Shown: positions 1 through 64,000 of the stretch, piece after piece
Position numbering within the stretch: the first letter of the stretch is position 1
How the letters are laid out: each line of letters starts with the position of its first letter
Assembly (NCBI GenBank): GCA_037042915.1
Contig: CM073195.1
Coordinates: 2,604,001 to 2,668,000 of the forward strand
Origin: Auricularia sp. M13
Lineage: Eukaryota; Basidiomycota; Agaricomycetes; Auriculariales; Auriculariaceae
Length of the DNA stretch: 64,000 nucleotides
Direction of reading: 5' to 3'
Position numbers and translations under genes: made by a program
The notes under the pieces: generated by a model
Told to the model about the DNA's origin: nothing
Seen by the model: the letters and a program-made list of their open reading frames with translations, nothing else
Database searches by the model: none

Positions 1-462
1 CACTCTTGCGCGAGGACAATGATTGTCCCCCTGCGCGTCATGCGCGTCTGCCCATGGGAGGTATGTAACTACATGAAATCATATTATAAGCCTGTAAGAT
101 GGCTTACTACACCAGAATTGCCTCTTGGACAGTCACTGTCACACGTAAGTTGAATGCAAATGCACAATCTCAACTTCGAGCTCAGACCTTCTGGCTAACC
201 TGCATCCAGACACATACAATGAGCTAGGAAATATGAGTTCCTAAGTAAGGCTTGTCATGCATTGGGAGGAAGTGGTCTTGCAGTGTTTCTGCCCTATGAA
301 TGGCTGACCTTGAATCTGAGTCAAATTTCGAAGTCAGCTGTTTGCTCCTTGTCTTCCTCCCACCACCATCGCTTCCCTGCTTCCACTCCACCTCAAACTT
401 GTCACCCCTCAGGGTAAAATCACTTCCTGTGGTTTATCCTTAGTTGCTCTCATTAGAGCTCA

Positions 463-490
463 GTTAGTTATCTCCCGTGAGATAACTAAC
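463..490. repeat. Perfect 12-bp inverted repeat (hairpin)
   Basis: GTTAGTTATCTC and its exact reverse complement GAGATAACTAAC flank a 4-base loop (CCGT). The hairpin sits at the left edge of a cluster of GTTACTAAC motifs. Confidence 0.85.
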
Positions 491-925
491 AGGTTACTAA
501 CGTTAGGTATTACTAACAGGGTGTTACTAACATTTTTAATAACATTTGAGCTTATATAATACAATATAGGTTGAGAGTACATCCTAGACATCACCCAGGC
601 TAGTGATAGATTAATTGAGGTGCTGAAAGTAAGTCTTGAGGGCCCGAATTGTATGTTTGGTGCTCAAATACAACCAACTCACTTCCCACAGCATTGGGAA
701 GCCGTGGTACACCAGCATGAGTGATATTTTACAACTTAGAGGGTGAACAGGTCACTCAAATGGTATGAGAGCTGAGATTCACATTGCAGGACTCCTTCAG
801 GGCCCAGGATCCCTTCTCTGGCCAAGGGCTTTTAAGTACCTTCGAAGTTAGTAACCCGACCTTCCTCCAGGACCTGTGTTACTAACATGTTACTAACTAA
901 CAAGTTAGTAACAAAGTTAGTAACT
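463..925. mobile_element. Possible small non-autonomous DNA transposon
   Basis: The left side carries GTTACTAAC copies (about 493 and 523, plus a near copy ATTACTAAC near 508). The right side carries GTTAGTAAC, the reverse complement, at about 847, 904 and 917, as well as GTTACTAAC at about 878 and 889. Repeated short motifs in opposite orientations at the two ends resemble sub-terminal transposase-binding repeats of a MITE-like element. I could not define exact termini or a target-site duplication, so the boundaries are approximate. Confidence 0.4.
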
Positions 926-3671
926 TTCAGTAACTAATTGAGCGCTAGCTCTCATGTGAGAACAATTAAAAATCTTACTGTTCTCATTTGAGAGTGGTTA
1001 ATCCTACACCTTGCGGACCGGCTTCTGATTTGTGATGCTCTGTGCTCATCCCAGACTTTGGAGATAGAGTACTATATTCCTGCTCCTGACTTTGCCTGTG
1101 TCTCTGTGCTGGGAACAGTTGCTAACCTTTGCAGCGCCTTTTTGGGACACTACTGCGTATACTGGCAACAATCCTTGTCTGCACTGTCATGTGCACACGC
1201 GATACACCCATCCGCGTCAGGCTCAAGCTGCTCTCAGTGTTACGGTGCGCGGCGATCTTGCCCATACGCCGCTTCCGTTGGATCTCTTTCGCCGCTTCAC
1301 CTGCTCCGTTGGACCGATATACCGTTCCGCATGCCTCTCCGGACCGCTGGCACCTCGGCTACCTTCTCTCGGCGTCACCGGACCCCTGTCAACCTCGGTC
1401 CTTGGATGCAACGCGCTATTGCCATTGTTGTCGATCACCGCTGCGTTGATTTCCAACCAGCGTGTAGCCGTTCGTCGGTCCGTCTCCTCGGCGTCACATT
1501 ACGGCCTACACCTTTGGAGATGCCGCACACCACACCTCGGGTATTGCCCTGCATGGCCGGTGTGCGCTGGGAGTACAGGTGAAGCTGCAACGATCGTGCC
1601 GACATACATCCTTCACCCTCTGTCCCCTGGATGCTCAACCGCTCCGGCACCTCGGACCTCGGCCGCCACACTCTCCTCGGTCCGCGCGCGGCATGGTCCA
1701 TGGTCCGGAGGCTGTCCGGATGGAGTGGGAGTGTTGATTGTTGGGTGGTGCGCTCGTACCTCGCTCGCCGACACGTTGCGCTCGCTGCTGCGCTCGCCAT
1801 TGCGTCGGGTCGCCCCGGTGTCGGTGCGTGCATACATGCAAGGACACCTCGGTCTGTCTCGGATACCCGCCCGATACCCTCCATAGGCACGGACATCCTT
1901 TATCCCCTTCGTCCGGAGTCGTTCTGCGCCTTCGGCGCGACGCTTCACTCTTTCTTGACCCTCCCTTGACTCCCTTTACCCCCCATTGCTTCCACTGGCT
2001 CCCGATTACCCTCGGTGACTTCCCCGATGCCTTTCCCATCGCTTCCGGACCTCTCTTTGGTGTTGGTTGGCTTCCTTTGTTGTCCGGAGTGTTAGGATCC
2101 GGTTTGCCTCCGATCGGACTATATGTACCGGCGATTGCCCTCGGATGTACCCTAGGTTGGATCTGGTCCATTATGTGTTCGACCTTCCCCTCCTGAGTAC
2201 CCTTCCTGGTCGGCTACGCCTCCTGGTCGGTGGTGTATGCAGCACACCGTGACACTCAGGTGTGTCCTGCTGCAGTTCACATACATTTTAATAACTTTAT
2301 CCTACGTTGCAACACCATGTAATTCACGTGAGAACCTGTAATAGCACCTGAGACTCATCTATTGACCGACTCATCTCCTTTGTGTGACTGCAAGAGACTC
2401 ACCTTTGACTCAGTAGGTAGATGACTAGGTAGATGACTCAGTAATTCCTCAGATGTATTTAAGGTGCTCACTGCTGGCCCATCTCAGACAGCTCTTTTGC
2501 AATTGGAGACTTTGAGCAACTCACAACTCGAGCTTTAGCTCTACCGAAAGCAAAAGACTCTTATTCCGCAAGCTACTCTAACCTGACCGTTTCTGTAGCT
2601 TACATGCCTCTGCTCTGTTAGCTTCTGTGTCTAGTATCTGGATACTGCTGTCTTTACTTTGTGATTCTGCCAAATAACTCTCAAAAGAAAGCAGTAAGTC
2701 ATAATCACTCAAATGACACAACAAGGAACTAAATCATCAAAGGGAGTTTGATGCAGAGATGGAAGAGGAAGATTGGATGCAGGAGGCAAAGGCAAACATG
2801 GATGAGGTAAAGGAACCAGTCAAGAAGATGCCTAAAGTTTCCAGCATCCAAACAGGTTTTACTAGAAGGAAATCTCGCAAATGATGCATCCCCTGCTGGC
2901 TCTAGACAGTATTTCCAGTTCGGATTCCACCTCCAAACACTAGTACATATCACCAGTTGATGAGTTACATCTCCCTCTGATATTTATACATTTAATAGTT
3001 TCAACTCATATACGCGTCTCTCTCCACGGGCGTGTCACTCTGAGCGACTTGGTCAGAGTCCAAAAACGCGTCTGCACAAATGCAACCCGTTCAGCTCAGA
3101 ATCTCAAGGAATCAACAAAATGGGTGTAGAAACAGCTTGAAATGCCATTTGGAAGAGTATAGACAAAATGATATTGCCAGGGTGGTGGTAACTGTATTTA
3201 CGACTGACTTCGAGATTTTGGACTGAGTCTCTAGGTGAATTCACCCTCTCACAAACTAGGGTAATTATGCCAAATATGTGTACTGTGTAATGGATTGTCA
3301 CATGTGGATAGATTAACCCAGTAGTGACTGGTGGCAGTGTGTAGAAAGCTATTATTTACGAGTGTCACATATTGAGTATGCATTGTTTATTTGAGCAATA
3401 ATTTCAATCGAAATAACGCGGAAACCAGTATAGACTATGTCTTACCTTCCTTACACATGGCATTCCCTTTAAATGTCTGTATTTATTGCAATTTGCAATG
3501 ACATGCAGGAGACGCGCAGGAGACGCGTAAGCCTTTTGGTACTATTACACCTTTGCCCGTTTAACTAAGACCCTGGGCTGATGGCACCTCCCCAATTGTT
3601 TTGGAGGCCTCAGTGGATATGGTCCATGTTATCAGACCTCACAAGGGTTAGTATTGGGTACAAAATTGTGT

Positions 3672-3709
3672 TGCGCGTCTCGCGCGTCACTGCGCGTCAC
3701 TTGCGCGTC
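3672..3709. repeat. Four tandem CGCGTC-type repeats
   Basis: GCGCGTC recurs four times at a spacing of about 10 bases. The same motif occurs twice at 32-48 in the same orientation and as GACGCG(C/T) in the opposite orientation near 3508-3530. The repeats bracket the gene-poor block and may mark the ends of one mobile element. Confidence 0.6.
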
Positions 3710-3789
3710 ACTTTATATAGACCGAGCAAACGCAGCAGCAGCGGCAACCAGCAAGGCTAATCAGGTGCGCTATCTACTAGGTTGTCTGA

Positions 3790-4395
3790 CTGTCCACTCA
3801 TTTGGATGTGCACCAGGTCGCCGCAACTCGTCGAAAGGCATACCGCAGCGTCTCTGTCGGTCTTCAAGAAGCCCTCGGAAGCGCGCAAATTAGCCATCTG
3901 AAACCGTTGAAGAAAGGCAACATCATTTTGTTTCAGAGAAACGGTACTATCCTCGTCGGAAAAGGTATTTGAGGGCAATCTCCCACAAATGTCCACTGAT
4001 TTATCTCTTCGGCAGTTCTCACGATGTACAGCAAGACTCTCGGGAAAGGCGTCAATCACGCATGGTGCGAATCTTGCACCAACATTTCGTCGCTTTCGTA
4101 CATCGTCGTACAAGCTTTCGAACCTGTCAACTCGGCCGGGCCATGGTATAGGGCTCACTTTGGTGCCCGGGCTCGCCTTCGGGTGTGCACCATCTTTCAG
4201 CTGCAGCCCTGGCAAGTCCTCCTCAGACTTGACGGCGAAGCAACGTACACCGGCAACCAGCTCAGAATATCAGCGGACGCGGTCAAGTGGGCCGATGCTG
4301 TTTGTCGCGAAAAAACGAAGGTTGTTGCAGCATCGGGAAGCCTCAATCCGCGCAAGAAGGCAAAAACACAGGATGTCGACGATGACAAGCTGTAA
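3790..4395 (+). CDS. Orphan conserved-looking domain, 5' end not found
   Basis: Two exons join cleanly across a 51-nt intron (3965-4015), giving a frame with KKGNIILF, then GTILVGKVLTMYSK, SYIVVQAFEP and a lysine-rich tail ending KTQDVDDDKL. The frame opens after an in-frame stop near 3788 with no good start, so either an upstream exon is missing or the gene is truncated. Composition looks coding. The sheet-like, aromatic-rich pattern resembles a small chromatin-reader or barrel-like fold, but that is only an impression. I do not recognise the family. The repeat-rich surroundings suggest it may be a transposon-associated domain or a gene fragment. Confidence 0.4.
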
Positions 4396-5999
4396 ATATT
4401 TCGTCAGTACACAGCAGCATTGCACCTCAGGCCCAGAGACTCGAATATAGGCTGCTTTATCAGGTTCTCCGCAGTATGGTGAGTTTCGGAACCAAGTTAC
4501 AGCCAGAAACGGAAAGCGAGGCCATCTTTCAGCTTAGGGAGTTGCATATAGCCTTATGATACGCATTTCATGTGCGTGTATTGCGTGGAAGGCCGCACAA
4601 GCGGTAGCACAAGCCTGGCGCGGACCACCGGAATTTGCCGAACTTTGCGTATAGAACTGGGCTTGCGCGATGTGACATACGGATTTCATACGTTTCGGAA
4701 GCAAATTTTTGCGTATAAAACGGAAGCAAAAGGGGTCGCCAGTATGTCACATGTGAGTGGACTTTCGGGGGTCCTGATGTTCGTGGCCAGTGTACTCCGG
4801 TGGCGTGCAATCTCCTGAGTCTAGCAAGTTGCAAATGATTCTGACCGCCCCGGCTGTCCAGCCGTAGCTCTAGGTGAAATGTGCACGTGATGCGCTGGCA
4901 ATCGAGTGTATGTGCGGCCATGGGGCACATCTGACCAAACAGCGTCGCGTGGGCATATGGCAGACGGCGACTTCAATATCCACTAAAACGACAAGAATCA
5001 GTACTATGCATGCAATTGCACAGAAAAGGCACAAGAATGTCCTGATGCAGCAGTACGTTGCCTAGTAAAGAGCGACTCATCTTCGCCGACCTTGCGCAGA
5101 AACCCACAGGGAAAGAGAGACACAGTACGGCTCAATAGGGCACGGCAGGCAGACCAGAAATGAAATTCGAAGGTGTATCAGAACAGTTTAGTGGGTTCGA
5201 GGAAAACGCTAGAGCAGACAGTAGAAAGGCGTTTGGGCTAGACACTGGGTCGTGATTTGAAGCACTGGTGAACATGTGAAGGAGCACGGTCAGATACAGT
5301 ACAACTTTGAAAGCGCGTTCAGTCGCCCAGCCCTTGGTGCGACAAACTTCAGAGGGTGTGGCCGAGCTGCGGGCAAGGACCACCAACAAGGCCAAGCCGC
5401 AGCGACGAGAAAAGATGGTCACAAGCAGGCCACAGTATCGTCTGCGTGGGCAAATATCCTGCGCTTGTCTTAGAGGTAACGGGTCAGACGATGATGAAGC
5501 TGCAAAACCATGGTCGCAATGATGACGAGGCAAGAGTTCCATTTCCAAGTCCGACTATTCCACGTGACTTTGCCTCCGTACACCTCGAACGGACGTTCTA
5601 TGATCACAATTGCCAGGACACAACAGGAACCAGCTAGCCACCATGATTGATTGAATCGACGTTGCGCCCTGCTGATTCACAACATATATCTCGCGATGAC
5701 TACTAAGGGTTGGTTAGCCGGACGTTGTACTCAAGGACCCTCACCTCGATGTGCACTGGACGATTCGACCCGGACAGGCGCGCCGACAGCAGGGGTTGTA
5801 CTTACCCTCGGCTTCTGCTCGAGTACAACAATGCAGGTTGCCTGGTGACGCACCGCTGGTTCCGCGCCTTGTTGGCACCCAAAAAGGCAATTCGTTGTAT
5901 TTTCTGATTCCTTTAAATCCTGGCCCGGGGATCTGAGACATCCCCCAACAATCCTTGCCACCGACCTCTCCAGTTCGATCGCCCAACCTGAAGAACACA
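4396..5999. other. No supportable gene
   Basis: Open frames of 60-138 codons exist on both strands but lack introns, motifs or coding-like codon use. Two stretches near 4630-4730 repeat a pattern like TTTGCGTATA, so small repeats may be present. This includes the leader region of the family gene that starts at 6000. Confidence 0.5.
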
Positions 6000-7277
6000 A
6001 TGGTCAAATTCCTGCGCGAGACCATCGCCGAGATGGTCCTGACCGAGGTCGACCACCATCCCAATGCGCCGCCAATGCCACCACAAAACACGAACAGCTC
6101 CATTCCGTGCTTGCCCTTCACGCCCCGGAGCGAACGATTCTTGAAGAAGATCATGCCTATCGAGCAGGAAGACTTCGAACGCAACGTGAACGCCTGTTCG
6201 TCTCCTCGTTCTATTGAACCACTTGCCGTCGACTGACCGGACCCCTAGACCTCGCGTCGCTGCCGCACATACCAGTAGATAGACGCGATCAGCGGCGCTT
6301 TATGCTGCCTGAACCAGGCATCGGAGGTCAGTCGTCGAGTTCATGCTGATCGCATTTACTGATGTCATTGTGCAGCCTGGATTCCACATTTCTTCATGGA
6401 CGAGCACATCCGCAAATACGCCGAAGATACACTGGCGACAGTGCACAACATGGTTTCATTCGTGGATCGAAACGTCATTGTGCATTCCTTTGGCGAGGAA
6501 AAATCTGGTGGTACGTCTAACTTGTGCTGGTTTACAAGTGCTTAACCTTTGTACAGGACCAATGCTCTGCGGCTGGTCTAACTACAATTGGGGCCCTGCC
6601 AATGTTGCGCAGCATCGCTTGGCCGAGGTGAAGCTGGTCACAGTTACTATGCCTATGTGGTGTTTTGCTCCCAAGTGCGTCGACTCCATGGGTTCATGAT
6701 GGGTACTGACGGACCGCGCTCAGAGATATGGCAGACTTCGTCAATATGCGAGATGTTAGTCTATTCCAATTGTGCAGAGTCAGTACTGACGCCCTTGTTC
6801 AGTTTGCCAACCCTGCAACGCTCAGCAACGAGTCCACCGTATCGGCTGCGGTCAAGCTGTGGGCACGAGTTCGTACACCCGCTATTGTGCTCAGTCACAG
6901 GGCTGACTGTATATTAGCTTCATGATTTCTGCTTCCTTCACGATGCACACTACTTCATTGTCTCGACGTACGAGCAATGGACATTCGGCACATTTTCCAA
7001 TCGTGAGCCTTGCATTGCCGTCCGCTATGGACTGTGCTAACTACTGTTTCCAGAATGGAGTACGGCATACGTCGCACCACCCATGCACTTCAGCGCGACG
7101 GGGCCGAATGTCGTCGAGGCGATAATGTGCTGGATACATTCTGCGAACGGGCACCCGAAAGCCTATCCAATCAAGAAGGTTAGCGAAAAGCCCAACTTCG
7201 TCGAGCAACCCCTCCGCTATTGCCATCAGGCTGTCCCCCACCCCCAGACTGCCTACCGGCTTGCATGCTGTTCATGA
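6000..7277 (+). CDS. Lineage-specific family protein, copy A
   Basis: A multi-exon gene of unknown function. The first exon reads MVKFLRETIAEM, then PPQNTNSSIPCLPFTPRS and an acidic end. Later exons give FFMDEHIRKYAEDTLATVHN, CGWSNYNWGPANVAQ, KLVTVTMPMWCFAPK, VKLWARVR, HDAHYFIVSTYEQWTFGTF and a last exon with MHFSATGPNVVEAIMCWIHS, ending RLACCS-stop. The same order, intron pattern and final LACCS-type end recur in four places at 53.9-59.3 kb on the other strand, so the family is real and conserved by duplication. No signal peptide or membrane segment is seen. I do not recognise a catalytic motif. This copy lies about 47 kb from the array and in the opposite orientation, and lacks the clear CTTTATA box of the tandem copies. 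Confidence 0.7.
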
Positions 7278-7357
7278 TTTCCCGCCCCCCGCCTAGCCGC
7301 ACGTCTTCGTCTTCGCCTTCTTCCTACATGATGTTGATGCATTATATGTATTTCTAG

Positions 7358-8194
7358 GTATATTCGGAGGATAATGATCATTCGCTTGATGCGCCTTCAG
7401 CTGGCAGGAAGGGAAAGCGCAAAGCCGACGCAGATGAAGATCATCGAGAGGCCGTATCTAGGGAGTGGAAGAAATTTTCAAGACCTTCGGGTTCCAAGCG
7501 ACGCATGTTCTCGAAGGTGCCTTGGCTGGTGCGTCGATGTTGAAGACAGTAATCTTTGGAGCGCGAACTGATGATCTTGGCAATGGTGCAGGAATCGGTT
7601 CCACGCAACGACATGACGTCCTATCGCGAACCTGAAGCCGCGCAGAATGCACAGAATCCGACAGCGCGTTCATATGTGGCAGACAACATGCATTTCTCCT
7701 GTATGACCGCACCGTCAAATCCGCCGTTCCAACCGCCGTTCATGCCCGCATCCATGGCGGCTGGGCCTTCATCCCGACCCGATAACTCACACGTCGACAC
7801 GCAGATCCCGATGTTCGCTCCGCAGCCCATGCACCCTCCCCACGCGGGGCCGTCCAACCTGGCGGCTCACAATCACATCCCTATGCAAGTCCCGGCGTTC
7901 GGCACTCCTGCGGGCGTCGGTGATTGCCCACAATCTGCCTTTCAGATGCCAGCGTTTACGCCAGACTTTACCCAGTTCCTGAAAGACGCGTCGCTGGCCT
8001 ACAACCCGTCCAACAATGGCTACGACACGATCGACCCGTCCCTCATACAAGCACAGCCCGGCCAGGTGCCGCTTGCTAACGCCGAGGCGGACGAGTCATG
8101 GCAGGACCTGTTCAACAGCTTCTGCGTCGACGGCGAGTCCAACCCCGTTCTCCCCGATCTCCCTCATGGCCTTTCGACATCTATTGCGGCTTGA
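7358..8194 (+). CDS. Companion frame with KGKRKA basic segment, copy 1
   Basis: Two exons (7358-7528 and 7592-8194) join in frame across a 63-nt intron with a CTGAT branch site. The first starts after a TTTCTAG acceptor, is acidic (YSEDNDHS) and then basic (GRKGKRKADADED), and ends MFSKVPWL. The second is rich in Pro, Met and Gln and ends with an acidic-aromatic patch (ADESWQDLFNSF). A basic nuclear-type stretch followed by a low-complexity acidic tail could fit a transcriptional regulator, but no DNA-binding domain is visible. No start codon precedes the first exon: it begins only 80 nt after the stop of copy A. It may be a second cistron with a lost start, or an alternative 3' part of the upstream gene. 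A related exon pair lies at 52.98-53.83 kb in the same relation to another copy. Confidence 0.5.
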
Positions 8195-8729
8195 GCGCTC
8201 TCCGCTCGCCTCCCTCTCGCTCTCCTGTTTCCTGTCCGCGCGCTGTACTACGGCTTTACTATGTGAGTCACCTATGGATAATCTGTGTACAATCTCGTCG
8301 CTCCTTGACTCCCCAGCCGGTTGGATGACCTGTAGCCCAACATTCCTTATCAATCCATTTCTTTACTATTCCATTTTTACAGCGGCGCTCGCGCAAGATA
8401 TTGTCCGGTACCTGTCGACCAGCGAGTCCAGTGCTTCCTCGAGGGCTCTTAGGCTCAGGTGCGTCTCGTAGACGTGGTTTTGAACCGAGTAAGCCTGTGT
8501 TCGTTTACAATGAAGAGCGATATAAAAATGAATCGCGGCGAATATCGACAAACGCGCATCGTCTAGCTAGCGCCCAGGTCTCGGGCTCCAGGGAACGTCC
8601 ATGCCGCTTGTCGCCGGATACCACGGTGAGTACTGGCCGCTGACTCGGGAGCACTGACCTCCTGTGCATATATAATTGTCGGTGCAAGCAGCGTCCCATT
8701 CTCCTCGTCGGCCCGTCTCAGAGTCAGAG
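8195..8729. other. Intergenic, promoter of the CVNH gene
   Basis: No gene is seen. A TATATAA box lies near the 3' end of the stretch. Confidence 0.6.
8669..8675 (+). promoter_or_regulatory. TATA box of the CVNH gene
   Basis: TATATAA lies about 60 nt before the start codon at 8730, the usual fungal position for a strongly expressed secreted-protein gene. Confidence 0.6.
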
Positions 8730-9228
8730 ATGCGTTTGTCATTAACAGCTACCGCCGCCGCCGCGCTTCTGGCCTCAGCACTCGCGGCGAATGCGCAGTT
8801 CGTCAACTTTGGCCAGTCGTGCTCGAACATCGGGCTGGTGGGCTCGGGCGCGACGACGCAGCTGGAGGCGACGTGCAACAACACGAGCGGGGGAAATAAC
8901 GGCGCGCAGGTCATTGCGCTCAACACATGCTTGACGAACATCAATGGCCAACTGCGGTGCCAGTTCAAGTGCGTCGCGGTTCCAGTTCTAGCTAAAGGGT
9001 CGAGTTGACGGAGGAGCCTCTCGCAGTGGGAACGCGTTGAACTCGTGCACTGGCTGCTCTCTCTCAGGGACCAGGCTCACGTGCAGCTGCCAGGAGAACG
9101 GAACGGGGCAGTCGGATAGTACGACCATCGATCTCAGTGAGTCTAGTTTCATTTGTCTCGGCAATCTCGATATTGATTCCACAATAGACACCTGCATCGG
9201 CAATGAGAACGGACGGATGTTTTGCTAG
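8730..9228 (+). CDS. Secreted cyanovirin-N homology (CVNH) lectin-like protein
   Basis: Exons 8730-8968, 9027-9136 and 9188-9228 give 129 residues. Residues 1-22 form a signal peptide (MRLSLTATAAAALLASALAA, cut near NAQ). The rest shows the CVNH two-fold repeat: FGQSCSNIGLVGSG and LEATCNNTSG with LNTCLTNINGQLRCQ, then NALNSCTGCSLSG, LTCSCQENG and a closing NTCIGNENGRMFC. The paired DLN.C.(G/N)N.NG..C signature is diagnostic of the family. CVNH proteins bind high-mannose glycans; fungal members are thought to be non-catalytic lectins. Both introns fall between structural repeats. All reading phases agree, so the model is well supported. Confidence 0.88.
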
Positions 9229-10389
9229 GTCGAGAACCTTGGCCAGAAGGAGTGTTCAGACGGGAGAGATGTCTTCGACGCTGTGTTTCATACGCTGAAC
9301 ACGCACGTGTGCGGAATAAAGAAGGATTGAACCCCGCAGTCATCCAGTGATTAAAGCTGCCACCCTGAGGGTTTCAGAATGGCGGAATAAGTAGTAACGT
9401 TCCCATTTGCAATCTATGGCAAACCTAGGGATATGACATTGCCTTTGTCTTTGTGATTCCCGAACAATGAGTCCGTTAGAGTGGGAAATTGCCTGAGTTG
9501 CTGCTTCCTGCCGGGTTTTCTGTCTGACGGCCCGATTTGGGCCGGGATCTCAGTCCTTATCTCATTCTGCTCATGTGACGGCGATGAGGGACGACGGCAT
9601 CGGACATCCATGGCCAGTTGTCCAAAATTCTGCGCGTTTGTGGATTGGCAGTAGTGGAGTCAAATGGGCAGAGAGCGCGTGATGAGATCGATGAGACGGA
9701 GATGATTCCCTCTGGTCGAGTGCTTGCGGAGGAAGCGCATTGGTGGCGACTTGTTGCGACGACGTCGTGTTTGAGCCTGTTTGAATGCGATGCGATGCTG
9801 CGGCGGGGCATGCTTGGCCGGCACGACGGCGCGAGATCCCGGCATGCTCGATAGGACTGAGCGCTGAGCTCGTACACCCTTCAGCGTGGATTATGAGACA
9901 GAGACGGGAGGCAGTGAGTGCGGTATGGCTTGCAGGTTATGTTGAGGCAATGGGGACGAGAGGATCAACGTCAACAATCAATCGGACGCGTAAAAAGCGT
10001 GAGGATGTTTGCATATGACGTCTGTGTCCAAGATTGGGCTTGCGGCTCGCTGCAGGTTGCACACAGCTTGCAGAGACTGCGACGGCGCGCGGAAAACAAA
10101 GAATAAAAGTTTTTGAGATATAAGAGCCGGTCTAGAGCTGACTGAATAGGAAGGAATGGGAGGATTCTGAGGTCAGTGTCATGGTGAGCTGGCGCGTGGG
10201 GGACGGCGCCGGAGCACTGCGATGCTCCACCATTCGCCCAGGCCGTTCGGCAGGCGTTGGCCAGTGTGTCAAGGGCGTCAGTTCTGTGTGCGAGTGGAGG
10301 GAGTGAAGCCTGAGGATAAAGCGGGGGGTTGTGCCGGTTGCAAGTCCGCTGGCCGGTTTTGACTTTGTGCTCGTCTCCTGAACGCGAGC
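9229..10389. other. Intergenic, no gene seen
   Basis: Short frames on both strands lack introns and motifs. The last few hundred bases are the leader of the histidine kinase gene. Confidence 0.55.
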
Positions 10390-13300
10390 ATGGAAGAACC
10401 GGCGACCCAGGCCCATCCGTTCTTCAACCATCTCACGGCGCTGCTGTCGCTGTACGAGCTCAGCCCGGTGCCGACGAGCGTGCCCAAGTACGATGGCCCC
10501 CACGACTGGCAGACGGACGCCATCGAGCGCGGCATAGCAGAGATGGCGCGCAGAATGCTCGACGCAGAGGCCGCCCTCGCCAACAAGCCTCTGCCGTCGC
10601 GCGACTCGCCAGAGCCTAGGCACAACGGCCGCCCAGGCACGGCCGACTCGCACGGCTCGCTCGACGACGCCCACAGCGAGCGTTCGGCCAGGCTCACGCG
10701 CTCGGGCACCCCCATGAGCATATCGCTCGCGGATCTCCCGCCCACGGACTTTGCGTCCACCGAGGCCGAGTCCAGCGACCAGCCCACGCCCGTGCCACCC
10801 AAGCACCAGCAGCAGCAGGCCAAATCGAAGCCTGTCATATACCAGGACGCATACGGCTACGGCGTCGGTCGGTGTCCAGTCTGTGGGCACTCGCCGCCCA
10901 AGCTCAGGACAACGTCCCATTCTCCCTCAGGCTCGCCTCAAATCGTTCCGCCAGGCCCGCTCATGGATGCCGCGTTCGAGAGCGGAATGAGCGCCGTTGA
11001 GGAGCTCAAACTGCTCAAAGACCAGGTACAGGATGTCGCACGCGTTTGCAAGGTCAGAGCTCTGCCCTTTTTTTCTCGGAGCTTGTCACTCAAGTCGCCA
11101 TCCTGCCAGGCTGTCGCCACCGGCGACTTGTCCCAGAAGATTACTATCCCCGTCCAGAGTGTGGTCATGGTCCAGCTCAAGGACGTAATCAACAGCATGG
11201 TCTGTGCTCTGCGCTCCTCTGACTTGGACCGCTCCGGCTCATTCTGTCTCAAAGGTGGACAAACTCGGACAATTCGCAGAAGAGGTCACACGCGTTTCAC
11301 ATGAGGTACGGTGCCATTGCTCCTCAACTCCTCCATCAAAAGCATGTTCGCTGATGGAATTCATTACCCTCGTAGGTCGGCACGGAAGGGTGAGTGGCAG
11401 CGCAGAGCGCCGTGCTCCACAGCACAGCGCTTCCTTCGGACGGTCCGAGGCGCCGCTAACCGGAAATTGCAGGAAACTCGGTGGTCAGGCCATGGTCGTC
11501 GATGTCGAAGGCACCTGGAGACATCTCACGAACGTCGTCAACAAGCTCGCCAACAACTTGACCTTACAAGTCCGCTCTATCGCAGAAGTCACGAAGGCAG
11601 TAGCCCGCGGCGACTTGTCTCGTCAAATAGAGGTCGACGTCAAGGGCGAAATGCTGGACTTGAAGAACACAGTGAACGGCATGGTGGGCAATCTTCGAGC
11701 GCTGGCTGCCGAGGTCACCGTGTTACACTCGAAGTCGGATACAAGGGCAAGCTCGGTGGCCAGGTCATGGTGCCAGGATTAAGCGGTGAATGGCAAGAGC
11801 TGACCCACAACGTCAGTCGAAACCGTCACATGCATGAGCAACGGTTCTAATGCGCATGCAGGTCAACCGGATGTGCATGAATTTGACAAACCAAGTCCGT
11901 TCTATCGCAGTGGTCACGACAGCAGTCGCCCAAGGAGATTTGACACGTCAAGTCGAGATCGACGCCGAAGGTGAAATCGCGACATTGAAGGACACTATCA
12001 ACTCCATGGTGGCCCAGTTGAGCACCTTCGCCAGCGAGGTGACGCGTGTTACCTTGGAGGTCGGCTCTAAGGGCATGCTCGGTGGACAAGTGCAGGTCTC
12101 TGGACTGAGCGGCGAGTGGAAGCACTTGACGGACAATGTTTGCATTCTCCCTACTTCTTCCGTGGGCGGGTGCTCATCGTCTATTCGCGCAGGTCAACCG
12201 CATGTGCAACAGCTTGACCAACCAAGTGCGTTCCATTGCCGCGGTCACCACGGCCGTCGCGCAGGGCAACTTGACCCGGCAAGTCGAAATCGACGCCGAG
12301 GGCGAAATCGCCGCGCTCAAGGACACTATCAACAACATGGTTGCACAATTGAGCACGTTCGCCAGCGAAGTTACGCGCGTAACCTTGGAGGTCGGCTCGA
12401 AGGGCATGCTGGGTGGTCAGGTCCAGGTCGACGGTTTAAGCGGAGAGTGGAAACACTTGACGGACAACGTACGTTTTCATCATTATGATCGGTCATTTTC
12501 ATAATCCTGACGGGCATGTTTTCAGGTCAACCGGATGTGCATGAACTTGACGAATCAAGTGCGGTCTATCGCAGCAGTCACGACGGCCGTGGCACAGGGC
12601 AACTTGACGCAGCAAGTCGAGATTGATGCTGAAGGCGAAATTGCGGCGCTCAAGGACACCATCAACAACATGGTCGCACAATTGAGCACCTTTGCAAGCG
12701 AGGTCACCCGTGTCACCTTGGAAGTCGGTTCGAAGGGTATGCTGGGCGGACAAGTTCAAGTCGACGGCTTAAGCGGCGAATGGAAACACTTGACTGACAA
12801 CGTGAGTCGCGCTTGACCTCTTGACCTGAATGGAACTGATTGATCCTAGGTCAACCGTATGTGCATGAACTTGACGAACCAAGTGCGGTCTATCGCTGCT
12901 GTTACCACCGCGGTCGCCCAAGGAGACTTGAGCCGCAAGGTCGAAATCGACGCCGAAGGCGAAATCGCCACGTTGAAGGACACCGTCAACCGCATGGTCA
13001 CGCAGTTGAGCACTTTCGCCAGCGAAGTCACCCGCGTTGCCTTGGAAGTCGGTACGATGGGTGTCTTGGGTGGTCAAGCGCGTGTTGCCGGTGTGCAAGG
13101 CGCTTGGGCTGATTTGACGAACAATGTGAACGTGAGTGGCTTTTACGCCAGTATCATCCCACGGTTGATGTTGACTTCGGTGTGCAGAACATGGCGAACA
13201 ACTTGACGATACAAGTGCGCTCCATCGCCGCCGTGACGAACGCCATCGCGCGCGGAGACTTGAGCAAATATGTGGAAGTCGACGTGCAGGGCGAGATGCT

Positions 13301-16300
13301 GGACTTGAAGTTGAACATCAACTCCATGGTCAAGCAGCTCAACGAGCTCGCTAGCGAAGTCACCCGCGTGTCGCTCGAAGTCGGTACGGAGGGCAAGCTG
13401 GGTGGCCAGGCGAAGGTCGAGGGCGTGCAGGGCATGTGGAAGGTCTTGGCCGACAACGTATGTGCTATTCACAATCCGCACCTTTGCGATTGACTAGAAT
13501 GGATTTTAGGTCAACCTGATGGCCGACAATTTGACGACACAAGTGCGCAGTATCATCGAGGTCACGAAGGCCGTCGCTGGTGGAGACTTGACGAAGAAGA
13601 TCGGCGTCGACGTGAAGGGCGAGATCCTCGAGCTCAAGGTAAATATTCTGCAGTCTGCAGTCTTCCTGCATCATTTGTCTGACTGCCGCACAGGAAACTG
13701 TCAACGGCATGACGGATAGTCTGAGCTTATTCGCGGACGAGGTTACTCGAGTCGCCAAGGAAGTCGGTACCGATGGCGTCTTGGGCGGTGTCGCCAATGT
13801 CCCCAACGTCGGCGGCACATGGAAGTCCCTCACCGACAATGTCAACGTCATGGCCAATAACGTGAGTTCCAGGCGCCATAGTATTGGGCTCATCTGACTG
13901 TTTTTCAGTTGACTCTGCAAGTGCGCGCTGTTGCAAAGGCTACCACGGCTGTCGCTCGCGGCGACTTGACACAGAAAGTCACCGATGTGAAGGTGTCTGG
14001 CGAGTTGTTGGAGTTAGTCAACACTATCAACAGCATGATCGACCAGTTGGCCATCTTCGCGGCGGAGGTCAAGAAGGTTGCTCGTGAAGTCGGTACTGAG
14101 GGCAAGCTCGGTGTTCAGGCGCAAGTCGGAAACGTCCAGGGAACATGGCAGGAAATCACGTACGTCCTTGCTAGACCACCATGCACATATTGTCTGACGG
14201 CCTTGAAGAATGTCTGTCAATACTATGGCCAACAACTTGACGACTCAAGTCCGTGGCTTCGCGCAGATATCTGCCGCAGCCATGGACGGCGACTTCACAC
14301 GCTTCATCACTGTCGAGGCGAGCGGTGAAATGGACTCGTTGAAGACGCAGATCAACCAGATGGTCGTCAACTTGCGCGAGAGTATACAGAAGAACAGCGC
14401 TGCCCGTGAGGCCGCCGAACTGGCTAACCGCTCAAAGTCCGAATTCTTGGCTAACATGTCCCACGAAATTCGGTGCGTAGAAGTGCACCGCGGAATTGTG
14501 TTGCAAGGTGCTTATCTGCTCCCAGAACCCCGATGAACGGCATCATCGGCATGACCGAGCTCACATTAGACAGTGACCTCAACCGCTCGCAACGCGAGAG
14601 CTTGTTATTAGTTCACAGCCTCGCACGGTCCTTATTATTGATCATCGACGACATATTGGATATTTCCAAGAGTGAGTCTTCTCATTCGAGCGCGTCTTTT
14701 ATGGTGGCTGACAGTGAGTTCAAGTTGAGGCTGGCCGTATGACAATGGAGCAGGTCTCCTACTCGATACGCCAGACTGTCTTCGGTATCCTCAAGACCCT
14801 CGTCGTCCGCGCTAGTCAGAATAACCTCGACCTCACCTATGATGTGGACCCCGACATCCCAGACCAACTGATCGGCGATTCGCTTCGTTTGCGACAAGTC
14901 ATTACTAACCTTGTGGGCAACGCTATCAAGTTCACTCCCTCAAAACCCGCTGCACGTACGAAGGGTCAGGTCTCGCTTAAGTGCAGATTACTGGCCATGG
15001 ACGAGCAGAGCGTCACGCTCGAATTCTGCGTCGCGGACACGGGTATCGGTATTGCTAAGGACAAGCTGAACTTGATTTTCGACACGTTTGCTCAGGCCGA
15101 CGGGTGAGTCCACATCATTATTCGCTGAATCCGCTTCTAACTATAGTGTAGCTCGACGACTCGAGTACGTTGCGATAAAACCACATGACTTTGATCTGGC
15201 TGACCACATCACAGGAATATGGTGGTACTGGTCTTGGATTATCGATTTCCAAGCGCCTTGTCAGCCTCATGCAGGGCAACATGTGGGTGGACAGCGAGCT
15301 CGGCAAAGGCAGCAAGTTCTACTTCACGATCACCTCGCAACTATCGGAGCTTTCGATTGAGTCTATCCAGACGAAGATGGCGCCCTTCCACTCGAGAACT
15401 GTCCTGTTGATCGACACGACGGGCGACTCCTCTACGCTGTCCAAACATATTCGTGAACTTGGCCTCAACTTGCACGTCGTTCGCGGCATCGCAGAGGTGG
15501 CGGACAAGGACCATTGTCCGCACGTCGATACCATCCTGGCTGACTCATTGACAATTGTGAATGCGCTCCGCCCTGGTTTGTGTTTGGCTAATACGCATTT
15601 TCTAGACCGAGCAGTTGCGAGAGTACGAACACCTGCGCTATATACCTGTTGTGCTCTCCAGCTCGGTACGTCATGACCAGCAACGAACGACCGACGTTGA
15701 CAAGATATTTGGCCAGAGTGCGACTCGCCTCAACTGTGAGCGCCTCGAGCGATTTCTCTCCCCCTAGCTTCGCGCACTGACAAATACCAGTGAAATGGTG
15801 CTTGGACAGCAGCATCTCGTCCGTCATCACCACCCCGGCAACAATGCAGGACCTGTCCTCTGCCATCATCACGGCAATGGAGTCTAACACAGTTGCCCCT
15901 GTTGTCGCTCCCACAGATGTCGTTTTCGACATTCTGTTGGCTGAGGACAACATGGTCAACCAGAAGTTAGCTGTCAAGATCCTCGAAAAGTATGGCCACA
16001 TTGTCGAGATCGCGGAGAATGGCGCACTTGCGGTCGACGCGTTCAAGCAAAGAGTAGCGCAAGGGCGGATGTTCGACATCATCCTCGTGCGTTAATTCCC
16101 ATCGGCTGTGTTTACACATGACTGACCATGCCGGTCCCTCTAGATGGACGTTTCCATGCCTTTCATGGGAGGCATGGAGGCGACGGAGTTGATTCGTTCG
16201 TACGAGCGCGAGCAGAACCTGCCGCGGACGCCCATCATCGCGTTAACGGCCCATGCCAGTATGTATGCCTTCCCTCTCCCTCTTCCCACTTGCTCACGAT

Positions 16301-16506
16301 TGTCAGTGATTGGCGATCGCGAACGCTGCTTGCAAGCCGGCATGGACGACCATATCACGAGTACGTTGTATTAACCCATCTCGTTGTATCCGCTAACGGC
16401 CTTCGCAGAGCCCTTACGCAGACCCGATTTACTGACCGCCATCAACAAGCTGGCTGGCGACAAGGTGTCGTGGGGTGCGCGTCGCGCCGCACGTCACAGA
16501 GTATAA
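10390..16506 (+). CDS. nik1: Group III hybrid histidine kinase, Nik1/Os-1 type
   Basis: I read 24 exons: 10390-11052, 11110-11199, 11255-11305, 11376-11389, 11473-11811, 11862-12137, 12193-12468, 12526-12801, 12850-13131, 13188-13457, 13510-13638, 13694-13861, 13909-14159, 14209-14472, 14526-14671, 14725-15103, 15152-15164, 15215-15556, 15606-15665, 15717-15735, 15791-16086, 16144-16258, 16307-16360 and 16409-16506. The protein is about 1,623 residues: a 220-residue leader, about ten HAMP-type repeats, HisKA ([15 protein letters not shown], phospho-His at 14462-14464), HATPase ([28 protein letters not shown]) and a receiver ([11 protein letters not shown], phospho-Asp in MDVSMP at about 16147, TKPL Lys). 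It is soluble, without membrane segments. Such kinases feed the Hog1 osmostress pathway and are targets of phenylpyrrole and dicarboximide fungicides. One base appears missing in a C run near 11719; adding it makes the total length divisible by three. Confidence 0.93.
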
Positions 16507-16908
16507 CCCGAAGACGACTTTTGCCATGCTGTTCTGTACGCTTTTCTGAACTCACTCCAGTCGCCTCCCGTTGCCCCAATTTTGTGTATTTCTGTAGTTT
16601 GTCTCTGCCAATGCCACGCCTCTACTTGATTCTACTTCATTACTCTCTATATTCTCAAACTCTCGCCTATGACAACTCTATGTCAGCGCAAGATAATATA
16701 GTCATTTTATCACCTTGACTCCCTAGCAGGCCTCGCAGAACCCTTCTATGTTGTTTTCTCACATTTCGCGTCCGTGGGAACCGGCAAGGCGGCTCCGGCG
16801 GGATGCCATCGGGAGCTCAAAACTTGAATCGGAGTACGAAAGCGTGACATCCCGTTCTCTGCTTCACTCCCGCATCCGCGTCCTCCACATCCCGCCCCTG
16901 CGCCCGCC
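16507..16908. other. Intergenic between kinase and PCNA genes
   Basis: About 400 bases, same-strand spacing. T-rich after the kinase stop (3' UTR) and C-rich before the PCNA start. No other feature is seen. Confidence 0.6.
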
Positions 16909-18186
16909 ATGCTTGAAGCACGTCTAGATGCGGCCTCCACCCTCAAGAAGCTCCTCGATGGTCAGTTTCAAGGCCTTAGGAAGCCTCAATCATCCACTGA
17001 CGCGTACCTCTTTGTAGCGATCAAGGAGCTCGTCAGCGACGCCAACTTCGAATGCAACGAAGAAGGCCTGGTCAGTGTTTCTGTAACCAACCGCTGCATG
17101 GACTGACGCGTTCAACTGTGTCTGTTAGAAACTGCAAGCGATGGATAATTCTCACGTCGCCCTTGTTAGCGTCAACATGGACGTGTCCGGCTTCCAGATG
17201 TACCGCTGCGACCGCCCTATGCCGCTCGGCGTCAACCTGGCGTCACTGACCAAGGTCCTCAAATGCGCGCAGGACAATGACCAGGTCACGCTCAAGGCAG
17301 CGGACTCGGCTGATGTCCTCCAGCTGCAATTCAACTCGAAAAGTAAGCCGCGACGCGCATTCGACGCGCCTTCCGAATGGCAGCTTATTGCCTTGATAGC
17401 CCAGGATCGCGTGGCCGACTATGAAATGAAGCTTATGGACATCGACATGGACGAGCTGGGCATCCCCGATACCGAGTACGACGCGCGCGTCGTCATGGGT
17501 GCAGGCGAGTTCCTGCGCATCGTCCGCGATCTGTCCAACCTTGGCGAGTCCGTGCGCATTGAGGTCAACAAGGACGGTGTGCGGTTCGCGGCCGATGGTG
17601 AGGCTGCGAACGGCTCCGTACTGCTTCGGCAGACCGACTCCGCGCGGCGGACGTACGCTAGCAAAGAAAAGGAGGCCAGCAGTAGCAAGAAAAAGGCGAA
17701 CGGCAAGGTGAAGAAGGAAAAAGACGCCGACGAAGAGGCAATGGATGAAGACAAGGAGGAGGACGACGGTGGCGCCTTCAAGGCCAAAGAGGAAGAGGAC
17801 GACGACGAAAAGAATGACGATGACGAGGAAGAGGACGACGAGGAAGAGGAGGAGGTTGGCAAGAAGCGCAAGAAGTCGGGCGGTTCTAAGCGTGAGCGGC
17901 TCCCGTGCCTTTTTGCTGTCGTACCGAGAAAACTTACCCATATCCAGCGGCTAAGAAGGCGAAGAAGGGCGGTGACGACGGCGAGCAAGGCGGCGTTCTG
18001 ATCGACATGACCCAGGCGGTCACTCTGACGTTCTCCCTCAAGTACCTCGTCATTTTCGCCAAGTCGGCCTCGCTCTCGCAAACCGTCGAGCTGAAGATGA
18101 GCAACGAAGTGCCTCTCCTCGTCGCCTACGACTTCGGCCAGGGCCACATCCACTATTACCTCGCGCCTAAGATTGGCGACGAGTAG
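16909..18186 (+). CDS. PCNA: PCNA sliding clamp with a ~100-residue charged insertion
   Basis: Exons 16909-16960, 17018-17070, 17129-17342, 17400-17891 and 17948-18186 encode 349 residues; ordinary PCNA has about 260. The fold markers are intact: [16 protein letters not shown], the interdomain loop [16 protein letters not shown] that binds PIP-box partners, Lys164 in EVNKDGVRF (the ubiquitin/SUMO site) and the end [10 protein letters not shown]. Between SVLLRQT (to about residue 185) and [19 protein letters not shown] (from about 286) lies a lysine-rich then Asp/Glu-rich tract ending in KKRKKSGG and [10 protein letters not shown]. In the human protein this is a short loop of roughly nine residues on the outer rim. 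The last intron sits inside the insertion. It acts in the nucleus as a trimeric clamp for DNA polymerase delta and repair partners. Confidence 0.94.
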
Positions 18187-18647
18187 TGTGAAGTAACAAA
18201 ATCTTGCTTGCGGCTTGTTTCTCCTGTGTATTAGCGCTGTCGTGTTTCGTCTCTGTTTCACTGCGATCTACTCTCGTCATCCTGAAATATCTGTTTATAT
18301 GGGACTGCCACGGGGTGTCGTCCGAGTTTGCGATGAAGACCATCACTGGACGGACAGCAAGTGCGAGTCCGCCCGGACTCGCTCTTGTCCCCATGTCGAC
18401 TCTCAATCGACAATTCCAGTTTACTGCCAGCCCACCAGCGCTGCTAACTGCATACAGGACGCCCCTGCGTGGAGCACGGAGTTTCTGCATTTGTTGCGAA
18501 CCTGGATACATGCCAGCAGAGCGCCGGCGTTCATTGCCCGTAGCCGAAAGCGCTGCCTGTGTTGGGCACGCAACTATAAAGGATTAACCTGATATCTGCG
18601 TGTTCACTATTTAGCTTCTATTGCCCTTCTGTTCCCCTTCATTTTCG
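18187..18647. other. Intergenic
   Basis: The PCNA 3' UTR and the leader of the lyase gene; nothing else is recognised. Confidence 0.55.
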
Positions 18648-19718
18648 ATGCGCTTTTCCTCACTTTTTGCTCTTGGACTGGCCGCCGGTGCGGTCGACGC
18701 GCGCGTTGTCAAGAAGCGCTGTGCGACGGCAACGGAAACCGGCACCGTTCAGCCTGAGCCCACCCCAACTTCGTCCGACCCAGCGCCCACAGGAACCCCA
18801 GGCATGGCACCGCTGGACCCAGCATATTTCTTCCCTGTCCCGTTCAAGACTGGCTTTACGACGCTGCCCGAGGACCAGATCGTGCCGCAGAACGACGATG
18901 TCCTCCGCGTGCCGCTCGACGACAAGGCGCTCAAGGTCAAGAAGGTCATGAGCGGCGTCACGCACGACATCGTAGATGCGCCGGGCGATGCGCCGCCAGG
19001 CACTCTCGCGTACCAGGCCAACTACCCCAAGGGGTCCTACAACCCCTCTGGCACGCCGCGCGGCGGCCTCGGGTTCTACACCGGTTCCCCGGACGGGTTC
19101 AGCTTTGAGGGCGCGAGCGAGATCGTCTTCTCGTATGCGACGTACTTCCAGCCCGGCTTCATGTTCAACAAGGGCGGCAAGCTGCCTGGTCAGTACACTT
19201 CCAGATCGGCGCGTCCTCGTATGCTGAACGTTTCCAGGGCCGTACGGTGGCTCAGATGAGGATGTCTCCTTCGCGTGCAGTGGCGGACGGCAGGAGGATC
19301 GCGACAAGTGCTTCGACCTCAGGCTCATGTTCCGCAAGGACGGCATGGGTGAGATCTACGCCTACCTCCCCATAGTCGACGAGAACGATGTCCTTCTGGA
19401 TCTTGAGGGTTCGGTCAAAGATTCGGCGTACGGCTTCAGCATCGCGCGCGGTGCGTTCACCTGGCCAACGGGCGAATGGGCGGTTGCCGCCCAGCGCGTC
19501 AAGCTCAACGACGTTGGGTCCGCCAACGGTGAGCTCGAGCTGTTCATCAACGGGGAGAGCAAGATTTGGCCAAGAACTTGGTCATCCGCCAGTACAACGA
19601 GACCACGTTCCGCGGTAGCCATTTCCAGACGTTCTTCGGCGGCAGCACTGTCGACTGGGCCAGCGAGCAGGACCAAAGCGCGTGGTTTGCGGACATTTCG
19701 GCGGCAGTCATAGCCTAA
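18648..19718 (+). CDS. Secreted polysaccharide lyase family 14-like protein
   Basis: Two exons (18648-19188 and 19238-19718) give about 340 residues. Residues 1-19 are a signal peptide (MRFSSLFALGLAAGAVDAR) with a VVKKR Kex2-like site, then a Pro/Thr linker. The catalytic-domain landmarks are LGFYTGSPDGFSFEGA, FSYATYFQPGF, FNKGGKLPG next to PYGG, LRLMFRKDGMGEIYAYLP, LELFINGESKI and FQTFFGGSTVDWAS, a pattern known from PL14 beta-jelly-roll lyases that cut uronic-acid polymers. One T appears missing from a short T run near 19565; without it the conserved C-terminus (LVIRQYNETTF onward) is out of frame. With it the length is divisible by three. Substrate cannot be told from sequence. Confidence 0.75.
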
Positions 19719-20650
19719 TCTAACTGCTGTCCTTATATTCAAGCTTTTGCACACTATCGGATGTTCATCGGCCTACTATATATCCTAACTTTTGAGGATC
19801 CAAACCTAATCCTAACTTACAAATCATCCCCCACCAAGGCGACCTGAGGAAAAGCACGTGCGCAATGCTCCTGATCTTGTGCTGTGTCAATTGCCTTGTT
19901 GCATCTTGCACCTGTTCGTCAAGTGCGAGGCTGTGGGTTGTTGATCTCGAGTCCAGGGTTAGTATTTCATCACGTCATGCAAGTATCCTGTGACCAAGGT
20001 TGGGGCTAATCTATATAGGTACTCCTGGAGATGCTGCACCTCGCGCTCCAGAGTCGTGGCAAATCAGGATTTCAACTGAAGAGGATGGTCATGATCAGTC
20101 TTCCTTGTCGCTCTCAATCCGAAGACCCGAACAGTAACATGACATCTAATCAATTCTTATCTGCAGGAACGTCGACTGCGGAATCAGCGGAACGACTTGG
20201 TGCAAGTTTGGAAGCTGCTGCAACCATGCCCGGACGTTCATCGTATGGCTAGGCCGCTTCCAGCGGTCCCAGCATGTCCAGGGAGTTGTTAAGGCTGCAA
20301 CGAGCGTTCATACAATGTGCGCCCTGACGGATCCGCGGGACAAGTTGGAGCGTGCAATGTTGCTTACCCTAGCCTATCCGGTATCCCGCAGTCGGTCGTC
20401 GAGGCAACGGATGTGCGCTATGTCTGCAACCGCGAGTCGCTGATCATGATGACCGGCGTACTCTATAAGAAGAGGGCGGGGGCGGCCGGGTTTCTCTAGT
20501 CCTGGCCTGCCAGCTACCCACTCACCCACCTTTCCTCTCGACGAGGCCTTTCCTGCTTGCTTCACTCGCTTCGGTCGAGTCTTTTTTACTACTGCCAACT
20601 CAAGCTGCACACGCACGATCCACTGTCCTTGTCACCCCATTTTTCACGAA
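19719..20650. other. Intergenic, with TATA box for the next gene
   Basis: No gene is seen. The final 200 bases are C/T-rich and carry CTATAAG at about 20463, a likely core promoter. Confidence 0.5.
20464..20469 (+). promoter_or_regulatory. TATA box
   Basis: TATAAG lies about 185 nt before the start codon at 20651. The distance implies a long, C/T-rich leader of the kind seen in highly expressed fungal genes. Confidence 0.4.
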
Positions 20651-22862
20651 ATGCTCGCATCCGTGCTTTCAACCATTCTGCTTTCCGCGTCGCTGTCCAA
20701 CGCCGCGCCTCTCCTCAGCCGTCAGACCCGGCTCGACCCAGAGGCCGTTGCCGAAGCCCAACAGCGCGACGAGGGCGCCACTCGCGCCTTCAGTGCCGTG
20801 CCCATCAAGGTATGCGTTGTTCTGTCACCGCGTGGCTCGAACATTCATCATAATCCCTCCGCGTGACAGACGTCCGACGGACAGTGTCTGTCGGTGGACC
20901 CGCTGGGTGGAGATTTCAGGCAAAATCTCATCCCCATCACGGCCGCTGCGTGCGACGGTAGCGCCAACCAGCAGTTCGACGTGATTACTTCCGGGAAGCA
21001 CAATGACCAGCCGGGACAGGCCCTTATTGTCTCCACGGCGCTTTCCAACTGTCTCAACTTCGATGGTCGCCGTCAGCCAGGGAACCAGGTCCTTATGTTT
21101 CAGCTGCGGCGGCCGCGCGGACGGCGGAGGAGCCGTCACGGATTCTCAGCTCTTTGCCTTTGCCGACCCGAGCGCGACGACCATCGCTCTTACTCCTTTG
21201 AACAGCCTACGGGATGGCGCCATCTGCTTCAAGATCGTGAACGGGAAGCTTGACCGGTCTGCCTGTGACCCGTCTCAACCTTCCGCTGACCAGGTTCGTG
21301 ACCCAGGGAAACAACCACTAGAAACCTCGTTGATCACTCTGACAGCTGTTTACTCTTGGCGACGCTGCTCCGTCGCAACCCACTCCCCCGGCCGACGCGC
21401 CCTCCAACGATGCTCCGCCGGCCGACGACCCCCCTGCTGCGGATGAGCCTCCTGCCTCTGCTCCAGCGGGAACAGTGCTTCCTCCCGGAACCGCCAACAT
21501 CGACGAGGAAGCGACTGCGGAAGCTCAACGTCGCGACGATACTGCAACCCGTGCGTTCTCGGGGGTGCCCATCAAGGTGAGAAAACCATGCCTTACCTCA
21601 ACCGCGTGCTGATAGTGTCTCGTCTTTAGACCAGCGACGGACTTTGTCTCTTCGTTGATCCGCGGAGTGGCGACTTCCGCGAGAACCTGACCCCGATTCA
21701 GGCGGTTGCCTGCGACGCCAACAACGAGTTCCAACGCTTCGACGTTATCACTTCAGGCCAGCACATCAACCAGCCAGGCTCGGCTCTGATCGTCTCATCC
21801 TCGATCAACTCCTGCCTCAACGTCGATGGTCGCCGCCGCGCAGGAAACACTGTTCTCATGTTCAGCTGCGGTGGCCGCGCCGACGGCGGTGGCCAGGTGA
21901 CGGACTCCCAGCTCTTCGCGTTCGACGGTTCGAACACCCTTGCACTCGTCCCTCAGAACGGCAAGGGCTCCGTGTGCCTGAAGGTCATCAACGGTCTGCT
22001 AGACCAGAGCGACTGCGATGCTTCTCAGCCGGCCGCTGACCAGGTATGCCGCAAACATGCTCGCAGATATGCCCCTCAAGCTCATTTATGCTGCAGCTCT
22101 TCACGATCGGAGACGGCGGAAATGCTGCTCCTCCTGCCGCAAGCCCCGAGCCCAGCCCCGAGCCCGAGCAGCCTGCCCCTTCGCCGTCCCCCGTCACTGA
22201 GACTCCCTCCGCTCCTACTCAGCCCAGCAAGGGCACCACCAAGCTTGACCCGCAAGCCGTTGCGGAGGCTCAGCAGCGCGACAATGGCGCGACCCGTGCT
22301 TTCAGCGCCGTGCCCATCAAGGTAAGTACTGATATCGGGCGACGGGAAGACCGCGACTAATCAAGACTCTCAGACTTCCAGCGGCCAGTGCCTCACGGTC
22401 GACCCTCTCGCCGGTGACTTCCGTGAGAACCTTATCCCCGTGAACACTGCGCCGTGCGATGGCAGCGCGAACCAGCAGTTCGACGTTATCACCGCGGGCA
22501 AGCACAACGACCGCCCTGGAAATGCGCTCATCGTCTCGGCGCTCACTCAGGGCTGCCTCAACGTCGACGAGCGTCGCCAGCCAGGAAACCAGGTCCTCCT
22601 GTTCTCCTGCGGTGGCCGCGCCGACGGCGGTGGCCAAGTGACGGACTCGCAGCTCTTCGCGTTCGACGGGAGCGCGACCACCCTCCCGCTCGTCCCCGCG
22701 AACGGCCGTGGAAGCAAGTGCTTGTTCGACAACGGCTCCGGCCTGGATCTGCAGGACTGCAATCCCGCCAATGCCAGTGGTGCTCAGGTTCGTCGATCCC
22801 TTTGCATGCACGATCCGGCCATGTCTAACCTCGCTGGAAAACAGCTTTTCACTATCGCGTAG
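20651..22862 (+). CDS. Secreted protein with three tandem lectin-like repeats
   Basis: Seven exons (20651-20809, 20870-21293, 21346-21576, 21630-22043, 22097-22321, 22374-22787 and 22845-22862) encode about 627 residues. A signal peptide (MLASVLSTILLSASLSNA) is followed by three near-copies of a roughly 140-residue domain. Each starts AVPIKTSxGxCL, contains QFDVIT, a CLN.D.RR..GN motif, SCGGRADGGG and VTDSQLFAF, and ends with a QLFTIG-type strand. The domains are joined by Pro/Ser/Glu linkers and a repeated (T)RAFS(A/G)VPIK lead-in. The QxW-like QLF motifs and spacing suggest beta-trefoil, carbohydrate-binding folds. Each repeat occupies the same exon layout (two of the long exons are both 414 nt), so the gene grew by internal exon duplication. 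The first repeat contains one apparent single-base frame break, probably an assembly error. Confidence 0.7.
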
Positions 22863-23109
22863 TGCGCGAGTTGCTCTTGATTTTCTCTCAACTGGTGTTT
22901 GTGTACGCAATGGCATCTATTTGGACTGATCCAACATCCTCACCGCGTACAATGGCTGATACAACTGGTAACGCTACCCGAGCGCTTACATCCTACCTGA
23001 TACAAACGTCAAGACCTGAGAACTGAGCAATGAAAACCCGAGTAAGCGAGAAAGAGAACGTTTCGTCGTCGTCGTCGTGAAAAGTCGTGAGGAATAGGTC
23101 TCAGGAACT

Positions 23110-24493
23110 TCAGTTGTAGACGCGTAAGGCAGCGATGTCCCCTGCTCCAGCGTGAGTGAAGGTGGCGAGAATCGACTAAATTACTCACAGTATGCGTTAG
23201 CGAACGCTTTGGGGTTGGTATTCACGTAGTTAACGCATGTGCTCGGGCAGCCTGCTTGACCGTAAGAGCTGCCACCAGCCCTGCACAAAATGAGTCCGAA
23301 TCCAGGAGATAAATTTATGGCCAGAACTTACCAGTCACCGCACAAAGACGTGTTGATGATAATGTTGTGCGGACCAAAATGAGATGCTATATTGCAAGAG
23401 TTGGACGTAAAAAGAGTGGTTGGTGTGCCCCAGTTTGAACTGCAAGTTATCTTATTACCGCCGCTCATAGTATCCGACAGAAACTCACGTGTTTATCGAC
23501 CCTGAGCCATTTTTGACCTCGGCAGGGACACCTACACGTGGGATTAAGCATGAGAGGCACACGGGAACAAAGTGCCACTCACGATCATCGGCGCGACTCC
23601 AAAACCAGGTGCGAATTTGACTGTTTGTTCGCTCTGCTGCGAACCAACCGCCGCCAGCGCTATTGAAAGCCGGACCAAAGTCGCGCTGGCTGTCACCCTT
23701 GACGCCGCACCCTTGGTTTGAATTGGCACCGTTCTCGACGTTGCAGTCGTTCGACACGGCGGTGCCCTTCATGTCCCTGGTGCCCGTCATGGTACAATTC
23801 GACGACGTGTGTAGGCTTGACAGGTTGGGAGTGAGATTGTTCACTCCTTCAATAATGTCGAGCTCGCCTAAATCAAAGCACGGTCAAGGCCGAGTTCTGC
23901 ACGTGTATAATCTTGGAATACTCACCACCGAACGGCCAATTCGCCCCCACCTCCCAGAATGCGGGCCATGTTCTATACAGAGTCTCCGGTCAGCAACAGA
24001 GCGACAGCAAGGGGATAAGATGACGTACCCACAGCCCTCAGGCATGTGGCGCACATCCATGATAGCGACATGGGTAGTATATTGCTTCTTGCTCTGGATC
24101 CGTATGGATTTACGACCTGCTCCACTCGCTGAGAGCGTCATAGTGGAGTCGACTCTCATGCTATACCCCCGTGAGAAGAACTGCAATTCACGAAAAACAA
24201 AAACAGCACGTACATGAAGGTGTTGCTGCTCGTCGACGTCAAGTTGGCGCTCTGAGCTGCACTCTGGGAAACGTATTGCTTTGCATCAAAAGTCAGCAAA
24301 CGTGAAGGACATACGATATCTGTTGAAAACTAACCACGCGCCCATGAGTGGGATCGGAGATAGCCATGAAGTCGAAGCCGGAGAAGAAGCCAGAACCGAT
24401 GTAGGAATCCGCAAGACCGTAGCTTGCACCCCAAGTGAATGAGGGCAGACCGGCCAACACAGCAAGTGCCAAAGATGCGGAGGAGCCAACCAT
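23110..24493 (-). CDS. Secreted GH16 endo-1,3(4)-beta-glucanase
   Basis: Nine exons in order: 24335-24493, 24214-24278, 24029-24160, 23926-23972, 23583-23867, 23489-23531, 23439-23332, 23280-23189 and 23141-23110. They give 320 residues with every phase agreeing. A signal peptide (MVGSSASLALAVLAGLP) leads to FDFMAISDPTHGRVQYVSQ, then DVRHMPEGCGTWPAFWEVG, the catalytic GELDIIEGV (nucleophile and acid/base Glu), HTSSNCTM, WFWSRADD, SHFGPHNIIINTSLCGDWAG and an end AYWDIAALRVYN. This is the laminarinase-like GH16 form common in white-rot fungi, which cleaves beta-1,3/1,4- and 1,3/1,6-glucans of cell walls. A TATATAAG box lies about 70 nt upstream. Confidence 0.92.
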
Positions 24494-26071
24494 GTCGCTA
24501 TGCAGTAAAGGGAGGGGCGAGGGTGACACAGTGGTGCAGATCGTGAAAATCGATGTGAGTGGCTTATATACTCCAGCACGGCTGGGCGTGGAAGAATAGA
24601 GCTGGCGAAACCCCAGCGCGCCGCACCGGCACATGGTCCCTTCGCAACGCATTCATTGAGCCTTCGCGGGCCCGATAGACCGATTAAACAAGCACATCTA
24701 CGCACGCCAACATATCCGGAGCCCTCCATATGACACACTTTGAGCTGGCGAGCGTCGACTGTGGAAACCCATGAGCGAAGTCCGGCGCTCGCGGCGAATC
24801 ATATGACGAGCATTTCCAGGACACGGTACGTGTCCTACCGTCGTGCACGCTTGCCATCTCCATATCCTCGTAGCAGGGATATTCGGGAATCGGCAAGGTA
24901 ATTAGGCGGTCGATTTGAAGTCATTAACGTGTCCCTGTGGAGCCCGTGCACAAGAGTGGCGACGGAGCGCATGCTGAGGCGCGCCCACCGGCGCAAGGAC
25001 AAGAAAAGGAGCACAGACGCCACGTGAGAGGCGCGATTGCCATTTTGGAGGCGCTCCACTCTTCCTTCAAATTAGGCTCCAGGTCTTCAGCTGCTCTCGA
25101 CTGGCCGGCGCACGCAGAGAGTAAGCCACGACTGCAGCAAGCCCGGCAAGTCATGTGTGGGAACCATATGGCCCAGCAACCACAGATTGATAGTGCGGTA
25201 TAAGTCCGTTTGGTGTCGTCTGCTGACGATGCGCCAGGCGGACGAGCAAGTACCCTGTCGTCAGGTGGGAACGGAGGGAGGGGCAGAAGCCGCGCGCTGT
25301 CGTCCAAGAATCGAGCAATCCTCCCCTAGATGAGATTGGAATAGCCGCGGTGACTTGCGAGAGCGTAGGAAGGGTTGGGCGAGGGCAGACAGACAAACCG
25401 GTCGTTCACATTGTGCGCGACGGAGCACCGTGGCCACCGAGCCGGCGCCCACGGTTACCACGCCACGCTGCAAGACAACACCGACCACGCAAATAGTCCG
25501 CGCCGGAGCTTGCGGTATGGAGTTCAGCATGATCAAGATTGGGTCTGCCACTGGCTGATGCTGCGTGGAAATTGCGAGAGAAGAACTTCGAGCTCCGTCA
25601 GTGGTGTTCAAATGCGGCCGCAAGACCTGCGAATGACCTGGAGACGCCACGTATTGAATCGATTAGCAAAGCATATCGATGCTCCCAGGAGAAATATCAC
25701 GTGCCTTCTTGTTCCCCCACGCGCAATAAGGGCCGTCTCTGGAGCAAAAGGCGATAACGAGGATTTGTAGAGTACAAGCGTCATTGCTTGCCCGACGGGG
25801 AGGCGACGGCGAGTAAGAGGCTGTCCTTATGACGCCAGTAAGCTTGCTGGCATGCAAAGTTTTTGCAGAAAGGCATGAACAGTTAGCAGTGCGTCACGAC
25901 CACAGGCCATCGGACGCAGGACGCAAGTGACGCAACGAGTCCCCAAGACAGTTTGCATCAGGAACCTTCTTGCACTCAGCCTCGGTTCTAAGTTTGCCTC
26001 TATATGTGCAGGAGTTGTGTTACAGTACAATCTTGAGTGTTCGCATCGTCTTAGTACAGGTCGTGGTCCAT
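24494..26071. other. Intergenic, about 1.6 kb
   Basis: It contains the GH16 promoter and the 3' flank of the phosphoglycerate mutase gene. Short frames on both strands are unconvincing. Confidence 0.5.
24563..24570 (-). promoter_or_regulatory. TATA box of the GH16 gene
   Basis: On the minus strand the sequence reads TATATAAG about 70 nt before the start at 24493. Confidence 0.6.
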
Positions 26072-28109
26072 TTACTTCTTGCGCTGGAGCAGCGACCGAC
26101 CAGACATCTCTGAAACGAGGGGTTAGGCAGTGTACATATAAACCCGGGCAGCGCACCCTTCGGGATCTCAAGACCCATGATGTCCAGGAGGGTCGGGGCG
26201 ACGTCGCACAGCGCGCCAACTTCAGCGTCAATGTCATCGTTGACGCCCAAGCCCTTGGTGTCCTCTTTGAGACTCCAGCGCTCCTTTCCGCCGGTGACGA
26301 TGAGCGGGACGGGATTAGTCGTATGGGCGGTGTGGGGTGTGCCCTCGGCGTTCTGCATCTGCTCCGCGTTGCCGTGGTCGGCCGTGATGACGAGGATGTA
26401 GCCCGCCTTCTCGCACGCGTCGTAGATAGTCTTGACCGCCTTGTCCGTCGCGCTGATCGCCTTCACCGCTGCGTCAAACATGCCCGTGTGGCCGACCATG
26501 TCTGGCGGCGCGAAGTTGCACATGACGAATTCGTGCTTGCCCTCGGCGACCACCTCCGCCACTTTGTCGGCCACGCCCTGCGCAGACATCTCGGGCTGCA
26601 AGTCGTACGTCGCGACTTTGGGAGAGGAGATCATGTGTCGCTCCTCGGCCTCGAACTGTTTCTCGACACCGCCGTTGAAGAAGAACGTAACGTGCGCGTA
26701 CTTTTCAGTTTCTGAAACCCTCACATCAATTGGTGAACGTGGAGCGATTGGGATGAAAATAGTACCTGCAATGTGGGCCTGCTTCACCCCTTGGCTAGCA
26801 AGCCATTCAGCCAAAACGTTCTTCATGCCCTGAGGAGGGAACGCCACGTTGAATGGGAACTCGATATTGTAGCGGGACATCGTGGTTATGTGCTGCCATC
26901 GCAATGTCAGATTCAAGGAGCGATCTCAGCAAGTATCCTCCATACCAGGTCCTTGGGGACTTGCACTTCCATAGGCTTGGGCTCGAGGCCAAAGACAGAC
27001 ACGATTTCGCGCATACGATCCGAACGGTAGTTGAAGAAGAATATTGTGTCCTTGTCTGCGTACAAGACGATGAGCAAAGCAGGGTATAACTCATCGTACT
27101 ATCGCATACCTTTGACCCGGCCCTCGCCTTTGACAACGATGGGCTTCAAGAATTCATCCTTCTCATCCTTCTCGTACCGCTGCTCGATGATCTTGACGAG
27201 CTCATCACCATTGCCGTCCTTCGCGACCTCGATGACCTCAATATCCTTGCCCTCGCCCTGCACCAGCCCGTCCACCGCAAGCTTGACGCGGTCCCAGCGC
27301 TTGTCTCGGTCCATGGCGTAGTAGCGGCCGACGACGGTGGCAACTTCGACCGTCGTGTCCTTGTGCTGCTTCGCGTCCTTCGCTATGAAGTCCAGGAGCT
27401 GGCGCATGTACTTGTTCGCCGACTTCGGGTCTGTGTCACGTCCATCGCCAAGGAAGTGGATGAAGACGTGCGGTACGCCGACCTCGCGCGCAGTCTCGAT
27501 GAGCGCATAGAGATGCGTGATGTGTGAGTGCACGCCGCCATCGGATATCTACGGTAAGCGCCAACGCCAGGGGAAAAGGTGGGGTGAGAACGGCAACACA
27601 ATCAGGCGCTTGTGCAACGCGAAAACGTACGAGGCCGATGAAATGGACGCGGCCGGTGGTGTCCTTTGCGTGCTGCAGGCTCTCGCGGATGACCTCGTTC
27701 TTGTGGAACTCGCGTTTCCGAATGCTCTGGTCGATCTTGACGATATCCTGCCACACAATACGGCCCGCGCCAATGTTCAAGTGCCTGTGGGTTGCCAGTG
27801 AGATATTCAATTAATCGCCATCGGTGGCATGGCATGCAAATCGATCACATACCCAACTTCAGAGTTACCCATGAGCCCATCGCTGAGACCGACTGCGAGA
27901 CCATGCGCAGCGAGCTTGCGGAAGTTGTGCTTTTCCGCGATAGAATCCATGTTTTCCGTGTTGCCTGCAGCAACGGCGTTGCCCTTGTCTGCCGGCGCAT
28001 CTGACAGTCCCCAGCCATCGTGCACGCTACAAAACGATCGTCAGATCCTAATCGCGCAAGGTGAAGAGACGCACATGAGGCAGACTTTGTTCTGGACCTT
28101 TGCGGGCAT
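26072..28109 (-). CDS. gpmI: 2,3-bisphosphoglycerate-independent phosphoglycerate mutase
   Basis: Eight exons, 5' to 3': 28109-28075, 28026-27853, 27784-27631, 27548-27110, 27055-26946, 26892-26766, 26711-26157 and 26109-26072, total 543 residues. Alkaline-phosphatase-fold landmarks are present: KVCLIVHDGWG, the catalytic serine in LMGNSEVG (about 27860), ISDGGVHSH, FLGDGRDTDPKSA, VVGRYYAMDRDKRWDR, FFFNYRSDRMRE, FNGG, NFAPPDMVGHTG, ITADHGNAEQM and the closing EMSGRSLLQRKK. The enzyme interconverts 3- and 2-phosphoglycerate in glycolysis with two Mn ions held by the Asp/His motifs listed. Filamentous fungi commonly use this form in place of the yeast cofactor-dependent enzyme. Cytosolic; no targeting signal. 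Confidence 0.95.
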
Positions 28110-28387
28110 GCTGGATGGGTGGATGCGGAAGAGATTAGAGCTGTCGCGTCTCGACTGCAGCCGATAATCAAACATTCGTCATTACCACCGTGACCGCCAA
28201 CAGGCAATACCCTATTGCATGGGCCAGAAGAATACATCAACTCATATTGACAGCTTTACTACCTAAGTACTACATACAGCGGGCGTCAGTTAAATGAAAG
28301 CAGGGCGAAGCAGCAGTCCACGGCCGCCAACAGAGCCCCTGCGAGCAGCTGCACGCGAAGCGACAGAGCGGACCGAGACAGGAAATA

Positions 28388-28931
28388 TCAAACGGGCGGA
28401 GGGGCAACGGCAGCAGGCTTATTGTTCGGGTTGGGCTGGGTGAGCGTCCTGTGGATGAACGGCAGAACGCCACCACCCGCGATCGTGGCACGAACAAGCG
28501 TGTCCAGTTCCTCGTCGCCGCGGATGGCGAGCTGAAGATGGCGCGGAGTTATACGCTTGACACGCAGGTCCTTGGACGCATTGCCTGCAGGTACACCATA
28601 CTGTGAGCGTCCGGGACTATCATAGATGCTCGTGTACGCACCAGCGAGCTCCAGAACCTCCGCTGTGAGGTATTCCAGGATGGCAGTTGTATACACGGCA
28701 GCCTTGGCGCCGATACGAATGTTGTTCTGCGTGCGGCGCTTCAGGTAGCGGTGGATACGACCGACGGGGAACTGACCAGCAGTCAGACGGCTGCAGGACG
28801 CATTCAAAGCCAGCGGAATGAGCACTCACCGATAGCCCAGCCTTCTGGCTGCGAGTCTGGATAATCTTGGGGGTGCCCGTGCTGGCGTGGGTGCCCCCGG
28901 TTGGTTTACTCTTGCCACCTCGGTGAGACAT
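28388..28931 (-). CDS. HTZ1: Histone variant H2A.Z
   Basis: Exons 28931-28830, 28771-28642 and 28584-28388 give 142 residues. The tail is [17 protein letters not shown], followed by [53 protein letters not shown] and [29 protein letters not shown] with [13 protein letters not shown] is the H2A.Z-type docking segment; canonical H2A has a different one. It replaces H2A in nucleosomes near promoters and is loaded by the SWR1 complex. The C-terminus is a Pro/Ala-rich tail rather than an SQ phosphorylation motif, which again separates it from canonical fungal H2A. Confidence 0.95.
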
Positions 28932-29869
28932 GGCTTGTGCAGTGGACGAGGAAGAGGCAGCGACCAGATATCAGATATAGAACGTAGAAAGAGGTCAGAG
29001 CGTCAGCAGAGTGTTAAGGGCCAGGCGTGCGGGGAAGGGCGGGTCGAACAGAAGCCGTGCACCGTGGCGGAGAAAGCTCAACCGAGTGTCGGAGTCTACA
29101 CGTCCACCGGCTTCAAAAGCTCGCCGGCCTGTTCCGACAATTTTTTCGTCTCTTCCTCTCTCTCCGTCGTCGTCGCCAGTTGGACATCTACGTGAGTGCT
29201 TCGCCTCCTGCCCTCTTCAACACTGTGATGATATACACATATACCATACTTTACCACATTCCGAATCTTCATGTGGACCACTATAAACTTCAGCCTTGTC
29301 TGATACCCGCTATCTCGTTTCGTCTATTCTACATGTTCTAACGACTCTTTCCCAGGCAACTCGAGCGTCAGAAACCCGGACTACATTATAGTGTGAGTTC
29401 ATATTCCACCGTCTCTTCTGTGATGAATCCTTTCGATGGGCGGACAGAGCCAGTCCGCTATGTCCCCTGTGTACAATTAATGGGGATGGGCTGGCATATG
29501 TTGATTTTCATCGATAGCTGACTCTTTTTCTTGTCGTCTTTCGTCCTTGCTGACCGTTTCCTAGACTGTGCACTCGATGACTGCTGTACTTAAATACCTG
29601 TCTCCAAAGAATGCAATTTTTTCATGTCCCGCGATCGACCTTACACCTCAAGCACCGTTGGTCAAGACTTCCTGTGTAGCCCCTGCTTTCGGTGTGCGTG
29701 CGAAACGACGGCGAGCTCAGTTCGCAGATTCATGCAGTTGCACGGGTGAACGAGCGGAGTCGGGAACGTTCGCGAATGTCTTGACTCCCTGCACGATATA
29801 GAAAGCTCGAAACTTGTTCACTGCCCTCACTGTACCCCTTACCATTGCTCTCAACTGCCACACACCACG
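28932..29869. other. Bidirectional upstream region; possible small spliced transcript
   Basis: This lies between the divergent H2A.Z and Fes1 genes. A C/T-rich leader-like stretch (about 29090-29190) is followed by a GTGAGT donor, then CCCAG acceptors and short exon-like pieces near 29356-29395 and 29563. That could be a small plus-strand transcript or the spliced leader of Fes1. No protein is recognisable. Confidence 0.35.
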
Positions 29870-31174
29870 ATGGAAAACCTTCTGCGCTGGGGAATTGAGA
29901 ACTCGAGTCCCGAGGAGCGGGCGCAAGCGCAAAGCGCGCCGCGCCAGCCACTGGACCCAGGCATCATCGATTTCATCCTGGGCAAGCCGGATGCCGTTCA
30001 GATGAAGGTGCGCGCGGGCCTGCATCGCAGGCTGCTGATACTAGTGCTGATACAGTCAAGGAAGCGCTGGAACTGGCGCTTGATGACTCCAAGACGGAGG
30101 ATGAGCGCGTCGGGGCGCTAGATCATCTCGAGATGGTGTGTACTCTATGCAAGCAAGTACCTGGGCGCTCTTGACTCATGGGACATCTTGCTGTTCAGCT
30201 GATAGAGTCGATCGACAACGCGAACGGTAAGCGACTTGCGCGACCTGCGGTGCGCGGCTACCCGCCACGACGCTCACTGCTCGTGCCCGTCCTGATATAT
30301 TTTATCGATCTGACACGCATGCATCCACAGACATGACAAAACTGAACATGTGGACACCCTTGCTCACTCTATTGAGCTCGAGCACGAATTCCGAGCCGAT
30401 TATCGCGAACACGCTCTGGGTGCTCGGCACTGCAGTCCAAAACAATCCGCGCGCTCAATCCGACGTGAGTCTGCGGCGGCGGTACGGGCCCTAAGTATCC
30501 GCACGCTAATTACCAATTGCTACAGTTCCTGTCGCGCGACCCGATCCCACTGCTTTTGTCCGCCATCGCAGAGAGCCCGTCCGCGGAAGTTCGCGCGAAA
30601 GCTTTGTACTGTCTCTCGGGCTTGCTCAAATTCAGCGAGCCGGCGGTGCAGCGTCTGCAGGAGCTGGACGGTTGGGCGCTGCTCAACAAGTGTTTGAACG
30701 GTACGTGCATTGTTGCTTTGTCGGCTCCCCGCAAAGTTCCCCAGGAATGAGCTCGTGACTGACATTCTGCTGTTTGCTTTTTTTTTTTCAGACGACAATC
30801 TTCAGATCCGCCGCAAGGCAGCGTTTTTGTTCAACTCTCTTCTGCTGCCCGACGCACCGTCAAGTGATCCACGCTCGCCTCATGTTCAGCGCCTGTCATC
30901 CACTGCGCCACTTGCCAGGTCCGCTCTATCAAAGCACGGAATACTTCAGACGATGCTGGACGCCGTCAACGTTCAAGAACCTGATGAAGACCTCTCCGAC
31001 AAAATCATACGCGTTTTTCTGATGTTTGCTCAGGCGGGAGGGTCGTTTGAGGGTCCCGTGAAGGAGGGAGTCCAGAATCTCGTGAGAACCAAGGGACCTA
31101 AGGCAGGAACTCCCGAGGCATGGGGCCTCACCGATGGAGAATGGGAAGAGCTTGGGCGCAGCGTCGATGCTTAG
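29870..31174 (+). CDS. FES1: Hsp70 nucleotide exchange factor Fes1
   Basis: Six exons (29870-30007, 30061-30135, 30199-30226, 30331-30464, 30526-30700 and 30792-31174) give 310 residues. The start MENLLRWGIENSS and PLDPGIIDFILGKPDA are typical of Fes1. They are followed by armadillo repeats: NMWTPLLTLL, NTLWVLGTAVQNNPRAQ, VRAKALYCLSGLL, LQIRRKAAFLFNSLLL and KHGILQTMLDAV. Fes1/HspBP1 proteins grip the Hsp70 ATPase domain and speed ADP release, promoting substrate turnover in the cytosol. The WVLGTAVQNNP repeat is the best-conserved part of the family. Length and architecture are normal. Confidence 0.93.
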
Positions 31175-31671
31175 CCGCCGCGAGACTTCTGCTCCAGATT
31201 CAGCAATCCAGAGTCCACTGTGTTGCTTGAGGTGGCTTTTCGATTGATGTACTGGTGCGCGCGGTTGCGGCCAACACTATCGGTTGACGTTGAATGTAGT
31301 ATTTTGTTCTCTCCATAATAATCAAGCGCTGCAGTCGTGTTGGCTTCACGAATAAATCAGCAATCATTTCTCTCCGATGACGCCGGAGACCGAGATGAAC
31401 AGTGCCAGCGCCAGCTTCTTGCCTTGGCCGGGTCGTTAGTGGCTTCAACTGAGGTATAGCGGATCCGAAGGGATTTGAGACGCTATGCGGCACCGGTTAC
31501 CGCCCAATTCGGTGACTCGGCAAAAGCCCCCAAAGCGGTGTAGACATTTCTAACCTTGTCAAAGCAAAACCCCAAGAACCCGTGTTGAGGCTATTCAGTA
31601 GGGAGAGGTTATATAAGTCTGCTGCACTTACGATGCGCTGACATTCCCAGCACTCGCACGTACAACTTGAA
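31175..31671. other. Intergenic with TATA box
   Basis: The Fes1 3' flank and the promoter of the glycine-rich membrane protein gene. No gene is seen. Confidence 0.6.
31609..31617 (+). promoter_or_regulatory. TATA box of the glycine-rich protein gene
   Basis: TTATATAAG lies about 60 nt before the start at 31672, the standard position. Confidence 0.6.
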
Positions 31672-32880
31672 ATGCCTAACCTGCCAGTGCCTCTCCGACG
31701 ATCTTCATCATCCGTCCCTCATGAACCCTCTCTCAAACCACGCAAAGGTGGAGGAGGCGGGGGTGGGGGCCATGGTGGAGGCGGCGGAAGAGGTGGAAGC
31801 GGCGTTGGAAAGGCAAGCTCTGAGAGCGGCGCATCATCACACTCGCCCTCCATCTCGCATGTGTCCTTTTCCAGCCGAAGTGCTTCATCTTACTCGCACG
31901 GAGGCGGGAAGCCCACAGTAGTCCCATCTGGGCCTTTCTCTGGCAGACAACTTGGCGGAGGAACCAGAGGACAAATCTATGGCACTTCACAATTTGGCAG
32001 TGGGTATCCGGCTGGCTTTGCAACCGGCTCCGTCACAGGTGCAGGATTCCCATTTGGGTTCTGGCCTGTCTACGTTATCCCAGGTTACCACGGCTCTGAC
32101 GAGGTAAATACCGTCTTAACCTTCCTTTACGAATATTGAGGAGTTTGTCCCCCACAGTACGGACCCGCTGCCAACGCTTCCCGTCCTGGCGGTGTGATGT
32201 CGACTGCCCTGATCGCGAGCGCATCAGCGCCCAACCAGGCATATCACATCATAGGCGACCAAACCTCGGTGTCTCAGGTGCTCATCGCGCTCGAGAACCA
32301 ATGTCACGTTTTCAACTCGACTGTCACGCCTTACGACCTTTCTACGTCTAACAACACCATGCCTGGCCCCGCACAAGTCATACAGTACTACCGCGCCTCG
32401 AGCTTTGCCCTTGCACTTGATTCCTACTCAGGGAACACCGACAGTGCTGCGGCTTTGACTCTACCAGCATCAATCAACCAGACTTTTCTATTGTGCTTGA
32501 ACTCCACCATTGCCGCCGCGGTGCCCATCCTCGACGCGCCAGTATCTCATCACCTATCTACGGTCTCTATAATCTGGATCGTACTCGGCTCGATCGAGGC
32601 GGTCCTCGTTATTCTTGTTGTCCTTTGCTGCTGCTTGTCCAAGCGGAAGGTCAAGCCTAGTCCTGCTCAGCCGGTGAATAAGGGCGTAAAGGCACAGGCC
32701 ACGGAGATCGTGGTACCTAGCGCTCATTCATCGCACTCGGCGCTTGGCTTGAAACTCTCCGAATCGCGGTCTAGCATAGGTAGCGATACCACTCTCATGG
32801 GGTCTGGAGGGGTAAGTGATGAAAAAGACGCGCGTACTAGTGCGCCACTGCAACTACAGGATGGGCATCTCGCCGTGTAA
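31672..32880 (+). CDS. Glycine/serine-rich single-pass membrane protein
   Basis: Exons 31672-32103 and 32158-32880 encode 384 residues. Order: a basic N-terminus, a Gly tract (about residues 23-45), a Ser-rich stretch, a conserved-looking GGGTRGQIYGTSQFGSGYPA followed by GFPFGFWPVYVIPGY, a luminal or outer domain with NxS/T sites (QYYRASSFALALDSY and LLCLNSTIAAAVPI), one membrane helix (SIIWIVLGSIEAVLVILVVL, then CCC) and a Lys/Ser-rich cytosolic tail of about 90 residues. This matches a family I know only as agaricomycete hypothetical proteins; no function is established. Its TATA promoter suggests regulated or high expression. Confidence 0.75.
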
Positions 32881-33301
32881 TACGAGGCACGTGAATTCGA
32901 AGATACCTTCAGAGTCGCAATAGATTGTATGCGCGGAGGATCAGTTTGCTGTTCCTTTTCTACTCTGTCTTTCGTTTTCACGGTGTGATATTTCCTCTAG
33001 ATGCGGGCAACTGATTTCCACAGCGACCCAAAGACACTCGTTTTCTTAATGTAAAGTAATAATTGTATCCATAACATCATTCACAATACTGTAGTTTTTC
33101 AGTATCATTGATATCCTGAAGCGAAGAGGTACGGGCGAATAGGCTTCAGACTACTTTAGCAGCAAGGTCCGGCCTCGGCCCTTATTTACGTACAATTGCG
33201 CGGCGAAGCTGATGTGAAAGACTTCGCTTGAAAAAAGTCTAGGCAGAAATTCCTTCGCTTCTTCCCCCCTTCCTTCGCTCACCTTTTTTCAGCTCTGCAG
33301 T
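32881..33301. other. Intergenic, about 420 bases
   Basis: AT-rich 3' flank and the peroxidase promoter. No clear box is seen. Confidence 0.5.
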
Positions 33302-34982
33302 ATGCAGACCCGTCTCTCCTTCCCCGTCACGCTCGTTATCACTTTCTTTCTGGCTGCCATCGCAGAAGGTGCGCTTGATGTTCGCTTGAACGAAAATGGC
33401 TGAACGGGCCAATCCCAGGCGCTGCAATCCACGTCAACGAACGCGCGACCCGCAGACCCGCCAAGTGCCCAGGCAACAACCACTATGCACAGAATCCGCA
33501 GGTGCGTTCCCAACGACCTGACCCACTAACTGTAGTCGCTCATTTTATTTTTATTTTTTCCGTCTTGTTTGTAGTGCTGCGTCTGGTACGACGTTCTGGA
33601 CGACATGCAGGAAAATCTGTACGAGCGTGGATCAGGCATGCAAATGGGATCGGCTGATCGTCGCGCAGCTTTGATGGTGGCCAGTGTGGCGAGGAAGCAC
33701 ATGAAAGCCTGCGTTTGTCCTTCCATGATCGTACGTCGCTGGGTCTTGCCATCCACAGAGAGTGATGCTCAAGTTGTGTCAGCTATCGGATACTCTGTAA
33801 CCTCGAACCTCCTGAGCTTCGGGCAGAAGAACAAGTGCGTCGTGCTGTGCGCTTTTTTTTTCGGTGATGCCGACGTTCTTTCAAGGGCTCCCGGTGGTGC
33901 GGACGGCTCCATCATAACATTCGGCGACATTGAGCTCGAGTACTGTGAGTGTGAATATCGCAATGCGCATGTTCATGTTCTCATTCTTTGTGCTAGACGG
34001 CAACGCCGGCCTCGCGGACATCGCCGATGAGCAGAAGAACATCGCGGACGCTCACAAGGTTTCCTACGGAGACATCATCCAATTCGCAGGCGCAGTAGCA
34101 CTTGCAAATTGCCCCGGGTCTCCGAAGATCAATTTTTGGCCGGGCGGCCGAACGCCACCGTGCCTGCTCCTGAAAATACGCTTCCGTCGCCCTTCGACTC
34201 GGTCCCAAAGATCCTTTTACGCATGGCAGACGCAACTTTCACTCCTTCTGAGGTAGTAGCTCTAATGGCCAGTCATTCTCTGGGAGGCCAGGTACGCGTC
34301 ATATCACCTTCGAGGCGAAGAACTCGCGCTCAAAGCTCCAACAGGACAACGTGGACAAGAGCAAGCGCGGATACACTTTCGACACCACTCCGAACAAGCT
34401 TGACTCACAGTTCTTCCTCGAGACGCTGCTGAAGGGGACTGAGAAGGGCAGACGGTATACGGCACAAAGCCCGCGCCGGTCGAGAAACAGATTCGTCTGC
34501 AAAGCGACTTCGCTCTTGCACGCCACCCCCTCACCAGCTGCACGTGGCAGTCTTACATCAGTGCGTGCCTTCCCTCTGCAGGTCTGATGAATGAAACTCA
34601 AAAGCTCTTCGCGCAGACGACCAAAAGCTCATGTCTTCTCAATTCGGGAAAGCCATGGAAAAGCTCGCGGTCCTTGGCCAGCGGACCTCGTCGCTGTACG
34701 ACTGCAGCGAGGTCATCCCCACACCGGAGGTGTACGACAAACCGGCGACGTATCCCGCGGGAAAGTCTTCCCGGGATATTGAAGCTTCCGTACGTCGGCG
34801 CCTATTGCGTGCACAGACTTTCGACGTTGACGATCCCGATGGCCAGTGTTCGTGGTATCGTTTCCCTACCCTCGCGGAGGCCACACCCGATAGGTACCCG
34901 CGTTGTTCGAGCGCGCGGAGTCCATGGTTTACTAAAGATACATCCTCACAGGACTTCCAAGACGCCATGGAAAGGCTATTAG
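33302..34982 (+). CDS. mnp: Short-type manganese peroxidase (class II)
   Basis: Twelve exons: 33302-33368, 33419-33501, 33575-33618, 33669-33730, 33783-33796, 33827-33834, 33886-33944, 33997-34291, 34345-34560, 34617-34789, 34847-34893 and 34952-34982, about 366 residues. Signal peptide MQTRLSFPVTLVITFFLA. Distal heme side: CGEEAHESLRLSFHDPIGYS (catalytic Arg and His; Pro replaces the usual Ala after HD). Mn site: the two Glu of CGEEAHES plus the Asp six residues after the proximal His (MASHSLGGQD). The residue matching Trp164 of versatile peroxidase is Ala (VVALMASHS), so the long-range electron-transfer Trp is absent. That combination is the short MnP type, which oxidises Mn2+ to diffusible Mn3+ for lignin attack. 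One T near 34132 and one G near 34447 appear missing; adding both makes the length divisible by three. Confidence 0.88.
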
Positions 34983-36078
34983 CGGAAACAACCTACTGAT
35001 ATTTCTGTTTGGGATTTTTTTTGGTTGGGACACTAGCATGGGCATTTTGGACACTCAGACACTTTCTTGGACCTTTCTTCCCTCGCATTCACTCATTCAC
35101 TCGCATTCACGACCGCAGTCCCTCCTGACTTGCATAACTGCAAGAGGTTTTTTGTGACATAAACTACTGCACATTAGTATTCCTGCCTCCAAAACACGAA
35201 CACCATGGACAAGAAGAGCGATCACACCGTGCCTGCGAGCAAATAGGTGCAGACTACACTGTACAGTACTGTAGTGCAGATTCCTGATTGCAGGTGTGCC
35301 TGTGCAGATCTCACTGCTGGGAACCATGATTTTTCCGAGCTCATGGAATAGGTCAAATTTTGCAAGGCTTGGAAAACTCTGTTCAAGATTCCACATTTTG
35401 CGAAGCCACAACCATTTGGGCCCTTACCGATGGCAAAAGTTCAAAATTTCCGAAACTCGGAGAATTGACCCGGATTGTCCGAATCAGGCACAACATTGAA
35501 TTTTGCGAACCGTAAAAGCCGCCTGAGCCGGAATTTTGCGAACACAAACATCCTGTTATGTCCGTCGCCGGGAAAATCCTGCGGGCTTCTCCGAGTTTCG
35601 GAAATTTTAAACTTCTGCCATCAGTAAGGGCCCAAATGGTTGTGGCTTCGCAAAATGTGGAATCTTGAACAGACTTTTCCAAGCCTTGCAAAATTTGACC
35701 TATTCCATGAGCTCGGAAAAATCATGGTTTCCAGCAGTGTCTATTAGAAGTTTGCACGGATCGCCCGATCGTCCTTTTTGCACCGGCATTCGGTCCGGCC
35801 TCCGCGTTCTCGCAATGGCAGGCATCGAACGACATTGGGTAAGTAGTACAGCTCCCCCCGCCGGAATACAATTCTTACCGAAGGCCCTATTGGGGTCTGT
35901 GGCGTACCAGCTGACGAATGCGCGGCCTGAGAAGCCCTGAACGCTCGTCACCGACTGAACGCAAGAAGCAGCCTGACGGCGCTCCGAGCACCTGGCCCTG
36001 CTATAACAGCCTCACTGAGTGAGCGGGGCACTCGTCTTATCGTGCACCCTCGCACTCGTCACTGGGACTAGACGCAGT
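34983..36078. other. Intergenic, mostly a MITE
   Basis: Apart from the foldback element at 35312-35739 there is only AT-rich flank. No gene is seen. Confidence 0.6.
35312..35739. mobile_element. CACTA-type MITE with long terminal inverted repeats
   Basis: The left end CACTGCTGGGAACCATGA is mirrored at the right end as TCATGGTTTCCAGCAGTG. The match continues inward for roughly 130-140 bases on each side (for example GCTCATGGAATAGGTCAAAT, and a GGGCCCTTAC block mirrored by GTAAGGGCCC). Both sides are flanked by TCT (35309-35311 and 35740-35742), a 3-bp target duplication. CACTG ends with a 3-bp duplication fit the CACTA/EnSpm superfamily. At about 428 bp with no coding capacity it is non-autonomous. 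The arms are still well matched, so the insertion is fairly young. Confidence 0.85.
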
Positions 36079-38596
36079 ATGGCCGAGACCGAAGCGAGCT
36101 ACGAGGGCGTTCCTGTGTCGCAGCTCTTCGCGGATGAGAAGGCCGGCTGGCGAGGGTGAGATTCAGTTGCTAGAGGCCATATGGCATATGGCATCTCCTT
36201 GCGACGATATCGAAGCCCTTTGCTGAGGTTGTGCCGCCCAGCTACGTCGAATGGGAGAAATACCCCGAGAAGAAACGCATCGCGGCGGAGCTGATGAAGC
36301 ACGCCAAACTCACGCCGCCGCCCGGTGCGTGCGAGCGGGTCGAGATGCGGTTTCACTGAAATCTGAGCCATTTCCGCTTTCGCTTTTTGCTTGTGCCGGC
36401 AGAGTTTCAGTTCGCACCGCTCCCGAGGACGAACCCGGTGCTCGTGGGCCACCGCTGGAAGGAAGAGCATGAGGTGAGGCGCCGTGACGGACCCATCTCA
36501 TTTACATGCACCTGAACTGATTCAACGCGTGAAACATCATGGTACTATAGCACCTCGGCCTGAAGCGCATCGTCGACTACAGCTGGGAGACGGTGCAGCG
36601 CGAGAAGGCGAACATGATCCACCTGCTCGACTTCCCCTACAACGGCGAGACGCGGCACGAGAACCTCACGACGAAGATCACCGAGAACAAACACCATTTG
36701 TGGGTTCTCTGAGTTCTCAGCGCAATCAGGGTGCTGACCGCGGGCCCAGCGTCCGTAACCATGGCGGGATCCCGGATATCGACGAGGACGCGTTCACACT
36801 GGAGATCAGTACGTGCTGCACGCCGCGGCCGGCGGGATATCGCGTGCAAGTCGTTAATTGATGGACAGGCGGGCTGGTGAACACGCCTGTACAGCTCAAA
36901 CTGTCCGACCTCAAGGACCCGAGCAAGTTCCCGTGAGTGGCTGTGGCGGATAGGCCGCGGATGATGCATGATGAATGACCGTGGCGGATTCCGAACAGGC
37001 AGACGGAAGTCACGGTGACGCTGCAGTGCTCGGGCACGCGGCGCATCGAGCAGATCAACGAGTACCCCGGCGAGGGCGACGAGGTGCGCATCCACGGGTT
37101 GCCCGAAGTCGCGCAGTAGGAATGAAGAAGGCTAATCCGTCGAGCGCGGCAGCTGATCAACGCGCCGTGGGGCGAGGGCGCGATGTGAGTTCGCAGTTCG
37201 AAGTGGCGGCGACGCTGACGCCGCTGGAAGTGGGACGGCCGTGTACCGCGGCGTGGCGCTCAAGAAGGTGCTGAAGCTCGCGTGCGGCGGGGTGCAGCCC
37301 GGGTGCGAGCACCTGGAGTTCATCGGCGCCGACACCTACTTCAAGCGAGTATCCGTCTCCTCCACTCCAGCCCGTCAGATAACCATCGTCGCAGGAAGGG
37401 CCACCTGTTCAACTACGCCGTCTCCGCGCCGTACCGGAAGGTCCGCGCGAACAGGGGCGAAGAGGTCCGAGTAGAATCCAACTCGTGCGGCGAAGGTGGA
37501 CTGAAAAACGCCCGTGTACTGAAGGTTTTGCTGGCGTGGGAAATGAACGGGCAGCCGCTGCCCAAGATCCACGGGGCGCCGCTGCGCGTCGTCGTCGCGG
37601 GCTACATCGGCGCGCGGTCGACCAAGTGGGTGTACCGCATCAACGCGCTGCCGCACGCGTCGCTCGGCCCTGTGCAGCGCCAGGAGTATCTGTACTACAC
37701 GTCGCAGGTGCGCCATTCTTCAGTCGTCCAGAGCACGCGTTGTTGAAGGATTTGGTGGTGAGTAGATCGGCAAGCAGAACGCGAAGTACTCGAACGGCTT
37801 TCCCATCGGGCAGATGCCCGTCTCGTGCGTGCTCGTCCTGTCCTCGGTGTCCTTGCATAGCACTGACTGTGTCGTTGGGTAGGAGTGCCATTCTGTGAGC
37901 CCGGTAGCGACTGCGATGAGGGATGCTAAATGTTAGACTGCCACTACAGGCAGCCGTTGACGAAGACGGTGGTGATCCACGACGGCAAGATCAAGCTGAG
38001 CGGCTGGGCGTACTCGGGCGGCGGGAACTGGGTCGAGCGCGTGGAGGTGTCTCCTGACGGGTGCGCGATGACACTCTGGCCAATGCCCTTGCTGCAGAGG
38101 ACATGTGTGGTACCAGGTGCCGCCGGAGAACCTCACCGAGAAGGTACAGTACGCCCGAGCCGCGATGCGCAGACCGACTGAGACCGTCTGAACCGCAGCA
38201 CTACCACGCGTGGCGGCTGTGGCACGTGGAGGTGCCCGTGGACGCGGAGGGCTGGCTCGAGTTCTGCGTGCGCACGTGGGACTCGAGCTGCAACACCGAG
38301 CCGACCTACGTGCGCTCCGCCTGGAAGTGAGCACTGAGCGCCATAGCCCTTTCCTCCCGCGCTGGCTGAGTGCTGATGGGTGCGGCAGCTGGGACCTGCA
38401 CGTCACGTCGTCGGCGCACCGCATCAAGCTGTACAGCGTCAACCGGGCGCGGCGCGCCACGCAGGAGCGCCTCGCGCTTATCGAGCGGCACGGCCTGCAG
38501 TTTGAGCCGCTCACGATGCCGCTGACGTTTGCGCTCGAGGACGCGGAGGAGTACGAGAAGGCCAGAGAGAAGTACCCGCGCGAGCCGCGCTCGTGA
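36079..38596 (+). CDS. Sulfite oxidase (molybdenum cofactor enzyme)
   Basis: A gene of many short exons split by small introns. Readable pieces in order: MAETEASYEGVPVSQLFADE, VEWEKYPEKKRIAAELMKHA, EFQFAPLPRTNPVLVGHRW, MIHLLDFPYNGETRHENL, HFVRNHGGIPDIDEDAF, TLQCSGTRRIEQINEYPGEG (the Cys that ligates Mo, about 37027), LINAPWGEGAIGTAVYRGVA, CEHLEFIGADTYFKR, LLAWEMNGQPLPKIHGAPLR, GYIGARSTKWVYRI, VQRQEYLYY, FPIGQMPVSSAI, KIKLSGWAYSGGGNWVERVE, HVWYQVPPENL, WNWDLHVTSSAHRIKLYSVN. This is the two-domain Moco plus dimerisation layout without a cytochrome b5 domain, as in plant-type sulfite oxidases. It oxidises sulfite to sulfate, detoxifying sulfite from sulfur amino-acid breakdown. All visible splices keep frame. 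Confidence 0.9.
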
Positions 38597-38857
38597 GTCC
38601 TAAAGCTGGAAATTATGCCAATGTGCAACCATGCTGCCCATTCTGAAACCATGTGAAAGAATTGTTCAGTATTGCGGCTTGCTATTGTAGGCCGTTCGGT
38701 GTGACTGTCGCTGTGCAGCGGAGAACGAGGTTGACGTCAGAAGCCAAGCGTGCAAAAATGTTGAAGCCGCGGCGGTGCAAGCGATCCTTCTTCTCCTTCG
38801 CCGTTGCCCAGCCCGTTGCACATCCTTTCCCTTTCCCCCAGCACCCACCCAAGAGCC

Positions 38858-39516
38858 ATGTCCGCCGCCGTCGTCGAGAAGCAGCTCCCCGCCGTGCTCG
38901 CCATGAGCGTCCACAACCCGCCGCCGGCTCGCGCCCACGCCCACTGCGCATGCCATTCCAGCCGCCGCCGCCGCACCGCGCTCGTCGGCGCGGCCATCGC
39001 GTTCGTCACGCTGCTGGTCGTGCTGGGGCTCTCCCTGACGGACCCCTCCGTCGGCGCCGACGCGCTCTTCAACGGCGGGTGGAAGGATGGCTCGCTGCTG
39101 CGGCGCCAGGCCGACAACGGCACGGGCTCGGACACCCCGTTCGTGAGGAACAAGCGTGCGCATTCGCCCCCGAATTCACTGGCTGTCGGGCGTCGCTGAC
39201 CCGCGGCTAGTGTACCTGATCGTCATCTTTGTCGGCCTGTTCCTCTGCCTCGTCGCCGCCGTCATGCTCGCCGCCTGGTGCTGCCGCGGCGCGTTCGAGA
39301 ACCCGCTCTGCTGCCCGTATGCCGCTGTCGCACTGCCCTGCGCGCTACCAAAGACGCTGACACCCGCTGTGTGCCCAGGTGTTACTGCTGCGCATTGTGT
39401 GGCGGTCTCGGTGCGTCCAGCCTCCTCCCTCGGACGAAAGCTCACCCTGCTCTCCAGCCTGCATCGAGTGCATCAGCTGCGGCCTCTGTGCCGAGGCGGC
39501 CGACCAATTCGTCTGA
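38858..39516 (+). CDS. Small membrane protein with Cys-rich cytosolic tail
   Basis: Exons 38858-39155, 39211-39316, 39379-39410 and 39458-39516 give 164 residues. Two hydrophobic segments are seen: TALVGAAIAFVTLLVVLGLS (about residues 42-61) and LYLIVIFVGLFLCLVAAVML (about 100-119). Between them is a roughly 40-residue loop with LLRRQADNGTGSD, which contains a dibasic site and an NGT glycosylation site. After the second helix come WCCRGAFENPLCCPCYCC, ALCGG and ACIECISCGLCAEAADQF, about 13 cysteines in 45 residues. The tail could bind metal or be palmitoylated. I do not recognise the family. It converges with another Cys-rich membrane protein gene 190 bp downstream on the opposite strand. Confidence 0.7.
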
Positions 39517-39706
39517 GCGCGCTCGCAACTGCAGGTTTGCGATCTTCGGACAGACTGTACTACTGTACGAACTCTTCACGACTCTTGGACCCACCCTGCC
39601 AGCAATAGATACCCAGAGCGTTTTTTTGTAAGAAGTGTCCAGCCGTCCCGCAAAGCAGATCCTGTAATAGTCCGTATACGCAAACGATATATACAAAAGC
39701 CAGAGT

Positions 39707-40380
39707 CTACTCGCCGGCCACAGTCCGTCGCCAGCGGTCGATGGCCTTCTCGCGGCCCTTGGTGAGCGGGGGTGGGGCAGGCCGCGGCTCGCCCTCGCCG
39801 AAGATGTCGGCGAACGCGCGGTCGGTGGGGTCGCTGAGCGTGCGCTCGTGCGCCGGCTCTGGCGGCGCTCGGCGCTCGGCCGCCTCGGAGCGCGTCCGCG
39901 AGTGCGAGGGCGAGTGCGCGCGGGCGGCGCGCTCGGGCACTTGCAGCCGGTCTCGATGTGTATGCGCGCGGGCGGCGGCGGCGGCGGCGGCGAGGGCGAG
40001 GAGCGGTGCGAGCTGGGCGCGGGCGTCGGCACGCGCATCTCGCGCGCCTCGTACGACGGCGCGCGATGCTGCTGCACGAAGTCGTCGCCGAGCGCCTGCA
40101 TCTCGAGGTCGGGCGGGCGCTCGGCCTTGGTGCCCCAGCGCCCGCGCGAGGTCACGTACAGCCAGTGCGCGGGGCCGAGCTGGAGGAACGCGACGGCGGG
40201 ATGGGGTGGCCGCGGGCGGCCGCAGCAGCAGCAGCAGCAGCACTGGCAGTCGCCGCACGGGTTCCATTGCGGGTGCTGGCACATGATCCAGCAGAAGCCG
40301 ACGAAGAGGAAGAAGAGCAGCACGCCGACCACAGCGCCCGCTAAGTTACCAATGTGTCTCGTCAGCGCCGCATACTCCAT
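39707..40380 (-). CDS. Membrane protein with poly-Cys motif and disordered tail
   Basis: From the start at 40380 the protein begins MEYAALTRHIGNLAGAVVGV, runs into one membrane helix (VLLFFLFVGFCWIMC) and then HPQWNPCGDCQCCCCCCCGR, seven or more Cys in a row encoded by (CTG/TGC) repeats. A PPDLEMQALGDDFVQQH segment, a Pro-rich stretch and a charged end (DRAFADIFGEGEPRP, REKAIDRWRRTVAGE) follow. An upstream piece (about 40383-40517) would encode a signal-peptide-like MRAVALLVLSLSAAARAYS with a KR site, but no intron joins it in frame. One G appears missing near 39947; with it the coding length from 40380 is divisible by three (224 residues). Function unknown; the Cys block suggests palmitoylation or metal binding. 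Confidence 0.55.
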
Positions 40381-40713
40381 ACTGTTGGGCAGGCGCACTC
40401 GCCTGTGTCTGCCGCCGTGCGCTTGACGAGCCGGTGTGTATGCGTGCCATCGTGCAGGCGGCTGTATGCGCGTGCGGCGGCGCTGAGGGAGAGAACGAGC
40501 AGCGCGACGGCCCGCATCGCGTGCCACTAGAACAGAGAGACTACTAGGAAGAGTGGGACGGTGGCATTCTGCGCAGCCCGTCCTGAACTTTGCGCAGCTG
40601 TGCCCGTCCTTCTGTGACGGAGGCAAGCGCGAATCGCGATAGGCGCGGTGGTCGAGTACAAACAGCGCTGCCGGAGCCTTTGACTCAGCCTCCCTGCCAG
40701 TGCATGTGGCAAA

Positions 40714-41227
40714 ATGGATAGCGCAGAGTTCCACGCCCTCGTGAGTGGCAACAAACGAGTACCGCGACGCGCTCAAGTCAAAGCACAGGCGTACAACATC
40801 ATCCGCCAAATTCCTTTCGGGAGGGTCACATCCTACGGTTAGTCTGCGCGAGTTTCAGTTGACATCCGCTGGACGCCACGCCCAGGCCACATCGCAAAGC
40901 TCATGGGGATGCCCGGGCACTCGCGCCACGTCGGCCAAGGCAAGTCTACCCATCACTCACAATACAATAGCCTGAGTATATGCAGCATTGAAATTCCTCC
41001 CGCCCGGCACCGACGTGCCGTGGCAACGCGTCGTCTCCTCGTCCGGCGCAATCTCCTCGCGTGGCCCAGGGACAGACGGCGCCCAGCGCCAGCGTGACGC
41101 CCTGGAGGCCGAGGGCGTCGACGTCACCGTCGGCCGCACGGGCGAGCTGCTCGTCTCGCTCGCCGCTTTTGGCTGGTTCCCCGCTTCTGTAAATCCCAAT
41201 ATCAACGTCGACGGTGGGGACGAATGA
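40714..41227 (+). CDS. atl1: Alkyltransferase-like (ATL) DNA repair protein
   Basis: Exons 40714-40740, 40789-40837, 40886-40939 and 40986-41227 give 123 residues. The O6-alkylguanine-DNA alkyltransferase DNA-binding fold is clear: IIRQIPFGRVTSYGHIAKLM, GHSRHVGQALKFLP, DVPWQRVVSSSGAISSRG and QRQRDALEAEGVDV. The reactive Cys of true alkyltransferases (PCHRV) is Trp here (PWQRV), as in S. pombe Atl1. ATL proteins cannot repair the base themselves; they bind and bend O6-alkylguanine sites and hand them to nucleotide excision repair. The third intron (40940-40985) begins with GC instead of GT; all phases agree only with that donor. Confidence 0.92.
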
Positions 41228-41477
41228 GACGTTGAAAACTTGAAGGGGTCATTTATGTATGGCCGAGTCTATCGTCGGCCGCCGTGCGTTAGCAAACATG
41301 TTCGTTCGATTGCAAAGGGGTCCAGAGTGAGATATTGCGACGGGAAAGACTACACGAATACGTCTACAGCTTGAGCACGCAGTTCATCTTAATGGCTAGA
41401 GATCAAAAATCGACGTGGAAAGCACGAGTGAGGGAAATGTTGTGGAGGAGTCGAGCGAGCAGGGAACACAGAGACGA

Positions 41478-44400
41478 TTAGCGAACAAGCCGGTCGAGAT
41501 TGGCGGGGATCTGTGCAGAGCAAGGCGACGTGAGATCCAGACAACGCCGGAACAGTGCACGTACAGTCCAGTTGTGCGTCCGCGCAGCACGTTTGTAGCC
41601 TTCCAGCGCCTCGCTGATGTCGTATGGGCTGCGCGCATAAATCAGCTGCAGAACCACAGAAAGACGCCAATACGAACACGTTCCAGTTCTGCGCAAGTCG
41701 CGCAGGCCGCGGGTCCAGGTTCGAGATCGCGAGCTTGATCTGGAGCAGGATGGCAGCGATGCTGTAGCTTGGCAGCCAGCCTGAGAACCATAATGTAAGG
41801 ACCAGGGCACACTCAAAGACGGAGGAGAACGCACCATCGGCGACAAGCAAGTCCATGCATATGGAGCCGCCTGAATTAGATTGAGTACGACATAACAGGA
41901 CATTCAATTAACACCCACCGCCAGTAACGTGACCACCACCGCCCTACAATAGCAATGAATACCAGTGAAATGACAGCGATCAAAGATACAGACCTGGATA
42001 AACGGCAAGAGACGAGGCTTGATAATACGGAAGAACGGCGGCGCGTGCGGGAATGTCGACGGGAACCGAACCTCGAACAACAAAGAGTTGACGCCCCTGC
42101 GGAGAGGGGTCAGCCACACACAGCGCCGTCAACTCATCAAGTTATTAACTTCTCCTTCATGTCCTTGGCCAGGGGTAAGTCTGGGTCAAACGAATGCATC
42201 TCGACCATCCACCTAGACACGCGTCAAAGACCAACAGCGCTGCACAAACCAGACGATACGCACTGAAAGAGATTATCGGACATCAAGCTCGGCGGCATGT
42301 ACCACCCAAGCTCGTCCAGCCGCGTGGCAGCTTCCTGCTCCTTCAGCATCGTGCGCAACTCGCGCTGCACGGCCATAGTCGCCGACGACGACGCGTCCGT
42401 CGGCGGCGGCAAGATGCGATACGTCGAGGGGTCGACCCATGCTTCGTTGTGCACCTGCAGTTGCGTTAGGAACCGGAACCACGCGCAGGAACCACGACGG
42501 GACGCACCCAGTCAGGACTGAGATTGAGATTGACAGGGGAGCCCGCACAGTCACAGTGGCCGTCGACGCAGACTGCGACACCGCACCCGCAGGCGGGGCG
42601 TCGCCGGCCGCGAAGATCTTCACATCCTCCTCGTCGAACACCTGCTCCTTCATCTCCGAGCGCCGCGTCTCGACCAGCCGCTGGAGTTTGTGCTGCTGCT
42701 CGGGGATCTGCACGACCTTCGAGTTGAGCACGAGCGGGTGTTGCGGATCCAGCTTCAAGAACTGCGGCGCCTGCTGCGACCGCGCGTTGCTGGTGTCCGG
42801 CTGGGGCGGCAGGCCGTACGCGGACGGCGAGTAGCCTGCGGTCGCCACCAGGAGGTAGCGCGTGATGATCCACGACGTCTCCGCAACGACGAAGTAAGGG
42901 CTGTTTCGATACCTAGAATCAAGGAATAAGCAACCCCCGCCGCATTGGCGAAAAGGCGACATACAAATTGGTCGGGCAAGTTGACGATTTCAGCCAGTGC
43001 AACACATGCCGTTGGACACATGGCGCTGTTCTTCCACTTGCAGTTGCCTGGCATTTGTGAGTGGGATGGCCACCTTAAGCTCAGAAATATTCACCTCGAG
43101 CAGCATATGTACCCATGGAGATCGAGCCGTCCTTGGCAAAATAGACACCTACGAGACCTCAGACTTTTGCATGTATGGGATGAACTACCACCAACCGTGA
43201 CCATAAGCGCGGCCGTGCAGAGGAGCCCGCAACTGCAGGCCTTCTCGAATGATCTGCGAAATCGTGAGCTGGTGTATCCCACAAGGATCAACATCAACCA
43301 ACACTATGCCAGTTTCGCAGCGGGCTGCCATGGAATGCCTGTGAGACGTATGAGTTTGGCATAGAACCTTTAACGAAGGGCAAAAGCGAACATAGAGCGA
43401 TGGATATCTCGCTGCATTCGCGTCCGACTGCATGGCCAAATCGACATTCGTCTTGAACCGCGCCTCCGCGTCCGGCGCACCGACGCTGAACCGGAACTGA
43501 CGCCAAGTCTTGTCTGCGAGAATGTGTAAATAAACGTGGCGTCCGGCCCGAACCCTAGCTGAAGCACGCACCAATATTATGTACCATGTCGTCTTCGTCC
43601 TGAATCTCCTCCAAATACGCCGTGCAAGATGCAATGGCCCTATCCAGGAGGAATGTTTGTGAGCAGCGCCGACATCTCCCAAGTTCAGCCAAGTCGTACA
43701 TACCAACGGAATACGCTCCATGCAGCGGGCAAGATATTAGGGTCCATCTTCGACAACCTCAGCTTGCCCTTCCCGCGCGCCTTATCCAGATACTTCTTCA
43801 TATCGGCAATAGCAGGCAGCGAGTCGAGCAGCTGCACCACAGCCGCTCGCTGATAGTCCAAGGGCAGCATGTCGAAGTCCACCAAGCCATCAGGCCCGGG
43901 CGCTGGGACGTCCGCGTGCTGCTGCTGCAGCGCGGGCTGCGCGTACGGCGCCGGGACGACGCCGCCGCCGGCACGACCATGTGGCCCGCCCAGGCCGGCG
44001 CGCCGACCGCCTTGATGCCCTGCGGCGGGACGGGCACGCGCAGGCCCATGCCGATGGGCAGCCCGTGCTCCAGCTGGCCCTCGTAGCACGAGACGTATGT
44101 CAGGCTGACCAGCAGATCGACGACCTCCGTGTTCGCCTCGACTTCATACTGCGACAACGACAAGTCGTCAATGACAAAAAAACACGCATAAATTGGAACG
44201 GCCGCGCACCTCAATACTGGGCCCGAAGTTGAGCGAGTAGTACTGGTACGTGCACAGCTTGTCCGAGCAGACGTAGGGCTTGAGCGCCTCGTAATCTGAC
44301 TCGATCCGTCTATGGCAGACAAGACAGAAACGCGTGCACATCTGCCACAAAACGGTGAGCTGAGCACGGACAGATTGTAAGAAGAACACACCGCCAGACG

Positions 44401-46143
44401 CCGCACAAGGTAGCAGATGGCTATCAAGAGCAAGTTGAGATGCTGAGAGTCCTCGCGGTCGCGAATGGGATCTGGGGGAAGGTTGTACTTCCGGGCCACA
44501 GCCTGCTCGTCCTTGTCGGCCTGCACCAAATCCTACAACACGTTTCAGCTGTATGCACAGTTCGCCAACGGCCGGACGAACCATTCTGTAGTAGTTGTAC
44601 AGTTCCTCTGCCGGACGCTGCATCTTGTCGCACTTCCAGTGCAACAGCTCTGCACCAGCCCAACCCAGCCCGAACTTCAAGCGTAATCTCACGATCGCCA
44701 ACAATTGTTGGTCCAGCAGAGAATCGAGACTGGAGCTCAGACTGAAGCGCTCGAAAGCATTATGGTCCACCGGCATTGCCGCCAAACGCTCGCGCTCTCG
44801 TTGTTGAGCGCGGAGCTCTTGCTCCCACGGATCCAGGTCAGGATCGAATACTTCAGGCTCGAGTTCGACGTCCGCTTCGAGATCGTCGTCCTTGAGGGCA
44901 AAGTTCTTCACGGCATGGGTCACAGATGCAGGACTGGGCTTGTATTGCGGCGACAGGCCCACGTGGAAGCGCAAGTTAGCCACACCCAGGACACTACCAT
45001 CCGCGGCAATGGCTGGCCAGCGAGCATGCAGTCCAGAGATTATGAGGGTCAGATGGCGCGAAGCAGACAAGAGACGGCGGTCCCAGGCTACTAAAGCGCG
45101 GGTTGGGACATTGAGGTTCAGAACCGGGACCGAAACCGAGAGGACGAAATCGTCGCCGCCGAACCGCAGTAAACCCGGCTGGAAACCCGCCGCGACGACC
45201 TCAAGGAAATCGCTAGAGTGTGTGAACAAGACAGCAGGGGGAACAAGACGCGTGAATGTGGCGCACCGTTTTAGCGCAGCCTGTATAGCTGCATCGTCTG
45301 GGCCGCTGTTTTGTGTGATGAACATGTAATCCTCGTCGTAAGCCCTCTATGCCCTCGACGCCGGCCTCGCTGCCGTCATCCTGGAGCGACCAGTGGCTGT
45401 CTTCGTCCTGGCCAGTCTGACCGGCGGCGGCAAGCGCCAGGCTGCGCAGGATACGCGTCAAGGTGACGTCGAGAGGCTTGGACGGATAGGCGCCGATCGC
45501 CTCGACGACGGGCAGCAGGTCTGGGGGATGTCGTCGAGGGCGAAGCAGATGTAACTGTGATCGTTCGGATAGGACGAGGTGTCTGGCGCGGCGTCAGAGA
45601 TCGCACGCGCGCGGGGCCGGCGTCACGCACCGGTCACGGTCAGGCTGAGCGAGGTGAGCGTGGCGCCGTCGTGGATGACGCGAAACTCGACGGAGCCCTC
45701 CTCGTCGCCCTGGCGCAGGCCTGGGTGGCGGGCGCGCAGCAGCCACCACGGTCAGCCACAAATCGGAGGGCGCGGGCGGCGGGGGGCACTGACCTTTGAG
45801 GCGCATGCCGTCGACGTCGAAGCCCTTGTTCACTGCGGCCTTGAGGTCGCCGACGTCGGCGAGGAAGCGCTTGCGGCCGCGCAGGATGGGCGTCGCCTTG
45901 GGGGTGGGCATGGGCGGCTCTGGCGCTGCGTCGTAGTCGTCTGTGTCCATGTAGTCACCGTCGTCGTTGTCCATGGGCGCTGCGGGGCTGGCGCTGGCTG
46001 TCTGTGGAAGAAAGGAAAGAGAGTTGAGAGCGGAACGCGGCCGCCACAAGCAGCCCCAGGACGGGCGTTACTCTGCGGACCTTTTGCTTCTTGCTCGCCG
46101 TGCGGGCGCTGTCGTCTGGCTCGGCGTGGCGGGTGCGGCGCAT
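41478..46143 (-). CDS. PARP-like domain fused to a UBE2Q-type ubiquitin E2
   Basis: A long multi-exon gene, start MRRTRHAEPDDSARTASKKQ at 46143, stop at 41478. Order: an acidic N-terminus (MDTDDYD); a UBE2Q/RWD-like region (GSVEFRVIHDGATLTSLSL, YPNDHSYICFALDDIPQ); a helical middle (DPWEQELRAQQRERERLA, EELYNYYR); CLVCHRRIESDYEALKPYVC with YQYYSLNFGPSIE; then a PARP catalytic domain (HGSPLRNWHS, GRAYGHGVYFA, KDGSISMGTYAA); and finally the UBC fold (MAVQRELRTMLKEQEA, DELGWYMPPSLMSDNLFQW, FPSTFPHAPPFFRI, GGGSICMDLLVADGWLPSYS with the active Cys). PARP-E2 fusions are known in fungi. The protein could couple ADP-ribosylation with ubiquitin transfer. The HG and Y motifs are present; the third PARP residue (Glu in poly-ADP-ribosylating members) is not obvious, hinting at mono-ADP-ribosylation or binding. 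Two single-base indels appear near 45343 and 45518. Confidence 0.82.
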
Positions 46144-46282
46144 CGGAGTGCGGCCTACGAGTCGTAATTAGAGGGACATGCGCACTGAATTGTGGCTCAA
46201 CTCCGCCGCGGCCGCCATCTCTGCTTACCTCCATCTGCGCGCTCCGTGCGCCCTCTGTCACTCTTTTCCCCGTCACCCTCCG

Positions 46283-48258
46283 ATGCCCTCCGTCACGGTC
46301 ACGCTCGACGACACCAGCCCCCTCATCCAGTACGCCGGCAACTGGAGGGCGGGCAACTCGGCGGGCCCGGACGCGGCCACCCCCAAGTACCTATCCATAT
46401 ACGGCCCCTTCCATCCCATCCGACTCACGCCCGCCCAGGTACTATGCCAAGACCTTCACGCTCACCACAGACAACACCGCGACAGCCTCCCTGCGCTGGC
46501 ATGGTCCTGGAGAGGTCACCGTCTACGGCGCCAAGCGCTCCAACCACGGTCCGTCATTCTCGCTTTCGACGCGTCCGCTCGCGCGTATTCACTCGCTTTC
46601 CAGGCGACTACCGCGTTGTCCTCGACGGCAAGGAAACCAAGGACACGGGCTACGCGAGCTCGCCCGAGCTGTTCCAGGAACCGCTCTTCAGAGACTCCGT
46701 CAACGCCGGTGATCACTTGCTCGTCATCAACGATGAGGGAACAACCGCCCGGCCCTACCTGGACATTGACAAGGTCCGCATACACCTTCCCTTATTATGC
46801 GCCATCGCTCATCGCCATTCAGATCGACCTCACGACCGAAGTCGGTGAAAAGACGCTCGTTGTCGACATCCGCGACAAGGCCTTTGTCGTCAGTCATGCC
46901 TTGCTGCTGCGACGATGCCCCTAAACTCCGTTACCTCCAGTTTCAAGAGAAGTGGACCGACCAAGATATCGGACGGTACATGGCACCCGACGTTCTCGCT
47001 CATCGTCACTAACCATCCTGCAGGTACACAGGCGTAGACGGCGCCTCCGTCACCCTGAGCTTCAGCGGCAACGCCGTCGACGTCTATGGTCTCGTGTCCA
47101 ACACCGTCGGCGCGTACACCGTGTCGTTGGACGGGGGCGCCCCGGAATCCTACACCGCATACAACGCGAATCATCGCCAAACGGGCCAGATTCTCTACAT
47201 GGCACGTGGTCTTGACGACGGTTCGCATACCGTCAAAATCACCAACACGCCCGACCGGAAAAACAGCAGGGTATGCTCGCTCTCATCTTTGTCCGTCCGT
47301 CGACTCATGATCAAATCAGTTGAGCATCGCCAGAGCTACCGTCTATGGTGCGAGCCCATCGTGCGTGCCAGCTCACGGCCCCTATTATGCCCATCTGATA
47401 TGTGATCATGATATGCAGCGTCGGCGATCTCATCGCCAGCAGCAGCAACTCGAATCAAGGTGGCGAGACGGCGCCGACCAGCACGCCCGCGGGCAACGGG
47501 CAGCTACCAGGCGCGTCTGGTGGGGCGAATGCGAACGCCAACCTTCCCGGGGGCAGCGATAGTCAGGACAAGGACGCGCCGACCGGTGTGATAGTCGGCG
47601 CCGTCTTTGCCTGCTGCCTTGCCGTGCTGCTCGGCCTGTTCATCTTCATCTTCCTGCGCCGCCGGCGCGAGATGCGGCAGCAGGAGCGCTACGCAAAGAT
47701 CGTGCACCCCGCGGAACTCGCCACGCCGTCGTACCCCGCGTCGGACATGCGCAGTGTGCGCTGCGCTCAGGCTCGGGCTCGATCAACGTGCTGCCCCTCG
47801 GCTCGCCCACGGCGTCGGAGGGCTTCAACACGATGATGACCGGCTCCAGCGCGGGCGCGATGGCCGCGCAGATGTTCGGCGCGCAGCAGCGCACGCAGTA
47901 CGGCGGCCACCAGGCGCGTGTCGACGCGAGCGTCGCCGCGCTGGGCCCCGCGCCGAGCGAGCCGCGCTCCTCGATCTACGACGGCTGCATCACCATCGAG
48001 CCCCAGCCGCAGGCGCTATCGTCCGCGCAGAATCACAGCCTCGAGACCCAGCCGCGAATGTCGTTCAGGTCCGCGCCGTCGCCGTACATGACGCAGCCAT
48101 CGCAGAACATGTTCGTGCCCACGCGCGACGAGAAGCGGCCGTTCTCGGACATTGAGAGCACCGGGTCGTATCAGTCGACCGTCCGACACGAGGTGGACGC
48201 TGGTCCTGCCGACGACGTCCTGCCTCCCACGTACGACTCTGTGCACGGTCGGCGTTGA
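46283..48258 (+). CDS. Single-pass membrane protein with two jelly-roll ectodomains
   Basis: Starts MPSVTVTLDDTSPLIQYAGN. Clear exons are 46283-46386, 46439-46548, 46604-46773 and a fourth from 46823; boundaries around 46860-46930 are uncertain. Two galactose-binding-like beta-sandwich domains are seen. The first has ATASLRWHGPGEVTVYGAKR, DYRVVLDGKE and HLLVINDEG. The second has TGVDGASVTLSFSGNAVDVY, YTVSLDGG and DGSHTVKITNTP. They are followed by a Ser/Gly/Asn linker, one membrane helix (GVIVGAVFACCLAVLLGLFI) then FIFLRRRREMRQQ, and a roughly 190-residue cytosolic tail ending PPTYDSVHGRR. No signal peptide is seen before the first domain. This receptor-like layout is frequent in agaricomycetes; ligand unknown. 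One C appears missing near 47760, where the tail changes frame. It is divergent from the PARP-E2 gene, with starts only 140 bp apart. Confidence 0.7.
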
Positions 48259-48758
48259 TCCTCCGTCCCTGTCCACCTTCCCCCAGCACGGCGCACACAT
48301 CTCTTCCTGGACTACTCCGCAAGCTTCCTCTATCACCTCATCTTTCTCCTGGCATTTTTATGGGCATAGTGCTTTTCTCACTGCGTTACATTGATTGCGA
48401 CCCCCACTCTTCTTCAAGTTCTTGACTTTTTTATATGATTCTTTGGGGTCCTCTACCCGTTGGAACGGCGTTTGGCGTGGTTTTTTTTTTCTGTGGCTGT
48501 CAGCTTAATTTATACTTACTTGTAGGCCTGAGCCTCGCTGTGGACATTTGCATTCATCTATCCGCATGTATCACCTCTAATCGAGAATGCTCGACGTGTT
48601 CTTGCGACCAAGGTTTACGACCGCGAAGCGGCGAGTGGGACCTAACCAGTGTCGGCTATCTTGAACAAAGATGATCTGCGTTGGTCAATCGTTGGGGGCT
48701 CTGCGGCCGTCGTAATGTACAACAAGTGGTATCACTCCGTACATCGTTCGTTCGCTCG
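48259..48758. other. Convergent 3' flanks
   Basis: T-rich sequence between two converging genes; no other feature. Confidence 0.6.
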
Positions 48759-51700
48759 TTAGATATAGATGGGCAGCGTCGGGTCAAGCGGGTTCCACGG
48801 GAGGTCGTTCTGGTTCTCGAGGAATCCAAGCGGCATCTCCACCAGGTGGCCCCTAACCTCCGCCAGACGCCTCTTCGCCTGGTCGAGTGACACTTCGGGC
48901 ACGATGTGGCCGAGCGCAGTGTCCTTCGGGATGTAGTTCTGGAAGCAAGAGTGTCAGGTACTATATCGTCGACGCACCCATCCGGGGAACATACCAGGTA
49001 CTCGTCCCACGTCTTGACGCGGTCAGTGGGAACGACATGGAAGACCTCGGCAAAGATATCGGTGTTCTTCTTGGCAGTCTGGTTCCACAAGTTGATCGTG
49101 TCGGCGCTGAGCGGGTCCTCGACTGCGCGGTCGAGATGCGACTCGTCCACGTTGGGGACCGGGGAAGGGTGCATGAAGGACGTAATTGGGTCGCGGTCAG
49201 ACTCGCAGGTCTGCGGCTCGATGAGCCCCAGGTGCTCGCGCCACAGCTTGCGCCTCAGAGAAGCGGCGAAGCGAGCAGCCATGTACTGCAGTTGCTCAGA
49301 AAACAGCGAAAGGCAAATCGTATGATTGAGCGACCCACAGGCTTGTTGTCCATCTTCGTTTCAAAGAGGTCCATGTCCTCAATGACGATTGCGATTTCAG
49401 AGTCGCCATCTCCCTTCTGCGACCGGTCATTGAGGTTCGCAGAGCCGATCTATATGCGTAGTCAACGGACGCCGCGGTTTGAAACAGACCAAGATATCAC
49501 GTACGATAACGCGCTTGTCGTCCACGATCATGAGCTTGGTGTGGATGTAAAGCTGCTCCGTGACATAGCTGGCAAAGATTGTTCAGCCAACCTCCCAAGT
49601 ATCACGAAGATACAACAACATACGCAGCCTTCTCCTCCTCCGGAGTTCCCAACCACTTCTCATCCAAGAGGCTGGTTGAGTCGCTAAGGACGTGCTGCGC
49701 AACGCTGTCCGACACGTTCTCATCTCCTCGCAAGCCATCGGCGCCGCGCTCAAACTGCTCGATGAGGCGCTCGCACTCCGCCTCGTCCTTGGGCACAGGC
49801 ACGGCCTCCACCTGGTCCGAGTCAGGCTTCGGGGTGGCCTTCGTGCCGCCGCCAAACGCCTGCTGGAGCTTGCTGAGAGGTCCAAACTGGCCGGGACCAC
49901 CGAAACCGACGGCGCCACCGGACTGCTCGCCACCATCGCCGAAGTCGCGTGCACCGGTAGTGCCAGAGGCGACCTTGATAGTCTCCTGGTGCCATTGGCC
50001 GTATGTGTCGCCAATCCACTTGCGCGCTTGCGCAACCTGCGCCTGGTGGAACGAGATGCCCGATTTCTCTTCCATCTTCTTGATGAAGGATTCCTATACA
50101 AAGCATGTTCGTCGTCAGCACCCCAATTCACAATCCAGTGAAAAGGCGGACGCACGTAGGGCGAGTTGATTCGATCGAAGGCACGCAAGTGGAAGAAACG
50201 AATGTAATCAAGCCTGTCGCGAATTCTCCTCGGTAGAGTTCGACACGAACGAGTTATGGACGCACGGCTCAATTCCGACCTTGCGGAGCTCTTCGTAAAT
50301 GCTATGCCCGCCGCGATTGATAGTTCGGTACTGGGCGTTCATAATGACTTGGATAGCAGTGGTCTGCTTGATGTCGCCAGTGAAACCTGGCACTTCGGGA
50401 ATGACCACGATAATCTGAACAAAGTCAATTCTGCGATTGAAGCTGCAATATACGAAACGAACCTTGAATTTCTGGCCAGAGCTATGGGCGCTGATGATGC
50501 GCTCGACGATAGCCTTTGCGATCAAGTTCGTGACTGGGTCTTGGTGACCAGTATTCGATATACTAGGAGCAAGATCAGAACAGGCGGGACAAGTTCAGTT
50601 TGGAACAGGACTGACAAGAACTGGTTCTCAATGTAGATGAAGTGATTGGCCTCTCTAATGAGCTGAATGTCTGGAGCATAATTTAAGTACTGTTTAATCA
50701 CAAAAGATAAGTGCAATAAAAGACTTACACGCTGCCTGAATGCTCCTTTCGGTCAAGACGCCGTGGCTCCAGTCGCTGACGCTCCGGCAGACTTGAACTT
50801 TGCATGTACCATGCGGCGCTTTGAAGTAGCGCTGCTCGTCGAAGTGCTGCTCCTCCTGGCCCCTGTGGAAGTGCTGGCGGAAGCGCTTCCCCATGCCGTG
50901 CCAATGCTCTCGATGGGGGTGCTCTGAAGAAACGATTAATCTCTAAACACTCGATGAATTACACCATACGGGCAACAGCTTCGTTCGGAGCGTTCTCGAC
51001 ATCGTGGGGCAGCGCGAGCCAGTCGTAACCGCTGAAGGGCGTCAATGTCTAGTGCAAAGCTCGCAAATTAATGGCATGTTCGCACGGTTTATTAGCGTAT
51101 TTGCGCTTCTTGACCTCGTTCCAGCGCTCAACGAAGTGCTGCACAAGGTCAAGGACAACTGGGCCGACCATGGTGCAGCTGACGTCGTGCCAAGGCATGC
51201 GACCAGTCTCGAGGATGCTCAACTGGTTGCTTGCGAAATCTTGCACCTCCTGGAAATCCTTGATACGCGAGTTGTTGTAATCCTGTCCGGCGAAGAGCGT
51301 GCGTTTGAACTCGGTCGGGTGACAGTCTGCCATAGGACTATAGGGCATTTAATAAACAGTAATGATATCGAAGGATAAGCTCATACTGGTTGTGGGTATC
51401 CCATCGTCCGAAGCACGCGTCGAGACCGCCGACAGTTGCACGATGGTTATCGACGATACATAACTACAGTCACTCAGCTGACGCTCCCGGGGTTTTCAAC
51501 AAACCGACCTTCTCGTGGTGCGACCAAAATTCGACGGTATCTCTGGCTCCAATGTGATCCTGCAGGGGATGAGCTTCGATTACGAGGTCGCAAATTGGAC
51601 CAGATTACCGGGTGACGCTGTGCAGAGGGACATATAAGAACCATTGTCAATTCATCGAGGGCTGACGCACCATGACTGCAATGTTCGGGTGCAGGGCACT

Positions 51701-52449
51701 GAGATGATCCTTTGTGGTGTTTCAGCACGCATATAGCATCCTCATTGCCCTCTCACCTTGGTGTGATGGCTGCTCATAGTCATAGTCTGAGTGACCTCCT
51801 TGTAGACGATAATATAGATCTTGACGCCTTCCATTGCCTTGCGCCTGAGAAGTCTGTCGATGCGCCATTCAGGGTAGTAAGCCGGCGGCCGGCGCAGGTA
51901 GAGCTCTGGGCTGAGCCACCAGTCCAAAATGAAGATGCATTCCTTGGCCGAGTCCAAGAGTTCGCTCATCGCCCAGAAGAAATCTAGGAGAGTTACGGTT
52001 GGCGACGGTGGTCATCGGAGAGACTTGGCGAGCGCGTACCGTGGCCATCAATGTGCCTGCATGGTCAATCGATAATCTCAGCGACTGATAGCGGATTATC
52101 GACGACGGCTGGGCACGCACCATTTGACGTTGTTGACGTCGCGTTCGGCGGCGAAGCTCTCAAACCTGGCAGAGTCGGTCAGTCGGCTGAGCGGGTGGAC
52201 AGCAGTCTAAAAGATGCGCGCCTGTGAGAGCGGTTAATGGCGGCTCTGATAGCGTCCTGCTCTTTCTCGTGCGCCTCGTCGTGGCGGTCTGGCGCGCGCA
52301 ATCGCGATTGTCAGTCCAGAGACACGCGACAGGCCGTGAATGCGCGCACGGTTGGGGTTGAGCAGGCCGGAAACCTGGTCCTTAGTGCGCGTAACACCCT
52401 CCTCGACCTTGTCGGCGAGGCCGCCAAGCTTGGTGAAGAGCGAGGACAT
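48759..52449 (-). CDS. Phospholipase D
   Basis: Start MSSLFTKLGGLADKVEEGVT at 52449, stop at 48759, with many small introns. Two HKD catalytic motifs are present. The first is HHEKLCIVD, split by an intron (HHEK near 51520), with TVGGLDACFGRWDTHN after it. The second is HTKLMIVDDKRVIIGSANLN (near 49520). Other conserved blocks: LDWWLSPELYLRRPPAYYPE, MPWHDVSCTMVGPVVLDL, VCRSVSDWSHGVLTERSIQ, HFIYIENQF, IVVIPEVPGFTGDI, ILHQ-free acidic/Gly-rich insert, ASLRRKLWREHLGL and NPLDPTLPIYI at the end. It hydrolyses phosphatidylcholine to phosphatidic acid and choline. No PX or PH domain is seen before the first HKD block, so this is the short fungal type, not the Spo14 form. Confidence 0.92.
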
Positions 52450-52982
52450 GGCGGTCGTGAAGCAAGAGGTGACGCCGAGGTCGGCAGCCGGACTCGGAGG
52501 CTTGCACCGCCAAGTGATCTAGCCGCCGATCTGTGTATGAATTGATGTCATCCGCCGTTGACCATGGCTTGCAGAAGGCTCCCGTGTGTGAAGGCCAGGC
52601 CTTCGGCAGGGATAACTAAACGCGTCTCAGGCGGAGACGGAGACCTTCAATCCTTCAAACTGTGAATACTGAGTAACAGTCATTTCATTGAAGACATGGC
52701 GTAAGTATTACTGAACACAGTAAAGTATAAGCACACAGAGACCACAGGCAAGGGTTTCGTGCTACGTATCGGAGATAGAGTCCATATGGCAGGTAAACAT
52801 CACCTTGCTACGTAGGACAAATCATAATAACCTGTACACCAGTTGAAATGAGCGTAGGATCACAACAATAATAGGCCCGATAAGCAATTCAAGTCCAAAG
52901 AGGCGTCACAGCAGCATACGGCGCACAAGATGTACGAGCGGCGGTTAGGGAAAGGAGACGACGTGTCGCACACATCTGCTGA
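52450..52982. other. Intergenic, about 530 bases
   Basis: The phospholipase D promoter on one side and the 3' flank of the companion frame on the other. No feature is recognised. Confidence 0.55.
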
Positions 52983-53829
52983 TCAGAATTGAGTTCCTGA
53001 CGCCTCTGCTGGGAACCCGCCTTGCAAGGACAGAGTCGATAAGCCAGAGTAAATCGTGGTCGTGCTCCTCGTGAAAGGCACTGCGCTGTCGTCCTTCGGA
53101 AGATTAGTCTCGCCGACAGGCTGGGGAAGAACAGCAGGCATAGAGAAGGGCATAGCTGGTGCCGAACCTGCTAGGTTGATCACGCTGAAGAGAGAGGCAC
53201 ACATATCGGCGTCTGCGCGGGAGGGCAGGGGTGCCGGCGCGCGAACCCCGGGTCCAAGGGTGCCAATTGCGAAACCTGAAGGGTCTTGAACCTCAGTTTC
53301 GTTCGGCGGAACCAGGGGCGCAGTACACGGTGCCTGCACCTGTGGTTTGTCCGTCGACAGAACAGAAAGTTGCGTTGGTAATCCAGCGCGAGCGGATAGG
53401 GGAACGTAGGGAGGGATTATCGAAGTTGATGGCTGAGGGCCTGGTGCAGGCCGTCCCGCCAGTGGACCGGTGGTCTGTGAAGATGAATCCATGTGCTCGA
53501 CGCGAGGAGCAGGCAGCCTGCCTGAGGTACCGAAGTTGCCGTAGGCCGAAATGTGCATCTTCTCGCGGACAGGGCTGCGGCCGGGCTCTGCATCATCGCG
53601 GACAGATCCAAAGAAGGCTCTTGGGTCCTGAAACACGGTCTTAAGCAACTAAGAAGAGCGTGCGCATGGGACGCACCTTCCACGCATCTGGAAGTTTGGG
53701 GAATTTATGATGCGTGCGAGTACGCTTCGCCATCTGTTTCCACTCGCAGTCCTGGTCGCCCTTGTCTCGCGCCTTTCGTTTCCCCTTGCGGTATTTGGAA
53801 AAATCATCATGTTCAGATTCGTCAAGTAC
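52983..53829 (-). CDS. Companion frame with KGKRKA basic segment, copy 2
   Basis: Exons 53829-53677 and 53639-52983 join in phase 0. After a TTTCTAG acceptor the first exon is acidic (VLDESEHDDFSKY), then basic (RKGKRKARDKGDQD, MAKRTRTHHKFPKLPDAWK). The second is Pro/Ser/Ala-rich (218 residues, FQDPRAFFGSVRDD to EASGTQF). It parallels copy 1 at 7358-8194: the same ATGTATTTCTAGGTA junction, the same acidic-basic first exon, a phase-0 intron at the same place and a similar total (269 versus 257 residues). The second exons are largely diverged. As in copy 1 no start codon precedes the first exon, which begins 82 nt after the stop of family copy E. The preserved reading frame argues that it is translated, perhaps through an alternative last intron of the upstream gene. 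Confidence 0.5.
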
Positions 53830-53911
53830 CTAGAAATACATGAAAAAGATCAACAATGTGCGGAAGAACTCGAAGATAGAGCAGGAGGAGAATGACGGGG
53901 TGAAGATAATG

Positions 53912-55198
53912 TCATGAGCAGCACGCAAGACGAAGCGCCGCTCGCGGCTGTAACACAGCTTGGTGACAATAGCGGAGGGGGCGTTCAATGAAGTTGGATG
54001 TCTCGCGAACCTTGGGAACTTTGTAGCCGTTTGGATGCCCAACTGACGAATGCATCCAGAACAGCACGGACTGAATGACATTCGGATTGGTAGCGTCGAA
54101 GCTGATTGGCCGCGAGACATATGCTGCTGTCCAATCTACGACGCTAGGTCAGTTTCAACTCGCAAAAGAAAGGCTCGCCCTTACGAGTTGAAAAGGCGCC
54201 GAACGCCCATTGGTTATATGTGCTGACGACGAAGTAGTGTGCATCATGAAGATAGCAGAAATCGTGCAGCTGCAACACCGGTCAGCCGGTCGAACCGAAA
54301 TGAATCGAGGGCACTCACGCGCGCCCATAATCTTGTCGCGGACGAGACTTTTTGTAATTCTTCCTTGTCTTCAGAGGACGGGTTTCTAAACTGTATAGAG
54401 TCAGTGACAATCGCGATAGTCACGCAGTGAACTAACCTGCTGCTCCGCGGTGAAATCGGCCATGTCTCTGGATAAGATTCGGTATTGAGCATGTATAGAT
54501 AACCAGATGTACGCCGGGCTGCATGCTCACTTGTGCGCAAAGCACCACATTGGCATGGCCACAGTCACGAGCTTGACATCCGCCAAGCGATGAGGAGACC
54601 CATGAGGGTGTCCCCAGTTCATATTGGACCAGCCACAATGAAGCGGGGCTTAACCAAAGGCTGTCAGTGCTCGAACCAAGTCGCACAGGTCTGACACATA
54701 CCGTCAGTCTCCCTGTCGAATTCGTGCACGGCGGTGGTCGAATCCATCCTGGCTATGATAGCACCAATTACTTCCAGGATGCAGTCCAAGCATAAGCGTA
54801 TTTGATGGTCGCGTTTGAATCTATCCGCGACACCTAGTTTGCTCATAAGTAAGAAGCGCGCGTTACGAACAGAAGATGCGACACTCACATCTTGGTATCC
54901 GGAACCGATCCTCCTCATCTACTGTGGGATATATTTCGGGCATGTCTTGGACGTCTGGCAGAATGATAAAGATCAGAGTGCTCGATAGAGGGAGAGCACG
55001 CCTACATCGCATAACACGCGAATCGAAGTCCTCCTTCGCGATTGGCATAATCCACTTGAGGTACCGCATGCTACGAGGCACAACCGGCAAACAGATGATA
55101 GTGCTATTTGTATTGTCGTCGGGGGGCATTGGAGGCGCGAGTTTATGAAGTGGGACCGGGGGGATGGTCATCTGCGCGACGATGTCTCGGAAAGACAT
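53912..55198 (-). CDS. Lineage-specific family protein, copy E
   Basis: Start MSFRDIVAQMTIPPVPLHKL at 55198. The first exon carries MPPDDNTNSTIICLPVVPRS and RYLKWIMPIAKEDF; the next begins DVQDMPEIYPTVDEEDRF. Middle exons match copies A, B and D (CGWSNMNWGHPHGSP, DVKLVTVAMPMWCFA, TRLWARV). The last exon reads PISFDATNPNVIQSVLFWMH, then SSVGHPNGYKVPKVRETSNF and an end ALRLACCS. Function unknown; no signal peptide or membrane helix. A CTTTATA box sits about 60 bp before the start. The companion KGKRKA frame follows 82 nt after the stop. Confidence 0.68.
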
Positions 55199-55256
55199 GG
55201 CGATGCGAAAGAAAGCAGGGCGACGTGTGGAGATGCATGTCCATCATGCGAACAAG

Positions 55257-55263
55257 ACTTTAT
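55257..55263 (-). promoter_or_regulatory. TATA-like box of family copy E
   Basis: TATAAAG on the minus strand, about 60 nt before the start of copy E. The same box occurs before copies D and B. Confidence 0.55.
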
Positions 55264-55695
55264 AGATGCGCGAAGAACAACGGTGTGTGACGCGAATCTG
55301 GATCCAACAACCTTGGTTGTTTTTTGCACCAAGTTGAAGAACAACGATTTTGCAGAAGCAGGGCTGTTGCAACGTGCCTCGAACGCGCCATTGAAACCAG
55401 CTGTGCGATTGGCACCGCACAGAGGCGTGTTAATATGGCCATTGTCTCCACGGAGCGGATCTGGTGCATGCCATTTGCGGAAGAGAAAGAACAAGGCCTG
55501 GAAAGATCCGAGGGAGACACGGTGGAATGACTAATCATAATCAACGACAAGGCACTGTGTAACTTCGAACATGCGACCAGCAGCAGTCGTAGAACAGAAG
55601 AACAATTTGGAAGGTGCAGATGCTAGTGATAATTGGACTAGTCGTGTCTGGTACACTGTACTATAAGCTGAACATGTTCGGGGTAGTGCTACTAG

Positions 55696-56990
55696 TCATG
55701 AGCAACACGAAAGGCAGTACGCTGCTCGCGGCTGAAGCACAGCTTGGTGGCGATAACGCAGGGGGTGTTCAACGAAGTTGGGCGTCTCGGGAACATTGAT
55801 AACATTGTAGGCCTTCGGATGCCCTATCGACGAATGTGACCAGAACATGATGGTTTGCAGGATGTTCGGGCCTCTGGCATCGATGTGCATCGGCGGCGTG
55901 ACATACGCTACGGTCCAGTCTGTGACTCTCGGTCAGTTGAGCGACGGAAAAAGAGGTATGTCCATACGGTTCGAAAATACACCAAACGCCCATCGGTTAT
56001 ATGTGGTGACTATGAAATGGTGTGCGTCGTGACTGGAACAGAAGTCATGTAGCTTCAGACCAGTTAAATATCAAGCAGGCCAGAATGTCGGCGAGCCACT
56101 CACTCGCGCCCAAAGCTCTGTCGGAGCTAAGACGTTCTTCAAATGTTCATTTTCCAGTGAGGCCGGATTTCTGAACTGTACGTCGTCGTTGGTTACCACA
56201 CGATGTGAACACAGAAAAACATACCTCTTGCTTGGCCGTAAAGTCAACCATGTCTCTAAGTGGGAAACGACATGAGGCGACGATGGAAACAAACCTGTGG
56301 CATGCTCACTTATTTGTAAAGTACCACAATGGCATGCCCACAGTCACAAGCTTGACATCGTTTACGCGACGTTGGGTCCCACATGGACCCCAATTTATGT
56401 TAGACCAGCCACAACGCATTGGTGCTTGATCCAGAATTATCAGAGCTCAGTCTCATCGCGTAGAACATTTCACATACAGTCCTTGTCATAGGCGGTGGTG
56501 TACGATGTTATGGCATTGTCCATCCTAGCCATGATGGAATGGGCCAACTGGAGCGTTAAGTCCAAGTGGATGCGGACATCGGAAGTCGTCCGGAAAACTT
56601 TAGGCACAACTGGTTATGGTTGATGTGAACTGTGCTGGCGCGCAAGCATAAGGTGCAACGCACATACTGAGCGTGGTACCTCGTAATCATTCTGGTCCTC
56701 TGGCAAAATTATTACTTCAGGTAGAGCTTCAGCGTCTGGCAGCTGATAAGTACCATTGTATTCGACACAGGCCAGTAGGAACACCTACATCGTCTGACGT
56801 CTGCGCAAAAACCCTCCATTGAGATTGGGATTATCGACTGAAGACGACGTGTACTGCGCGGCATAATGGGTAGGCACACGAGAGTGCTATTGGTGCGGTC
56901 GACATCCTTGGGGACCAGTTCTGACTTTGCAGGCGTGCCCACTTCGGCCAGGATCAGCTCCGCGAGGATGTCTCGAAGGTCTCTTGCCAT
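55696..56990 (-). CDS. Lineage-specific family protein, copy D
   Basis: Start MARDLRDILAELILAEVGTP at 56990, then VDRTNSTLVCLPIMPRSTRR and IPISMEGFCADVRRC. Later exons correspond to LPMWYFTNK-like, ELWARVS and FRTVWTYLFF-position pieces of the family, and the last exon ends PNFVEHPLRYRHQAVLQPRA then AYCLSCCS at 55696. It keeps the full family layout. The companion KGKRKA frame is not found downstream of this copy. The N-terminal part (SELVPKD in place of the PPMP motif) is the most diverged in the array. Confidence 0.62.
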
Positions 56991-57049
56991 GACGATCCAC
57001 GAAAAGGTAGGCAAATATGTGCAGACACAAGCCGGACCAACAGACGAGA

Positions 57050-57056
57050 CTTTATA
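57050..57056 (-). promoter_or_regulatory. TATA-like box of family copy D
   Basis: TATAAAG on the minus strand, about 60-66 nt before the copy D start. Confidence 0.55.
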
Positions 57057-57205
57057 GTCGCGAAGCCCCGAACACAATAGCAGCCTGTCGACGCATCATC
57101 CGGAGCCAGAATCGGCGAGTCACCCTCATTTCTTAGGTATTGGAACAAGAGCGTCGTAGATGGACGAATGTGCCGATGCACACGCGATGCTCGGGCGGGG
57201 TAACA

Positions 57206-57511
57206 TCAATTCAGCTTTCTCTTCCTTCGTGGGATATATTTCGGGCATGTCTTTGAGATCTGGAGGTAGGTGAATATCGATGCGCTCAGCCAAGCGAGAT
57301 GAGAACACCTACATTCCCCGACGCCCGCACGGAAACCCTCGATCGGGATTGGTACAATCCACCGAAGATATCGCATACTTCGAGGCACAACGGGTAGACA
57401 TATGAGAGTGCTGTTGGTCTCGTCGTCGATGGGCATTGGTGGCGCGTGTTTATGCAGTTCGACTTCGTGGATAGTCATGTTGGCTATAATGTCTTGTAAA
57501 GACGCCGACAT
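57206..57511 (-). pseudogene. Truncated family copy C (first exons only)
   Basis: Start MSASLQDIIANMTIHEVELH at 57511, followed by MPIDDETNSTLICLPVVPRS, MRYLRWIVPIPIEGF and, after an intron, DLKDMPEIYPTKEEKAEL. Downstream the sequence runs into the promoter of copy D with none of the middle or last exons. A remnant of an unequal crossover is most likely. The preserved frame and start leave open a short product of about 100 residues. Confidence 0.6.
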
Positions 57512-58015
57512 CGCGATGCGAAGAGCTGGGTAGGATAAGGTATGCAGGGCGAGCGCGCAGCACTTTATGGTGCCATGAAGAACAACAAGTACGTCAATGA
57601 GGTTCAGATCCGGCAGTTGTTCTTGGACCAGCGTTGTTCTTGAAGTCAGGAGACACAATGGGCTGTTGTTCACCGCAGGATATCGCGCCGGTCCATCAAC
57701 CCCGTATCGAGCTCGCAACCTGAGCATCCATGCAGGGTAACAACAGGGTAATGTCCGCAAAGGCACCGCTGTACCGAGGGCAACATCAATGCCGATTCTC
57801 GCGACTGTGTAGACTCTGTGGGGGGGAAGAGAGACGGCAGCGGTGAAAACTTCCGGTTACAACACCGTTAACCGTGGCAGTGGCAGCTGAACCCGTGAGC
57901 CACCCCCGCCCCCGGTGCCTTGCGGCATGTGAACCTATGATACTTGAGCTTTGAATGTGCAAAAAAATGTTTCTATATATTTATATATGAAACGGCAGGA
58001 ATATTGAGAAATGCA
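57512..58015. other. Intergenic in the array
   Basis: About 500 bases between copies C and B. No gene is recognised; it includes a C/G-run-rich patch near 57820-57920 and an AT-rich patch near 57960-57990. Confidence 0.5.
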
Positions 58016-59302
58016 TCATGAGCAACATGCCAGATGATACGCTGCTCGCGGGTGCAGTACAGACCGGTGATGATAGCGGAGAGGTTGTTCTACGAAGTTG
58101 GATGTCTCGCAAACATTGGATATTCTGTAGCCCCTGGAATGCCCAACTGACGAGTGCATCCAGAACAGTATGGACTGTACGATATTTGGGCCTTGCGCAT
58201 CGAGCATTATCGGCGGTGTAACATACGCCGTGGTCCATCCTATGGAACTATGAGTTTAGCCCCCACAGCGAGATAATGTCCTTACGGGCTGAAAATGCAC
58301 CGAACGCCCATTGGTTATATGTGGAAACGACGAAGAAGTGCGAATCATGAAGGTGACAGAAATCGTGCAACTACAAACCCAGTTAGATGGTGCTCAATCG
58401 ACGCAGTACAGTTACTCACCCGAGCCCATAATCTTGTCGCCGACGATACTTTTTGTAAATCTTCTCTTTCCAAAGATGATGGGTTTACGAACTGTGTGAA
58501 GCCATTAGCTATTGGGGCACCGCCATACGGTGCAGCTCACTTGCTGATGCGTAGTGAAGTCCACCATGTCTCTGAATACGAGTCAGCGTTCCGTGGCATC
58601 AAAGTATGCTGCGCACTGACTTGTTCGCAAAGCACCACATCGGGAGGGTCACTGTGACGAGCTTGACATCCGCTAATCTTTGACGTGACCCGTGCGGATG
58701 GCCCCAATTCACGTTGGACCAGCCGCAATGTAATGGCGCTTAACACAAGTCAAAAGCCTCAGAGAGCTCGAACTGAACCGCGTGAAAAGAACACATACCG
58801 TCCCACTCTATGTCAAAGTCGTGCACGGCAATGGTCGGATCCATCCTCCCCATAATAGCGTTGAGTATGTCAAGGATGATATCTACGCACAAACGGATTT
58901 GATGGTCGCGTCTGAAGCTACCCGCTACACCTGGCATAGTTATCAGAATTGCTCTCGAATGCGAGTAGAGACTGCAACTCACATCTTGGTATCCGGAACC
59001 TGTCCTCGTCATCCAGCGTAGGATATATTTCAGGCATGTCTTCAACGTCTGTCAGCGGGGGAACGTCAGTGCGCTCAACGCAGGGCCAGATGAAAACGCC
59101 GACATTGCCTGACATGGGCATCAAACTCCTCCTTCGGAATTGGCTGAATCACCCGAAGATATCGCATGCTACGCGGAACGAGTGGCAGACACATAAGAGT
59201 GCTGTTCGTCTTATCGTCTGGGGGCATTTCTGGGGCTAGTTGATGCAGGGGGACATGGTGAATGCTCATCGCCGCAATAATATCTCGCAAAGACGTGGAC
59301 AT
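58016..59302 (-). CDS. Lineage-specific family protein, copy B
   Basis: Start MSTSLRDIIAAMSIHHVPLH at 59302, then QLAPEMPPDDKTNSTLMCLP, IPKEEFDAHVRQC, DVEDMPEIYPTLDDEDRF, RRDHQIRLCVDIILDILNAI with MGRMDPTIAVHDFDIEWDG, LHCGWSNVNWGHPHGS, DVKLVTVTLPMWCFANK, HDSHFFVVSTYNQWAFGAFS, and the last exon DAQGPNIVQSILFWMHSSVG ending AYHLACCS at 58016. This is the clearest and most complete member and can serve as the type sequence. Function unknown. A CTTTATA box lies about 70 bp upstream. Confidence 0.7.
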
Positions 59303-60292
59303 AGCGGTGTTCAGGCAGGCAGAAAGCCGGGAAGCGATGCAGATGCACGCAGGACGCGCGAGCGAGACCTTTATAGGGTCGCGAAGCGCTGAACACAATA
59401 GCATCCCGCCGACACATCATCCGGAGCCAGTATGAATCAATCGCCCTTGTTTCTGGCATGGTGTTTCCCCGCATTGCACTGAAGGACAGAGGTGACGCAG
59501 AACCGCTGCTGGTGGAAATGCGCAACGCGTTCGCCGCAACTGGCCTGACTCCAGCGTATTCCGACCCAGAGGCATCGCACGAGGTCAGGTAGAATGGCTA
59601 GTCGTGCACGGGGTCCTCGTCGTGTGGTAGACAGGCGTTTGCGCAAGCATGGCCTCGAAGAGCGGGTGGGCGATAATTGCAATCATGGTCGACGTCGACA
59701 GGTATATTGCTTCCGTTCCGCCCAGCTTGAAACCCGGATGCCGCGCTGAACGAAACCCTACTGTAAAGAATAAGTAGAAGGCCAAAAATCCCATTGGAAT
59801 GCTATATACACACAATCATTGGTGACGTCGTAAGCTAGAGGCGGAGGAGGAGCAGAGAATGGGGCAGGCGCAGAAGAACTGAGGCAGAAGTGTCGTCAAT
59901 TATAGACAATGAGTTGCATGTATGAATTGCACGCGAGTCAGTGAGCGAGAAGGAGAACACGGACACAGAGCGCCGGGTGCAGGAGCAGGAGAATCAGTTG
60001 GTACAAATATTTATCGTTGGCATCGAGGTTGAAACTCCAGATAAATTTCCAAGTACTTTTACAACACCATGCAGAGCAAACACACTGTATATATGTCGAT
60101 GCAACGATGGGTCAAACGAGGGTTGGTGGTTATGGTCAGAGCGAGGTATGTACGTATGTACGAGTTATTACATGTGCGGGAGGGGTGTCATCAAAGTTCG
60201 TAAGATAATGTGCAGTGAACAATCTCGAAAGGATGACAACAGTCGAAATGAGGGCGAAAGCAGCATAAGGAAGAAGGAAGATACCGGGGATT
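59303..60292. other. Intergenic, about 1 kb
   Basis: The promoter of copy B plus the 3' flank of the TMEM184-like gene. No further gene is seen. Confidence 0.5.
59369..59375 (-). promoter_or_regulatory. TATA-like box of family copy B
   Basis: TATAAAG on the minus strand, about 67-73 nt before the copy B start, matching the boxes before copies D and E. Confidence 0.55.
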
Positions 60293-62158
60293 TTACATCG
60301 CCTGGCCATAGACGACGCTGTCTCTAGATGGGCGGCTCGAGGCCGGAGCCTGAGCGCCAGCATGGCCCTCCGGGCTCTCAACGCGGCCCCATGGCTGCCC
60401 TTGCGGGGGGTACACGGGCCGCATGGCACTCGGAGGGTGGCTGTATCCCATTTCTACGTCGCCGCGGCGCGGTTGCGACTGCGAGTGCGACGGCGGAGGG
60501 TAGCGCGGAGCTCCGCCGTTCGGCTGTCGCATGGGTATATTTTGCGGCGGGGGCAACTGCGCGCCGCCGTTCTGCTGCGGCTTCCCGTGTAGGCCGAACG
60601 CGTCGCCAAAGTCTGCGCCGTGCGGCTTGCCGGTCTTGGGCGTGCGCTTCCCCGGCTCGTTGCGGGCGTAGCCAAAGAAGAACTTCAACGATGCCCAGAT
60701 CTCTGCGGCGAAATCGGCTGCAGGATAATGTCAGTACCGCAGGCGTTGTGTGAGGAGAGAGACGCCGCACAGAAGTTGATGCTGTCCAAGAGCGCGCGTC
60801 CAGCGCTGGTACGCTCGCCCTTGCTGCGGTATTCGCTGTTCGGATAGGCCCAAGCCATGAGCAGGGCGAAAATGACCATCTCTATCGTTGTCACGAGAGC
60901 GTTTAGGCCGTCGGTGATGTTGGTCACAGTCCAGAATTCGGTCGCCTTAATGATACCGTAGTACTGGAGGATCGAGAAGACTGGAAGAGAGTGTGAGCTA
61001 CGCTCAAGATGCCAGCTAGAACAACTCACCGAATTGCTGGTAGAATGTGAAGAACACAATCAACTAAATGGTGTATGAGCAGCTGCAGGCGCTTCTGTTG
61101 CAAGTAGGAGGGACACACCTTGATACACAGGAACTTGGCAAACGGCCGCCTGCCGTCGAGTTCGGCCTTGGTCAGGGTGTAGAACACCCATAGCCCATAC
61201 AGTGCGATGGAGATGCAGACAAAGTCCACTGCCGAGAGCCAGATGTGGGCGAAATGGGGGCCCAGGACTGCTCGCACAGCACGTCGAAGGCTTCGCAGAT
61301 GATGCCCGCAATGGACGCCAGCGGCCGGACAATCACGTATTGCATGACACTCCACTTGACGGTGTACATAAAGTACGCCTTCGTAGGGCGGTAGCGCCAA
61401 CAGCAGAAGGGCATGGGCAGCGGCTTCTTGTCCTTGCGCTGCAAGGCAGCTTCCGCAGTATTGTCGCTCGCGGTCTCGGCGACATACGAGATAATCAAGA
61501 GCGTAAAGGCGCTGATGGTGAAGGCCTCGTAGACGACCTCTGCGAGCTCGTAGTAGGTGTAGGCTCTGAAGAAGCGGTAGGACAGGAAGCTGATGATGGC
61601 GAATACTGCACGAAGATCAGTCAGTGGCACGCTTCGACGCCGGCGGTTAGCGACGCACTCGGCGGCATGTACAATATGCGGATGCTGTCGGGGCGAGCGT
61701 CAGCGGTGCAACGGGAATGAACGCAGCGGCACAACACACATTTGGCGCTGCTGGTCAGGCACGTGGTAGTTGCTGCAAGGCGTGGTCAGAACGTGCCGCC
61801 GACGCCGCGAAGGTCCTCACCGAGCGTGGCCGAGCACAGTGAAGATAGTGATGAGCACGGTCTGGAGCGCAAGTCAGTGACACGGCGTCGGGCACCAGCG
61901 AAGCGACGCACCAATGCAGCGCAGCCGCCAGAGATGGCCCATCCTATTCTATGCGCGTCCCTACAGCACAATAAGCTTCTGTCTGCGACGCAACGGGCAG
62001 CAGCAGATCGCGTACCAATTCAGAGAGCCCTGAGAAGCGACACTGTCAGTACGCGGAGACGGGAATGGCTCGGAGCAGCTGCGTACATCTTGCCAGAACT
62101 GGGACTGGTCGATGTTGGCGGCATTGGTCTCTGGGCAGGTGGCAGAGGAGTTGGACAT
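60293..62158 (-). CDS. TMEM184 / organic solute transporter alpha-like (DUF300) protein
   Basis: Start MSNSSATCPETNAANIDQSQ at 62158 (an in-frame ATG at 62185 is an alternative), stop at 60293. Several exons encode a seven-helix protein: AHRIGWAISGGCAALTVLIT, NYHVPDQQRQ, IRILYMPPS, FAIISFLSYRFFRAYTYYEL, AFTISAFTLLIISYVAETAS, KKPLPMPFCCWRYRPTKAYF, VKWSVMQYVIVRPLASIAGI, VDFVCISIALYGLWVFYTLT, RRPFAKFLCIKLIVFFTFYQ, TNITDGLNALVTTIEMVIFA then LLMAWAYPNSEY. A long Pro/Gln-rich cytosolic tail follows and ends SRDSVVYGQAM. The PFCCWRYRP and KFLCIK motifs are hallmarks of the Solute_trans_a family. The fungal role is undefined; animal relatives move steroids or act in vesicle traffic. Confidence 0.88.
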
Positions 62159-63347
62159 AGCGCTTGTGGCAGGCGGACTGTACACGCTGGCCTGGGCAGC
62201 AGATTAAGGATGCGGCACTCTTGCCCGGCCCCCGGGCTTGAAATAGGTTGCGATGAGGATGAGCACTGCGGTTGAAATCCCGATCGTTCCAGCTTGGACT
62301 GACTGCGCCCCGTTCTGAGTCGGTCAATCGCCCAATACGCTCCTAATAATCCGAGACACAAACGGGTATTCACTGTTGACTTGGGCCCTGAGACGCTCTG
62401 GATGACGACGGACGCGGTCTCTGAAGGCTGTCGCTGGCCTGTCGAATGCCACTCAGGCGTCAGGCAACTCCACTCTCACAGTTCCACCACCACTCGATTC
62501 CTGACTGCATCCTGCTCCCCTGGCTTGCATTGCCCTTGTTCGACTGGACCCGTCCATGGCTGTCCATATCTCTGAGCCGGAAGACGCTTCGTGGTTTTTT
62601 TTTGTGCCAGTCGGCCGCCGTTACCTGCGTCAATTGCTCTGCGTAATCCGTGCAGTGCTCGCCGACGCTGGCCGATGTACCGACGAGTCTGCGAATCTTC
62701 AGAATCTTTCAAGCTCGGCCTGGCTCGGAGAGTCCCCAACATCAACCGGGTCGATGTCTCCCGATGTTCATAAAACATTTGGAAGACGACTACTTTTTCT
62801 GGTGCCCAAACACGTGCAGCCCTTGTTTTGCAGACAAACTCTTGCTGTCAACTTGCTTTGTCTGAAGACGTGATAAATGGGAGATGGCGCTTCGGAACGC
62901 TTTCGACGTCGAGGAAAGTCTCCGAGCTTTGCGTAAAGACTGAAGACCAATGACCGTTGATTGGACTGGCGCCAGGCCATAGAGCGTGCACATTGGGGGA
63001 TTTTGCGTGCTGAAGGTGATGGCTTTCTCCTGCTTCATGTAGTAGTTCCTTCAACTGGACGGAAAGTCACGGAATTCCTCGCACTTGACGAAAAACCTTT
63101 CCCTAGCGATAGGCTACTTGTACTTTAGTTTTATACGCATCGGCATACAGCTTAATATTAGTCTATTTCCTGTGCTCGCGGGGTCCATGTGCAACTGCCG
63201 GAGTCAAATCGTTGCATCACCGGCAACGAATTTGGCGGGCCGCTTGACTTCCCTTCGACCTCGAGCGTTGTTGTGAGCTCCCCCGCCGTTCCAGGCCCCC
63301 GTTTCCGCCGTCGTCGCCCGCGCGACCGCATTACATTCGTTTACAAG
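62159..63347. other. Divergent intergenic region, about 1.2 kb
   Basis: It separates two divergently transcribed genes. Short frames are unconvincing and no promoter box stands out. Confidence 0.5.
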
Positions 63348-64000
63348 ATGACCTCCCGCCTTTCTTCAAGCTCGTCCGGGCACAAGCGGACATACAATTT
63401 CCAGAAACGCCAAACCGGTGAGTTTTGAGCCCTGAAGCGCCAGAGCCCCTGTACACCCGCAGCAGCAGGTGGCCGTTGTGACTGCATGCTAACTGCCGTG
63501 TACTGTGTGCAGACTGCACGACCGCGACGCTGTACAAGGCGCCGACGGCCGGCCAGGTGATCGACTCGGCCGAGCCGCTGACGGTGTCCTGGGACACGAC
63601 CTGCTTCAACACGAACCCCAGACTGTCGACCTGCGCCTCTACGCGCCCGACATCAGCGACAGCGCCAGGCTCCAGATCTGGAAAGAGGTCCCGTATGCCC
63701 CGGGCAGTTACCAGGTACGCCGAGATGGCCCGTCGCGTGGCTGCTAGTCCGCCCAACTCTGCTGCAGGTCAAGCTGTTCCCTCGCTGGTGGAACGACACC
63801 GAGAAGGTCGAGCTGCGCTTCCTCATCCAGGAATCCGGCAACCCCTTCAGTGGCTACTACGGCCTCGGCCCAAAGTTCACCGCGACCTACACCCCGCGCA
63901 CTGATGGCAAGGTCGACGCTGAGGCTGACATGAGCATCATTGACACTGGATACACTTGGGTCAAGGTGCATTGTCTCCTCAATGTCGATAACCACACTCT
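63348..64000 (+). CDS. Cell-wall-type beta-sandwich protein, 3' end outside the window
   Basis: Exons 63348-63417, 63513-63714 and 63768-63965, then an intron that runs to the window edge. The protein reads MTSRLSSSSSGHKRTYNFQK, RQTDCTTATLYKAPTAGQVI, AEPLTVSWDTTCFNTNPQTV, LRLYAPDISDSARLQIWKEV, YAPGSYQ, KLFPRWWNDTEKVELRFLIQ, GLGPKFTATYTPRTDG. The PTAGQVIDSAEPLTVSWDT and SYQVKLFPRWWN pattern resembles the Kre9/Knh1-type Ser-Thr-rich wall proteins of fungi. The N-terminus lacks a clear signal peptide, so the true start may lie upstream or be obscured by an indel. One C appears missing in the C run at 63616-63619: NPQTVDLRLY is readable only one frame away. Confidence 0.55.

What the first reader, a model, noticed from the sequence alone, without database searches (positions are those of the whole stretch)
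7358..8194. A KGKRKA frame follows the family gene at two distant loci: a two-part unit
At 7.36-8.19 kb and, inverted, at 52.98-53.83 kb, an exon pair with an acidic start, a KGKRKA basic stretch and a Pro-rich second exon begins about 80 nt after the stop of a family gene. Both have the ATGTATTTCTAGGTA junction, a phase-0 intron in the same place and similar total length, while sequence elsewhere has diverged. Neither has its own start codon. Either the family gene has an alternative last intron producing a longer protein with a nuclear-type tail, or the pair is a second cistron with a hidden start. Retention of the frame at both loci argues for function.
Basis: inference. Interest (0 to 1): 0.75.

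Follow-up and report, generated by a model that had tools for sequence, protein, structure and literature searches.

The report
Fungal gene with switchable tail
Two copies of an uncharacterised fungal gene carry, just past their normal end, a second spliced coding tail with a nuclear-import-like motif that looks kept by selection, so each gene probably makes two proteins with different ends by alternative splicing, although no RNA evidence was available.

Summary
At both loci a two-exon frame starts 80/82 nt after the stop of a family gene, behind an identical 15-mer found only twice in the 52-Mb genome. The first tail exon (RKGKRKA) evolves as protein: pN 0.38 against pS 0.87, versus 0.65/0.67 in a wrong frame; 0 of 500 codon shuffles match its pN. 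No in-frame ATG precedes the motif, and readthrough or frameshifting is not a shared mechanism because the frame offset differs. Splicing from upstream is therefore required. Acceptor and branch elements are alike at both loci. The best donor of exon 8 in both genes is a phase-0 AAG|GTTNGC at the same aligned place; removing 179/181 nt takes out the usual end (...CCS, stop). This donor match is only suggestive (1935 of 20000 recodings). The CCS end is itself conserved. Best reading: one gene, two C-termini: a short CCS form (310/306 aa) and a 535/539-aa form with a basic, Pro-rich tail. Two neighbouring paralogues keep CCS and lack the tail. No curated family or IMG/VR relative was found. No transcript data were available.

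The parts
6000..7277 (+). Family gene A, 8 exons (6000-6195, 6249-6326, 6376-6510, 6557-6674, 6724-6754, 6803-6868, 6918-7002, 7054-7277), 310 aa, ends ...RLACCS*
   Evidence: exon structure matches copies B, C, D; 48-52% identity to them
7179..7357 (+). Proposed alternative intron of A (179 nt): donor AAG|GTTAGC, phase 0, acceptor TTCTAG|GTA; contains the CCS* end
   Evidence: only phase-0 GT scoring >=3.8 in the spliced CDS of A; acceptor 5.6, YTRAY 20 nt upstream; length
7346..7360 (+). ATGTATTTCTAGGTA junction, unique to the two loci
7358..7528 (+). Exon 9 of A: acidic start, RKGKRKA, 57 codons
7592..8194 (+). Exon 10 of A: Pro-rich, acidic/aromatic end (ESWQDLFNSF), 200 codons + stop
53912..55198 (-). 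Family gene B, 8 exons, 306 aa, ends ...RLACCS*
53830..54010 (-). Proposed alternative intron of B (181 nt): donor AAG|GTTCGC, phase 0, acceptor TTCTAG|GTA
53827..53841 (-). ATGTATTTCTAGGTA junction
53677..53829 (-). Exon 9 of B: acidic start, RKGKRKA, 51 codons
52983..53627 (-). Exon 10 of B: Pro-rich, 214 codons + stop
55696..56990 (-). Family gene C, 8 exons, 310 aa, ends ...LSCCS*; no tail within about 490 nt downstream
58016..59302 (-). Family gene D, 8 exons, 308 aa, ends ...LACCS*; closest to B (72.5%); no tail within about 500 nt downstream
57217..57511 (-). Truncated 5' fragment of a fifth family copy (exon 1 and part of exon 2); limits approximate, read by eye

Best explanation
The pair is the alternative 3' end of the family gene itself. 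One transcription unit gives two proteins. If the 179/181-nt stretch at the end of exon 8 stays in, translation ends at ...LACCS* (310/306 aa). If it is spliced out (donor AAG|GTTNGC in exon 8, acceptor TTCTAG|GTA), the same core is joined in frame to exons 9-10 and becomes a 535/539-aa protein whose tail carries an acidic stretch, the basic RKGKRKA motif and a Pro-rich region, most likely a nuclear form. Shown from sequence: exon structures, coding selection on exon 9 and on the CCS end, acceptor anatomy, absence of a usable start in exon 9. Inferred: the exact donor, that both RNAs are made, nuclear location, any role of the CCS cysteines.
For: Exon 9 A vs B: pN 0.38, pS 0.87; out-of-frame control 0.65/0.67; 0 of 500 codon shuffles reach its pN. 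RKGKRKA: 7 nt differences in 21, all synonymous; 0 of 200000 random placements of 7 changes keep the peptide (the block was chosen for its identity, so this overstates). CCS end (last 32 codons) A vs B: pN 0.17 against 0.34 for the core. Acceptor scores 5.6 at both loci, inside the leave-one-out range of 28 family acceptors, each with a YTRAY element at the same distance of 20 nt. The best-scoring donor of exon 8 in both genes is at the same aligned offset, phase 0 as exon 9 requires. Fused frames are open: 535 and 539 aa. The stop-to-exon-9 distance of 80 vs 82 nt rules out a common readthrough or frameshift. Alternative splicing is common in mushroom-forming fungi: intron retention is the commonest event in Schizophyllum (PMC5034255, abstract); 25.2% of transcribed loci in Plicaturopsis (PMC4503453, section 7).
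Against: No transcript data. Donor: synonymous recoding of exon 8 gives a shared phase-0 donor this good in 1935 of 20000 trials (4019 in any phase), and D, which lacks the tail, also scores 5.9 there. 179/181 nt is far longer than the 28 constitutive introns of the family (46-63 nt). The acceptor ranks second of the AGs scanned at both loci: 7461 (5.9, inside exon 9 of A) and 53948 (7.6, inside the CCS end of B) score higher, though without a YTRAY in the 40 nt before them. A branch distance of 20 nt lies outside the main range of the real introns (10-18, one further element at 26). No unusual RNA fold in the stretch (z -0.85, -0.48). Exon 10 is barely conserved. Codon-usage scoring did not discriminate.
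Confidence: 0.6

Rival explanations
1. Same idea, other junction: exon 9 is joined from a GC-AG donor right before the ACCS codons (CTT|GCATGC in A, CTT|GCGTGC in B; 95/97-nt introns, phase 0), so that only ACCS is swapped, or from the phase-0 donors of exon 5 or 6 by exon skipping.
For: GC donors aligned in A and B, phase 0, scoring 5.8/5.7 when scored as GT; GC-AG is 1.85% of introns in Ganoderma lingzhi (PMC11590231, passages); exons 5 and 6 end in phase 0 (exon lengths).
Against: GCN-TGY follows automatically from the conserved Ala-Cys; the exon side CTT lacks the usual AG; D, without a tail, scores 7.0 at the same place; exon skipping is only 1% of coding-region events in Schizophyllum (PMC5034255 abstract).
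Confidence: 0.15
2. Exons 9-10 are the end of a separate gene whose first coding exon and promoter lie inside or upstream of the family gene.
For: The tail is a self-contained spliced coding unit; co-transcribed neighbouring genes involve up to 8% of transcribed genes in some Agaricomycetes (PMC4503453 abstract).
Against: No in-frame ATG before RKGKRKA in exon 9 and a TAG immediately upstream in frame; the only aligned donor shared by A and B in exon 8 with both scores >=3.8 is in the family frame (exons upstream of exon 8 were not aligned for this).
Confidence: 0.15
3. A decaying leftover of an older longer gene: the family once had the tail, now ends at CCS, and A and B keep fossils.
For: C and D lack the tail; exon 10 has diverged strongly.
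Against: Both frames are open over 774 and 798 coding nt with usable splice sites although A-B synonymous sites are saturated; exon 9 pN is well below pS.
Confidence: 0.07
4. Stop-codon readthrough or frameshifting from CCS* into the tail.
For: The tail follows closely behind the stop at both loci.
Against: The tail frame relative to the stop differs between loci (80 vs 82 nt), and a further TAG precedes exon 9 in its own frame.
Confidence: 0.02

Closest known systems
[quoted passage not shown] 2012, as cited in PMC3798809; passages seen; the 2012 paper itself not seen)
   Same: A basidiomycete gene in which alternative splicing adds a C-terminal extension with a different targeting
   Different: There the added end targets a known enzyme to peroxisomes; here it is a tail of about 260 aa with a basic motif on an uncharacterised family, and the alternative CCS end is itself conserved; not demonstrated by RNA here
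Alternatively spliced genes of Schizophyllum commune with changed predicted location (PMC5034255, abstract and section 8)
   Same: Intron retention is the commonest event; transcripts of 71 genes have different predicted localisation signals
   Different: No homologous gene was looked for or identified there; here two paralogues share the same arrangement
Polycistronic transcripts of Agaricomycetes (PMC4503453 abstract; PMC11590231 abstract)
   Same: Adjacent coding parts on one strand, close together
   Different: The second part here has no start codon of its own before its conserved motif, so it does not look like a cistron

Membership tests
C-terminal switch by alternative splicing in fungi (U. 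maydis GAPDH type) | Same core, two open C-terminal reading frames reachable by splice choice | tested here: met
   fused frames 535 and 539 aa without stops; short frames 310 and 306 aa
C-terminal switch by alternative splicing in fungi (U. maydis GAPDH type) | Both ends under protein-level selection | tested here: met
   A vs B: CCS end pN 0.17 / pS 0.76, exon 9 pN 0.38 / pS 0.87; exon 10 weak
C-terminal switch by alternative splicing in fungi (U. maydis GAPDH type) | Functional donor and acceptor for the alternative intron | tested here: inconclusive
   acceptor plausible at both loci; donor plausible but 9.7% by chance (1935 of 20000)
C-terminal switch by alternative splicing in fungi (U. 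maydis GAPDH type) | Both transcripts present and different protein location | not testable with these tools
   no RNA or imaging data held
Bicistronic fungal transcript | Second coding region with its own start codon | tested here: not met
   the only in-frame ATG of exon 9 lies after RKGKRKA at both loci; TAG just upstream in frame
Known protein domain family | Match to Pfam-A, NCBIfam, or solved structures | tested here: not met
   Family A-D: Pfam only DUF4372 (E 0.028, 1 of 4 members) and 2L_N_poxvirus (E 0.058, 13.6 bits against a cut-off of 27); NCBIfam none. Tails A and B: no Pfam match at E<=1. PDB: the profile matches yeast Nup85 at residues 8-122 with E 0.0025, D alone with E 0.09; weak and unresolved, not taken as membership

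The most novel reading that the evidence does not exclude
An uncharacterised fungal family uses one retained or removed intron to choose between a conserved cysteine end (CCS, possibly lipid-modified) and a nuclear, regulator-like tail. The switch predates the duplications in this locus, and neighbouring copies then specialised by losing the nuclear option.
Probability: 0.3. Interest if true: 0.6.

Novelty: new member of a known kind. Interest (0 to 1): 0.42.

Why it matters
If true, a standard gene model that stops at CCS* misses about two fifths of two proteins. It would be an example in a mushroom-type fungus of a splice switch that changes the C-terminus, with natural copies lacking it as controls. 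It gives a handle on a family with no known domain: two loci with the switch, two without, in one 64-kb window.

Tried and rejected
Structure-family guesses: a PD-(D/E)XK-like reading of the LHDFCYLHDAHYFVVSTYNQWAFGAFS stretch was a lead from memory; Pfam, NCBIfam and a PDB profile search gave nothing to support it. The one PDB match, yeast Nup85 over residues 8-122 (profile E 0.0025; single protein D E 0.09; all seven listed chains are Nup85), is weak, is not in the stretch discussed here and was left unresolved. Relatives elsewhere: the IMG/VR scan with two peptide patterns found none (59 pattern matches, none confirmed). A mating-regulator (Clp1) idea from memory was searched in papers (listing only) and not pursued, since nothing linked it to these sequences.

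Codon-usage scoring: with 20 training ORFs (6140 codons) the family genes themselves score near zero (-0.04 to 0.11). The tail frame is the best of six for A10, B9 and B10 and tied for A9, but by small margins, so I do not use it. An earlier version trained on the family and PCNA is circular for the family; there B10 was best of six but negative. RNA folding of the proposed introns was unremarkable. A bacterial-type promoter/terminator scan found nothing and is not meaningful for a fungus. The whole-genome search with each tail finds only itself, not even the other tail (E<=10), so other diverged tails could have been missed. One search used a start off by one base for exon 9 of B; one search replaces it. 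One search prints a wrong acceptor distance for B (region cut short); one search gives 181 nt. One search had one wrong intron end, mended. One search failed on a file name and was rerun.

Full report
What is there. The window is part of a 52.1-Mb, 14-contig genome, C3:2604001-2668000. Short introns (46-63 nt in this family) point to a mushroom-type basidiomycete; this is an inference and the species was not identified. Four intact members of one gene family lie in the window: A (6000-7277, +), B (53912-55198, -), C (55696-56990, -) and D (58016-59302, -), plus a truncated fifth copy (57511 to about 57217, by eye). Each intact copy has eight exons in the same arrangement, and all four end in L(A/S)CCS and a stop. 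B and D are closest (72.5% identity); the other five pairs are 48-53%. Elsewhere in the genome the only relative I credit is one gene on C10 (about 465.2-466.8 kb; E 0.004 from B; 7.5e-5 to 0.013 back to the four copies). By eye its last three introns fall at the same places as introns 5-7 of the family; it has a different long acidic tail and lacks CCS. First-look limits make these searches lower bounds.

The second part. Behind A and B, 80 and 82 nt after the stop, begins a frame of 57/51 codons, then a phase-0 intron of 63/49 nt with donor GTGCGT, then 200/214 codons to a stop. The junction ATGTATTTCTAGGTA is found only at these two places in the genome. The degenerate KGKRKA pattern matches 17 places on both strands (7 for the pattern read backwards); 16 of the 17 read KGKRKA and one KGKSKA, so the same motif at the same position behind both genes is unlikely to be a random draw. 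Downstream of C and D (about 490 nt each) neither exon 9 peptide scores above shuffles (112 to 264 of 300 shuffles reach the score), while the same test finds B's exon behind A and A's behind B (0 of 300 each).

Is it coding? Exon 9: 20 of 49 aligned residues identical; global score 42 against a shuffle maximum of 27 (0 of 2000), local score 52 reached by 4 of 2000, and only the 0/0 frame pairing scores. Nonsynonymous differences are far below synonymous ones (pN 0.38, pS 0.87), while an out-of-frame control shows no gap (0.65/0.67). Codon-shuffled controls never reach the observed pN (0 of 500). Within RKGKRKA six of seven codons differ, all synonymously (this block was picked because it is identical). 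Exon 10 is weaker: 53 of 164 aligned residues identical, 4 of 500 shuffles reach its pN, and its alignment score is not significant (321 of 2000 local, 593 of 2000 global). Stop-free runs of that length appear in 106 of 2000 (A) and 53 of 2000 (B) Markov resamples; exon 9 frames stay open in 10% and 13%.

How is it reached? The only in-frame ATG of exon 9 comes after RKGKRKA at both loci, and a TAG stands immediately before exon 9 in its own frame. The distance from the family stop to exon 9 differs by two bases, so readthrough or frameshifting cannot be shared. Splicing remains. The acceptor TTCTAG scores 5.6 at both loci, within the leave-one-out range of 28 family acceptors (-1.9 to 8.5), and both have a YTRAY element 20 nt upstream (21 of 28 real introns have one in their last 30 nt, mostly at 10-18); one other AG scores higher at each locus, inside coding sequence and without such an element. 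Exon 9 needs a phase-0 donor. In A the only phase-0 GT scoring at least 3.8 in the whole coding sequence is AAG|GTTAGC at 7179. In B there are two, and the better, AAG|GTTCGC at 54010, is at the same aligned place. True donors score 2.3 to 10.3 in leave-one-out tests; 7 of 28 lie below 5.2. Against this: synonymous recoding gives such a shared phase-0 donor in 1935 of 20000 trials, and D has a similar score there without a tail. The proposed introns are 179 and 181 nt, well above the 46-63 nt of the 28 normal ones.

Both ends matter. The last 32 codons, all inside the stretch that the splice would remove, are more conserved between A and B than the core (pN 0.17 vs 0.34). The same holds for five of the six pairs; in B-D the two are equal within error (0.16 vs 0.15). 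The end is not extreme, though: 33 of 272 overlapping 32-codon windows of the A-B alignment are as low or lower. C and D keep the same end without a tail. So the CCS form is not an artefact, and the most economical reading is a choice of C-termini. Because B is closest to D yet shares the tail with A, the tail was probably present in the common ancestor and lost in D and in C (inference from identities; no tree was built).

What it might do. The short form ends in cysteines of the kind that can be lipid-modified; the long form carries a basic motif of the kind that can direct nuclear import, followed by a Pro-rich region that in A ends with an acidic/aromatic stretch. These motif readings are recalled, not tested. 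The core matches no curated family; a weak PDB profile match to yeast Nup85 (E 0.0025, residues 8-122; E 0.09 for D alone) is unresolved. Precedent exists: in Ustilago maydis a C-terminally extended GAPDH comes from an alternatively spliced transcript (PMC3798809, passages), and alternative splicing is frequent in mushroom fungi (PMC5034255 abstract and section 8; PMC4503453 abstract and section 7; PMC11590231 abstract and passages).

Verdict. Seven paper searches ran; most were on fungal splicing in general, and no listed title or abstract start describes this family. They do not show that it is unpublished.

Noticed in passing
window 57217-57511 (-): Truncated fifth family copy (exon 1 and part of exon 2) between C and D, probably a pseudogene fragment of the tandem array.
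   Followed up: partly
L027 (C10:463000-468500), gene on - strand about 465.2-466.8 kb: Distant homologue of the family with introns at the same last three positions (by eye) and a long acidic tail in place of CCS.
   Followed up: partly
window 53912-54010 (-) against 55696-55794 and 58016-58114 (-): In the last 32 codons synonymous divergence is lower than in the core for B-C (pS 0.37 vs 0.66) and B-D (0.43 vs 0.58) but not for A pairs; few sites (about 24), cause unknown (nucleotide constraint or gene conversion).
   Followed up: no
window 6000-6600 (+) and related N-termini: Weak profile match of the family's residues 8-122 to yeast nucleoporin Nup85 (E 0.0025; E 0.09 for D alone).
   Followed up: partly
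window 35312-35739: Inverted repeat with 169-nt arms, 93% complementary, 90 nt apart; possibly a small mobile element.
   Followed up: no
window 11558-14119 (+): About eight repeats of roughly 330 nt that look like the repeated region of a fungal group III histidine kinase (label recalled, not searched).
   Followed up: no
window 17141-18001 (+): PCNA coding region (Pfam PCNA_N and PCNA_C) whose frame runs into an acidic Asp/Glu-rich stretch.
   Followed up: no
window 7277-7529 and 53912-53676: If the short form keeps exons 9-10 as 3' UTR, the exon 9/10 intron lies about 250/235 nt past its stop, which could expose it to nonsense-mediated decay unless it is polyadenylated before exon 9.
   Followed up: no
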